This document shows, in pieces, positions 1 through 46,634 of a stretch of DNA of 46,634 nucleotides; within the stretch, counting starts at the first letter, position 1, and each line of letters starts with the position of its first letter. Location: assembly GCA_029976695.1 (NCBI GenBank), contig JARQTN010000152.1:75194-121827 (forward strand). Reading direction: 5' to 3'. The notes under the pieces are model-generated. The model was given only the letters and a program-made list of their open reading frames with translations, was not told the origin of the DNA and ran no database searches. This stretch comes from Lewinellaceae bacterium. Its GTDB lineage: Bacteria; Bacteroidota; Bacteroidia; Chitinophagales; Saprospiraceae. The position numbers and the translations under genes are program-made.

Positions 1-173
1 GATTGGAATGTATCGATGATCTTCTTGTCCTGAGTTGCGTCTCCAAGCCCCTGATTCAGGCAGATCTTGACAAGTCTCGGGACCTCCATGATCGATTTAT
101 ACTCAAATTGTTCCATCAACTTCGGAACGACCTCTTCCTGATAAAACTTCTTCAGTCTCGGTTCGTATGCCAT
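1..173 (-). CDS. rplE: 50S ribosomal protein L5 (partial, 3' end outside window)
   Basis: Only the first 57 codons are present; the gene continues past the left edge. The visible N-terminus starts [20 protein letters not shown] and contains the L5 signature [12 protein letters not shown]5 belongs to the central protuberance of the large subunit and binds 5S rRNA. The ATG shares one base with the rplX stop (TGATG), which points to translational coupling and fixes the start. Position after L14-L24 is the standard spc order, so rpsN, rpsH and rplF would be expected further left. Confidence 0.95.
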
Positions 174-520
174 CACTTAATAATTTCTCCTGATTTTTTT
201 GAATACCTGACCAGTTTGCCGTTTTCCAGCCTGCGGCCGACCCTGGTGGGTTCACCTGACTTGGGATCAATGACCATGAGCTTGGAAATATGGATCGGGG
301 CAGGGATCTCAACAATCCCCCCTGCATTTTCATTTGTGGGTTTCATGTGTTTCTTCATAATGTTCACATCTTCCACAATAGCTGTATTCTTGTCTGGAAA
401 GACTTCCAGCACACTGCCTTTCTTTCCTTTTTCAGCTCCCCTGATCACCTGGACACGGTCACCTTTCTTGATCTTCAATTTGGGTGAAAACCTTTTCTGA
501 GTTCCTTTCTTCATTGCCAT
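173..520 (-). CDS. rplX: 50S ribosomal protein L24
   Basis: The protein has 115 residues, within the family range. A KOW motif is visible near the N-terminus ([20 protein letters not shown]), followed by the conserved stretch with [14 protein letters not shown]24 is an early-assembly protein that binds the 5' domain of 23S rRNA near the tunnel exit. It sits 12 bases after rplN and overlaps the rplE start by one base, so it is part of the long ribosomal operon. The ATG at 520 gives a normal-length N-terminus ([11 protein letters not shown]). Confidence 0.97.
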
Positions 521-532
521 GGCTGATCCCGT

Positions 533-898
533 TTAAAGCACTTCTGGTGCAAGTGAAACAATCCTCATATAATCACGCTCGCGCAATTCCCTGGCTACCG
601 GCCCAAAGATCCGGGTTCCCCTCGGCTCATCACTGGCACTTAACAAGACAACGGCATTGTCATCGAACCGGATATACGACCCGTCTTTTCTCCTGATCTC
701 CTTTTTGGTACGGACCACAACAGCTTTTGATACAGTCCCTTTCTTCACTCCACCCGGTGACGCTTCCTTTACGGAAACAACAATCTGGTCTCCTATCGAG
801 GCATACCTCCTGCCGGAGCCACCGAGGACGCGGATGCAAAGCACTTCCTTGGCTCCACTATTGTCCGCTACTTTTAATTTGCTTTCCTGCTGTATCAT
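533..898 (-). CDS. rplN: 50S ribosomal protein L14
   Basis: The protein is 121 residues, essentially the universal L14 length. It starts [19 protein letters not shown] and ends with the conserved [23 protein letters not shown]-type tail. L14 sits on the subunit interface next to L19. The gene is the first of the spc-type block and follows rpsQ with a 34-base gap. Nothing unusual is seen. Confidence 0.98.
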
Positions 899-932
899 GA
901 TTCTCTATTATTTCTGTAGATATCGAATTGGT

Positions 933-1193
933 CTATTTGGCTTTTTCTACAATCTCAACCAGCCTCCAGCGCTTCTTCCGGCTCAACGGCCTCGATTCCA
1001 CGATGCGCACGAGATCGCCCTCTCCGCACTGGTTCAACTCATCATGGGCTGTAAACTTCTTTGATTTCTTTACAAACTTCCCATACATCGGGTGGCGAAA
1101 CCTGCGTTCAACCAGCACAGTAATGGTCTTGTCCATTTTATTACTGGAAACGATCCCGATCTGTTGCTTTTTATATTTCTTTTCTTCTGTCAT
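933..1193 (-). CDS. rpsQ: 30S ribosomal protein S17
   Basis: The protein has 86 residues and an OB-fold pattern with the family motif [19 protein letters not shown], then KYGKF-like and [15 protein letters not shown] segments. S17 is a primary binder of the 16S rRNA 5' domain. It ends with the basic segment [20 protein letters not shown] typical of the family. It lies between rpmC and rplN as in other bacteria. Confidence 0.97.
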
Positions 1194-1226
1194 TCTGATA
1201 GAATTTATACCTGGCAGATAACTCGA

Positions 1227-1487
1227 TTATTTTCTTCTCCGACGATGGCGGATCCGCGATCTGTTCGCAATTTCAGATGCATCCATAGCGGCCAATTCAC
1301 GTCTTCTGATTTCGCTTTTGATCCGGGCAATATCCCTCCTGACCTCACGCAATGAAATTGGATTGTCAAGACCTTTGATCGCATGATCAAATTTCATCTT
1401 GTGATACTGGGTCGTAATTGAATCCAGTTCACTGGTCAAATCTGTATCGGACATTTCCTGTAGTTCGAGAAATTTTTTCGTCGCCAT
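1227..1487 (-). CDS. rpmC: 50S ribosomal protein L29 with basic C-terminal extension
   Basis: The first 65 residues match L29 (start MATKKFLELQEMSDTDL; later ISLREVRRDIARIKSEIRRRE), a two-helix protein at the polypeptide tunnel exit that contacts L23. At 86 residues it is longer than the usual 60-70. The extra C-terminal part ends in SRIRHRRRRK and is very basic. The gene lies 14 bases after rplP. The extension is directly visible; what it does is unknown. Confidence 0.95.
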   Translation of the reverse strand: MATKKFLELQEMSDTDLTSELDSITTQYHKMKFDHAIKGLDNPISLREVRRDIARIKSEIRRRELAAMDASEIANRSRIRHRRRRK

Positions 1488-1501
1488 TTTGGTTCCTTTT
1501 T

Positions 1502-1924
1502 TTAATCTTCAACATAGTCGACCCGAGCGACTGTTTTTGTTTTCACCGGGAGTTTTTGAGCCGCAAGCCGGAGTGCCTCTTCAGCCGTAGCCCTCGGCAC
1601 GCCTGAAAGTTCGAACATGATCCTGCCGGGCTGTACCAGGGCAACATAATGATCCAGCGCACCTTTCCCTTTACCCATCCTTACTTCCTGCGGCTTGCTT
1701 GTGATGGGCTTGTCCGGAAAAATGCGGATCCATACCGTTCCTTCCCTTTTGATGTACCTTGTCATCGCGACACGTGCAGCTTCAATTTGCCTGCTTGTGA
1801 TCCTGCCGTGATCTATTGATTTCAGGCCAAAAGTCCCGAAAGCGATCTTGCTGCCACGGTAGGCCAAGCCCCTGTTTCTCCCCTTTTGCTGCTTGCGATA
1901 TTTTGTCCTCTTAGGCTGTAACAT
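1502..1924 (-). CDS. rplP: 50S ribosomal protein L16
   Basis: The protein has 140 residues and starts [19 protein letters not shown], the classic L16 N-terminus. [20 protein letters not shown] and the following GYV-type region are present. L16 helps position tRNA in the A site. It is separated from rpsC by 93 bases, an unusually wide gap for this operon that holds a candidate promoter box. Confidence 0.98.
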
Positions 1925-1980
1925 GCTTCAAAATTTCTGTTCGAAAAAAGTTATTTTGGATAGGCTCCGGAAAAGTTTCG

Positions 1981-1988
1981 CAAAGGTA
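1981..1988 (-). promoter_or_regulatory. Candidate internal -7 box upstream of rplP
   Basis: The minus strand reads TACCTTTG followed by C, a perfect match to the Bacteroidota TAnnTTTG -7 element. It lies about 57 bases before the rplP start, inside the only wide gap of the ribosomal cluster. No convincing -33 TTG/TTTG is visible at the usual 17-21 base distance, so this may be a weak internal promoter or chance. Confidence 0.35.
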
Positions 1989-2017
1989 CGATCTTTTTAT
2001 AAGTTATAATAGTCAGA

Positions 2018-2728
2018 TTAATTATTTCTACCCCTTCCACGGCCCCTTGATTTCCTGCCTTTATCGCGTTTTCCGAGGCCGGCATTCAGGGACAACTCAC
2101 GTTTCCCTAATACTTCCCCCTTGCAGATCCAGACCTTCACGCCGATTTTACCATATACCGTTTGTGCTTCCTTCAGGCTGTAGTCGATATCTGCACGGAA
2201 TGTATGCAATGGGGTCCTTCCGTCCTTGAACTCCTCCGAGCGAGCCATCTCCGCACCATTGAGCCTGCCGGATATCCGTACCTTGATCCCCTCGGCACCA
2301 GCCCTCATGGAAGACTGGATAGCCATTTTGATGGCGCGACGATAATTGATCCTTGATTCAATCTGCTTGGCGATGGATTCAGCCACGATCGCGGCATCAA
2401 GCTCTGGCTTGCGGATCTCAATGATATTGATCTGGACATCCATGCCTGTCAGCTGGCGAATTTCTTCGCGGATATTATCCACCTCGGTTCCTCCTTTGCC
2501 AATAATGATCCCTGGGCGGGAGGTATGAATGGTGATCGTGATTCTCTTCAGGGTGCGTTCAATGACGATCCTTGCGATCCCGCCTTTCTGGATACGTGCA
2601 TTCAGATACTGCCTGATTTTTGTATCCTGAACGACTTTGGAAGCAAAATCTTTACCTCCAAACCAGTTGGATTCCCATCCCCTGATTATTCCAAGCCTGT
2701 TGCCAATCGGATTTGTCTTCTGACCCAT
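2018..2728 (-). CDS. rpsC: 30S ribosomal protein S3
   Basis: The protein has 236 residues with the S3 start [18 protein letters not shown]. The type II KH domain is visible around residues 60-85 ([20 protein letters not shown]). The C-terminal domain has [20 protein letters not shown] and ends in a Gly/Arg-rich tail ([11 protein letters not shown]). S3 lines the mRNA entry channel. The gene follows rplV after 27 bases. Confidence 0.98.
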
Positions 2729-2755
2729 TAGTTTGATTGATTGAGTTTGATTTTA

Positions 2756-3211
2756 TTATTCGTTGTCGTTTTCAACCTGTTCTTCAAGTTCTTCACCGAC
2801 CTCATCGTCTGCATCGATATATTCCACATCATCTTCCGAAGCAGGATACAATTCTTTATCGAGTGGTATGCGGTTTTCCACCACGATCGTAAGATGGTTC
2901 GTTCTTTTCCTGATCCTGTGGGCACGACCATGCGGTGCAGGCCGAAACCTTTTCAACATGGTCCCCTCATCAACCAGGAGCGTTTTAATATAGAGGTCGT
3001 AATCATCAGCACTTACAACCATATCATTTTTGTATTCCCAGTTGGCAATCGCAGACAAAAGGGTCTTTTCAAGCCACTGAGCGGCTTCCTTCTTCGTGTA
3101 CTTTAAAATATTCAGGGCTTCGTCCACATCCTTACCGCGAACATTATCTGCCACCAGCCGCATTTTCCTTGCGGACATGGGGCAACTCTTCAGTTTTGCA
3201 ATAGCTTCCAT
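2756..3211 (-). CDS. rplV: 50S ribosomal protein L22 with acidic C-terminal tail
   Basis: Residues 1-115 are typical L22 (MEAIAKLKSCPMSARKMRLV; RPAPHGRAHRIRKRTNHLTI), whose beta-hairpin reaches into the exit tunnel. The protein is 151 residues instead of about 110. The extra tail is strongly acidic: 15 of its last 27 residues are Asp or Glu. This contrasts with the basic tail of L29 in the same cluster. The tail is read straight from the sequence with no frame break; its role is unknown. Confidence 0.95.
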   Translation of the reverse strand: MEAIAKLKSCPMSARKMRLVADNVRGKDVDEALNILKYTKKEAAQWLEKTLLSAIANWEYKNDMVVSADDYDLYIKTLLVDEGTMLKRFRPAPHGRAHRIRKRTNHLTIVVENRIPLDKELYPASEDDVEYIDADDEVGEELEEQVENDNE

Positions 3212-3231
3212 TTGTCTGAATTATTTAAGTC

Positions 3232-3498
3232 TTATTTCCTGTTTCCAGAATGTCCCTTGAATGTCCTCGTTGGAGAAAATTCTCCAAGCTTGTGTCCAAC
3301 CATGTTTTCGGTGATGAACACCGGCACAAAAGTTTTCCCATTATGGACGGCAATTGTCTGACCGACCATATCAGGAATGATCATTGATGACCGTGACCAG
3401 GTTTTGATCACCGTTTTCTTTTTGTTTGCCCGCGCTTTTTCCACCTTTTTCATAAGCTTGTGGAAAACATATGGTCCTTTCTTTACTGATCTTGCCAT
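3232..3498 (-). CDS. rpsS: 30S ribosomal protein S19
   Basis: The protein has 88 residues and the hallmark motifs [30 protein letters not shown] and [16 protein letters not shown]19 forms a complex with S13 in the head of the small subunit near the A site. It lies 20 bases before rplV and 16 bases after rplB, in standard S10 operon order. Confidence 0.98.
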
Positions 3499-3514
3499 GC
3501 TTTCGCTGATTTAA

Positions 3515-4351
3515 TTATTTCTTATTCTTGGTTTTCCTCCTGGAAATGATCAATTTGCTGGAGTATTTATTCTTGCTCCTGGTCTTGTACCCCTTCGCGA
3601 TCAATCCCTTCCTTGATCTTGGGTGGCCTCCTGAAGCCCTTCCTTCACCACCTCCCATCGGGTGATCTACCGGGTTCATGGCAACGCCGCGCACGCGCGG
3701 CCTTCTTCCGAGCCATCTCTTCCGCCCGGCCTTGCCAAGTACTTTCTGGCTGTGGTCAGAATTGGAAACAGATCCGACTGTGGCTTTGCAAGTCAGAAGC
3801 ACCCTGCGCACTTCCCCTGAAGGCAGTTTCACTATGGCATGCTTTCCTTCCCTGCCCATCAATACCCCATAAGATCCCGCACTCCTGGCCAGGATGCCAC
3901 CGTTGCCCGGATGCATCTCGATATTATGAATGACCGCACCGAGGGGGATTTCACTCAGGTACATTGCATTACCGGTCTCAGGTGTGACGCCTTTTCCGGA
4001 ATCAATGGTCATGCCGACCTGAATTCCCTGGGGCGCGAGGATATATCTTTTCTCGCCGTCCTGATATTGCACCAGCGCAATGAAAGCAGACCTGTTCGGA
4101 TCATATTCTACCGTCTTGATCTCAGCGGACATATTCTCCTTGTCACGCTTAAAATCAATGATCCGGTACCTGCGCTTATGACCTCCGCCACGTTGGCGGA
4201 TCGTCATGCGTCCCTGATTATTCCTCCCGCCACTTTTCTTAAGCGGAGCCAGGAGGCTCTTTTCAGGTGTATCGGTAGTCAGTTCCGCAAAGGCATTTCC
4301 GACCAATGTGCGCGTACCTGGGGTAACCGGACTGAACTTTTTAATTGGCAT
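3515..4351 (-). CDS. rplB: 50S ribosomal protein L2
   Basis: The protein is 278 residues, normal for L2. The C-terminal region contains [20 protein letters not shown], which carries the conserved His close to the peptidyl transferase centre, and GHPRSRKG. The N-terminal RNA-binding region has [20 protein letters not shown]. It is one of the most conserved large-subunit proteins and needed for subunit association. Confidence 0.98.
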
Positions 4352-4391
4352 AACTCAATTTTTATAATCTTCTGTAATTCAGAGGGTTCAT

Positions 4392-4688
4392 TTAAATGTC
4401 ACCGAAGTGATCAATTACTTCACCATCAGCCAGGGTCACAACAGCCTTTTTATAGGCAGATTTGCGTCCTGTCAGGATACCGGACCTGGTTGACCTGTTT
4501 TTCTGTTTTGCAGGCATGACCAGCGTATTGACTGATTCCACAGTTACACTGTACAGATCCTCTACGGCTTTACGGATCTCAATTTTATTCGCTTTCTTGT
4601 CCACCACAAAGCTGTACTGATTCCTTTCTTCGGACAGGGTTTCTGCCTTCTCAGTGATCAACGGCTTGATTAAAATAGTTTTCGGCAT
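4392..4688 (-). CDS. rplW: 50S ribosomal protein L23
   Basis: The protein has 98 residues with the L23 pattern (ILIKPLITEKAETLSEERNQ; FVVDKKANKIEIRKAVEDLY; KKAVVTLADGEVI). L23 sits at the tunnel exit and is the docking site for trigger factor and SRP. It starts 11 bases after rplD ends. The loop after VNTLVMPAKQKNR is typical of the family. Confidence 0.96.
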   Translation of the reverse strand: MPKTILIKPLITEKAETLSEERNQYSFVVDKKANKIEIRKAVEDLYSVTVESVNTLVMPAKQKNRSTRSGILTGRKSAYKKAVVTLADGEVIDHFGDI

Positions 4689-4699
4689 AGCTCAGATAT

Positions 4700-5335
4700 T
4701 TAAAGGCTTTCAGGTGCAAATTTTTCCCTGATCATCGAGACTGCATTTTCCGATATGATCAGCTTGTTCGCATTCATGATTGCATAGGTATTCAAATCGG
4801 AAGCATTGATGACACTGGCATCCTGAATATTTCGGGATGAGAGGTACAGGTTGTGATCGTACCCCGAAACAACGACCAATGCTTTATTACTAGCCTCAAG
4901 ATTATTCAGGATTTTTACGAATTCTCTTGTCTTTGGAGTCTCCAGCGTAAAGTCTTCAAGAACGATCAATTGACCTCCCTGAGCCTTAGCTGACAGTGCA
5001 GACCTCCGGGCCAGTTGTTTGACTTTCTTGTTCAGACGCACATCGTAATTGCGCGGCCTAGGGCCAAACACGCGACCACCCTTCCTGAAGAGAGGGTTCT
5101 TCAGCGAACCGGCACGTGCGGTACCTGTTCCCTTCTGTCGTTTGATCTTCCTTGTTGAAAAGGATATTTCTCCCTTTTCTTTCGTCTTGTGCGTCCCCTG
5201 CCTTTGCCTTGCCAGGTATTGCTTCACAGAAAGGTAGATCGCATGTTCATTCGGTGCAATCTCAAAAACTTCACCGGGCAATTCAACCGTGCGACCTGTT
5301 TTCTCCCCCTGAATATTTAATACATCTACAGTCAT
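4700..5335 (-). CDS. rplD: 50S ribosomal protein L4
   Basis: The protein has 211 residues. The signature region KRQKGTGTARAGSLKNPLFR and GGRVFGPRPRNYDVRLNKKV is present, corresponding to the loop that lines the exit tunnel. In E. coli L4 is also the autogenous regulator of the S10 operon; no comparable leader hairpin was recognised here. The ATG at 5335 lies 6 bases from the rplC stop. Confidence 0.98.
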   Translation of the reverse strand: MTVDVLNIQGEKTGRTVELPGEVFEIAPNEHAIYLSVKQYLARQRQGTHKTKEKGEISFSTRKIKRQKGTGTARAGSLKNPLFRKGGRVFGPRPRNYDVRLNKKVKQLARRSALSAKAQGGQLIVLEDFTLETPKTREFVKILNNLEASNKALVVVSGYDHNLYLSSRNIQDASVINASDLNTYAIMNANKLIISENAVSMIREKFAPESL

Positions 5336-5341
5336 GATGCG

Positions 5342-5962
5342 TTACTTTTCAATGATTACAATAGATCCTTTATGTCCCGGCACTGCTCCTTTGATCAGGA
5401 TAAGATTCTGTTCAGGGAACAATTTCAATACCTGCAAATTCTTCACTTTCACGCGTTTACCTCCGGTGCGACCAGCCATCCGCATGCCCTTGAAGACCTT
5501 ACTCGGATAAGAAGATGCACCGATTGAACCAGGCGCGCGCATTCTGTTATGCTGCCCGTGCGTGGCGTCACCAACTCCCCGGAACCCATGCCTTTTCACA
5601 ACCCCCTGGAAACCTTTTCCTTTGCTGGTCCCAATCGCGTTGACAATATCTCCTTCAGCGAAGACCTCGTCCATGGAGATGAGATCACCGAGTGATTTAT
5701 CAATTCCAAAATTCCGGAACTCGACAACCTTTGATTTAGGGCCCGTTTTGGCACGATCGAAATGACCCATCAAGGCTTTGCTCGTATTCTTGGCCTTGGC
5801 ATCCCCAAAACCAAGTTGGGTTGCATCATATCCATCGGTTTCAACAGTTTTCCTCTGTGTCACGACATTGGGGTTCGCCTGGATGATGGTACAGGGAATG
5901 TTTTTCCCCTCCTCATCAAAGATGCTTGTCATCCCAATCTTTTTACCAATGAGTCCGTTCAC
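5342..5962 (-). CDS. rplC: 50S ribosomal protein L3
   Basis: The protein has 206 residues with the L3 start [19 protein letters not shown] and the extended loop [20 protein letters not shown] and [11 protein letters not shown], which includes the Gln methylated in E. coli L3. L3 initiates large-subunit assembly and reaches the peptidyl transferase centre. A 122-base non-coding spacer separates it from rpsJ; nothing else was recognised there. Confidence 0.98.
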
Positions 5963-6084
5963 TTTTAAAAAATTTAATTTTCAAATGTCATTCCGTCAAA
6001 CCTATGGACACCTTGCGGCGCCAGAGGTACTCAAAGCCATCAACATGTTTTGCGACAACTGGCGAGCAGGTCGCAGGCTGATGC

Positions 6085-6393
6085 TTAGGTCAGCTTAACC
6101 TGGATATCAACACCTGAGGGGAGCTCCAGTTTGGAGAGCGCATCCACCGTCTTTTGAGTAGGCGTGTAAATCTCGATCAAGCGTTTATGCGTCCTTAACT
6201 GGAACTGCTCACGAGATTTCTTATTTACGTGCGGTGAACGCAGAACTGTAAATACTTCTTTCTCGGTGGGCAGCGGAATCGGACCAGTTACAACAGCACC
6301 GCTGTTGCGAACTGTCTTTACAATCTTTTCTGTCGATTTGTCGACCAGATTATGATCGTAAGAACGCAGTTTAATCCGAATTTTTTGATTCAT
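6085..6393 (-). CDS. rpsJ: 30S ribosomal protein S10
   Basis: The protein has 102 residues, starting [20 protein letters not shown] and containing [20 protein letters not shown] and the loop [13 protein letters not shown]10 (NusE) belongs to the 30S head and also acts in transcription antitermination with NusB. It directly follows fusA with a 45-base gap. In E. coli tuf follows fusA and the S10 operon is separate, so this arrangement fuses the two. Confidence 0.98.
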
Positions 6394-6438
6394 ACCTCAA
6401 CCTAAATTATAATCAAATTGATCTATCCAATTCTTACT

Positions 6439-8574
6439 TTACACATTCACTTCCCCCCGTGCTTTTTCGATCACAGTATCTGCGATGTTTTTCGGCACCG
6501 GAGCATAGTGAGAAAATTCCATGGTCGAACTTGCACGACCGGATGTAATCGTCCTGAGTTGCGTGACATAACCGAACATTTCAGACAATGGAACTTCGCC
6601 AAGGATTGCGACAGCACCACCGGCCCTCGATTTCTGCCCTTTCGGCACACCTCTTCTCCTGTTCAGGTCACCAATCACAGCGCCCACATACTCCTCAGGG
6701 GAGACGATTTCAAGTTTCATGATCGGCTCAAGCAATACAGGCTTGCATTTTGACGCAGCAGCCCTGAAACCCTCTTTTGCACAAAGCTCAAAGGCAATGG
6801 GTTTGGAGTCAACAGGGTGTGTGGCTCCATCGTACAGCCTGACTTTCATGCTGTCGATGCTGAAGCTCGCAAGAACCCCATTTTCCATCATGGCATTGAA
6901 GCCTTTCACGATTGAAGGGAAGTACTCTTTTGGGATGGACCCCCCTACGATGTTATTGACAAACTGAAGCTTCACCTTGCCGCTTTTGAAGTCTTCACTT
7001 TCAAGGAATTCTTCATCAGCAGGGCCCAGCTCAAACTGCATTTGTGCAAACAAACCGGCACCTCCGGACTGTTTCTTCAATCTTTCTGTATGATCAACGG
7101 TTGCTGTCAATGCTTCCTTGTAGTTCACCTGGGGTGCACCCTGGTTGCATTCAACCTTGAATTCACGCCTTAACCTGTCGACAATGATTTCCAGGTGAAG
7201 TTCACCCATGCCGCTGATAATGGTCTGATTCGTGTCCTCATCATACCTGACCCGAAATGTCGGATCCTCTTCTGCAAGCTTGGCCAAAGCCATGCCCAAT
7301 TTATCGAGATCTTTCTGTGATTTTGGCTCAACGGCGACACCGATCACAGGATCGGGGAAAGTCATGCTCTCAAGCACGATCGGTTTGTCCAGGTCGCAGA
7401 GCGTATCACCTGTCCTGAGGTCCTTGAACCCAACACCTGCGGCGATGTCACCTGCTTCGACTACATCGATCGGATTTTGCTTGTTTGCGTGCATTTGATA
7501 CAAACGTGATATCCTCTCCTTGTTTCCGGTCCTTGTATTCAGGATATATGAACCAGCCTCGAGCCTGCCGGAGTAGACGCGAAAAAATGCGAGTCTTCCG
7601 ACATACGGATCGGTTGCAATCTTGAATGCGAGCGCGGCAAATGGTTCATTCACATCAGGTTTCCGCACTTCCACTTCTTCTGTGTCGGGATTGACCCCTT
7701 CAATTGCCTCCACATCAAGCGGCGAAGGCATAAACGCACAAACGGCATCAAGAAGCGCCTGGACACCTTTATTTTTAAACGCAGAACCGCACATCATCGG
7801 CACAATACTCATATCACATACAGCTGCGCGGATTGCTGAACGAATTTCATCTGCTGAAATAGAATCAGGATCCTCAAAATATTTCTCCATGAGGGACTCA
7901 TCATACTCGGCAACTGCTTCAAGGAGCTTTTCTCTGTATTCTTCAACGGTATCCACCAGGTCAGCCGGAATGTCCACGACCTCGAATGTCATTCCCATAT
8001 CATCCTCGTTCCAGACGATCGCCTGGTTGGTGATCAGGTCAACCACACCTTTGAAGGTTTCTTCAGCCCCAATCGGTATCTGGAGAGGAACAGCATTTGC
8101 GCCGAGCTTCTCTTTCACATCATTGACGACATTGAAAAAGTCTGCTCCCGAACGGTCCATTTTATTGACGAAACCGATCCTTGGCACACGGTACCTGTCA
8201 GCCTGCCTCCAAACAGTTTCAGATTGTGGCTCAACGCCGGAAACGGCACAAAACAAAGCGACTGTGCCATCAAGTACACGCAATGACCTTTCTACCTCGA
8301 CGGTAAAGTCAACGTGTCCCGGAGTATCGATGATATTGATCGAATAAGGCTGGTCTTTCCATTTCCAGGAAGTCTTTGTGGCAGCAGAAGTGATCGTAAT
8401 CCCCCTTTCCTGTTCCTGTTCCATCCAGTCCATCGTTGCCGCACCATCATGTACCTCGCCTATCTTGTGGCTGATGCCGGTATAGTACAGGACCCGCTCA
8501 GTCGTCGTTGTCTTTCCAGCATCGATGTGTGCTGCGATTCCAATGTTTCTGGTATATTTTAGGTCTTTATTCAT
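6439..8574 (-). CDS. fusA: Translation elongation factor G
   Basis: The protein has 711 residues, normal for EF-G. The GTPase motifs are visible: G1 [16 protein letters not shown] near residue 15, G2-region [13 protein letters not shown]3 DTPGHVDF and G4 NKMDR. Domain IV/V segments include [15 protein letters not shown] and [23 protein letters not shown] drives ribosomal translocation and, with RRF, ribosome recycling. It lies between rpsG and rpsJ with short gaps on both sides and no tuf. Confidence 0.98.
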
Positions 8575-8601
8575 GATGATCGTATCAGCAAGATGGTTAA
8601 A

Positions 8602-9069
8602 TTATACGCGGAAATGTGCAAAGGCCCTGTTTGATTCGGCCATTCTGTGTGTATCTTCCTTCCTTTTTACTGCAGCGCCTTCACCCTTGCTTGCAGCGAT
8701 CAGCTCGTTGGCCAGTTTTTCAGCCATTCCTTTGCCGCTCCTTTCCCGTGAAAAACGGATGAGCCATTTCATCCCGATGGAGATCTTCCGGCTTGGATGG
8801 ATCTCAGTAGGGATCTGGAAGGTTGCCCCCCCGATCCTCCTGCTGCGTACCTCCACCTGAGGCATGGCATTGTTCAGTGCTTTCTTCCACACTTCATGCT
8901 CATTCTCTCCCGTCTTTTCCTTGATGATGTCCATAGCATCATAAAAGAGCTTGAAGGCAACTCCCTTCTTTCCCCTCCACATCAGGTTATTGACAAATTT
9001 GGTGACCATGGTATCCTGGTACCTTGGATCAGGTTGAATGACTCTTAATTTTGGCTTCCTTTTCCTCAT
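8602..9069 (-). CDS. rpsG: 30S ribosomal protein S7
   Basis: The protein has 155 residues with [20 protein letters not shown], the family motif [20 protein letters not shown] and a C-terminal [14 protein letters not shown]7 organises the 3' major domain of 16S rRNA and lines the E site; in E. coli it represses the str operon. Gap to rpsL is 31 bases. The N-terminus [17 protein letters not shown] is Bacteroidota-like. Confidence 0.97.
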
Positions 9070-9100
9070 TCTGATATCAAGTGTAAGCGTTCAGTTTATA

Positions 9101-9475
9101 TTATTTCTTTGGTCTCTTGGTACCATACTTTGACCGGCTCTGAAGTCGATCTGAAACACCTGCTGTGTCAAGTGCCCCGCGTACGATTGTATACCTTACG
9201 CCAGGAAGATCTTTCACACGGCCGCCCCGGATCAGGACGATTGAGTGCTCCTGGAGATTGTGTCCCTCCCCGGGAATATATGCAATCACCTCAATTCCAT
9301 TCGTGAGCCTGACTTTTGCTACCTTCCGCAGTGCTGAGTTCGGCTTCTTTGGTGTTGTCGTATAAACACGGGTACAAACCCCCCTTTTCTGCGGACAGCC
9401 TGCAAGCGCACGTGATTTACTTTTGGTGATCACCTGCTTTCTTCCTTTTTTTACAAGCTGGTTGATCGTAGGCAT
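9101..9475 (-). CDS. rpsL: 30S ribosomal protein S12
   Basis: The protein has 124 residues and starts [15 protein letters not shown]. The streptomycin-determining positions look wild type: lysines in [13 protein letters not shown] (residues 43-44) and in [12 protein letters not shown], where the Asp is the usual methylthiolation site. S12 monitors codon-anticodon pairing at the decoding centre. It is the first gene of the cluster, with a consensus promoter upstream. Confidence 0.98.
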
Positions 9476-9532
9476 ACGTTATAAATTATACTTGTTAACA
9501 ATTATTAGATATAGCTTTTTCAAAAGCGAATG

Positions 9533-9563
9533 CAAAGATATGACTATTTTACCGATTACCAAA
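9533..9563 (-). promoter_or_regulatory. Promoter of the rpsL-fusA-S10-spc cluster
   Basis: On the minus strand TTTG (9563-9560), a 19-base spacer and TATCTTTG followed by CA (9540-9533) match the Bacteroidota sigma-A consensus TTTG-N19-TAnnTTTG exactly. Transcription would start near 9526, giving a leader of about 50 bases before the rpsL ATG. No other equally good promoter is visible in the cluster. Confidence 0.7.
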
Positions 9564-9724
9564 TACCGGATTTACTTTTTACATCTACTAAAGCCGGCAC
9601 ATATTGACTCCTTCAAATTGACTGCCCGGATGGCTGTTTACCAATTTAAATTTTGACTATTGGCCTGGCTGCAATTCTTTCCCGGAAGACCTGCGCGTTA
9701 CTGAATTGACAAAAGACGAGTAAA

Positions 9725-10174
9725 ATGAATCATGATCTGATCATCAGGAAGGCAACTGAAAAAGATATCCCGGATATCTACGGCCTGGTTTGTGAACTGG
9801 CAGCATATGAAAAAGCAAGTGACCAGGTGAAAATCGACGTGCACCAATACGTAAAGGATTTCAGAAGCGGCCTGTTTCAAGCTTTTGTCAGTGAACTTGA
9901 TGGCCAGGTGATCGGAACGACAATATACTATTATACATACAGCACCTGGCGAGGGAAAATGGTATACCTTGAAGATTTCATCATTGCACAACCGCACCGA
10001 AACAAGGGATACGGTACTGCACTGTTCCATCACTTCATCGATTATTGCAAATCAGTGGATGCAAACATCGTCAGGTGGCAGGTCCTCGACTGGAATGAAC
10101 CGGCGATCCGATTCTATAAAAAACATCCAGTGCAGTTTGATCCGGAATGGCTGACGGTCAAATGGATCCTGTAA
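9725..10174 (+). CDS. GNAT family N-acetyltransferase
   Basis: A 149-residue GNAT protein. The acetyl-CoA binding motif A is PHRNKGYGTALF near residue 90; YLEDFIIAQ forms the preceding strand, and WNEPAIRFYKK is motif B. These features resemble the spermidine/diamine acetyltransferase (SSAT) subgroup, but substrate cannot be read from sequence. It stands alone, divergent from rpsL and convergent with the polyprenyl synthetase. A Bacteroidota promoter was not clearly found; TAAATTTT at 9647 is only a poor -7 match. The 249-base spacer before it holds the ribosomal promoter. Confidence 0.85.
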   Translation: MNHDLIIRKATEKDIPDIYGLVCELAAYEKASDQVKIDVHQYVKDFRSGLFQAFVSELDGQVIGTTIYYYTYSTWRGKMVYLEDFIIAQPHRNKGYGTALFHHFIDYCKSVDANIVRWQVLDWNEPAIRFYKKHPVQFDPEWLTVKWIL

Positions 10175-10244
10175 CACAGATGTGCTTTCCCCGTCATCAT
10201 CAATCGGGATTGCGTTCAGCAAGACCAGTTCAATCGGCAAAAGA

Positions 10245-11219
10245 CTACCTGCTCCGTTCGAACAGTTTCCTGGAGATGTCTTTCAAAGGAGTTTTCCGAT
10301 GTGCATCAACCTTTACTGCTTCCAGGTGATCCATCGCTTCAGCGTAAAATGACTCCTGTTCACGATATGCATTTTCAAGCACCCCGCCATCTTTGTAGAT
10401 CTCCTTTATCTGCTCAACATCCTGGTCAGATAACTCTTTTTCAACCTGGTAATACGCAAGGAGTTCCTTCTTTCTTTCAGGTGAAAGGACCTGAAGGGCT
10501 TTCGTAAACAGGTAGGTCTTCTTTTTCTGTCGGATATCCCCGCCAATGCGCTTCCCAACCTGTTCTGCACTCCCGAAGGCGTCCAGGATATCATCCTGGA
10601 TCTGAAATGCGATGCCCAGGTTTCGACCGAAAGCATACAAGTGGTTTGCATCTGCGATACCGGCACCTGCCAGGTATCCCCCGATTTTCAATGATGCCGC
10701 AAGGAGGACGGATGTTTTGAGCGCGATCATGTTGAGATATTCATCAACAGTCACCTCTGAACGACTTTCGAACATCATGTCAAGGTCCTGCCCTTCACAC
10801 ACTTCGATGGCTGTGCGTGTCATTGTCCTGACCACTTCAGGCATGCGTTCATCCGTGGAACTGCGCTGGAGGTATTGGTAGGCAAGCATCATCATGGCAT
10901 CGCCTGACAGGATTGCCTGGTTGAGGCCAAACTTCTCATGCACAGCCATTGCTCCCCGTCTCACCGCGGCAGCATCCATGATGTCATCGTGGATCAACGT
11001 AAAATTGTGGAAAAGTTCTACTCCCAGTGCAGCCGGCATTGCTGCTTCGATAGAGGGTTTATACATTTGATAGGCCATCAGAAGTAAAACCGGGCGGAAC
11101 CTTTTCGCCTCCAGGGACATGATATAATTTACTGCCTTGTACATCGGGAACCGCGATGAATCAAAGCTTTCCTGGTGGAGGAATTTTTCAAATTCTGAAC
11201 GAATGTCAGCATATGTCAT
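10245..11219 (-). CDS. Polyprenyl (trans-isoprenyl) diphosphate synthase
   Basis: A 324-residue all-alpha prenyltransferase that elongates allylic diphosphates with isopentenyl diphosphate. The first Asp-rich motif is LIHDDIMD and the second QIQDDILDAFG; KRFRPVLLL replaces the usual GGKRxRP, keeping the diphosphate-binding basic residues. Chain length (C15, C20 or longer) cannot be decided safely. The ATG at 11219 (MTYADIRSEF) is chosen because a longer frame adds 30 residues that overlap the promoter region and do not resemble the family. A TTG-N19-TAGATTTG promoter lies about 60 bases upstream, divergent from the lipoprotein gene. Confidence 0.92.
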   Translation of the reverse strand: MTYADIRSEFEKFLHQESFDSSRFPMYKAVNYIMSLEAKRFRPVLLLMAYQMYKPSIEAAMPAALGVELFHNFTLIHDDIMDAAAVRRGAMAVHEKFGLNQAILSGDAMMMLAYQYLQRSSTDERMPEVVRTMTRTAIEVCEGQDLDMMFESRSEVTVDEYLNMIALKTSVLLAASLKIGGYLAGAGIADANHLYAFGRNLGIAFQIQDDILDAFGSAEQVGKRIGGDIRQKKKTYLFTKALQVLSPERKKELLAYYQVEKELSDQDVEQIKEIYKDGGVLENAYREQESFYAEAMDHLEAVKVDAHRKTPLKDISRKLFERSR

Positions 11220-11279
11220 ATCCAATCGCGCTTGAAATCGATTTAAAAAGTGAAAGCTACCCGAACTTGATATCTTTAC

Positions 11280-11309
11280 CAAATCTATTCCAATCAATTC
11301 AATTATCAA
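11280..11309 (-). promoter_or_regulatory. Promoter of polyprenyl synthetase gene
   Basis: The minus strand has TTG (11309-11307), a 19-base spacer and TAGATTTG (11287-11280), a full TAnnTTTG box. Two bases away on the plus strand lies TATCTTTA (11271-11278), one mismatch from consensus, a candidate -7 box for the divergent amidohydrolase, so the two promoters would overlap head to head. Confidence 0.55.
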
Positions 11310-11311
11310 GC

Positions 11312-13024
11312 ATGATCCGATTATTCCTTTTTCCCCTTTTCGTAATCTTTTTTTCAGGGTGCAGCCCCCAGGTTGAGTCCCCCGAACTCATTGTACTGAA
11401 CGGACAGATCTACACGGTCAATCCGAAACAAACCAGTGCAGAGGCATTTGCCGTAATGGATGGAAAAGTCAGTGCCGTGGGAGGTGCAAAAGAGATTCTG
11501 AAATTAAAAGGAAAGGAAACAAAAATCCTCGACGCGGGGGGTAATTTGGTCATGCCGGGATTCATAGAAGGGCATGGTCACTTTTCAGGCCTCGGACAAT
11601 CCCTGATTAACCTGAACTTCCTCAACAGCAAATCCTGGGAAGAAATCGTGTCCATGGTCAAGGAGAAAGTGGATGATGCGGAGCCGGGAGATTGGATTAT
11701 AGGAAGAGGATGGCACCAGGAAAAGTGGCTGGAAACACCTGAAAGAAATGTGCACGGCTATCCTTATCACGATGAGCTAAGCGCGATTTCTCCCCAAAAC
11801 CCGGTCATGCTGACCCATGCAAGTGGACATTCATTATTTGCAAATCGAGCCGCCATGGATATCGCGGGTGTGTCTGCGGAGACGCCTGATCCACTGGGAG
11901 GGCTGATCGTCAGGGATGGCAGCGGAGAAGCTTTGGGGGTATTTGAGGAGCGGGCCCAAAAAATCATCCGGGATGCATACCAGGAATACCAGGAAGGACT
12001 ATCTGAGGAGGACATCCTTGACCAGTGGTACGCAGGGATCAGGCTTGCCCAGGATGAATGCCTGAAAAAAGGGATTACATCATTCCAGGATGCCGGCTCC
12101 AAATATTACGAGATTGAAAGGTACGCGGAAATGGCGGAAAGAGGTGAATTGGATTTGCGATTGTGGGTTATGCTTCGGCACCGCTACGAGGAGATGAAAG
12201 ATCGGATGGAGGGTTTCCCGATCGTGGATGCCGGAAACAGGTTTTTCAGCTGCAGGGCGATCAAATCAGAAGTGGATGGTGCCCTTGGGGCATTTGGGGC
12301 ATGGCTGATCAGGCCCTATGCCGACAAACCTGATTTCCATGGACAGAATACAACACCCATTCGTGATGTGAAGAGAATCGCCGACCTGGCCATGGAACAT
12401 GACATGCAATTCTGTGTACATGCGATCGGGGATCGTGCAAACCGTGTTGTCCTTGATATTTATGAACAGGTGTTTTCCGAAAATCCGGATAAAGCCGACC
12501 TCAGATGGCGGGTCGAACATGCGCAGCACCTCGATACTGCCGACATCCCGCGATTCAGGGAGCTTGATGTCATAGCCTCCATGCAGGGTATTCACTGCAC
12601 GAGTGATGCCCCGTTTGTAGAGAAACGACTCGGCAATTTCCGTGCCCGGAAAGGTGCGTATGCCTGGCGTTCACTGCTAGATCAGGGTGTTGTCATCGCA
12701 AATGGAACAGATGCCCCTGTGGAAGACGTTGATCCGATTCCCTCTTTCTACGCATCAGTGACACGGCAACGGATTGACAATGGCATGATGTTTTATCCGG
12801 AACAAAGAATGACCAGGGAAGAGGCGATCTATTCGTATACCCTCGGCAATGCGTATGCTGGATTTGAAGAGAACTGGAAAGGTTCAATCGAAGTTGGCAA
12901 AGTAGCGGATTTCATTATCCTTTCAGAAAATATCGTCACATGCCCTGATGAGGACATTCTGAATGCCAAAGTTCTGCTGACCTATGTAAATGGTGAAGAA
13001 AAGTACAGAAACGCAGCCTTTTAG
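11312..13024 (+). CDS. Lipoprotein amidohydrolase (YtcJ-like, Amidohydro_3)
   Basis: A 570-residue amidohydrolase. The start MIRLFLFPLFVIFFSGC is a lipoprotein signal peptide with lipobox FSGC (Cys 17), so the enzyme is exported and lipid-anchored. GFIEGHGHFSG is the metal-binding HxH motif of the TIM barrel; further His residues occur in FCVHAIGDRAN and WRVEHAQHLD, and ANGTDAPVEDVDP gives the distal Asp. The architecture matches YtcJ-type hydrolases, whose natural substrates are mostly unknown. A longer frame starting at 11156 is rejected because it would bury the signal peptide and overlap the divergent gene. Confidence 0.9.
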   Translation: MIRLFLFPLFVIFFSGCSPQVESPELIVLNGQIYTVNPKQTSAEAFAVMDGKVSAVGGAKEILKLKGKETKILDAGGNLVMPGFIEGHGHFSGLGQSLINLNFLNSKSWEEIVSMVKEKVDDAEPGDWIIGRGWHQEKWLETPERNVHGYPYHDELSAISPQNPVMLTHASGHSLFANRAAMDIAGVSAETPDPLGGLIVRDGSGEALGVFEERAQKIIRDAYQEYQEGLSEEDILDQWYAGIRLAQDECLKKGITSFQDAGSKYYEIERYAEMAERGELDLRLWVMLRHRYEEMKDRMEGFPIVDAGNRFFSCRAIKSEVDGALGAFGAWLIRPYADKPDFHGQNTTPIRDVKRIADLAMEHDMQFCVHAIGDRANRVVLDIYEQVFSENPDKADLRWRVEHAQHLDTADIPRFRELDVIASMQGIHCTSDAPFVEKRLGNFRARKGAYAWRSLLDQGVVIANGTDAPVEDVDPIPSFYASVTRQRIDNGMMFYPEQRMTREEAIYSYTLGNAYAGFEENWKGSIEVGKVADFIILSENIVTCPDEDILNAKVLLTYVNGEEKYRNAAF

Positions 13025-13125
13025 TTTTTCACCTTTCCATCCAGGCAAACCAGCCCTTTGTTGCCCTCCCCATGTCTGGTCATGCATTCATCATTCCATC
13101 ATTCAAACCAAATGATCAGTGCATG

Positions 13126-13156
13126 CGGAAAAGAAACCGGGCATGCACCCGGTTTC
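13126..13156 (-). terminator. Hairpin terminator after ssb (minus strand), possibly bidirectional
   Basis: A perfect 9-bp stem GAAACCGGG / CCCGGTTTC with a 6-base loop occupies 13133-13156. On the minus strand the stem is followed by TTTTCC, continuing the stem's own TTTC, as expected for an intrinsic terminator 20 bases beyond the ssb stop at 13177. It may also stop the convergent amidohydrolase transcript. Confidence 0.55.
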
Positions 13157-13176
13157 CCGAACACTACCAGGCGAAC

Positions 13177-13527
13177 CTAAAAAGGCAATTTTTCCTTTTT
13201 TGAAAGCTTGAGGAATTCATTCACCCTGACTTCGGTAAAATTCCTGTCTACTCCGGATTTATCCGTGTATTGCCGGTAATTGATCTCTCCGATGATCGTC
13301 ACACGTGTTCCCTTGGCCAAAATTTTCTGCATATTTTCAGCCAGGGCACCAAAAGCCACAAGGTTGTGCCAGTAAGTGCGTTCATTCCAGTTTCCGTTCC
13401 TTGCCTTGTATGATTCGTTCGTCGCAAGGGAGGTTTTCGCCATGGTCGTTCCATTTGGCAGTTTTATCAACTCAACGTCCTTCCCCAGATATCCCGAGAG
13501 CCGGACCATATTCTGCAATTTTTGCAT
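13177..13527 (-). CDS. Single-stranded DNA-binding protein, short form (copy 1)
   Basis: A 116-residue OB-fold SSB: MVRLSGYLGKDVELIKLPNG, MAKTSLATNES, the aromatic NERTYWHNLVAFG and LAKGTRVTIIGEINYRQY. The protein ends SKKEKLPF: it keeps the final Pro-Phe of SSB tips but has lysines where the acidic residues that recruit partner proteins should be, and it lacks the disordered linker. It is therefore probably not the main replicative SSB but an accessory paralogue. It lies 99 bases downstream of a second SSB gene of similar size, separated by a hairpin. Confidence 0.9.
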   Translation of the reverse strand: MQKLQNMVRLSGYLGKDVELIKLPNGTTMAKTSLATNESYKARNGNWNERTYWHNLVAFGALAENMQKILAKGTRVTIIGEINYRQYTDKSGVDRNFTEVRVNEFLKLSKKEKLPF

Positions 13528-13565
13528 CTGTCTAAAATTTTTGTAATTAATGTTTCATTACGCCA

Positions 13566-13609
13566 TGCCTGCACATCCGTCCCGGGATCTCGATCCCGAA
13601 TTGCAGGCA
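13566..13609. repeat. Nested inverted repeat between the two ssb genes
   Basis: An outer pair TGCCTGC (13566-13572) / GCAGGCA (13603-13609) encloses an inner pair CGGGATC (13583-13589) / GATCCCG (13592-13598) with a 2-base centre. The segment is more GC-rich than its flanks. It could be a transcriptional attenuator between the ssb genes or a copy of a dispersed palindromic repeat; no T-run follows on the minus strand. Confidence 0.5.
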
Positions 13610-13626
13610 GGCCGGGAGTCTGCTGA

Positions 13627-13992
13627 TCAGGCAGGCTGTTCCTCGGATTTCAGTTTCGGGACTTTGTCCAACAGATGAAATTCTAGGACCTGGATCTCCG
13701 AATAGTATTTCCGGTTACCCTCCTTATCCTCGTAGTCACCATATGTCAGTTTTCCTTTAATGGCTACGAAACTTCCCTTTTTCAAAAGCATCTGCATACG
13801 TTCTGCGACAAATCCCCAGCCCACAAGCCGGTGCCAGAGCGTTTTGACTTGCCTTGTTCCCTCCTTGTCCTTGTAATACTCATTCGTGGCAATGGAAACT
13901 TTTGCCATCTTGTTGCCATTTTCCAGCTCCCGGAATTCTACATCTTTCCCAAGATGCCCAATCAGCTGGACTGAATTGTTAAATGTGCTCAT
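13627..13992 (-). CDS. Single-stranded DNA-binding protein, short form (copy 2)
   Basis: A 121-residue OB-fold SSB: NSVQLIGHLGKDVEFRELEN, MAKVSIATNEYYKD, KTLWHRLVGWGFVAERMQ and FVAIKGKLTYGDYEDKEGN. It aligns residue for residue with the neighbouring copy over the OB fold. The C-terminus is KSEEQPA, so the DDIPF-like tip is absent. Both paralogues keep the Trp-His pair of the DNA-binding face. Tandem duplication followed by divergence is the simplest explanation. No TAnnTTTG box was found directly upstream. Confidence 0.9.
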   Translation of the reverse strand: MSTFNNSVQLIGHLGKDVEFRELENGNKMAKVSIATNEYYKDKEGTRQVKTLWHRLVGWGFVAERMQMLLKKGSFVAIKGKLTYGDYEDKEGNRKYYSEIQVLEFHLLDKVPKLKSEEQPA

Positions 13993-14099
13993 AGTACGTA
14001 TAATGAATTAGTGAATAATCCAGGATAAAATCGGATACATGGAAAACATGATAAACAGGAGGATCGAGAAGTGTACCCTAAAGTTGTAGGAACCCGGCC

Positions 14100-14130
14100 T
14101 TGACAACCGTAGAATAAACGTGTAAATTCG
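14100..14130 (+). promoter_or_regulatory. Candidate promoter of the zinc-finger gene
   Basis: TTGACA starts at 14100; after a 20-base spacer from TTG, TAAATTCG (14123-14130) matches the -7 element except for one base. Predicted start near 14137, about 28 bases before the ATG. Confidence 0.4.
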
Positions 14131-14164
14131 TAAGTAACCGTTTAGGAACACACTAAAAGAACAC

Positions 14165-14518
14165 ATGATGAAAAAGCACTGTCTTGAGTGCCGGGAGCCC
14201 ATTTCAGGGAGGTCGGACAAAAAATTCTGTTCAGATGATTGCCGGTCGAGGCATTACCACAAAAGAGAAGGTCCAAAAATTTCCATGATCAGGGGCATCA
14301 ATTACATCCTGAAGCGGAACAGGACCATCCTGTCGAAATTTACCCAGGCCGGAAGGAGAAGGATCAGCCGGGATCAACTCATTGAACTTGGATTCAGCTT
14401 TGAATATTTCACGCATTTCAGAAAATCATCCTCAGGAAGCATGTACAGGTATTGTTATGACCAGGGATACTTACTGAAGGACAATGGGATGGTGTATGTG
14501 AAGAGGGACAAGGAATAG
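14165..14518 (+). CDS. Small zinc-finger protein of unknown function
   Basis: A 117-residue basic protein. The first 28 residues hold a probable zinc knuckle: Cys6-x2-Cys9 and, after RSDKKF, Cys22-x3-Cys26 (CLEC and CSDDC), of the type seen in DUF2116-like zinc ribbons. The rest is rich in Arg and Lys, with an RRISRDQLIELGFSFEYF segment. The cysteine spacing is directly visible; a nucleic-acid-binding role is only inferred from basic charge. The gene may start at either of two adjacent ATGs. It is divergent from the ssb genes; no function should be assigned. Confidence 0.75.
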   Translation: MMKKHCLECREPISGRSDKKFCSDDCRSRHYHKREGPKISMIRGINYILKRNRTILSKFTQAGRRRISRDQLIELGFSFEYFTHFRKSSSGSMYRYCYDQGYLLKDNGMVYVKRDKE

Positions 14519-14519
14519 A

Positions 14520-14561
14520 CCAGGTTTGGGGCCAGGCCTTCTTGCCCGGAGCCCAAACCTG
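14520..14561. terminator. Hairpin between convergent genes
   Basis: A perfect 10-bp inverted repeat CAGGTTTGGG (14521-14530) / CCCAAACCTG (14552-14561) begins two bases after the zinc-finger stop and ends 20 bases before the prohibitin stop. T-runs are weak on both sides (TTCCATTTTC on the plus strand), so it is a possible bidirectional terminator rather than a strong one. Confidence 0.45.
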
Positions 14562-14580
14562 TTCCATTTTCGGTTGATCA

Positions 14581-15405
14581 TTAGTTATTGCCCAGAATCA
14601 AAGGCAGGCCTTTGTCACCACCCCCTACGATGATCACTTTCGAATTGGGGGAATTTGCAAGTTCGAGTGTTGCTTCAATGCCTTTGTCTTGCAGGATTTT
14701 ATCCGTCAAACTGGCGTTCAGGATCTTGTTTGCCTCGGATTTGGCATTTGCCTCAATGATCCTGCGTTCGGCTTCCTTCCGTTCCTTTGTCAGGCGAAAC
14801 TCATACTCCAGCGACTCCTGCTCCTGCTTGAGTTTCGCTTCAATTGCGCTTTGCAGTGTCGGGGGCAGGGTGACTTCCCTGATCAACACTGCATCGAGGA
14901 CAAGGTATTTTTGCTTCACTGCTTCAGAAGTGGTATTGAAGATCTCATCCTGGATCGCTTCCCGTTTTGTTGAATACAGCTCCTCAGGAAGATACATTCC
15001 GATCACCTCACGTGTTGCAGACCTGATTTCGGGCTTGATGATCCTGTTCAGGTAGTCAGGCCCGATCTGGTCATGCAGATATCCGATCTTGGCCGGGTCC
15101 GGGTAAAACCGGAAAGACAGTTCAACCTTGATATTCAAGCCGTTTTTTGACAGGACCTCCATGGTTTCATAGTCCTCGTCCACACGGACATCGTAAACAA
15201 ACATCTTGTTCCAGGGCATGATCACATGGAAACCCTGGTTATAGATCTTTTCCTTATCGATCCCTCCGCCAAATCGCTTGAAAAGAACTCCCTTTTCACC
15301 CGGTTCGATCGTCAGAAATGTTGTACTCGTAAGGATCAGGAAGGCGATCAGTAAAAAGACTGCCAGTGAACCATACTTGACTAACTTGCTTTGATTTTGA
15401 CTCAT
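14581..15405 (-). CDS. Prohibitin-like SPFH-domain membrane protein
   Basis: A 274-residue protein with one N-terminal membrane helix (LAVFLLIAFLILTSTTFL, residues about 13-30) followed by an SPFH/band 7 domain (TIEPGEKGVLFKRFGGGID; IIKPEIRSATREVIGMYLPE) and a charged coiled coil (RLTKERKEAERRIIEANAKS) around residues 195-240. It resembles prohibitins and HflC, which form large ring assemblies that scaffold membrane regions and modulate FtsH proteolysis. No FtsH or HflK partner is in the window. It lies 112 bases downstream of the glycosyltransferase gene on the same strand. Confidence 0.9.
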   Translation of the reverse strand: MSQNQSKLVKYGSLAVFLLIAFLILTSTTFLTIEPGEKGVLFKRFGGGIDKEKIYNQGFHVIMPWNKMFVYDVRVDEDYETMEVLSKNGLNIKVELSFRFYPDPAKIGYLHDQIGPDYLNRIIKPEIRSATREVIGMYLPEELYSTKREAIQDEIFNTTSEAVKQKYLVLDAVLIREVTLPPTLQSAIEAKLKQEQESLEYEFRLTKERKEAERRIIEANAKSEANKILNASLTDKILQDKGIEATLELANSPNSKVIIVGGGDKGLPLILGNN

Positions 15406-15517
15406 TATATTGGATTTTTTCTAATAGAATGGATTTATCGTCAGAAAGGTTTCATTTTCAATTTTGTAAAGTTAATATTTCTGCGAACGAAGGCTGACAT
15501 CCGACAAATGAATTCTG

Positions 15518-16510
15518 TCAATCAAGAAGCTTTTGGTTTACTGTATCTGCTATTTCATCTATCGGCAAATCCTTGATACATCTAAAATGTCCTTTCGGAC
15601 AGGACTCAAACCCGATCTTGGAACAAGGCCTGCAAGCCAGGCCAGGATGCTCAAAGCGGCGTTCCCAGACTTGCGTATCCCCAAAATACGGCGACATGCC
15701 AAACTCCGGGATCGTATTTCCCCATACCGAGATCAGGGGCTTCTTCAGCGCTGCCGCCATATGCATGACGCCCGTATCATGGGAGACCACAAGTCTGGCC
15801 GCAGCAATGCATGCTGCCGACTGATTCAATGTCAGCATCCCGCAAAGGTTGTGCACATGGGGGCCAGCATGCTCCGTGATGGCACGGGCCTTTTCCAGTT
15901 CAGCAGTACCTCCCAGGAGTAAAACTGACACCTCTATTTGCCGGCACAACGTGATCATTTGTCTGGCAGTCAGGCACTTTGTCTCGTGCGCCGCACCCAC
16001 AGAAATACAGATATGTTCCCGAATGCCCAGCTCCTCCAGATACTCACTTGCCCATTGCGTATCGCGATCAGGAATGAAATAATCCAGCCCTGCCCCGTCG
16101 TTCAGGACACCCAGGTGGGCAACTGTATCCATATATCTGTCCACGATATGTCGCTTCGGCAACACATCCACATGCAGGTTCACCTTCAGCCACTTCTGCA
16201 GGTTGATCTTGTGAAATGAAGTTGCCGGCCTGCCAAGCCTCTGCTTCAGGATAAAAGTCCTGAGGTTGTGGTGCAGGTCCAGGACATAATCAAATCGCTC
16301 ATGCTTTAGCTGAAGAAGCACCTCACCTGTCCCTTTTTCGATCGTATGGATCCGGTCGATGTAAGGATTCTGTTCAAGCAGGATACGGAATCCGGCCTTG
16401 GTCAGGTAATGCACCTCCACCTCCAATTGCATGGACAAACAGCGAACCACCGGGGTGGTCAGGATGATATCCCCGATACTGCTGAACCGGACAACAAGTA
16501 CTTTTAGCAT
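15518..16510 (-). CDS. Glycosyltransferase family 9 (LPS heptosyltransferase-like)
   Basis: A 330-residue GT-B fold enzyme starting MLKVLVVRFSSIGDIILTTP, the GT9 hallmark with the catalytic Asp in SIGDI. The C-terminal half has SVGAAHETKCLTARQMITLC and SHDTGVMHMAAALKKPLISV, the nucleotide-sugar binding DTG...HMAAA motif. The pattern CRPCSKIGFESCPKGHFRCI near the end is the cysteine cluster found in many GT9 members. Such enzymes add heptose or related sugars to lipid A core; the actual sugar here is unknown. No LPS neighbours are visible apart from an MsbA-like exporter far away at 35648. Confidence 0.9.
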   Translation of the reverse strand: MLKVLVVRFSSIGDIILTTPVVRCLSMQLEVEVHYLTKAGFRILLEQNPYIDRIHTIEKGTGEVLLQLKHERFDYVLDLHHNLRTFILKQRLGRPATSFHKINLQKWLKVNLHVDVLPKRHIVDRYMDTVAHLGVLNDGAGLDYFIPDRDTQWASEYLEELGIREHICISVGAAHETKCLTARQMITLCRQIEVSVLLLGGTAELEKARAITEHAGPHVHNLCGMLTLNQSAACIAAARLVVSHDTGVMHMAAALKKPLISVWGNTIPEFGMSPYFGDTQVWERRFEHPGLACRPCSKIGFESCPKGHFRCIKDLPIDEIADTVNQKLLD

Positions 16511-16807
16511 CAGGATAATGATTTAATCCATCCGGGCAGGAAACGATGACAACGCATCCAGCAATCCCGGTTTAGGTTGTAAAACTATCTGATTTTTGGG
16601 AATCGCCCTGTCTGCTCGGCCAATTCAAAAAATGTTGGGTACATGCTTGATCAGGGGTATCAGATGCACACTGTACGCGTATTTTTCGCACCTGATTTCT
16701 GGCATTCTAATTGTTAAAAAACTGTGAATCGATCCACCTGGTCTTTTAGGTTGGGAAAATCATTGTACATTTATGCATTCAATTGTTTCACGTAAAAGAA
16801 CAAAATC
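16511..16807. other. Intergenic region between divergent genes
   Basis: This 297-base spacer separates the glycosyltransferase from the cysteine-rich secreted protein. No open frame of note and no RNA gene was recognised. TACATTTA at 16766-16773, about 35 bases before the ATG of the secreted protein, is a one-mismatch -7 box on the plus strand without a clear -33 partner. Confidence 0.4.
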
Positions 16808-17308
16808 ATGAAAAGAATTCTGATCCTGTTTTCACTGATGGCCTTTTTCGCAATTACCGGCATGCAGGCACAAAAAGCATGCTGTGCTTCAAAGGCAAAA
16901 TCTGCAGCAAGCTGCGCTGGCAAGGCGTCAGCAGCCAAAACAGCTACAGCTGATGTCGAAATGGCCGCAGCCAAACTTGCTTCATTAGATGAGAACATTG
17001 ACCGGAAAGTTTGTGCGGAGTCAGGTAAAGTGACATACCTGAAAAAGGAAGTATGCGAAAAATCTGGAAAAGTATCTTTCGTAAATGTTGAGTACAACGC
17101 CGACCTTGGTGCGTTCGTCAATGTTTCGCCAAGCGAAATGCACGGCAAAAAGGCAAGCTGCGGAGGAAGCAAAACAGCCGAAGCAAAGGCATGTTGCTCA
17201 GGAAAGGAAAAAGCATCCTGCTGCTCGAAAAGCGCAAGTGCAGAAGATCATAATGGCACTGAAAAAGCGAAAGTCAAAGTGGTGAAAGCTGCGAGCGGGA
17301 CAAAGTGA
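16808..17308 (+). CDS. Cysteine-rich secreted protein of unknown function
   Basis: A 166-residue protein with a clear signal peptide (residues 1-21, hydrophobic core ILILFSLMAFFAITG, cleavage probably after MQA). The mature part is rich in Ala, Lys and Ser and has ten cysteines: 25, 26, 36, 69, 83, 118, 129, 130, 138 and 139, three of them as adjacent pairs. Residues 66-96 hold two tandem units, KVCAESGKVTYLKK and EVCEKSGKVSFVNV. CC pairs suggest metal binding or disulfide cross-linking, but no known family is recognised. It is monocistronic, ended by a strong terminator before the sulfonolipid-type genes. Confidence 0.75.
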   Translation: MKRILILFSLMAFFAITGMQAQKACCASKAKSAASCAGKASAAKTATADVEMAAAKLASLDENIDRKVCAESGKVTYLKKEVCEKSGKVSFVNVEYNADLGAFVNVSPSEMHGKKASCGGSKTAEAKACCSGKEKASCCSKSASAEDHNGTEKAKVKVVKAASGTK

Positions 17309-17328
17309 CAGGCAACGATATCCCTAAG

Positions 17329-17363
17329 AAAAAAGCCAATCCCGGACCGGGATTGGCTTTTTT
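17329..17363 (+). terminator. Strong intrinsic terminator, symmetric
   Basis: A 12-bp stem AGCCAATCCCGG / CCGGGATTGGCT is flanked by an A-run on the left and a T-run on the right, so it can work in both directions. It begins 21 bases after the stop of the cysteine-rich protein and insulates it from the following operon. Confidence 0.88.
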
Positions 17364-17392
17364 CTTCACTATATGTTCATAATATTATTCAT

Positions 17393-17400
17393 TATCTTTG
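17393..17400 (+). promoter_or_regulatory. -7 box of the PLP-enzyme operon
   Basis: TATCTTTG is a perfect TAnnTTTG match, 28 bases before the ATG at 17428 and about 30 bases after the preceding terminator. A -33 TTG is not obvious. Predicted leader about 20 bases. Confidence 0.5.
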
Positions 17401-17427
17401 TTTCTATTACATTCAGAATTTAGTGAT

Positions 17428-18567
17428 ATGAATGCCTATCCTGAAATTCCCGGTCGCGTTAGAAAACTTCCCACATCCGTAACGAATTCCAAACTCGAAC
17501 CAAAGTGGCATGAAAACATACTGGAGACAGTTGGAAACACGCCCATGGTCAAACTGAAAACCTTTTCCAGGTTGATGGGCTGCACGGTCCTTGGAAAGCT
17601 GGAGTCCTTTAACCCCGGGCTTTCTGCAAAAGACCGGATCGCGATGGAAGTGATCACACAGGCGGAAAAAGAAGGGAAAATCAAACCCGGCGGGACGATC
17701 ATTGAATCCACATCCGGGAACACGGGATACAGTATTGCCATGGCTTGCATCGTACTGGGGTATAAATGCATCCTGACAATCACAGACAAGAGCTCGGAGG
17801 AAAAGATCAATACGCTCAAAGCCCTGGGTGCCAGGGTCATCGTGTGTCCAAGTTCTGTCAAGTCGGATGACCCGCTGTCCTACTATTCCCAGGCAGCCCG
17901 CATGAACAAGGAAATACCGAATTCGTTTTACGTCAACCAGTACTTCAATGATGCCAATTTCGTGGCGCATTACAAATCAACCGGACCCGAGATCTGGGAT
18001 CAGACAGGAGGCCAGGTGACCCATTACATTGCCACATGCGGGACTGGAGGGACAATTTCCGGGGCAGCCAAATACCTGAAAGAGAAAAACCCCGATGTGC
18101 AGATCGTCGCGGTGGATGCCGAGGGTTCAGTGCTTACAAAGTACTTTGAAACAGGTGAGCTTGACCGTTCAGAGATCCATCCCTATTTGCTGGAAGGCGT
18201 CGGAAAGAACATTATTCCCAGCAATGTCCATTTTGACCTGATCGACCAGTTTGTCAAGGTAGATGACAAAAGCTCTGCATTCCGAGCCAGGCAATTAGTC
18301 AAACGCGAAGGGATCTTTGCAGGCTACTCTAGCGGTGCAGTGATCCAGTCACTTTTTCAGATCAAGGACCAGTTTAAGGAAGATGATGTGGTGGTTTGCC
18401 TGTTTGCTGACCATGGTGGCAAATATCTGAGTAAGATTTACAACAATGGCTGGATGCAGAAGCAGGGATTTATCAGGAGTATCAGCAAATACGCATCCAC
18501 CTATAAAATTCAAAAGAGGCTCGAAAGGGTCCTCAACAAGTACGTAAAGTATTATGGAAATATTTGA
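17428..18567 (+). CDS. PLP-dependent cystathionine beta-synthase-like enzyme; candidate cysteate synthase
   Basis: A 379-residue fold type II PLP enzyme without heme or CBS domains. PLP lysine Lys68 is in NPGLSAKDR, the substrate loop is ESTSGNTG (residues 93-100) and the phosphate loop CGTGGTISG begins at residue 204. Generic annotation would be cysteine synthase or cystathionine beta-synthase. Its stop overlaps the next gene, an alpha-oxoamine synthase, by 14 bases. That pairing is known for capnine (sulfonolipid) synthesis, where such an enzyme makes L-cysteate from O-phosphoserine and sulfite; I infer this role. The ATG at 17428 is preferred over an upstream TTG. A family cysteine synthase role remains possible. 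Confidence 0.85.
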   Translation: MNAYPEIPGRVRKLPTSVTNSKLEPKWHENILETVGNTPMVKLKTFSRLMGCTVLGKLESFNPGLSAKDRIAMEVITQAEKEGKIKPGGTIIESTSGNTGYSIAMACIVLGYKCILTITDKSSEEKINTLKALGARVIVCPSSVKSDDPLSYYSQAARMNKEIPNSFYVNQYFNDANFVAHYKSTGPEIWDQTGGQVTHYIATCGTGGTISGAAKYLKEKNPDVQIVAVDAEGSVLTKYFETGELDRSEIHPYLLEGVGKNIIPSNVHFDLIDQFVKVDDKSSAFRARQLVKREGIFAGYSSGAVIQSLFQIKDQFKEDDVVVCLFADHGGKYLSKIYNNGWMQKQGFIRSISKYASTYKIQKRLERVLNKYVKYYGNI

Positions 18568-19804
18568 GAGAATTCGGCAGCAACCCGGCCCGCTCAGCCA
18601 GTATGCAGGAGTTGGTGAAGGGTACTATCTCTTCCCTGAATTAGAGGGAGAGATCGGCAGCAGGATGCGGTTCAAGGGTCGTGAGGTGATCATGTGGAGC
18701 GTGAATAATTACCTTGGCCTGGCGAATCATCCGGAGATCAGAAAAGCAGATGCCGAGGCCGCCAAAAAATGGGGACTCGCTTACCCGATGGGCGCTCGCC
18801 TGATGACCGGGGAGACTGCCCTGCATAAAAAGCTGGAAAGAGAACTTGCCGAACTGGTGCAAAAAGAGGCAGCGGCTGTCGTAAACTATGGTTACCCGGG
18901 TGTACTTTCATCGATTGACAGCCTGTTGTCCAGGCGCGATGTCGTGGTATATGACTCCAATAGCCACGGATGCATGGTAGACGGCACGAGGCTGCACGTT
19001 GGAAAGCGTTTCTCATACAAGCACAATGATATCAAAAGCCTGGAGGTCAACCTCGAAAGGGCCACCAAGGTCGTGGAGGAAACAGGTGGTGGCATCCTGG
19101 TCATCACAGAAGGTGTCTTTGGCATGCGGGGCAGCCAGGGGATCCTGAAAGAGATTGTGGCACTAAAGGAAAAATACAACTTCCGGTTTTATGTGGACGA
19201 TGCACATGGATTCGGTACGCTTGGCAAAGGAGGCGCCGGAACGGGTGTGGAACAAGGTTGCCAGGATGGAATTGATATTTATTTTGCCACATTCGCCAAA
19301 GCGTTTGCAGCGATTGGCGGGTTTATTGCCGGGGATGCGGATATCATCAGGCATCTCCAGTATGCTATGAGGTCGCAAATCCACGCCAAATCCCTCCCTA
19401 TGGTTTATGTTGAAGGGAACCTCAAGAGACTGGATATGATGCGCACGCATCCCGAATTCCAGGAGAAGCTCTGGTATAATGCCCGGAAACTCCAGAACGG
19501 ATTAAGGGAAAGGGGGCTGAATATTGGCGAGCCAAACGCGGTTGTCACGCCTGTATTCCTGAGTGGTACTGCGTTTGAAGCATCACAACTTGTCATGGAC
19601 CTGAGGGAGAATTATGGGATCTTCTGCACGATGGTCATTTATCCCGTGGTACCGAAAGACATGATCCTCCTGCGACTGATCCCGACAGCTGCGCACACGG
19701 ATGAAGATATTGAAACTACACTGGAGGCATTTTCTTCAGTTGCAGAAAAATTGAGAAACAAGGAGTATTCTGATGTTGTGGTCAATCCTCTGAAAGAATC
19801 CTGA
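18554..19804 (+). CDS. Alpha-oxoamine synthase (PLP); candidate cysteate fatty-acyltransferase
   Basis: A 416-residue fold type I PLP enzyme of the KBL/BioF/serine palmitoyltransferase family, which condenses an amino acid with an acyl thioester and releases CO2. VDDAHGFGTLG (Asp215, Asp216, His218) binds the cofactor and Lys249 in ATFAKAFAAIGGF is the PLP lysine; MWSVNNYLGLANHPE is the family N-terminal motif. Candidates are glycine C-acetyltransferase, serine palmitoyltransferase or cysteate acyltransferase. The 14-base overlap with a beta-replacing PLP enzyme gene favours 3-ketocapnine formation (inference). No threonine dehydrogenase or biotin genes are nearby, which argues against KBL and BioF. 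Confidence 0.88.
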   Translation: MEIFERIRQQPGPLSQYAGVGEGYYLFPELEGEIGSRMRFKGREVIMWSVNNYLGLANHPEIRKADAEAAKKWGLAYPMGARLMTGETALHKKLERELAELVQKEAAAVVNYGYPGVLSSIDSLLSRRDVVVYDSNSHGCMVDGTRLHVGKRFSYKHNDIKSLEVNLERATKVVEETGGGILVITEGVFGMRGSQGILKEIVALKEKYNFRFYVDDAHGFGTLGKGGAGTGVEQGCQDGIDIYFATFAKAFAAIGGFIAGDADIIRHLQYAMRSQIHAKSLPMVYVEGNLKRLDMMRTHPEFQEKLWYNARKLQNGLRERGLNIGEPNAVVTPVFLSGTAFEASQLVMDLRENYGIFCTMVIYPVVPKDMILLRLIPTAAHTDEDIETTLEAFSSVAEKLRNKEYSDVVVNPLKES

Positions 19805-19840
19805 TCCAACAGACCGGATACAGTACCGAATACGAGAAGG

Positions 19841-19870
19841 CCACCTGCTGCAAAGTGGGTGGTTTTTTTT
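19841..19870 (+). terminator. Terminator after the PLP-enzyme operon
   Basis: CCACCT (19841-19846) can pair with GGGTGG (19857-19862, one G-T pair), followed directly by a run of eight T. It lies 37 bases beyond the acyltransferase stop and touches the stop codon of the convergent SDR gene. Confidence 0.5.
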
Positions 19871-20897
19871 ATGCCCTCCCGTTGCGATACCAATCCACGG
19901 CTTCCCTGACACCGGCCTCAAGGCTGTACCTGGGGGTATAGCCAAGCATTTGCTTCGCCTTTGAAATGTCAATGATCCAGTTCAGGGCCGTGATTTCCCT
20001 GACTTTGTAGGGAGAGAGATGAAGTGGCTTTCTGACGATCTGGTTGCCAAGCAGCATACTGTAACTGATCCCCATCATCATCCAGGTGGGGATGCGCAAA
20101 GGGATCGGATTGACGTCAAGGGCATCCTTGATGAGTCTATTCAGCTCTGTCTGTGTATATACCTCCCCGTCCGAAACATTGAAGATTTCACGGCTGACCT
20201 GGTCCTTTTCGATACTGCGAAAAATAAAACCAACAAGGTCCTTCACGTACAGAAATGAGGATTTCTGTCTCGGGCTTCCGACCCGGACCTCAATCCCCTT
20301 TTCCATCATGTTCATGATTCGGACAAGTAATTTTGTGTCCCTTGGCCCATACACAGCGGTTGGCCGGAAAATCACATAGTTCAAATCTTGAATCTGCTGC
20401 AATTTGATTTCCGCCTGCCTTTTGCTCACCCCGTAAGGAGTCGTCGGGTTTGGCTCCCTCGCTTCAGTGATCGGTTCGAATGTTTCTTCATTCCCAGGAC
20501 CCAAAGCGGCCATTGAACTGATAAATATAAATTTCTTGAACCGGCTGTGTTTTTCCTTCAGTTCATTTGCGAAGAAGGGGGTAAAATCTCCGTTCCCGGT
20601 ATAAAATTCCTCGATTCTTTTTGGACGGTTTACCGCTGCAGCATGAATGACATAGTCAAATTCGATCCCGTGTTCACGGTATTTGATGAGATTTTCACTG
20701 ACTTCTGCAGGCCTTGTAAAATCAAATGGATAGAGGTCCAGATGCAATTTTTCCATGATCGTCCGTTCATTGGACGACTGGACCGTTGCAAAGACCCTGT
20801 ATCCGCGCTTCCTCCCTTCCTCAACGAGAAAGCTGCCGATAAAACCACTGGCACCTGTAATCAACAAGTTTCCTTTCGACCCTTCTACTCGTGGCAA
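19869..20897 (-). CDS. Extended SDR: NAD-dependent epimerase/dehydratase-like reductase
   Basis: A 342-residue Rossmann-fold protein. The cofactor loop is LLITGASGFIGSFL near residue 11, the catalytic Tyr-x3-Lys is TPYGVSKRQAE around residue 155 and the Ser partner is in FIFISSMAALG. The family covers sugar epimerases, sterol dehydrogenases and ketoreductases. Because it converges on the two PLP-enzyme genes, it is a reasonable candidate for the 3-ketocapnine reductase, but opposite orientation makes this weaker than the pairing of the PLP enzymes. A TTG-N17-TATTTTTG promoter lies upstream in the gap to hutU. Confidence 0.88.
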   Translation of the reverse strand: MPRVEGSKGNLLITGASGFIGSFLVEEGRKRGYRVFATVQSSNERTIMEKLHLDLYPFDFTRPAEVSENLIKYREHGIEFDYVIHAAAVNRPKRIEEFYTGNGDFTPFFANELKEKHSRFKKFIFISSMAALGPGNEETFEPITEAREPNPTTPYGVSKRQAEIKLQQIQDLNYVIFRPTAVYGPRDTKLLVRIMNMMEKGIEVRVGSPRQKSSFLYVKDLVGFIFRSIEKDQVSREIFNVSDGEVYTQTELNRLIKDALDVNPIPLRIPTWMMMGISYSMLLGNQIVRKPLHLSPYKVREITALNWIIDISKAKQMLGYTPRYSLEAGVREAVDWYRNGRA

Positions 20898-20938
20898 TTC
20901 CTTTTCCTTTTAAGTGATTGGTTTGTTACTTTGAGTTG

Positions 20939-20966
20939 CAAAAATAAGATAAGCATATGATATCAA
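20939..20966 (-). promoter_or_regulatory. Candidate promoter of the SDR gene
   Basis: Minus strand: TTG (20966-20964), a 17-base spacer and TATTTTTG (20946-20939), a full -7 match, about 42 bases upstream of the ATG. The -33 part lies within the first codons of hutU. On the plus strand TTACTTTG (20926-20933), one mismatch, could serve hutU. Confidence 0.4.
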
Positions 20967-22984
20967 CCGATACATTCAGGCAGGCAATAGTGAAGGGCAT
21001 TCCAAATGAACTGCCCGTATTGAAGCCTTTGGACAAAAATGTCCCACATGCCCCCATTCGCAATATTGAATCCCTGTCCAGGGATGAGAAAATCCTGGCA
21101 ATAAAAAATGCACTCCGGTATTTCCCGGAAACATGGCATGAAATACTTGCTCCGGAATTTGCACAGGAACTGGACACATACGGGCGCATTTACATGTACA
21201 GGTTCAGACCAGCATATGCCATGCACGCAAGAAGCATTGATGCGTACCCGGCAAAATCCCGTCAGGCAGCTGCCATCATGCTCATGATCCAAAACAACCT
21301 GGACCCCAAAGTAGCCAAATACCCCCATGAGCTCATTACCTATGGCGGAAACGGTGCTGTTTTCCAGAACTGGGCCCAATACCTTCTGACGATGTCCTAC
21401 CTCTCCCAAATGGAGGATGACCAGACACTTGTCTTGTATTCCGGGCACCCCATGGGCATCTTTCCTTCCAATGAGCGGGCGCCGAGGGTTGTCGTCACAA
21501 ACGGCATGATGATCCCGAATTACTCCAGAAAGGAGGACTGGAACAAATACAATGCCCTCGGGGTCACCCAGTATGGGCAAATGACGGCAGGATCCTTCAT
21601 GTATATCGGGCCCCAGGGGATCGTGCATGGCACAACGATCACATTGCTCAATGCCGGTCGCAAAAATGGCCTTGGAAAAGATTCCCTCCATGGAAAGCTC
21701 TTCATCACTTCAGGTCTGGGAGGAATGTCCGGCGCACAATCACTGGCAGGTTTGATCACCGGGGCGGTAACGATCATCGCCGAGGTCGATAAAAATGCAA
21801 TAAACCAGCGGAAAACAGACGGCTATATCAAGGGAGAGAATATCTACTCAGATCTTCCCAATCTCATGGACAAGGTTTCGGAATCGCTCGTGAAAGAGGA
21901 ACCCATTACATACGTGTATGCCGGCAACATCGTTGACCTGTGGGAATATGTTGCCGAAAATGAAATTGAAGTCCATTTAGGTTCTGATCAGACAAGCCTC
22001 CACAACATTGACGACCTCGGGTATTGTCCTGCTGGATACACATTTGAGGAAGCACAGGCATTGCTTTCATCAGACAAAGATGCCTTTATGGACGCTGTCC
22101 GGACTTCCCTGGTACGTCATGTGACAGCGGTCAACAAGGTAGCGGCAAGAGGCATGTATTTCTGGGATTATGGCAATGCTTTCCTTCTGGAAGCAGGTCA
22201 TGCACATGCAGATATCTGGAAAGATGAGGTAAAAGGAACCTACCGCTATCCATCCTATGTGGAGGATATCATGGGGCCTATGTGTTTCGACTTTGGTTTT
22301 GGCCCCTTCAGGTGGGTCTGCACAAGCGGGCTGAAGGAGGACCTGGACCTGACAGACAGAATTGCTGCAGATGTGCTTGCGCAACTTGACGCTGGTGCTC
22401 CTGAAGAGATCCGCAGCCAGTTGAAGGACAATATCAAATGGATCCAGCAAGCAGATGCGAACCTGCCGGTCGTGGGGTCAAAATCACGCATCCTGTATGC
22501 AGATGCAACCGGCCGGATCGAAATCGCAAGGGCATTCAACAAAGCGATCGCTTCGGGGGAACTCAAGGGGCCGGTTGTCCTGGGCAGGGATCATCACGAT
22601 GTGTCAGGCACAGATTCTCCATTCCGTGAAACGGCAAATATTTATGATGGCTCAAGGTTTACTGCAGATATGGCTGTGCACAATGTGATCGGAGATGCCT
22701 TTCGGGGTGCGACATGGGTGAGCCTGCACAATGGTGGCGGTGTTGGCTGGGGTGAGGTGATCAACGGCGGATTCGGGATGGTCCTGGATGGTTCGGACAG
22801 ATCCGAAGAAAACCTCGAATCCATGCTGCACTGGGATGTCAATAACGGAATCGCCCGCAGGAGCTGGGCACGCAATGAAGGCGCGATGCATGCGATCCGG
22901 AGGGCAATGGATCAAAACCCGAAATTAAAAGTCACCATGCCCGCAATTGTGGAAGAAACCATCCTTGAAAACCTGTTTGACTGA
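20957..22984 (+). CDS. hutU: Urocanate hydratase, long form
   Basis: A 675-residue urocanase that adds water to urocanate with tightly bound NAD+ to give imidazolonepropionate, the second step of histidine degradation. Highly conserved stretches are ELITYGGNGAVFQNWAQYLL, LVLYSGHPMGIFPS, RVVVTNGMMIPNYS and FGFGPFRWVCTSG. The common bacterial enzyme is about 555 residues; this length is that of the vertebrate-type and Bacteroidota long form. hutI lies about 19 kb away and hutH and hutG are not in the window. It converges with the next gene, with only 9 bases between stops. Confidence 0.95.
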   Translation: MISTDTFRQAIVKGIPNELPVLKPLDKNVPHAPIRNIESLSRDEKILAIKNALRYFPETWHEILAPEFAQELDTYGRIYMYRFRPAYAMHARSIDAYPAKSRQAAAIMLMIQNNLDPKVAKYPHELITYGGNGAVFQNWAQYLLTMSYLSQMEDDQTLVLYSGHPMGIFPSNERAPRVVVTNGMMIPNYSRKEDWNKYNALGVTQYGQMTAGSFMYIGPQGIVHGTTITLLNAGRKNGLGKDSLHGKLFITSGLGGMSGAQSLAGLITGAVTIIAEVDKNAINQRKTDGYIKGENIYSDLPNLMDKVSESLVKEEPITYVYAGNIVDLWEYVAENEIEVHLGSDQTSLHNIDDLGYCPAGYTFEEAQALLSSDKDAFMDAVRTSLVRHVTAVNKVAARGMYFWDYGNAFLLEAGHAHADIWKDEVKGTYRYPSYVEDIMGPMCFDFGFGPFRWVCTSGLKEDLDLTDRIAADVLAQLDAGAPEEIRSQLKDNIKWIQQADANLPVVGSKSRILYADATGRIEIARAFNKAIASGELKGPVVLGRDHHDVSGTDSPFRETANIYDGSRFTADMAVHNVIGDAFRGATWVSLHNGGGVGWGEVINGGFGMVLDGSDRSEENLESMLHWDVNNGIARRSWARNEGAMHAIRRAMDQNPKLKVTMPAIVEETILENLFD

Positions 22985-22993
22985 TCCGGTGAG

Positions 22994-24181
22994 TTAAAAA
23001 ACTGAAGCAATCTCGCGGTCCATTTTTTGGGTAGCCTCCGGGAAGTACACCTTCCGGACGATCGGGCCTTCCATAAAGCGCTTCGTATCCAGCTTGCTTT
23101 GGAAGACAGGACCTGCGTAATCACCCCGCAAAAGCATCCGTGCACATTCCGCCATCGGGGCAGCTGTGGTCGCCTGGATAGCCCTCAGGGTTTGTCCACC
23201 GATCCTTACTGGCTTGATATTGAATGACCTCTGGATGCTCCGCAACTTCCCATAGCGGTCCCTCCCCGTGACTGAAGCATAGATAATCACCACGTCGTCT
23301 TCTACTGCCGGGATCTCGTCGAGCATGATTTCCTCCAGTTTCCTGATTTTTGCTTCATCTTCACTGAGCCCTGAAATGATGCCTTTCACCCAGTCATAAT
23401 GACCCGGGTACCGGATCGTCTTGTAGTCCAGATGCCGGGTCTTGTCATGCAGCGCATTTGGAAAATCCGCCACACCACCACTGGTCAGATCAGCTTCATA
23501 CCGCACGCCATCGATCAGGATTGTTTCCCGCTCAGACAGGGATGGGAGCTTCCTGATCTCCCCGCTTCTCAGTACGATGGAATCCTTGATATACTCTGTG
23601 GCCACACCAATGGGGCTCCATGTAAAGCCATAATAATGGGGGCTTTGGGTATATTTTGTGAGCGCCCCCACCCTTTTCCTGATCTCTTCTACCCTGTTGA
23701 CCCCGTATTTTTCACAAAACTGCTCGAACAACTGTTTTCCAAGTACATTTACAAACCCCGGCGCCAGGCCTGTCTGCAACACGAATCCGGTCTTTGCCCC
23801 GTTCGCAATGCGGACGATCTCTTCTGTTTCCCTGACATACTCTGTCAGATTCACATAATGCAGACCAAACCGCCTGGCGAACCTTGCCATCTCAGGGGCA
23901 AATCTGCCCGGGAGACAGTCGAGGAGGATATCTGAATCATCGAATACGCTCTCCAAATGACCCCTGTCGTCACCATCACTTGCCGGCATCACAACCGTCC
24001 TGATCTCCTGCTGACGATCCAGTCCTTTCTCGATCCAGGCCTGAGCGTCCCTCAAGGCGACCTCAGCCACATCCCCGATACAGATCGCACAATCAAGGTC
24101 CCGGTCATTTGCGAGGAAAAGGGCCACTGCACGGCCGATCCCGCCTGCTCCAGCGATGAAAACAGTATACTTCGTACTCAT
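22994..24181 (-). CDS. Saccharopine dehydrogenase-like NAD(P)-binding protein
   Basis: A 395-residue oxidoreductase with an N-terminal Rossmann loop VFIAGAGGIGRAVALFLAND and a saccharopine-dehydrogenase-type second domain (VLQTGLAPGFVNVLGKQLFE; YYGFTWSPIGVATEYIKDS). The ATG at 24181 is chosen over an in-frame TTG three codons upstream. True saccharopine dehydrogenases act in lysine metabolism; many bacterial relatives act on other amino or carboxy compounds such as carboxynorspermidine. No lysine or polyamine genes are nearby, so the substrate is open. It converges on hutU without a visible terminator between them. Confidence 0.85.
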   Translation of the reverse strand: MSTKYTVFIAGAGGIGRAVALFLANDRDLDCAICIGDVAEVALRDAQAWIEKGLDRQQEIRTVVMPASDGDDRGHLESVFDDSDILLDCLPGRFAPEMARFARRFGLHYVNLTEYVRETEEIVRIANGAKTGFVLQTGLAPGFVNVLGKQLFEQFCEKYGVNRVEEIRKRVGALTKYTQSPHYYGFTWSPIGVATEYIKDSIVLRSGEIRKLPSLSERETILIDGVRYEADLTSGGVADFPNALHDKTRHLDYKTIRYPGHYDWVKGIISGLSEDEAKIRKLEEIMLDEIPAVEDDVVIIYASVTGRDRYGKLRSIQRSFNIKPVRIGGQTLRAIQATTAAPMAECARMLLRGDYAGPVFQSKLDTKRFMEGPIVRKVYFPEATQKMDREIASVF

Positions 24182-24459
24182 AAAATTCAATTTGGTATGG
24201 TGCTTTTCTTTTATGTGTAGGGTTTTCGCGAATTTACTCCAATATATAAGAATTCCCAGCCGAGCATCGTTAATTTATCTCCCCCGGTCAGATGATCTAA
24301 ATCAGGAAGATCACATTAGTCATACTGGTTATACATAATTTGATATATTTGTGTGTTTAACAGATTAAAATTATATTTAATATGTAATTCCCTCCCGATC
24401 CAGTAAATCCATGAATATTGTCATGTGCGGTTACAAGGCGTAGCGAAAAGTCTCATTCC
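24182..24459. other. AT-rich intergenic region before ftsK
   Basis: This 278-base spacer lies between divergent genes. It is clearly more AT-rich than its surroundings and contains TATATTTG at 24344-24351 on the plus strand, a perfect -7 box whose -33 partner is not evident; it would give an ftsK leader of about 100 bases. No RNA gene was recognised. Confidence 0.4.
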
Positions 24460-27009
24460 ATGATCAAAGCAAAAAAGAAAAAACCGATCAAAAAGCAAAG
24501 GGTAAAAAAGAAGCCCCGGAAGGATGAAAGATTCCCCAAGCTGGTGGGTGCATTTTTTATCCTGGTCTCCTTTTATTTACTGATCGCATTTGTCTCATAC
24601 CTGTTCACCTGGAAAGCTGATCAGGACAAGATCCTGCGATTTTCCTGGGGGTTGATGGCACAGGGTGACCTCACCGCATCCAACTGGCTTGGCAGGTTGG
24701 GGGCAATCCTCTCCCATACATTTTTCTACTGGGGTTTCGGCGTGGCTTCATTTCTGTTCGTCTACATGTCAGCCCGGATTGGTGGACTGTTGATGGCAAG
24801 AAAGCCTTTAAAACCCTTCTGGAATGAACTCAAATACCTGCTGATCTCCCTTGTATTCATCTCCCTTTCACTTGAGTTCATCTTTGCCCATGCAGCATTC
24901 TCATGGGGAGGCGCATTCGGACAAAGCACCAACCTGTGGCTCACAAATTTCATAGGCAGGATAGGCCTGCTTTTGTTCCTTGTATTTTCACTCGGGTGCC
25001 TGATCATCTGGTTCTTTAATCCGAAGCTGCATTTTTCCATGCCGGGCATCCACCTGCCTGCACTCCAATTGCCTGTTCTCCCATCTTTCAATTGGCTACG
25101 CTCAAAGAAAAGCAAAAAAGAACATCGTGAAATCGGGGACGAGGAATGGGAAAGCCCTTTGGAAGCTGAAAAAGAACAATCCCTGAAACCCACTTTCCTG
25201 GAACAATACAAGACAACAGGAACACATCCACAGGAAATTGATCCTGACGAGGAAACCGAAATTGAAGAGACAAAACCGGAACAACTGGAATTCAGCCTTG
25301 AAGAAGAAAAGGATGCCACAAATAAATCCAGGGCCAAAGAGAAGTTTGAAGGTGAACTTGAGATAGAGTCCCAGAAGGATGTGAAGATCAATGAGGGAGA
25401 TGCAGAAAACCCTTCAGACAAGAAAGCACACCTCACAAACCCGAATCCGATCATTCCAATGACGGAGGAGAATATCGAACATACGGAGCCCTATGACCCG
25501 ACACTTGATTTATCATCCTACAAGTTTCCTGAACACAACCTGCTGAATGATTACAGCGATCAAAAAGTACAGATCGATCGGGCCGAACTGGAGGCAAACA
25601 AGGACCAGATCATCGAGACACTCCTGAACTACAAGATTGAGATCACGAAAATCCGTGCGACGATCGGCCCTACCGTTACGCTGTATGAGATTGTACCCGC
25701 ACCAGGGGTACGGATCTCCAGGATCAAAAACCTGGAGGATGACATTGCATTAAGCCTCTCCGCCTTAGGCATCCGGATCATTGCCCCGATCCCGGGCAAA
25801 GGGACGATCGGGATCGAAGTCCCGAATAAAAAGAAGCAAATCGTTTCACTCAAGGAAACCCTGAAGTCTGAAAAATTCAACAACATCAAGATGGACCTGC
25901 CAATTGCCCTTGGCAAAACCATCAACAACGAAGTTTTCGTAGCGGATTTGGCTAAAATGCCGCACCTCCTCATTGCAGGGGCAACAGGCCAGGGAAAGTC
26001 AGTCGGGATCAATACCGTCATTGTGTCCCTCCTCTACAAAAAGCACCCCTCCCAGATCAAATTCGTCCTGATTGACCCGAAAAAAGTCGAACTCTTCCCA
26101 TACAGCAAGCTGGAAAAACATTTCCTCGCCTTCCTGCCCAACCAGGAAGAGCCGATCGTCACGGAAACCAAGAAAGTGATTTACACGCTCAATTCCCTGA
26201 CCATCGAAATGGACCAGCGCTACGACCTGCTCAAAAAAGGCAGGGCCAGGAACATCCGGGAATACAATGAAAAATTTGTGAACAGGAAACTCAACCCGAA
26301 CAACGGGCATCGTTTCCTCCCCTTCATTGTACTTGTGATTGACGAGTTTGCAGATCTCATCATGACGGCCGGCAAAGAGGTCGAACTGCCCATTGGCAGG
26401 CTTGCCCAGCTTGCCCGGGCTGTCGGGATCCACCTGATCATTGCGACACAGCGCCCCTCGGTGAACATTATCACGGGCGTGATCAAGGCGAACTTCCCGG
26501 CCCGGATGGCGTTCAAGGTAACCTCAAAAGTGGATTCAAGGACCATCCTTGATTTCGGAGGTGCGGAGCAATTGATCGGCCGCGGGGATCTCCTCCTTTC
26601 GACCGGCAGCAATATCATCCGCCTGCAGGGAGGATTTGTGGACACACCGGAAGTCGAGGCCGTGATCGACCACATCAGTTCACAGCAGGGCTTCCCCGAA
26701 CCTTTCTACCTACCTGAATACGTTGGCGAGGACGAACCGATCATGGGCGGGGACGGACTGACCTTTGGAGAACTCGATGAACTGATCGTGGATGCGGCCA
26801 GACTGGTTGTGTCAAACCAACACGGATCTACCTCCATGATCCAGCGCAGGCTCAAATTGGGGTATAACCGGGCAGGACGGATCATGGACCAGCTGGAATC
26901 GTTAGGTGTCGTGGGGCCGAATGAAGGCAGCAAGGCACGCGAGGTACTCTTCTTCAGTGAAGAGGAGGTCATCAATTTCTTCGATCAGATCAAGAGCAAA
27001 GCCCATTAA
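24460..27009 (+). CDS. ftsK: DNA translocase FtsK
   Basis: An 849-residue membrane-anchored motor that pumps DNA at the septum and activates XerCD recombination at dif. After a Lys-rich start there are four membrane helices (first LVGAFFILVSFYLLIAFVSY, last IGLLLFLVFSLGCLIIWFF), then an acidic linker to about residue 360. The RecA-like motor has Walker A GATGQGKS (Lys513) and Walker B VLVIDEFADL. The C-terminal winged-helix gamma domain (AARLVVSNQHGSTSMIQRRL) recognises KOPS-type DNA. The ATG at 24460 is preferred to a TTG 14 codons upstream. A lolA-like gene follows after 58 bases. Confidence 0.96.
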   Translation: MIKAKKKKPIKKQRVKKKPRKDERFPKLVGAFFILVSFYLLIAFVSYLFTWKADQDKILRFSWGLMAQGDLTASNWLGRLGAILSHTFFYWGFGVASFLFVYMSARIGGLLMARKPLKPFWNELKYLLISLVFISLSLEFIFAHAAFSWGGAFGQSTNLWLTNFIGRIGLLLFLVFSLGCLIIWFFNPKLHFSMPGIHLPALQLPVLPSFNWLRSKKSKKEHREIGDEEWESPLEAEKEQSLKPTFLEQYKTTGTHPQEIDPDEETEIEETKPEQLEFSLEEEKDATNKSRAKEKFEGELEIESQKDVKINEGDAENPSDKKAHLTNPNPIIPMTEENIEHTEPYDPTLDLSSYKFPEHNLLNDYSDQKVQIDRAELEANKDQIIETLLNYKIEITKIRATIGPTVTLYEIVPAPGVRISRIKNLEDDIALSLSALGIRIIAPIPGKGTIGIEVPNKKKQIVSLKETLKSEKFNNIKMDLPIALGKTINNEVFVADLAKMPHLLIAGATGQGKSVGINTVIVSLLYKKHPSQIKFVLIDPKKVELFPYSKLEKHFLAFLPNQEEPIVTETKKVIYTLNSLTIEMDQRYDLLKKGRARNIREYNEKFVNRKLNPNNGHRFLPFIVLVIDEFADLIMTAGKEVELPIGRLAQLARAVGIHLIIATQRPSVNIITGVIKANFPARMAFKVTSKVDSRTILDFGGAEQLIGRGDLLLSTGSNIIRLQGGFVDTPEVEAVIDHISSQQGFPEPFYLPEYVGEDEPIMGGDGLTFGELDELIVDAARLVVSNQHGSTSMIQRRLKLGYNRAGRIMDQLESLGVVGPNEGSKAREVLFFSEEEVINFFDQIKSKAH

Positions 27010-27067
27010 CAATACTTTAACCGGCCTGCACCTGACACGGTGCACTGATCACCATACCTTTGCCATT

Positions 27068-27751
27068 ATGAAGATCCACTTGCGTATACGCCATACCCTT
27101 CTCCTTTTTCTGCTGGTATCCGGAATACCTTCCGTATGGAGCCAGTATACCTCGGCAGAAGAAAGTGATCCCGAAGCCAGGAAGATCCTGGACCGCATTG
27201 CAGAAAAACTGGAAAACAACGCGGCGTATTCTGCGCAATTCACCCTCGAAATCGAGTATCCCGGAGAAAAATCCGTGGTCCAGGAGGGCAAGATCATCCA
27301 GCAGGGAGATCAGTTCAGGCTTGATCTAGGTGAATATCTGATGATCGCAAACACTGATTCAAGATGGGTCTATTTCAAGCCCGAAAATACGGTCAGCCTG
27401 TACAAAGCCGATGCTGAAGGGGGCTGGAAGACGCCAGTCGATTTTATCCGCATTTATGCTTCAGATGAGTTTGTATTTTCCCTGCTCCCGGATCAAATGA
27501 CGACAGATCCGGGAGAATACTGGATTGAATTCAAGCCCCTGGAAGAAAGCGCTGAATATGCAAAGGTCAGGATGCAAATCGACAAAAAAGCTCTTGAAGT
27601 TAATTCCATCAAGACCTTTGGCAAAGATGGTTCCAGCTATATTTTGAGACTTCAGACCCTCCAGTACCTCAGGGCGCAACCACCTGCCACTTTCCAGTTT
27701 AATCCTGATGATTATCCCGGGATCAAAATCGAGGATCTCCGGATCGACTAG
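27068..27751 (+). CDS. LolA-like outer membrane lipoprotein carrier protein
   Basis: A 227-residue periplasmic protein with a signal peptide (HTLLLFLLVSGIPSVWSQ, residues 9-26) and a LolA fold: ARKILDRIAEKLENNAAYSA at the start of the mature chain, then a beta-rich region (GKIIQQGDQFRLDL; SRWVYFKPENTVSLY). LolA shuttles lipoproteins from the LolCDE exporter to the outer membrane. A longer frame reaching into ftsK is rejected because the signal peptide starts exactly at the ATG at 27068. The ftsK-lolA order is common in Bacteroidota. Confidence 0.88.
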   Translation: MKIHLRIRHTLLLFLLVSGIPSVWSQYTSAEESDPEARKILDRIAEKLENNAAYSAQFTLEIEYPGEKSVVQEGKIIQQGDQFRLDLGEYLMIANTDSRWVYFKPENTVSLYKADAEGGWKTPVDFIRIYASDEFVFSLLPDQMTTDPGEYWIEFKPLEESAEYAKVRMQIDKKALEVNSIKTFGKDGSSYILRLQTLQYLRAQPPATFQFNPDDYPGIKIEDLRID

Positions 27752-27796
27752 CGATGACCGCTCTGAGGAGTGTGCTGAATTCTCTATTTTTGAGCC

Positions 27797-29338
27797 ATGG
27801 GATTAAAAGCCAGGCTCCTCAAACCTTTTGCAAATCGCATTGCAAAATCCATCCGAAAAAACTCATTTCTCGCAGTAAAACACCAGGATCAAATCCTGAA
27901 AACGCTTATCAAGGCCGGAAAGAAGACAGCATTTGGCAAGTACCATGGTTTTGACCAGGTTTCAGACTACGAGAGTTTTAAAAAGGCCGTGGCCATCAGG
28001 GACTACGAGGCATTCAGGCCATACATTGATATGATCCTTGAAGGAGACAAGGATGTCCTTTGGCCGGGCAGGCCCAAATACCTGGCAAAAACATCCGGCA
28101 CCACCTCGGGAGTGAAATATATTCCCATCACCGGGGACAGTATCCCGAATCATGTGGAAAGTGCACGCAACGCCCTGTTCAATTATTTTTCGCAGACCGG
28201 GAATGGTGCATTCTTTGAGGGGAAGATGATCTTTCTCTCGGGTTCGCCACGGCTTGAAAAAATGAATGAAATGCCTGTTGGGCGTCTGTCGGGAATCATA
28301 AATCACTGGGTACCCAACTGGTTGAGGCCAAACCAAATGCCGACATACCAGACCAACTGCATTGATGACTGGGAGCAAAAAGTCAATACGATCGTCAATG
28401 AGACATTAACCGAGGACATGCGCCTGATCAGTGGCATCCCTCCATGGGTCCAGATGTATTATGAAAAGCTGATTGAGAAAAGCGGGGCAAAAACGATCAG
28501 GGAGATCTTTCCGAATTACTCCCTTTTTGTCTATGGCGGGGTCAATTTTGAGCCCTACCAGGACAGGCTTGAGGAACTCACAGGAGAAGGCATCGATACC
28601 CTGGAAACATATCCTGCCTCGGAAGGATTTATCGCATACCAGGACCAATGGCCCCATAACGGCCTGCTCCTTGTAACGAATTCAGGTATCTTCTATGAAT
28701 TCATTCCTGCTGAGGAGATCTTCAACCCGAATCCGACCCGGCTCAGGCTGAGCGAGATTGAACTCGGAGTGAACTACGCGATCATCATCAACAGCAATGC
28801 CGGGCTTTGGGGGTATAACATCGGCGACACCATTGAATTTGTATCGAAAAGCCCTTACCGTGTCCGGGTTACCGGCAGGACCAAACATTTCATCAGTGCA
28901 TTTGGTGAGCACGTCATCGGCAGTGAGGTCGAAAGAGCTATGCACGCTGCTGTTTCGGACCAGAAGTGCCAGGTTTCAGAATTCACGGTTGCCCCCCAGG
29001 TGAACCCGGGAGGCGATTCCCTCCCATATCATGAATGGATCATCGAATTTGCCCATCCTCCCAAAAACCTGGAACGCTTTGAACAGGCACTGGACCGTGA
29101 AATGGTAAAGCAAAACATCTATTACAAGGATTTGATCAAAGGAGGCATCCTTCGGCCACTAAAGGTATTCCCGGTTCCTTTGGGGACATTCAGGAAATAC
29201 ATGAAATCAGAAGGGCGGCTGGGAGGCCAAAACAAGATCGCGCGGCTGTCCAATGACCGCAAGATCGCGGATGCCATACACCGTATCCAAACCACCAAAG
29301 CTTCAGGTTCCGTCTATCCTGTTGACGACGCGATTTAA
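27797..29338 (+). CDS. GH3-family (auxin-responsive promoter family) acyl-adenylating protein
   Basis: A 513-residue member of the GH3 branch of the adenylate-forming superfamily. AKTSGTTSGVKYIPIT (residues about 96-111) is the ATP-binding P-loop-like motif, LETYPASEGFIAYQ is the second motif and the Tyr/Asp motif GYNIGDTIEFVSKSPYRVRV the third. Plant relatives conjugate amino acids to auxin or jasmonate; the bacterial substrate is unknown. It lies 45 bases after the lolA-like gene, so probably in the same transcript. FGKYHGFD near residue 46 fits the bacterial subfamily. Confidence 0.9.
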   Translation: MGLKARLLKPFANRIAKSIRKNSFLAVKHQDQILKTLIKAGKKTAFGKYHGFDQVSDYESFKKAVAIRDYEAFRPYIDMILEGDKDVLWPGRPKYLAKTSGTTSGVKYIPITGDSIPNHVESARNALFNYFSQTGNGAFFEGKMIFLSGSPRLEKMNEMPVGRLSGIINHWVPNWLRPNQMPTYQTNCIDDWEQKVNTIVNETLTEDMRLISGIPPWVQMYYEKLIEKSGAKTIREIFPNYSLFVYGGVNFEPYQDRLEELTGEGIDTLETYPASEGFIAYQDQWPHNGLLLVTNSGIFYEFIPAEEIFNPNPTRLRLSEIELGVNYAIIINSNAGLWGYNIGDTIEFVSKSPYRVRVTGRTKHFISAFGEHVIGSEVERAMHAAVSDQKCQVSEFTVAPQVNPGGDSLPYHEWIIEFAHPPKNLERFEQALDREMVKQNIYYKDLIKGGILRPLKVFPVPLGTFRKYMKSEGRLGGQNKIARLSNDRKIADAIHRIQTTKASGSVYPVDDAI

Positions 29339-29391
29339 AGTAGCTTTGAGTACGAAAAAGATCCTCCTCCCGTTCGTAAAAGGGACGCATC

Positions 29392-29418
29392 TATATTTGC
29401 TCAAAAACCGTATTTTTG
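29392..29418 (+). promoter_or_regulatory. Tandem -7 boxes upstream of bamD
   Basis: TATATTTG (29392-29399) and TATTTTTG (29411-29418) are both perfect TAnnTTTG matches within 34 bases of the bamD ATG; a third, TAGCTTTG, is at 29341-29348 with TTG 16 bases before it. The nearest box would give an almost leaderless mRNA. Good -33 partners are missing for the two inner boxes. Confidence 0.45.
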
Positions 29419-29425
29419 CCCCCTT

Positions 29426-30253
29426 ATGAAAAACGGAATGATCCGAATCATATTTTATGCACTGATACTCATCACTTTAAGCACATCCTGCAAGAGTGAA
29501 TTCGAGCGCATCCGGCTAAGCAACGACCCGAAGCTGATCCTTGAGAAAAGCATCGAATTTTACGATAATGAGGAATACCTCCGGGCCCAGACACTTTTTG
29601 AACTGATCCTCAATCAATACCGCGGAACCCGGGATGCGGAAAAGCTTTTCTTTTACTATGCATACACGCATTATTACCTGAGGCAGTATCAATTGGCAAG
29701 CCACTATTTCACCAACTTCTCAAATACGTTTGCCTACAGCCAGTACAGGGAGGAGGCGGATTACATGGCTGCCTTCTCAAATTACCAGCTCTCACCAGGA
29801 TTCAGGCTTGATCAGCAACCGACTCTCGATGCTATAGAAGGGTTCCAGGAGTTTGTCAACAGGTATCCGGACAGTGAGCGGGTGCAGGAAGCGAATGACC
29901 TGATTGATGAAATGCGCCAGAAACTTGAGCAGAAGTCATTCACCCAGGGAAAGCTCTACCTGGATTTGCAGCAATACGAGGCAGCAATGACAGCATTTGA
30001 AAACACGCTTGAAGATTTCCCGGAAACTGACCGTGCTGCCGAAATCAGGTTTTCCATTTTCAAGGCATCATATTTGTACGCAGAGAATAGTATTTTTGAA
30101 CGCCGGGAAGAACGGTACCGAGATGCCCTTGAGAAATTTGAAAGCTTTCGGAACAGGCATGCCCGTTCGGATTTTATGAAACAGGCGGAGAACTATAAAG
30201 AAGATATTCAGAAGCAGCTTAAATCAATGAGAGATGACAGATATCAAAACTAA
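29426..30253 (+). CDS. bamD: Outer membrane protein assembly factor BamD
   Basis: A 275-residue lipoprotein with signal MIRIIFYALILITLSTSC (lipobox Cys22) and TPR repeats: KSIEFYDNEEYLRAQTLFEL, YAYTHYYLRQYQLASHYFTN and GKLYLDLQQYEAAMTAFENT. BamD is the essential lipoprotein partner of BamA in inserting beta-barrel proteins into the outer membrane. It is the first gene of a run with rpoZ, coaBC, DUF4835 and purN; the last 20 bases overlap rpoZ. Confidence 0.93.
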   Translation: MKNGMIRIIFYALILITLSTSCKSEFERIRLSNDPKLILEKSIEFYDNEEYLRAQTLFELILNQYRGTRDAEKLFFYYAYTHYYLRQYQLASHYFTNFSNTFAYSQYREEADYMAAFSNYQLSPGFRLDQQPTLDAIEGFQEFVNRYPDSERVQEANDLIDEMRQKLEQKSFTQGKLYLDLQQYEAAMTAFENTLEDFPETDRAAEIRFSIFKASYLYAENSIFERREERYRDALEKFESFRNRHARSDFMKQAENYKEDIQKQLKSMRDDRYQN

Positions 30254-30584
30254 GGTTCAGGGTATCGACCCGAATGTGCAGGCCAGGGACATCCAGGGAC
30301 TTGCAAACAAGGCGACCAACATTTACGAGGTATTGGCGATCATCGAGAAACGTGCACATCAGCTCAGCAATGACCTGAAAGAAGAACTGCATGGAAAGCT
30401 CGAAGAATTTGCAACTTCCGCAGAAGCAATCGAGGAGGTCCATGAAAACAAGGAGCAGATCGAAATCAGCAAGTTTTATGAGCGTTTGCCGAATCCAACC
30501 CTGATTGCGACGCAGGAATTTCTGCATGGTGAACTCGAGTTCAAGTATCTCGACCGGACAGCCGACGAGGAGATTGAGGAATAA
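30234..30584 (+). CDS. rpoZ: DNA-directed RNA polymerase subunit omega (Rpb6-like)
   Basis: A 116-residue protein resembling the Bacteroidota omega subunit. The N-terminal helix region NKATNIYEVLAIIEKRAHQL matches the omega/Rpb6 core that clamps the beta-prime C-terminus; the rest is acidic and helical. Standard omega searches often miss this divergent form. It overlaps bamD by 20 bases in another frame, which suggests translational coupling, and is followed by coaBC after 25 bases, a neighbourhood typical of the phylum. Confidence 0.85.
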   Translation: MTDIKTKVQGIDPNVQARDIQGLANKATNIYEVLAIIEKRAHQLSNDLKEELHGKLEEFATSAEAIEEVHENKEQIEISKFYERLPNPTLIATQEFLHGELEFKYLDRTADEEIEE

Positions 30585-30609
30585 TCCTATCATTCCACTA
30601 CATTGACCA

Positions 30610-31818
30610 ATGAATGGTCTATTTGCAGAAAAGAAAATCATCCTGGGCGTTACGGGGAGTATCGCAGCTTACAAGGCCGTATTCCTGACCAGGCTGCTGA
30701 TCCGGCAAGGTGCCGAGGTGAACGTGATCATGACGCCGGCAGCAACCGAATTTGTTTCTCCCCTTACTTTCTCCACGCTTTCCAAAAACCGGGTTTTCAC
30801 AGAGATCATCGACGACCAATCCTGGAACAGCCATGTTGAACTGGGCCTGTGGGGAGATTTGATGTTGATCGCCCCGGCAACCGCATCGACCATTGCCAAA
30901 TGCGCAAACGGGATCTGCGATTCCATGCTGGTCGCAACTTACCTTTCAGCAAAATGCCCGGTTTATTTCGCTCCTGCCATGGATCTGGATATGTGGAAGC
31001 ATCCCTCTACCCTGGCAAATGTGGAGACACTTCGAAAATATGGAAATCACATCATACCAGTTGGACACGGGGAGTTGGCAAGCGGCCTGATCGGTGATGG
31101 CAGGATGGCCGAACCGGAAGACATCATCACTTATCTTGCTTCCGGGATCTTCGGGAAACATGATTTCAAGCATAAAAAGGTCACGGTAAATGCAGGCCCC
31201 ACCTATGAACCGATTGATCCGGTACGCTTCATCGGAAACCACTCTTCCGGTAAGATGGGCATCCAACTCGCAGATGAATTCGCCAACCGGGGTGCTGAAG
31301 TGACGCTCGTCCTCGGACCATCCCACCTCAGGCCAGACCATCCTGAGGTTCGTGTGGTCCATGTGGGCACTGCTGAGGAAATGTTCCTGGAAACGACCCG
31401 GGCGAACGCACAGGCTGACATCACGGTTTTAGCAGCGGCTGTTGCAGACTTCACGCCAGTTCACTATTCGGAAAAAAAGATCAAGAAAACAGGAGAAGGA
31501 CAAAACATTGAACTCAAGCGCACCAGGGATATTGCGAAAACCATCGGGTCATCAAAACAGCCTGGCCAGATCCTCATCGGTTTCGCCATGGAAACGGATA
31601 ATGAGATCGAAAATGCGCGAATAAAGCTCCGGACAAAAAATTTCGATTTCATTGTGTTAAACTCATTAGTGGATGCTGGAGCCGGATTTAAGCATGACAC
31701 GAACAAGGTTTCATTTATATTCCCGGACAATAAGGTAGTTGAGTTTGAGTTAAAGTCTAAGAAAGCCGTCGCGAAGGATATTGCGGATGCAGTCCTTGAC
31801 CTGTCTAAAAACAAATAG
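30610..31818 (+). CDS. coaBC: Bifunctional phosphopantothenoylcysteine decarboxylase/synthase CoaBC
   Basis: A 402-residue fusion. The N-terminal flavoprotein CoaC part (ILGVTGSIAAYKAVFLTRLL; SHVELGLWGDLMLIAPATA with the active-site His) decarboxylates phosphopantothenoylcysteine. The C-terminal CoaB part, from about residue 180 (VNAGPTYEPIDPVRFIGNHS; SGKMG; LAAAVADFTP), joins cysteine to phosphopantothenate with CTP. Both halves look complete. Together they supply 4'-phosphopantetheine for CoA and for acyl carrier protein. Confidence 0.97.
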   Translation: MNGLFAEKKIILGVTGSIAAYKAVFLTRLLIRQGAEVNVIMTPAATEFVSPLTFSTLSKNRVFTEIIDDQSWNSHVELGLWGDLMLIAPATASTIAKCANGICDSMLVATYLSAKCPVYFAPAMDLDMWKHPSTLANVETLRKYGNHIIPVGHGELASGLIGDGRMAEPEDIITYLASGIFGKHDFKHKKVTVNAGPTYEPIDPVRFIGNHSSGKMGIQLADEFANRGAEVTLVLGPSHLRPDHPEVRVVHVGTAEEMFLETTRANAQADITVLAAAVADFTPVHYSEKKIKKTGEGQNIELKRTRDIAKTIGSSKQPGQILIGFAMETDNEIENARIKLRTKNFDFIVLNSLVDAGAGFKHDTNKVSFIFPDNKVVEFELKSKKAVAKDIADAVLDLSKNK

Positions 31819-31821
31819 CAG

Positions 31822-32724
31822 ATGAAACACTTCTTTTTGGTTCTTTCCCTGGTTTGCTTCATGATATCCGGCTCACAAGCACAGGAACTAAAAGCGACCG
31901 TTGAAATTACATACCCGCGGCTGCAAGCTGCTGATCCGGCGATTTTTAAAAGTCTTGAGGGCGATCTGATTGATTTTATCAACAACCAGCGCTGGACCAA
32001 TGATGCGTTTGAGGACCATGAGCGCATTGAGTGCAGCTTCTCGATCAATATCCTGGAAGAACTGAATGACAATACTTTCAAGGCAGATCTCGCGATCCAG
32101 TCGCTGCGCCCTGTCTATGGGAGTGATTATAAAACCCCTGTCTTTACGCACCGTGACAGGGATTTTACGTTTCGCTACGTCCAGTTTCAGCAACTTGAGG
32201 ACAGCCGTTTCAGTTTTCAGGACAACCTGAGCTCAACGATCACATTCTATATCTACATGATCCTGGGGATGGATTATGACACCTTTGAGCCGCTTGGCGG
32301 GGACGCCCATTTTGAAACTGCACAAAATATCATCAGTACAATCCCGCCCAACATTGTCGAAACAGACCGGGGATGGGCTGCAAACGGCAGGAAAACAAAC
32401 AGGTACTGGCTGCTTGAAAACCTGCTGAACTCCAGGCTCAAGCCGTACCGGGAAGCCCTCTACCAATACCATATCCAGTCCCTTGACGTGATGCATGAGG
32501 ACCCGGATCTCGGGATGAGCAATATGCTGGTCGCCTTGAGTTCCATACAGGAGGCAAACCGCGCCTATCCGAACACCATCGCACTTCAGGTCTTTTCCAA
32601 TACGAAAGCTGACGAAATCGTCGAGATATTCAAAAATGCCAGCCGGACGCAAAAACAGGAAGTAAAAAGCATGATGCGCCAGATCAACCCGTCCTCGGCA
32701 AGTAAATTCAATGCACTGAACTGA
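31822..32724 (+). CDS. DUF4835 family secreted protein
   Basis: A 300-residue exported protein with a signal peptide (HFFLVLSLVCFMISGSQAQ, residues 3-21). The pattern of the mature chain (ELKATVEITYPRLQAADPAI near its start; NQRWTNDAFEDHERIECSFS; ITFYIYMILGMDYDTFEPLG) matches the Bacteroidota-specific family DUF4835, whose function is unknown. It starts 3 bases after the coaBC stop and ends 2 bases before purN, so it is cotranscribed. Its constant position between coaBC and DNA or purine genes hints at a conserved envelope role, but this is not established. Confidence 0.85.
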   Translation: MKHFFLVLSLVCFMISGSQAQELKATVEITYPRLQAADPAIFKSLEGDLIDFINNQRWTNDAFEDHERIECSFSINILEELNDNTFKADLAIQSLRPVYGSDYKTPVFTHRDRDFTFRYVQFQQLEDSRFSFQDNLSSTITFYIYMILGMDYDTFEPLGGDAHFETAQNIISTIPPNIVETDRGWAANGRKTNRYWLLENLLNSRLKPYREALYQYHIQSLDVMHEDPDLGMSNMLVALSSIQEANRAYPNTIALQVFSNTKADEIVEIFKNASRTQKQEVKSMMRQINPSSASKFNALN

Positions 32725-32726
32725 CC

Positions 32727-33335
32727 ATGGCTTACCGTCACCTTCCAACCCGCATTGCGATCTTTGCCTCGGGCACCGGCTCCAATGCCGCCCGCATCAT
32801 CGAATATTTTAAGGACCATCCCGCGATCGAGGTGGCCCTTGTCATCTCGAACCGCGAGGGTGCCGGGGTCCTCGATATTGCCGAACGTGCGGGCATCCCC
32901 TCCAGGGTAATCAGAAAGGCAGCATTCGCAGATGAAGACCTGGTGATGAGCCTCCTGGAGGAATTCAGGATAGATTTCATTGCCCTTGCTGGGTTCCTGC
33001 TCCTCGTACCAAAATATCTGATCAGGAGGTATCCGCATCGCATCGTGAATATCCACCCTGCCCTCCTGCCAAAATACGGAGGCAAAGGAATGTACGGGAT
33101 GCACGTGCATGAGGCTGTAAAAGCTGCCGGGGACAAGGAGTCGGGGATGACCATCCATTTTGTAAATGAGCGTTATGATGAGGGCGCTATCGTCCTCCAG
33201 CGGCGCACCCCGATCGATCCGGATGACACGCCATCTGACATTGCCAGGAAAGTGCTGAAGCTTGAGCATGCCTATTTTGCACCTGCGATAGAAGGCTGTA
33301 TCAAATTGGCCCAACTTTCCGAAGAAGAAGAATGA
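32727..33335 (+). CDS. purN: Phosphoribosylglycinamide formyltransferase (GART)
   Basis: A 202-residue enzyme that transfers a formyl group from 10-formyltetrahydrofolate to GAR in purine synthesis. The N-terminal loop is FASGTGSNAARIIEYF; the catalytic Asn-His-Asp set is visible in IVNIHPALLPKYGGKGMYG (Asn and His) and HFVNERYDEGAIVLQ (Asp). The ATG lies two bases after the DUF4835 stop. It converges with the PLP enzyme gene after a 9-base gap. In many relatives recN follows DUF4835 at this spot; it is absent here. Confidence 0.95.
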   Translation: MAYRHLPTRIAIFASGTGSNAARIIEYFKDHPAIEVALVISNREGAGVLDIAERAGIPSRVIRKAAFADEDLVMSLLEEFRIDFIALAGFLLLVPKYLIRRYPHRIVNIHPALLPKYGGKGMYGMHVHEAVKAAGDKESGMTIHFVNERYDEGAIVLQRRTPIDPDDTPSDIARKVLKLEHAYFAPAIEGCIKLAQLSEEEE

Positions 33336-33344
33336 AAATGGAGA

Positions 33345-34304
33345 CTACATGACGGGCAATTGACCTGTATCATATTTCTCGCCAAACCTTTGACGGAAAC
33401 CACCCCAGCCCTGGATGCCGCCTGTATGGATCAACACAATATCCGCACTCGATTCAATATCCCCCCTTGACCACCGATCCCGGAATGCCGCGATCATTTT
33501 GCATGTGTACACCGGATCCAGGAGGATTCCCGTTTCCTGATGGAATGCCAGGATCAAGTCGAATAACTCAGGTGTCATCCGGGCAAACCCGCCGAAGTGA
33601 AACCGGCCATCCAGCTCCCAGTTCCTCGATACATCCCCGGCCATATTTTCCATGCGCTGCTGGATTTCCTGCATGGCTTGCACACCCGCAAATGCAGGAA
33701 CCCCAATCACCCTCACGTTAGACCCAAAGCCCCTGATCAGGCCTGCCATTGTGCCCCCGGACCCAACTGGGACAATGCACAGGAAAGGGTCAGCACCCAA
33801 TTGAGCCGAAATTTCATTTGCGCATTCTGCAACCCCCTCCAGGGCATAGGCGTTTGTGCCCCCTTCCGGGACCAGGAAACCCTTCGGATGTTTCCGCATC
33901 AATGCTTCCTGAAAAGCAGCGTCATTCCGCAACCTGTAAGATTGCCTCGTGACCGGGATCAGGCGGATGCCTTTCTCCCGCGCAAAGCGCAAGGTCGGAT
34001 TATCAGGATCATCTATCTCACCCCTGATATAACAAGTGACAGACAGGCCCGTCAATCGGGGAATAAATGATAGTGCGTGCACATGATTGGAATATGCACC
34101 CCCGAAACTCACGATTTCGCGAAACCCCTGCTCAATGGCATGCAGGAGGTTATACTTCAGTTTCCGGAATTTGTTTCCCTGCAGCGGTGATCCCAGCAGG
34201 TCGTCCCTCTTGATGTATACATCACAGCCAGTCCCTCCTTCAAACGGGACCTGGATCCTGTGAAGGGGACTCGGGGGAAGATCAGGAAAAGGAAAATTAG
34301 CCAT
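33345..34304 (-). CDS. PLP-dependent D-cysteine desulfhydrase / ACC deaminase family protein
   Basis: A 319-residue fold type II PLP enzyme. DVYIKRDDLLGSPLQGNKFR contains the PLP lysine in GNKFRKL, FGGAYSNHVHALS is the substrate/PLP binding loop, and VPVGSGGTMAGLIRG binds the PLP phosphate. Family members deaminate 1-aminocyclopropane-1-carboxylate or remove H2S from D-cysteine; sequence alone does not decide, and D-cysteine desulfhydrase is the more common activity outside plants' associates. The ATG at 34304 gives MANFPFPDLPPS; an extension of 32 residues upstream runs through a hairpin and is rejected. Confidence 0.88.
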   Translation of the reverse strand: MANFPFPDLPPSPLHRIQVPFEGGTGCDVYIKRDDLLGSPLQGNKFRKLKYNLLHAIEQGFREIVSFGGAYSNHVHALSFIPRLTGLSVTCYIRGEIDDPDNPTLRFAREKGIRLIPVTRQSYRLRNDAAFQEALMRKHPKGFLVPEGGTNAYALEGVAECANEISAQLGADPFLCIVPVGSGGTMAGLIRGFGSNVRVIGVPAFAGVQAMQEIQQRMENMAGDVSRNWELDGRFHFGGFARMTPELFDLILAFHQETGILLDPVYTCKMIAAFRDRWSRGDIESSADIVLIHTGGIQGWGGFRQRFGEKYDTGQLPVM

Positions 34305-34330
34305 GCCGATGCAACCTGATTGTACGACAT

Positions 34331-34360
34331 ATAAAAAGTGGTCCCTCAGGACCACCTTTG
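34331..34360 (-). terminator. Terminator downstream of the T9SS-protein gene
   Basis: GTGGTCC (34338-34344) and GGACCAC (34349-34355) form a 7-bp stem with a 4-base loop; on the minus strand it is followed by TTTTTAT. It lies about 115 bases past the stop of the T9SS gene and would end the fabH-to-T9SS transcript just before the PLP enzyme gene starts. Confidence 0.55.
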
Positions 34361-34475
34361 ACCGCAGAACCTTCATTCTGCGAACAACCAAACATATCAT
34401 AGAGACCGCCTGAGTGCTGACGAAGTTGCATGGTAGAATGAATAATTATTGAAAACATAAACAGTTGACCGGCGA

Positions 34476-35618
34476 TCACGGCTGAATAATGATCAGCCGC
34501 TTGCTTGTGATGGTCCGGTTTTGCTCATTTCTGATCCGGTAGATATATGTCCCCTTCTTCAGGTCAGAAAGGTCAAACTCCGAGGTGGTATATCCATCCA
34601 CATCCACTTCAAACGAGCGGATCTGCATGCCCAGGATGTTATAAATATCCACAAAATAATTCCCGTCTGGCAAGTTCATAAAGTCGAATCGGACAAAATC
34701 GAAAGTCGGATTCGGATATGCAATCACCTCTGCACCATTGGGCAATGCATCCACAACCCTGGAGTTAAAGGGAAGTGGCTTGTACATGATTTTATGGACG
34801 CGTGGAAGTCCCGGCTGCTCCATGAAAACGATTGCAGGCGGTTGCCTGAGCTCATCGCTCCAGAAAATGTAATACTCACGTTTTTCGGGCAACAGGGTGG
34901 GCAAATTCATGTTGGATGGTTTGACGGCAACCCAATTGCCCGCATCATCCTTCACTTCATAGCCATAAGAGATCTCCTCTACAACTTTTTGCCTGAGCAC
35001 ATTGTACCTGCCGAACGATGAGATACGCAGGGCGCCCCAGGCATCTGCATGCCGTTCCTCCCGGATAATCCGGACAAACCGGATTTCCCCTGGCATTCGC
35101 CTTGTACGCTCTACAGGGTTTCTGGCCGCCTCCGGCAATGCGTGAAAAGGCGCCACGAGGATATGCTCCGCCTCTGCCTTGTCCAGGTACTGCAACTTTT
35201 GAAACAGGACCCTGGGCTTCATGTAGTACCCGTTGATTGTGATGCTTTCGTCCATCGGATGGGGAATCTTGCGCCCAACCTCGAGTACCTCATCCGCAGT
35301 AAAACGAACAAACACCTCTTCTTCGCCAAACCCGGCAACCACAGCTTCAGCCTCGTCCAGCTCAGGGATGGATGAGCGGTTGGTAAACGGAACGATCAGC
35401 GTCCTTTGGGCAAACGGAGCCTTTAAACTCGTAAAATCCCATAACCGTGCGGGGCCCGGCTCTCCAATGATGATCTGGTAGGGAAGCCTGTCTGTTGCGA
35501 TGAGCAGGGTATCCCCGATCGCCGGGAACGCCATGCCTGTTATCGATGTCTGGGCAATCAGATGCGGCACAAGGGCATATAAAAACCAGAAGATGAAGAA
35601 TCGGAAGATCGGCTTCAA
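34476..35618 (-). CDS. T9SS type A sorting-domain protein
   Basis: A 380-residue exported protein. The signal peptide is FRFFIFWFLYALVPHLIAQ. The last 80 residues form the type IX secretion C-terminal domain: NGAEVIAYPNPTFDFVRFDF, YFVDIYNILGMQIRSFEVDV and LSDLKKGTYIYRIRNEQ, ending in KRLIIIQP. The middle (residues 25-295) has no recognised domain. T9SS moves such proteins across the outer membrane of Bacteroidota and cuts off the tail. It lies 29 bases after the ABC exporter gene in the same direction, so it is probably cotranscribed. Confidence 0.9.
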   Translation of the reverse strand: MKPIFRFFIFWFLYALVPHLIAQTSITGMAFPAIGDTLLIATDRLPYQIIIGEPGPARLWDFTSLKAPFAQRTLIVPFTNRSSIPELDEAEAVVAGFGEEEVFVRFTADEVLEVGRKIPHPMDESITINGYYMKPRVLFQKLQYLDKAEAEHILVAPFHALPEAARNPVERTRRMPGEIRFVRIIREERHADAWGALRISSFGRYNVLRQKVVEEISYGYEVKDDAGNWVAVKPSNMNLPTLLPEKREYYIFWSDELRQPPAIVFMEQPGLPRVHKIMYKPLPFNSRVVDALPNGAEVIAYPNPTFDFVRFDFMNLPDGNYFVDIYNILGMQIRSFEVDVDGYTTSEFDLSDLKKGTYIYRIRNEQNRTITSKRLIIIQP

Positions 35619-35647
35619 GGTATCCGTTTTTAAATCACGGCAAGTTA

Positions 35648-37459
35648 TCAGAAAGCCTGTAAACTTACAAATTTGTGGTATTCTCCGTCAGCATGCAGCA
35701 GTTCCTCATGCGTCCCTTTTTCCACGATCTCGCCGTTTTTCAGCACGACGATCATATCTGCATTCTGGATCGTCGAAAGCCGGTGCGCGATGACAATTGA
35801 AGTCCTGCCTTTCATCACTTTCTGGAGGGCCTGCTGGACCAGGACCTCGGATTCTGAATCAAGGGAGGCTGTCGCTTCGTCCAGGATCAGGATGGGCGGG
35901 TTTTTCAGCAAGGCCCTGGCGATCGTCAGCCGTTGCCGCTGACCTCCGCTCAGTTTGCTTCCCCGGTCACCGATCAGGGTCTGGTAGCCATGTTCAGTTT
36001 CTTCGATAAACGCATGGGCGTTTGCATATCGGGCAGCCTGCACGATTTGCTCGTGTGTTGCATCAGGGGTGCCAAATCGGATATTATGCTCGATCGTGTC
36101 ATTGAAGAGAATTGCCTCCTGGGACACAATCCCCATCATCTGCCTGAGGTCCCGGATCTTGATATCCCGGATATCCACACCGTCAATCCTGATCGCACCG
36201 GAAAGTACATCGTGGAAACGGGGCAGCAGATCCACCAGGGTCGATTTTCCGGCTCCCGAAGCACCCACAAGAGCATAGATCCTTCCTTTGGGGATCTCAA
36301 GGTCGATATGCTTCAGGACGTGCTCCTCATTTTCCGGATACTTGAACGAGACATCATGAAACGTGATGCTTCTGTCAAAATCAGACATCGGAACAGCGCC
36401 TTCCGTGTCCTCAATATGGTTTTGGACCATCAGGATATGGTTTACCCGCTCAACGGCGGCAAGCCCCTTCTGGATATGGAAATAAGCTGAGCTGAAAGAT
36501 TTTGCCGGGCCGATCACGTTGTAAAAGGCAAACAGGAAAACCAGGAAGATCTCTGACTGGATATTTCCCTTGAAAACGAGCTGACCGCCGTACCAAAGCA
36601 GGATCACAACGATTGCGATTCCCAAAAATTCGGACAGCGGAGATGACAGGTCCCGCCTCCAGATGATCCGGTTGAGCAAGGACCGGTAAGCATCGTTTTC
36701 GAGGTCGAATTTTACGGACTGGTCCGCCTCTGCATTGAATCCCTTGATGATGCGCATCCCGGAAAGGCTTTCCTCAATGATGCTGATCAGGTTTCCCAGT
36801 TTTGACTGCACGATCCGTGACTGCCTTTTCAGGGTCCTCGAAATCCCGCCGATGATGAAGACGGTAAAGAGGATCAGCACGAAAACAAAGACGGTGAGTT
36901 GGGGACTGATGTATACCATGAATGCAACACTCCCGATGATCACGATAGGATCCTTCACGGTTTTTTCCAGCACATTCAGGATACTTGATTCAATTTCGTA
37001 AATGTCTGTCGTAATGCGGGCGATCAGGTCCCCTTTCCGCTCTCCGCTGAAAAATGAAAAGGGAAGGTCAAGGTATTTCCTGAACAATTGCGCTCTTACA
37101 TCCCGGACAATGCTTGTACGCACAATGGCCATAAAAAAGAGCGACAGGTAGCGAAACAGGTTTTTGAAGAAAAACAGGGAAATGATCAGGAGACAGACCA
37201 TGCCCAATGCCTCGGTTTTTGTGTGCGTGAGCATCATCTGCGCAAATTCATACTGAATGACCTCGTCCAGGTTTCCGATCGAAAATTCCGGCTTTGCAAT
37301 AACAGGGGGTTCACGGTCAAAGAGGATCTGGAAAAAAGGGATGAGTGCAGGGATGCTGAAAACCATGAACAGCGCCATCAGGATATTGCTGATGACATTC
37401 AGCAGCACATATTTACGGTATGGCCACAGGTACCGAAGAAGTTTTCTGAATCCTTGCAT
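35648..37459 (-). CDS. ABC transporter, fused permease and ATPase (MsbA-like)
   Basis: A 603-residue half-transporter. The N-terminal six-helix membrane domain (VLLNVISNILMALFMVFSI first) is followed from about residue 355 by the ATPase: Walker A VGASGAGKSTLV, Q-loop GIVSQEAILF, signature LSGGQRQRLTIA, Walker B ILILDEATASLD and H-loop VIAHRLSTI. It works as a homodimer. Resemblance to MsbA-type lipid flippases fits its place behind accC and fabH, but substrate is unproven. The gap to accC is 45 bases. Confidence 0.93.
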   Translation of the reverse strand: MQGFRKLLRYLWPYRKYVLLNVISNILMALFMVFSIPALIPFFQILFDREPPVIAKPEFSIGNLDEVIQYEFAQMMLTHTKTEALGMVCLLIISLFFFKNLFRYLSLFFMAIVRTSIVRDVRAQLFRKYLDLPFSFFSGERKGDLIARITTDIYEIESSILNVLEKTVKDPIVIIGSVAFMVYISPQLTVFVFVLILFTVFIIGGISRTLKRQSRIVQSKLGNLISIIEESLSGMRIIKGFNAEADQSVKFDLENDAYRSLLNRIIWRRDLSSPLSEFLGIAIVVILLWYGGQLVFKGNIQSEIFLVFLFAFYNVIGPAKSFSSAYFHIQKGLAAVERVNHILMVQNHIEDTEGAVPMSDFDRSITFHDVSFKYPENEEHVLKHIDLEIPKGRIYALVGASGAGKSTLVDLLPRFHDVLSGAIRIDGVDIRDIKIRDLRQMMGIVSQEAILFNDTIEHNIRFGTPDATHEQIVQAARYANAHAFIEETEHGYQTLIGDRGSKLSGGQRQRLTIARALLKNPPILILDEATASLDSESEVLVQQALQKVMKGRTSIVIAHRLSTIQNADMIVVLKNGEIVEKGTHEELLHADGEYHKFVSLQAF

Positions 37460-37504
37460 GCGTTAGGAGTCCGTTCCAGACACTGAACGATTGACTTGGC
37501 CGGA

Positions 37505-38848
37505 CTATTCTTCAGTCATTTTAAAATCATTCATGAACCCGGTATTGAAATCCCCTTTCAGGAATCGTTCATCCTGCATGAGTTTCTGGTGGAACGGCAC
37601 GGTTGTATTTACCCCTTCAACGATAAACTCATCCAGTGCACGAGCCATTTTACGGATACATTCTTCCCTTGTCTGGGCTTTGGTGATCAGTTTTGCGATC
37701 ATGCTGTCGTAATAGGGCGGTATTGTATATCCGGCATAAACGTGTGTATCCACCCGGACGCCATGCCCTTTGGGGCTGTGAAAAGACTGGATCCTGCCCG
37801 GGCTTGGCCTGAAATCATTGAACGGATCCTCTGCGTTGATGCGGCACTCAATGGCATGCATCGTGGGATAATAGCTCTTTCCTTTGATCGGGATCCCGGC
37901 CGCTACCTTGATCTGTTCCTTGATGAGGTCATGATCGATGACTTCCTCCGTCACGCAATGTTCGACCTGGATCCGTGTATTCATCTCCATGAAGTAGAAA
38001 TTCTTGTGCTTGTCCACAAGGAACTCCACCGTACCCACACCTTCATATTTGATCGCTTTTCCTGCCTTGATCGCAGCCCGGCCCATCTTTTTCCTCAGTG
38101 TGTCGTTTACAAACGGTGAAGGGGATTCTTCAAGGAGTTTTTGATGCCTGCGTTGTATCGAACATTCACGCTCAGACAGGTGTACGACATTGCCCTTCTG
38201 GTCACCGATCACCTGGATCTCGATATGCCTTGGCTCCTCCAGGAATTTTTCGATATAAATGCCGTCATTCCCGAAGGCAGCCTTCGACTCGCGCCTGGCT
38301 GTATTCCAGTTCTCTTCAAAATCCTCTTCTTTCCAGACGATGCGCATCCCTTTGCCACCTCCGCCTGCTGTCGCCTTGAGAATGATCGGGTAACCGATGT
38401 CCTTTGCAATCTTGAGACCGGACTTCACATTCTTGACCAAACCATCCGATCCTGGAATGACAGGCACCCCGGCTTTGATCATGGTTTCTTTGGCTGTGAT
38501 CTTGTCCCCCATTTTCCGGATCTGGTCCGGTGTCGGGCCGATAAACTTCACACCATATTCCTTGCAAACCTCGGCAAAGTCTGCATTTTCAGCGAGAAAA
38601 CCATAACCCGGGTGGATGGCATCTGCATTCGTAATTTCAACTGCAGCCATGATCCGCGGAATGCTCAGATATGATTCACTCGATTTGGGCGGGCCGATAC
38701 ATACAGCTTCATCGGCAAACCGGACATGCAGGCTGTTTGCATCTGCAGTGGAATACACGGCAACTGTCTGAATCCCCATTTCCTTGCAGGTACGGATGAC
38801 CCGCAAAGCGATCTCACCCCGGTTTGCGATCAGTATTTTCTGAAACAT
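37505..38848 (-). CDS. accC: Acetyl-CoA carboxylase biotin carboxylase subunit
   Basis: A 447-residue ATP-grasp enzyme that carboxylates biotin on AccB using bicarbonate and ATP. Start [20 protein letters not shown]; glycine-rich ATP loop [32 protein letters not shown]; catalytic [15 protein letters not shown]. Length matches E. coli AccC (449). It is 43 bases downstream of accB. The carboxyltransferase subunits accA and accD are not in the window. Confidence 0.97.
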
Positions 38849-38891
38849 GGTTTTTCATTTGATGAAAAGCGAGGTCCGGAAGTCACCGGAA

Positions 38892-39419
38892 CTATCCATT
38901 CGGGTCCACGAGGAAAAGAACCTGGTCATATTCTACCGGTGAGGCATCTTCCACAACCACTTTGACAATCTTGCCTGCCACTTCAGATTCAATCTCGTTA
39001 AAGAGTTTCATGGCCTCCACGATGCAGACAACGGTTCCAACTTCAATCGTATCCCCGACCTTCACGTAAACTGGCTTGTCTGGAGAAGGAGACCTGTAAA
39101 AGGTGCCGACGATCGGCGACTTAACCTCGACATACCCGGTTTCATCCTCCTTTTTCTCTTCCTCTTTCTGACCTTTTGCAAGTGGCGCCTTTTGTTCGCC
39201 GGCAGGCTCCGGCACCTGGGCAGCAGGCCCCTGTGTGGCTGGCTGAATCGGTGTTGCAGGAACCTGCACCACCTGGGGCGGAGCCATCTTTGAGGCCTGG
39301 GCATAATCAAAATGCTTCGACCTGATAGACAATTGAAAATTGCCGTCCTTCATTTTGAATTCAGACAACTCAAGTTTTTTCACAAGTCGCATCAGATCCT
39401 GGATCTCCTTGACTGTCAT
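38892..39419 (-). CDS. accB: Biotin carboxyl carrier protein of acetyl-CoA carboxylase
   Basis: The C-terminal domain carries the biotin site IVEAMKLFNEIESEV: the modified Lys is residue 138, in EAMKL instead of the usual EAMKM. A Pro/Ala/Gln-rich linker (VVQVPATPIQPATQGPAAQ) joins it to the N-terminal domain. I take the ATG at 39419 (MTVKEIQDLMRLVKKLEL, 175 residues) because it aligns with the normal AccB start and leaves a 7-base gap to efp. An in-frame ATG at 39446 would add nine residues and overlap efp by 20 bases. Length and order efp-accB-accC are typical of the phylum. Confidence 0.93.
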   Translation of the reverse strand: MTVKEIQDLMRLVKKLELSEFKMKDGNFQLSIRSKHFDYAQASKMAPPQVVQVPATPIQPATQGPAAQVPEPAGEQKAPLAKGQKEEEKKEDETGYVEVKSPIVGTFYRSPSPDKPVYVKVGDTIEVGTVVCIVEAMKLFNEIESEVAGKIVKVVVEDASPVEYDQVLFLVDPNG

Positions 39420-39426
39420 TGATTGT

Positions 39427-39990
39427 TTATTTTGCTCGCTCGACATAAGTACTGGTCTTCGTGTCAACCTTGATTTTTTCACCTTGCTCGATAAACAATG
39501 GCACACGTACTTCCGCACCTGTTTCCATTGTCGCCGGCTTCAGGGTGTTTGTCGCTGTATCGCCCTTGATGCCCGGCTCGGTATACGTCACCTCCAAGAT
39601 AACATATTGTGGCAATTCAACTGAGAGCGGCGTTTCCGTATCCGCATGCACAAGGATTTCGACTTCAAGCCCCTCCTTCATCAGCTCCTTGTTCTCAATC
39701 ATGTCACCACTGATATGGACCTGCTCGAAGGTCTCATTATTCATGAAATGGTAGCCCATGTCATCATTGTACAGGTATTGGTATTTCCGGCGTTCAACAC
39801 GTACATCATTGATCTTGTGTCCGGCTGGAAATGTGTTGTCAATGACTTTTCCCGTTGTCAGGCTTTTCAGCTTGGTCCTGACAAATGCATTCCCCTTTCC
39901 GGGCTTGACGTGCTGGAACTCCACAACGTAATAAATGTCATTGTTATACTCAATGCAGAGGCCATTCCTGATATCTGAGGTTGTCGCCAT
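39427..39990 (-). CDS. efp: Translation elongation factor P
   Basis: A 187-residue EF-P, which relieves ribosome stalling at polyproline stretches. The N-terminal KOW-like domain has the tip loop [14 protein letters not shown], whose Lys is at the position modified in other bacteria, and [18 protein letters not shown] for OB domain II; the C-terminal OB domain ends [14 protein letters not shown]. Modification enzymes (epmA-like) are not in the window. It sits between fabH and accB, a common Bacteroidota order. Confidence 0.97.
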
Positions 39991-40044
39991 GTAGATGGAT
40001 ATAGTAGGATTAAAAGATTTGTGTACTGTGCGACAAATATAAGA

Positions 40045-41034
40045 CTAATATCCCCATTCCCATAAGCTTGCACCGTACGTATACCCCCCACCAAAAGCAG
40101 TCATGATGATGAGATCCCCCTTGTGCAGCTTGTCTTCCCACTCCCAAAGGCAAAGCGGGATCGTTGCCGATGTGGTGTTTCCGTATTTCTGGATATTGAC
40201 CATCACCTTTTCCATGGGCACATGCGCATGATCTGCCACAGCCTGAATGATCCTGAGGTTTGCCTGGTGAGGCGCGATCCAGGAAATATCGTCTCCCTGC
40301 AGGCCGTTTCGCTCCATCACCGTATCCACGGCTCCTGCCATTCCCTTGACGGCCGATTTGAATACAGGCCTTCCCTCCTGGTATACAAAATGCTCCCGGT
40401 TCCTCACCGTTTCCTCCGATGCGGGACGAAGCGTCCCCCCCGCTTTCATGTGCAGGTATTCCTTCCCTGAGCCGTCACTCCGCAAGTAGGAATCGATTAA
40501 TCCCGCCGATCCTTCATTGGGTTCCAGCAGGACAGCCCCGGCGGCATCGCCAAACAGGATACAGGTCGCCCTGTCCTCATAATCCGTGATCCGGGTCATG
40601 AGGTCTGCACCCACAACCACCACCTTCTTGAATGCCCCGCTCATGATAAACTGCGATGCCGTGGTCATGGTAAACAGAAAACCGGAACAGGCCGCATTGA
40701 TATCGAATCCAAATGCGTTCGTGGCTCCGATCTTGTACAGGATCGTCGTTGCAGTATCCGGAAATACCATGTCAGGGGTTACAGTCGCACAGATGAGGAG
40801 GTCAATTTCATCAGGGCCGAAGTTGCATTTCTCCATCAATCCCTTCACCGCTTCGACACCCATATCGGATGTGGCCTTGTTCGGGTCACGGAGAATTCTT
40901 CTCTCCTGGATACCCGTCCTTGTCCTGATCCATTCGTCGTGTGTATCCACTATTTTCTCTAGGTCAGCATTCGTCAGTACGTCTTCCGGTACGTATCCGT
41001 GGACGCCTTTTATGCAAGCTTTGATCTGATTCAT
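40045..41034 (-). CDS. fabH: Beta-ketoacyl-ACP synthase III
   Basis: A 329-residue thiolase-fold enzyme that starts fatty acid synthesis by condensing an acyl-CoA primer with malonyl-ACP. The catalytic triad is Cys116 (INAACSGFLF), His256 (IAPHQANLRI) and Asn286 (YGNTTSATIP). Length is normal. Branched or acetyl primer preference cannot be told. It heads the run fabH-efp-accB-accC; plsX and rpmF, often upstream elsewhere, are absent. TTAGTTTG at 41103-41096 is a one-mismatch -7 box upstream. Confidence 0.96.
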   Translation of the reverse strand: MNQIKACIKGVHGYVPEDVLTNADLEKIVDTHDEWIRTRTGIQERRILRDPNKATSDMGVEAVKGLMEKCNFGPDEIDLLICATVTPDMVFPDTATTILYKIGATNAFGFDINAACSGFLFTMTTASQFIMSGAFKKVVVVGADLMTRITDYEDRATCILFGDAAGAVLLEPNEGSAGLIDSYLRSDGSGKEYLHMKAGGTLRPASEETVRNREHFVYQEGRPVFKSAVKGMAGAVDTVMERNGLQGDDISWIAPHQANLRIIQAVADHAHVPMEKVMVNIQKYGNTTSATIPLCLWEWEDKLHKGDLIIMTAFGGGYTYGASLWEWGY

Positions 41035-41160
41035 TATTGCATGGTTTATGATCTGCCGGTGAAGGTATATATTTTTTTTTGGTATAGAATTTGTTCAAAC
41101 TAAAACACTATAAAACATAGACTTACAGATTACATTAATTTTTAATAAATATTTCTGAAA

Positions 41161-41955
41161 ATGAAACATGGAATTCTGGTCTTGATGCTCGGCCTCTCTG
41201 TACTGGCCCGGGCAAACACACAATGGAAATTACCGGGCGGGATCTTCGATCATCCATATATCGAAGCAAGGAAAAAGGCCTTTGATACAAAGAAAGCACT
41301 GCTGATCTATTTCGTTTCTGACGACTGCACGAAATGTGCGGAACAAAGGCAGATGATCGAAAATGATGTCGAGCTGGCAAAGGCCCTCGAGACGAGATTT
41401 GAGACTGCTGTTGTAAATGTGGACGAATTTGACGGCAATGCAATCCGGCAGATCTACAATGTGCAACACACACCCGGCTACCTCCTTGTCGCCACCAATG
41501 GTGAAATTCTGTGGCAGTATCATGGACATATTTCTAAAAATGATCTGATCGCCCTGGCAAATGGAGACCATCATACCGCGCTGCCGGAAGGGGACGCAAG
41601 CCTGGATCAGGTTCCACGTGAAAACCAACCTGTTCCGGGGGCTAAAAAGGAATCAATTGAGCAAAAGACGAAATCAGAACCAACAACTCCGCAGGGTGAC
41701 CAGCAATTGAACCTGGCGGTTCCCGCATTCCAGATCCAGTTCGGATTCTTCGGAAATCGGGATAATGCAAGGAAACTTCAGGAAAAACTTGCAGAAACCG
41801 GCCAGAAAGATTGTTACATTGAGGAAGAAATCCGGAATGGCAAAACGTTCTACCGTGTCCTCTCGCCTTTATACAGTACCGAGGTGGATGCAGAGATGAT
41901 CCTGGGATTGATCAAACAAAAAGGCATGGAAGGAACGATTCGGCAGATCCAGTAA
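41161..41955 (+). CDS. Secreted thioredoxin-fold protein with C-terminal SPOR domain
   Basis: A 264-residue exported protein (signal peptide HGILVLMLGLSVLARAN). Residues about 25-135 form a thioredoxin-like domain with redox motif Cys56-Thr-Lys-Cys59 (FVSDDCTKCAEQR) and cis-Pro105 in HTPGY. A Gln/Pro/Lys-rich linker (145-185) leads to residues 188-263, which match a SPOR domain (FQIQFGFFGNRDNARKLQEK; GKTFYRVLSPLYSTEVDAEM). SPOR domains bind glycan strands stripped of peptides at division septa, so this oxidoreductase may work at the septal cell wall. hutI follows after 13 bases. Confidence 0.85.
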   Translation: MKHGILVLMLGLSVLARANTQWKLPGGIFDHPYIEARKKAFDTKKALLIYFVSDDCTKCAEQRQMIENDVELAKALETRFETAVVNVDEFDGNAIRQIYNVQHTPGYLLVATNGEILWQYHGHISKNDLIALANGDHHTALPEGDASLDQVPRENQPVPGAKKESIEQKTKSEPTTPQGDQQLNLAVPAFQIQFGFFGNRDNARKLQEKLAETGQKDCYIEEEIRNGKTFYRVLSPLYSTEVDAEMILGLIKQKGMEGTIRQIQ

Positions 41956-41968
41956 TTATACAGTTGGG

Positions 41969-43258
41969 ATGGATTCACTATTGATCAGGAATATTCAATT
42001 TCTCATACAGGTAAGGGAGCCGGGGTTATCAAAAATCCCCGGTTCTTCTCTATCCTACCTGCCCACGATTGAAAATGCATTTTTGCTGATCGAAGATGGT
42101 AAAATCTCGGATTATGGCGCAATGGAACATGCCCCCGAGTCAGCGGATCAGGTCATCGATGCGACCGGGTCTGCCGTAATGCCTACTTTCTGTGATCCGC
42201 ACACCCACCTGGTATTTGCAGAATCCCGGGAAAAAGAGTTTGTTGACCGGATCAAGGGGTTATCATACTCAGAAATTGCTAAAAAAGGCGGCGGCATCCT
42301 GAATTCTGCCAAGCGATTGAACCAGGTGCCGGAAGATGTCCTCTATACCCAGGCCCAGGCGCGACTGGAAGAAGTCATGCGCATGGGTACAGGTGCGATA
42401 GAGATCAAAAGCGGCTATGGGCTCACTGTTGAAGGAGAATTGAAAATGCTCCGTGTCATCAAGCGGCTGAAGGCACATGCCCAGATCCCGGTGAAGGCAA
42501 ACTTCCTGGGTGCCCATGCAATACCGCTTGAATACAAGGATGACAGGGAAGGATATATCAAGCTGATCACCGAAGAGATGCTCCCCAAAATCGGGGAATC
42601 CGGCCTTGCCGATTATATCGATGTCTTTTGCGATGTCGGTTTCTTCACCCCCGAAGAAACCGGGGTCCTGCTTCGTGCAGGCCAGAAATACGGGCTAAAA
42701 CCCAAGATCCACGCCAATGAACTCGCATTTTCGGGGGGCGTCCAGATCGGCGTTGCACACCAGGCGGTCTCCGTTGACCATCTGGAATGTGTCGGTGAGG
42801 AAGAAATAGAAGTCCTGAAAAACAGCGAAACGATCCCTACCCTCCTTCCATCTACCGCTTTTTTCCTGGGCATTCCTGTTCCCCCGGCCCGAAAAATGAT
42901 CGATGCCGACCTGCCCGTGGCCCTCGCCAGTGACTATAACCCTGGGTCTTCGCCTTCCGGCAGCATGCCCTTTATTCTTTCGCTTGCCTGCATCACCCTG
43001 AAGATGTTGCCTGCCGAAGCGATCAATGCAGCAACCCTGAACGCTGCTGCAGCCCTGGAATTGATTGATAGCCACGGAAGCATCACGAAGGGCAAAACAG
43101 GAAGTGTGATCATCACCAAACCGATTCCCTCGATTGCCTACCTGCCCTACAGGTTCGGCAGCAACTGGATCAGTTCAGTCATCATTGGCGGAAAGGTTTT
43201 TGACCGGCATCAGGCAACATCACCTGGAAAGCACAAAAATCAGGGCGGTTTGCCATGA
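41969..43258 (+). CDS. hutI: Imidazolonepropionase
   Basis: A 429-residue amidohydrolase that opens the imidazolone ring to formiminoglutamate, the third step of histidine breakdown. Metal ligands are in FCDPHTHLVFAESRE; substrate-binding and metal residues are in NFLGAHAIPLEYKDDREGY, KIHANELAFSGGVQ and ASDYNPGSSPSG. It lies 13 bases after the thioredoxin-SPOR gene but about 19 kb from hutU, so the pathway is not one operon. A 7-bp hairpin (TTTGCAA / TTGCAAA) just past the stop lacks a T-run. Confidence 0.95.
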   Translation: MDSLLIRNIQFLIQVREPGLSKIPGSSLSYLPTIENAFLLIEDGKISDYGAMEHAPESADQVIDATGSAVMPTFCDPHTHLVFAESREKEFVDRIKGLSYSEIAKKGGGILNSAKRLNQVPEDVLYTQAQARLEEVMRMGTGAIEIKSGYGLTVEGELKMLRVIKRLKAHAQIPVKANFLGAHAIPLEYKDDREGYIKLITEEMLPKIGESGLADYIDVFCDVGFFTPEETGVLLRAGQKYGLKPKIHANELAFSGGVQIGVAHQAVSVDHLECVGEEEIEVLKNSETIPTLLPSTAFFLGIPVPPARKMIDADLPVALASDYNPGSSPSGSMPFILSLACITLKMLPAEAINAATLNAAAALELIDSHGSITKGKTGSVIITKPIPSIAYLPYRFGSNWISSVIIGGKVFDRHQATSPGKHKNQGGLP

Positions 43259-43400
43259 TTTTGCAATATCAAACCTTGCAAATCGTTGAATTAAAGTTTT
43301 CGTCTCATCTCCTGCTCATGTGATATCCGAAGCCTTTTGAAATAATAAGCCTGAGACAAATATTGAATTGAAGAAAAGATCATATTCAATGATTATCTCA

Positions 43401-43408
43401 TACATTTG
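43401..43408 (+). promoter_or_regulatory. -7 box of the giant surface protein gene
   Basis: TACATTTG followed by TG is a perfect TAnnTTTG element 24 bases before the ATG at 43432. TTG triplets upstream are 30 or more bases away, so a -33 partner is uncertain. The 173-base spacer after hutI contains nothing else recognised. Confidence 0.42.
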
Positions 43409-43431
43409 TGCATTCATTCAAGACGAGATAC

Positions 43432-46400
43432 ATGCAAATCAGATCCTGTGCATACCTGCTTTTCCTGGTTTCAAGCTTGCTTTCAATCGGAAGCCATGCA
43501 CATGCATCTACATCTGACGGTATCATAGCGGCTGGAGAAGCCGTTACCCAAATCATGGCAGATCCGGTGATCGTAAGTATCAGCGGATGCGATACCATCT
43601 CCCCCGGCAACCTCGAACCAGGGGATACTATTTGCCTCCCGATTACGGTTCAAAACTTTGACAGCATTACCGTGGCGTCTTTAGGGGTTGTCTGGGATGC
43701 CTCCGTCCTGCAGTTTATCCGGGTCCAGAATTTCGGGTCTGCCGCCATCGATCCAAGCACCTTTGGAACTGCCTTCCCGAACGGGATCACGTTGGTGGCC
43801 TTCAACTTTCCGATCGCACAGGGGGAAAGCCTGCCCGACGGAACGATCCTTTTTGAAGCCTGCTTTCGAATTATCAATGTACCCGGATCCACGACAGATG
43901 TGGTTATCACGGATTTCCAGAATGCAGCTTTGGAGTTTGCCAATGCTGATGACGGACAAATTCCTGTTGAGACTACAGGGCCTTGTTCGATAACCGTTGC
44001 CCAGACGACAAACCTTTCGGCTTTTCTCAGTTCCTGTGGCGGTACACCTGGAGAAGTCACCATATCTGCATTCGGGGGAACCGGACCTTACTTTTACGAC
44101 TATGTCGATGTGAATGATCCCACGACGAACGGGACGAACATCCCCTTTCCCGGTGCCTTGTCCGAGGTGACTATAACCTTTTTCCCGGGCACCTACGACA
44201 TCACGGTACGGGATTCAGACGGGAATGAGCAGATGTATGTGGTCGTTGTGGACCCGGCCCTGATAGACCTTTCCGGGATCACGAGCACCGCACCGACATG
44301 CTATGATTTTACCAACGGCATGATCAACCTGCTGATCGAGGAAGGCACGCCGCCTTATTCCTATATCATCACTGATATCGACGACCCTCAATTTTCTCCA
44401 CGCTCGGGTTTTATCCTGACTGCCGGCACACTCACGATCGTACCCAGCCTGCCGCCGGGAAACTACATGATTGAAGTCACGGATTCGAGAGGATGCACGC
44501 AGACATCAATGCAGCCCCTTGACGAAAATCCCTTCGATATCACTGTTGTGAATACAACAAATGCGACATGCAATGGGACGGAAGACGGGGCGATCACCCT
44601 GAACATCAGCGGATCCACACCGTTTCCGGATGGCACATACCGGTTCGATTTCCTTCAGAATACAGATATCCCCACAATGCCTGACGGGACCGTCAGTTTT
44701 GGACTTCTTGATCCGGGCGAATATTGTATGACGATCCGTGCTGATGCACCCGGGTGTGATACCGTCTATTGCTTTACAATCGGGGCAGATGTCGTGATTG
44801 AGGGGGACATCCTCCCATTGGATGAGACTTGTGCAGGCAATATGGATGGAGAAGTGAGTATCCTGGGTTTGACAAATGGGTTCCCTCTTGGAAACTATGA
44901 TTTCACGATTTTTGACGCCGACAATATGGAGGAGGTTTCCGGTGGGCCCTCAATACAATTCAATCATAGTCCGCTTGATACGGGGGCCTATTCTTTACTC
45001 ATCGTTGATGAAAACGGATGTCTGTCGGACACCCTTCCGTTCCGGATTGAACCGGGCGACCAGATCATGGTCACACTGGATTCCACGCATTACGACGATT
45101 GCCTGGATGTCTTTGCCACAGGAGCGGCATTCTTCAGTTTCCAGGGAGGCAACGGGGGATACATGCTCGATGCAGGTGCCGGAAACCCGAATGGCAATGC
45201 GATAGAGAACCTGAATGCCGGAAATTATACGCTTACAGTGACGGACGCAAACATGTGCACGTCGACCTTCCCGTTCGAGATCTTCGACTATGAGGAAGGA
45301 CTCGTCGGGGATGAACTGATCGATTTCCAGATAAATGGCACACCCTGTGCGGGCGGGACGATCACGGTCCTGTATAATGGACAGGTGCCGATGGCTCCCA
45401 TCGGGGTGGAATGGGTCGGATTGGGAAGCAACAACCCCACAGTGGAAATCCAGAATGACGGAGTTTACCGGGTCAATGTCTTTGACGGCAGTATCCATTG
45501 CCAGGTGAACAGCGACACCCTGATCGAATGCGAAGACATCTTCGGCATCGACATCACGGTCATGCAGCCGCAGTGCAACAGTGCAGCTGTCCCCGACCTC
45601 TTTTCTACGGGAAGTGTCCTGATCGACACATTCAATGCGGTTGCACCAGTCACTTATGTCTGGTCTTCACCGGCGGATACGACCACGACTGAGGGGTTCC
45701 TGGACGGTCTTGTCCCTGGCACGTATTATATCACCGTCACGGACGCCCTGGATTCAACTGTCGTGGACAGTTTTGAGATCATCGAGCCAGCTGCCATCAC
45801 ACAAGTATTCAATACACCAGACAGCACCTCCTGTTTTGAGATCTGCGACGGCAGGGTGACGATCACGCCAGTGAATAATGATAACCCCAATGATCCCTTT
45901 TTCCTGTATTGGGACAGGTTGGGCTCCCCGGCATCAGATACCGGACTGGTCTTTACATTGGACAGCCTGTGTGCCGGATTCCAGGTCTTCACGGTTTCCC
46001 AGGATGGTACCTGTTTCTATATCGACTCAATCGAGATCCCGGCGCCACCACCGCTGGAAATCATCCCGGATACGATCATCCAGATCACATGCTTTGGCGA
46101 AACAGATGGCGCGGTCACGGTTTCCGGAAACGGCGGCACCCCCTCCTACTCATTCCTGTGGGAAGATAACAGCACATTGACTTCCATCACCAATGTGGGG
46201 GCCGGGACCTACCTGGTCACACTGACTGATGCAAATGGGTGTGCGGCTGTCGATTCATTCCGGATCACAGAGCCGGATTCACTATCCGTCCAGGTAGACT
46301 CTTCCGCCAGTTCGGTGCTTGGCTGCAACAGCCAGTTGGGCATGATCACGGTAGCCGTCGAGGGCGGCACCCAGGACTACACCTATCAGTGGGATCCGGA

Positions 46401-46634
46401 TGTGACAGCCTCACCTGTTGGCATCAACCTTCAGGCGGGTTTGTATCAGATCACGGTTACAGATGCAAACGGCTGCACGGACACAACCTCGTTCGATATA
46501 ACGGCGCCTCCCCCCATCATCTTTGCACTTGGGGAAATCATCGAGCCCCCATGCTTCGGCGACCCGACGACCGTGAGTGTGGATACGGCATTTGGCGGCA
46601 GCGGCAGCGGGTTTTCCTTTTCGATCCAGAACGG
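43432..46634 (+). CDS. Giant secreted SprB-repeat protein (partial, 3' end outside window)
   Basis: I translated this frame by hand: 1067 codons without a stop from the ATG at 43432 to the window edge. The signal peptide is CAYLLFLVSSLLSIGSHAHA. Residues 45-180 look like a cohesin-type beta domain (GDTICLPITVQNFDSITVAS; SLPDGTILFEACFRI). From about residue 200 onward there are ten or more SprB-like units of 70-90 residues, each with a Cys near the start and ending in forms of AGTYLVTLTDANGC and ITEP. SprB is the T9SS-exported gliding adhesin of flavobacteria; such proteins are usually T9SS cargo, but the C-terminus is not visible. Confidence 0.85.
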   Translation, partial: MQIRSCAYLLFLVSSLLSIGSHAHASTSDGIIAAGEAVTQIMADPVIVSISGCDTISPGNLEPGDTICLPITVQNFDSITVASLGVVWDASVLQFIRVQNFGSAAIDPSTFGTAFPNGITLVAFNFPIAQGESLPDGTILFEACFRIINVPGSTTDVVITDFQNAALEFANADDGQIPVETTGPCSITVAQTTNLSAFLSSCGGTPGEVTISAFGGTGPYFYDYVDVNDPTTNGTNIPFPGALSEVTITFFPGTYDITVRDSDGNEQMYVVVVDPALIDLSGITSTAPTCYDFTNGMINLLIEEGTPPYSYIITDIDDPQFSPRSGFILTAGTLTIVPSLPPGNYMIEVTDSRGCTQTSMQPLDENPFDITVVNTTNATCNGTEDGAITLNISGSTPFPDGTYRFDFLQNTDIPTMPDGTVSFGLLDPGEYCMTIRADAPGCDTVYCFTIGADVVIEGDILPLDETCAGNMDGEVSILGLTNGFPLGNYDFTIFDADNMEEVSGGPSIQFNHSPLDTGAYSLLIVDENGCLSDTLPFRIEPGDQIMVTLDSTHYDDCLDVFATGAAFFSFQGGNGGYMLDAGAGNPNGNAIENLNAGNYTLTVTDANMCTSTFPFEIFDYEEGLVGDELIDFQINGTPCAGGTITVLYNGQVPMAPIGVEWVGLGSNNPTVEIQNDGVYRVNVFDGSIHCQVNSDTLIECEDIFGIDITVMQPQCNSAAVPDLFSTGSVLIDTFNAVAPVTYVWSSPADTTTTEGFLDGLVPGTYYITVTDALDSTVVDSFEIIEPAAITQVFNTPDSTSCFEICDGRVTITPVNNDNPNDPFFLYWDRLGSPASDTGLVFTLDSLCAGFQVFTVSQDGTCFYIDSIEIPAPPPLEIIPDTIIQITCFGETDGAVTVSGNGGTPSYSFLWEDNSTLTSITNVGAGTYLVTLTDANGCAAVDSFRITEPDSLSVQVDSSASSVLGCNSQLGMITVAVEGGTQDYTYQWDPDVTASPVGINLQAGLYQITVTDANGCTDTTSFDITAPPPIIFALGEIIEPPCFGDPTTVSVDTAFGGSGSGFSFSIQN
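44029..46634 (+). repeat. Tandem SprB-like protein repeats
   Basis: About ten complete units and one partial one, each containing an opening Cys (for example ITCFGETDGAVTVSGNGG) and a closing strand (YQITVTDANGC, YLVTLTDANGC, YTLTVTDANMC). The sequence identity between units is modest at protein level and low at DNA level, so the array is old rather than recently amplified. Confidence 0.75.

Follow-up and report, generated by a model that had tools for sequence, protein, structure and literature searches.

A predicted capA–capB gene pair for the sulfonolipid backbone adjoins an extended SDR gene in a Lewinellaceae bacterium

Enzymes that make cysteate and couple it to a fatty acyl chain have been described as CapA and CapB in Capnocytophaga ochracea and as Cys and CFAT in Chryseobacterium gleum, in each case a cysteate synthase and a cysteate acyltransferase. 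The C. ochracea proteins bear the consecutive accessions ACU93374.1 and ACU93375.1 (PMC12927429), suggesting that their genes are adjacent. In Alistipes, represented here by the acyltransferase SulA of A. finegoldii (7u7h), cysteate is said to be supplied by a protein homologous to archaeal cysteate synthase and not by CapA (PMC10191378); the initial annotation of the locus treated here had cited Alistipes as an example of the route from phosphoserine and sulfite, and this needs correction. It was by homology to 3-KDSR that the 3-ketocapnine reductases (KCR) of C. gleum and A. finegoldii were identified, and these are described as unlinked to cfat and cys (PMC11211663); by that description they are classical-type SDRs, “classical” being our interpretation of the 3-KDSR type. 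The literature surveyed assigns no enzyme to N-acylation. A further comparison is offered by the sphingolipid genes of Caulobacter (spt, bcerS, and cerR), whose CerR is described as periplasmic and homologous to NDUFA9 (PMC11087976).

The window analyzed here, a stretch of 46,634 nucleotides from an uncultured Lewinellaceae bacterium (probably Saprospiraceae in family), contains a gene pair (Table 1) that we take, with a probability of about 0.9 for the two PLP enzymes, to produce cysteate and 3-ketocapnine, i.e., the backbone of sulfonolipids, by a pathway of a known kind. The two genes overlap by 14 bases and, with hairpins flanking the pair, would be co-transcribed. CapA would swap the phosphate of O-phosphoserine for sulfite to give cysteate, and CapB would join cysteate with acyl-ACP, releasing CO2, to give 3-ketocapnine; the product of the convergent gene, P0003, might reduce the 3-keto group, either directly on 3-ketocapnine or once this has been N-acylated, and an N-acyltransferase would complete the sulfonolipid. 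Membership in the CapA and CapB groups, marker lysines, gene arrangement, and the association of the SDR family with SPT genes are properties of the sequence; the substrates and products, a part for P0003 in this pathway, and sulfonolipids in the organism are inferred. Relative to C. ochracea and C. gleum, whose enzymes enter our comparison through curated models and solved structures, the locus belongs to a different family of Bacteroidota, its genes overlap (and are fused in some relatives), an extended SDR gene adjoins them, and P0001 falls below the curated CapA score and carries a C-terminal extension after residue 349.

Table 1. Features of the capA–capB locus, with positions given in the window
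Feature	Position	Strand	Description
Bidirectional intrinsic-terminator hairpin	17326–17366	.	5′ of the capA–capB pair; fold energy and T runs
Possible −7 element TATCTTTG	17393–17400	+	27 bases 5′ of the capA ATG; placed by position only
capA (P0001)	ATG 17428–stop 18567	+	379 aa; PALP; probable CapA cysteate synthase, CBS-related PLP enzyme
capB/sulA (P0002)	ATG 18554–stop 19804	+	416 aa; alpha-oxoamine synthase; probable cysteate C-fatty acyltransferase
Intrinsic-terminator hairpin	19836–19867	+	3′ of capB; fold energy and T run
P0003	19869–20897	−	342 aa, TTG start; extended SDR; candidate reductase of the CapB product

The overlap, the converging extended SDR gene, and the terminators on either side had all been claimed in the initial annotation and are confirmed here. 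The upstream hairpin folds at −28.8 kcal/mol on the plus strand and −29.4 kcal/mol on the minus strand (z −7.8 and −7.5), with T runs on both; the downstream hairpin, with a T run, folds strongly on the plus strand only (−19.2 kcal/mol, z −4.3, versus −7.6 kcal/mol, z −1.0, on the minus strand). A simple terminator scan of positions 16500 to 21500 lists the former, as a minus-strand site, and not the latter, and its total does not exceed that of shuffled sequences (4 versus 4.8). The promoter box claimed for the pair is present, and we take it to be a possible Bacteroidota −7 element, plausibly placed 5′ of capA. Its frequency in the window is close to chance (2 occurrences of TATCTTTG versus 1.5 expected; 23 of TANNTTTG versus 20.6 expected), so it carries no statistical weight and was dropped as evidence.

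P0001 has all of the motifs attributed to it: Lys68 within AKDRIA (from residue 67), ESTSGNTG at 93 to 100, and CGTGGT at 204 to 209. Its only Pfam domain is PALP; no CBS domain is found in it, whereas L120 (the genome's own long cystathionine beta-synthase [CBS], on contig G000:C20) and L168 have both. The best NCBIfam model for P0001 is that of CapA (NF053679; 480.3 bits, below its cut-off of 600), followed 98 bits lower by CBS (382.7 bits; cut-off, 510), with cysteine synthase models scoring far lower; the genome's own long CBS, conversely, scores 8 bits lower on the CapA model than on that of CBS. Among the matches listed, neither P0001 nor P0002 reaches the cut-off of any NCBIfam model, and L120 and L168 also miss that of CBS (475 and 485 bits). 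In the 20 genomes searched, only four genes, all from Flavobacterium, exceed 600 bits on the CapA model, and ordinary full-length CBS of Bacteroidota reach 423 to 492 bits, as high as P0001 (a fused CapA–CapB gene, L049, scores 491.9); the cut-off thus looks fitted to close kin of the characterized enzymes, and the curated score by itself does not discriminate. Nor does percent identity: P0001 shares 56% of 332 residues with the long CBS of its own genome and 50 to 54% with Flavobacterium CapA.

Individual residues and phylogeny separate the two groups. In an alignment of 83 rows, position 260 is Lys in all 36 CapA rows and Glu in all 44 CBS-type rows, a count that takes in every row, including L013, L028, L029, and L245 (all Lys260, with S, G, S, and A, respectively, at position 102; the first three are linked rows on long branches). 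Ser102 occurs in 33 of the 35 CapA rows with a letter at that position, and residue 173 is aromatic in CapA. P0001 has Lys260, Ser102, and Phe173, whereas L120, which shares the PALP domain and is 459 aa long, has Glu, Gly, and Asp. The initial annotation had stated that a best match to cysteine synthase would count against CapA; instead, the best solved structure for P0001 is 9k2p (393 bits), a generically named deposition that itself carries Lys260 and Ser102, and the best CBS structure scores 289 bits. In phylogeny, P0001 falls together with those Flavobacterium genes scoring above the CapA cut-off and away from CBS: without an outgroup, 23 CapA rows split from 32 CBS rows with support of 100/100. 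This tree leaves out L013, L028, L029, L044, L047, L191 (truncated by its contig), and the unlinked short rows except for four, and its CBS rows are the 32 long ones only; the 36-row CapA set is recovered in a quick tree of all 83 rows (SH-aLRT, 99). Because ordinary CBS equal P0001 on the CapA model, we also considered an independent recruitment of CapA from CBS within the Saprospiraceae, which is disfavored by the 100/100 split and by the shared Lys260, Ser102, and aromatic residue 173, although Saprospiraceae and Flavobacterium CapA join only weakly (42/3) once a distant cysteine-synthase outgroup is included. In an AlphaFold model of P0001 (mean pLDDT, 80.9), the loop at 254 to 259, just before Lys260, is among the two least certain parts. 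P0001 is, on these grounds of sequence, very probably a cysteate synthase.

The motifs reported for P0002 are likewise present (VDDAHG at 214 to 219 and Lys249 within FAKAF), and its best structural matches are the solved cysteate acyltransferases 28eh (585 bits) and SulA (7u7h; 533 bits, aligned over residues 2 to 408, the Schiff-base Lys included), far ahead of the serine palmitoyltransferase (SPT) 3a2b (218 bits) and the next chain named BioF/KBL (201 bits); the initial annotation had named a best match to glycine C-acetyltransferase or SPT as counting against CapB. Lys279 of P0002 corresponds to SulA Lys281, the residue given as diagnostic, with Ala in SPT, in PMC9304779. It is Lys in all 110 distinct CapB sequences (counted as excised; within residues 60 to 379 alone, 108 are different), and in the three other alpha-oxoamine synthases aligned it is Ala (two SPT-like genes) or Asn (the genome's own KBL, in two rows). 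Residues Asn51, His138, Asp215, His218, Lys249, and Arg374, which match the PLP and substrate residues Asn53, His140, Asp217, His220, Lys251, and Arg376 of SulA, are also found in each of the 110 sequences, but are common to other alpha-oxoamine synthases and are therefore not diagnostic. The best NCBIfam model for P0002 is that of SPT (NF047600; 275 bits), well below its cut-off of 640, whereas the SPT of six relatives score 679 to 698 bits, and 21 CapB rows split from 8 SPT rows with support of 100/100. Very probably, then, P0002 transfers fatty acyl groups to cysteate (CapB/SulA), and, together, the CapA/CBS and CapB/SPT splits support the originally proposed products of the pair.

The association of the two genes extends to relatives: CapA–CapB fusion genes occur on three contigs of one lineage, and, in family f1, two or more P0001-like matches are present in 20 of 21 relatives with CapB versus 3 of 15 without (Fisher's exact test, P = 4e-6, with G027, whose extra matches are fragments, counted as having two or more copies). 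Of these 21, 18 have a copy with Lys260, and in 10 the copy lies on the strand of capB, less than 7 kb from it; in G010 and G023, the second copy examined lacks Lys260, and G017 has a single P0001-like copy. Conversely, G014 has a Lys260 copy and no CapB match. Outside family f1, none of the 15 CapB-bearing relatives has more than one P0001-like match, and the five such matches included in the tree are of CBS type (Glu260), so CapB is not always accompanied by this CapA. Counts of capB neighbors are lower bounds, since the loci derive from the best 80 of 567 matches (biased toward relatives of P0002), and only 54 of the 81 loci have at least 5 kb on both sides.

P0003 matches Pfam Epimerase (110.6 bits) and scores 22.2 bits on adh_short, below the cut-off of 26.6; by Pfam, it is an extended SDR and not of the classical (adh_short, 3-KDSR) type, which distinguishes it from the 3-ketocapnine reductases (KCR/CapC), whose reaction is the one proposed for P0003. 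It also begins almost directly with the Rossmann motif, and visual inspection shows no obvious export signal at its N terminus, unlike CerR as described. Homologues occur in 11 relatives (E ≤ 1e-30): in six within an spt–GNAT–SDR row, in two beside a divergent SPT-like gene, in one beside capB, and in two beside neither. In 9 of these 11 relatives, the family thus neighbors a gene for SPT, an SPT-like protein, or CapB, and, as in these operons and the Caulobacter gene set, an SDR gene here lies beside that of a sphingoid-base synthase type, with the differences that P0003 adjoins capB in convergent orientation and that no GNAT match is found within the window. P0003 shares 30 to 34% identity with the SDRs of the six spt operons (34% with that of G002), or 27 to 34% when those beside the two SPT-like genes are included, and it groups with the spt-operon SDRs and not with four other extended SDRs tried. 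It is, as judged from sequence, related to the reductase-like genes of the relatives' sphingolipid operons. Since alpha-oxoamine synthases adjoin its homologues, we considered P0003 as the partner of a KBL (an SDR-type threonine dehydrogenase); this was ruled out because six of the neighbors pass the SPT cut-off and two, although below it, have SPT as their best model. The SDR type of P0003 is present in relatives with and without CapB and adjoins capB in only at least 3 of 81 loci; HpnA-type matches 1.4 to 1.5 kb from capB (L049 and L073) were not counted as linked.

Reduction of the CapB product by P0003, raised as a possibility in the initial annotation, gains support from the place of its homologues in spt operons; the role remains putative, and we regard P0003 as the first choice at about even odds. 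With a probability somewhat below even, capA and capB would be as proposed and P0003 an unrelated neighbor (e.g., a nucleotide-sugar or other extended SDR), the reductase being a classical SDR encoded elsewhere in the genome: there are 23 PF00106 matches to choose from (21 over the cut-off), the verified reductases of Chryseobacterium and Alistipes are scattered in their genomes (PMC11211663), and P0003 and capB are encoded on opposite strands and separated by a terminator. Classical SDR genes, moreover, lie between capA and capB in G016 and G035, beside capB in G051, and at most 1.1 kb upstream of capB in L045, L057, and L060; yet no close relative of these cap-linked SDRs is found in the genome studied (best match, 116 bits and 30%), and the recurrence of the P0003 family beside SPT, SPT-like, or CapB genes also speaks against this reading. 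Classical SDR genes 5.3 to 5.6 kb from capB on the opposite strand (L107, L112, and L117) were not counted as linked.

Some Bacteroidota could make sulfonolipids with the same three-enzyme set that serves bacterial sphingolipids, a proposal that we regard as somewhat less likely than not. CapB would be the counterpart of SPT; a GNAT of the kind encoded in spt operons would take the part of ceramide synthase, and an SDR of the extended type, likewise of spt-operon kind (here P0003), would be the reductase, possibly acting after N-acylation. Related GNAT genes are convergent with capB in at least 8 of 81 loci, including ones of Flavobacterium, and are not found in three other Flavobacterium capB loci (L050, L051, and L062).

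It is unlikely that the pair serves a cysteate-derived long-chain base other than N-acylated sulfonolipids, such as free capnine, which is reported from Capnocytophaga (PMC9304779), or a hydroxylated signal lipid: in two relatives, the gene of a Cupin_8 protein separates capA from capB, but the genome studied has no Cupin_8 match, and no gene scanned in the window suggests a dedicated product. Relatives' cap clusters also include a two-domain VOC protein; VOC matches 9.7 kb from capB (L092 and L104) were not counted as linked.

The genome, which is 97% complete, separately encodes a domain-bearing CBS (L120) as well as a cysteine synthase (L121) and a KBL that pass their model cut-offs. No SPT is seen in it by PF00155 search: of the 15 matches, eight were examined as loci, where the only genes to match CapB were CapB itself and one glycine C-acetyltransferase, and the remaining seven score at most 37.1 bits, versus 184.5 for the SPT of a relative. 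With these functions in place, and given both 100/100 splits, the marker lysines, the structural matches, and the CapA–CapB fusions, it is very improbable that the pair belongs to ordinary amino acid or sphingolipid metabolism, with P0001 a cysteine synthase or short CBS and P0002 resembling SPT or KBL in function, for all the 56% identity of P0001 to CBS, the second rank of the CBS model, and the first rank of the SPT model for P0002.

Sulfonolipids, which we predict for this organism, assist gliding in environmental Bacteroidota, induce rosettes in choanoflagellates, and have been associated with inflammation of the gut (PMC9304779, PMC3463246). Curated scores fail to name either enzyme of this pair, and it is Lys260 in CapA and Lys279 in CapB that allow the call. 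For the reductase and the N-acyltransferase, gene neighborhoods yield short, testable lists of candidates. Were the three-enzyme set to hold, P0003 would represent a new class of 3-ketocapnine reductase, the GNAT on the Flavobacterium side would be the sulfonolipid N-acyltransferase, and tailoring of the lipid would fall to the Cupin_8 and two-domain VOC proteins encoded in cap clusters of relatives.

The second gene of the pair, capB (also sulA), gives the clearest signal. Its product, P0002, has as its closest solved structures 28eh and 28fa, both named cysteate-C-fatty acyltransferase (585 bits), followed by SulA of Alistipes finegoldii (7u7h; 533 bits); its scores against a Sphingobacterium serine palmitoyltransferase (SPT; 218 bits) and a chain named as BioF or glycine C-acetyltransferase (KBL; 201 bits) lie far below these. 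Lys281, described by Radka et al. (PMC9304779) as a mark of SulA, corresponds to Lys279 in P0002, and lysine occupies this position in all 110 distinct CapB sequences fetched. In the three other alpha-oxoamine synthase genes compared (four rows), the residue is Ala (two SPT-like genes) or Asn (the KBL of the same genome). CapB and SPT form two groups with support of 100/100 in a tree of 21 CapB and 8 SPT rows. No NCBIfam model reaches its cut-off on P0002, the best being SPT at 275 bits against a cut-off of 640.

Assignment of P0001, the capA product, depends on separating it from cystathionine beta-synthase (CBS). Its best NCBIfam model is CapA, at 480 bits (cut-off 600); in the 20 genomes searched, full-length CBS proteins score 423 to 492 bits on this model, and the only four genes above 600 bits are all from Flavobacterium. 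More telling than the CapA score alone is the gap between the CapA and CBS models: +98 bits for P0001 and +105 for a fused homologue (L049), versus −8 for the CBS of the same genome (L120) and −28 for a Flavobacterium CBS (L168), a difference due in part to the CBS domains that both L120 and L168 possess. Percent identity is of no help here (50 to 54% to Flavobacterium CapA, 56% to the genome's own CBS). A tree built without outgroup separates 23 CapA-type rows from 32 CBS-type rows with support of 100/100, and a 36-row CapA set has an SH-aLRT of 99 in an 83-row quick tree; when very distant cysteine synthases serve as outgroup, support for uniting the CapA of Saprospiraceae with that of Flavobacterium drops to 42/3, which leaves the root uncertain. 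All 36 rows of the CapA set have Lys260, which lies in the loop EG-G-K, whereas 44/44 CBS-type rows have Glu there (Gln in one outlier, L244; Pro in two cysteine synthases). Ser102 is less strict, occurring in 33 of the 35 CapA rows with a letter there, versus Gly in 43/43 CBS-type rows. By alignment, the best solved match, 9k2p, has Lys and Ser at positions 260 and 102, and the CBS 7xrq has Tyr in place of Lys260. We infer that Lys260 helps to bind phosphate or sulfite.

The source genome (G000) is a 4.1-Mb draft, 97% complete. The two genes overlap by 14 bases and are flanked by one stable hairpin on each side, with the extended short-chain dehydrogenase/reductase (SDR) P0003 oriented towards them. 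The motifs that the initial annotation named in the two PLP enzymes were all found at the residues claimed; the TATCTTTG box, which it took to help delimit the pair, is sensibly positioned but, counted against expectation, no rarer than chance. A Cys- and Ala-rich, secreted-looking protein encoded upstream of capA had no match in a Pfam scan; relatives of it are encoded near capA in L039, L040, L217, L218, and L219.

Within family f1, to which G000 belongs, the two proteins tend to occur together. CapB (E ≤ 1e-100) is found in 21 of its 36 relatives there, and at least two P0001-like matches (E ≤ 1e-60) are found in 20/21 CapB-positive versus 3/15 CapB-negative members (Fisher p 4e-6). The second match is not always CapA: a copy was seen to carry Lys260 in 18 of the 21, the inspected copy lacks it in G010 and G023, and G017 has one copy only. 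Among the CapB-negative exceptions, the G009 copy (L191) reaches the end of its contig and clusters with the CapA-CapB fusions, G014 has a Lys260 copy without CapB, and G027 has fragments. In 10 of the 21, capA and capB share a strand and are no more than 7 kb apart, and a CapA match (≥250 bits) lies within 10 kb of capB in at least 12 of 81 CapB loci (the best 80 of 567 matches plus the window). Three contigs from Saprospiraceae MAGs, near each other in the tree, encode both as one protein, CapA first and CapB second. (Another Saprospiraceae MAG locus, L059, is the same DNA as a stretch of G028, a member of family f1.) The Capnocytophaga ochracea CapA and CapB are listed under consecutive accessions in PMC12927429, and the pairing as such is therefore not new. 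The 15 CapB-positive relatives outside family f1, G044, G046, G048, G052, and G055 among them, each have one P0001-like match or none, and the match is CBS-type in the five inspected; these relatives probably obtain cysteate from something other than this CapA.

The reductases proven to act on 3-ketocapnine in C. gleum and A. finegoldii are 3-KDSR homologues (PMC11211663), unlike P0003, which is an extended SDR. It has matches (E ≤ 1e-30) in 12/60 genomes, its own included. In six of the 11 others (G002, G016, G035, G025, G032, and G015), the homologue follows SPT and a GNAT-like protein; in G003 and G033 it and an SPT-like gene diverge, in G012 (where the stretch is identical to L039) it adjoins capB, and in G026 and G005 it has neither neighbor. 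The six operon SPTs score 679 to 698 bits against the SPT cut-off of 640, and the two SPT-like genes score 477 and 481. Neighbors in G002 match phosphoinositol dihydroceramide synthase (266.8 of 480 bits) and BT1523-type PIP synthase (328.5 of 350 bits), both below cut-off, as well as myo-inositol-1-phosphate synthase (Pfam). The genome carrying one such operon-like run (L264) gave no CapB match. A 17-row tree puts P0003 together with L039 and L040 (support 100/99). The wider set around these three (87/93) also contains the six SDRs from the operons plus one more, and leaves out four further extended SDRs, of which two belong to the G016 and G035 cap clusters. The genome of the window shows no SPT among 15 PF00155 matches (the seven weakest judged by score alone). 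Because the family sits in spt operons, P0003 groups with the operon SDRs, and its own genome shows no SPT, the earlier proposal of P0003 as the reductase is stronger than a neighbor effect, and P0003 is a candidate, at about even odds, for reducing the CapB product. Counting against this role are an identity of about a third to the operon SDRs, the opposite strand and intervening terminator, the occurrence of the family both with and without CapB, and its adjoining capB at only 3 of 81 loci (the best 80 of 567 plus the window). A periplasmic location and homology to NDUFA9 are described for Caulobacter CerR (PMC11087976).

Other genes recur around capB. A GNAT of ~372 aa is convergent with it (match edges 69 to 493 bases apart) in at least 8 of 81 loci (best 80 of 567 matches plus the window): L048, L052, L053, L063, L066, L070, L075, and L109; these eight include Flavobacterium filum and F. 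piscinae. The protein shares 28 to 30% identity (103 to 180 bits) with the spt-operon GNAT and is a candidate sulfonolipid N-acyltransferase. It is absent at three other Flavobacterium capB loci, and the eight loci may reflect one ancestral arrangement. L109, labelled as a Rhizobium sp. MAG, has the Flavobacterium-like arrangement; the bin is probably mixed or wrongly named. Some loci have a classical SDR near capB: in G016 and G035 it is encoded between the two cap genes, in G051 it adjoins capB in convergent orientation, and in L045, L057, and L060 it lies within 1.1 kb upstream of capB. A two-VOC-domain protein (~355 aa) is encoded directly 3′ of capB, on the same strand, in at least 8 of 81 loci (best 80 of 567 plus the window) and also in G017, G029, G034, and G035; CapB is present in 12 of the 13 genomes with this protein, counting the G009 fragment (Fisher p 0.02). 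In G016 and G015, the stretch from capA to capB includes a gene for a Cupin_8 protein, which has homologues in 15/60 genomes, some CapB-negative. Besides its Cupin_8 gene, the L219 cap cluster encodes a 996-aa protein and two SDRs, one extended and one classical. RIF-1 is described as having two extra hydroxyl groups (PMC3463246), and the Cupin_8 gene is therefore a lead for the relatives, though not for G000, where no Cupin_8 match was found.

Coordinates of features at the capA-capB locus and at homologous loci
Feature	Locus	Position	Strand	Remark
Cys- and Ala-rich secreted-looking protein	window	16808-17308	+	166 aa; upstream of capA
Second hairpin	window	end at 19867		fold computation
CapA-CapB fusion	L049	8891-11248	+	785-809 aa range
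CapA-CapB fusion	L056	1376-3733	+	785-809 aa range
CapA-CapB fusion	L073	782-3211	+	785-809 aa range
GNAT	L048	11308-12444	-	convergent with capB
GNAT	L052	11307-12425	-	convergent with capB
Two-VOC-domain protein	L217	9451-10512	+	directly downstream of capB
Two-VOC-domain protein	L218	2050-3114	-	directly downstream of capB
Two-VOC-domain protein	L061	5453-6511	+	directly downstream of capB
Two-VOC-domain protein	L041, L045, L049, L057, L058, L060, L073			directly downstream of capB
Cupin_8 gene between capA and capB	L219	7240-15757	+	larger cap cluster
Cupin_8 gene between capA and capB	L221	7385-10974	+	
SPT, GNAT, SDR, and inositol-sphingolipid-type matches	L264	2606-9473	-	operon-like run

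Titles and opening lines of abstracts, mainly from non-subscription literature, name no Saprospiraceae sulfonolipid locus, no CapA-CapB fusion, and no GNAT for capnine. The capA-capB pair is a known sort of system; the new, testable part is its links to a reductase and an acyltransferase.
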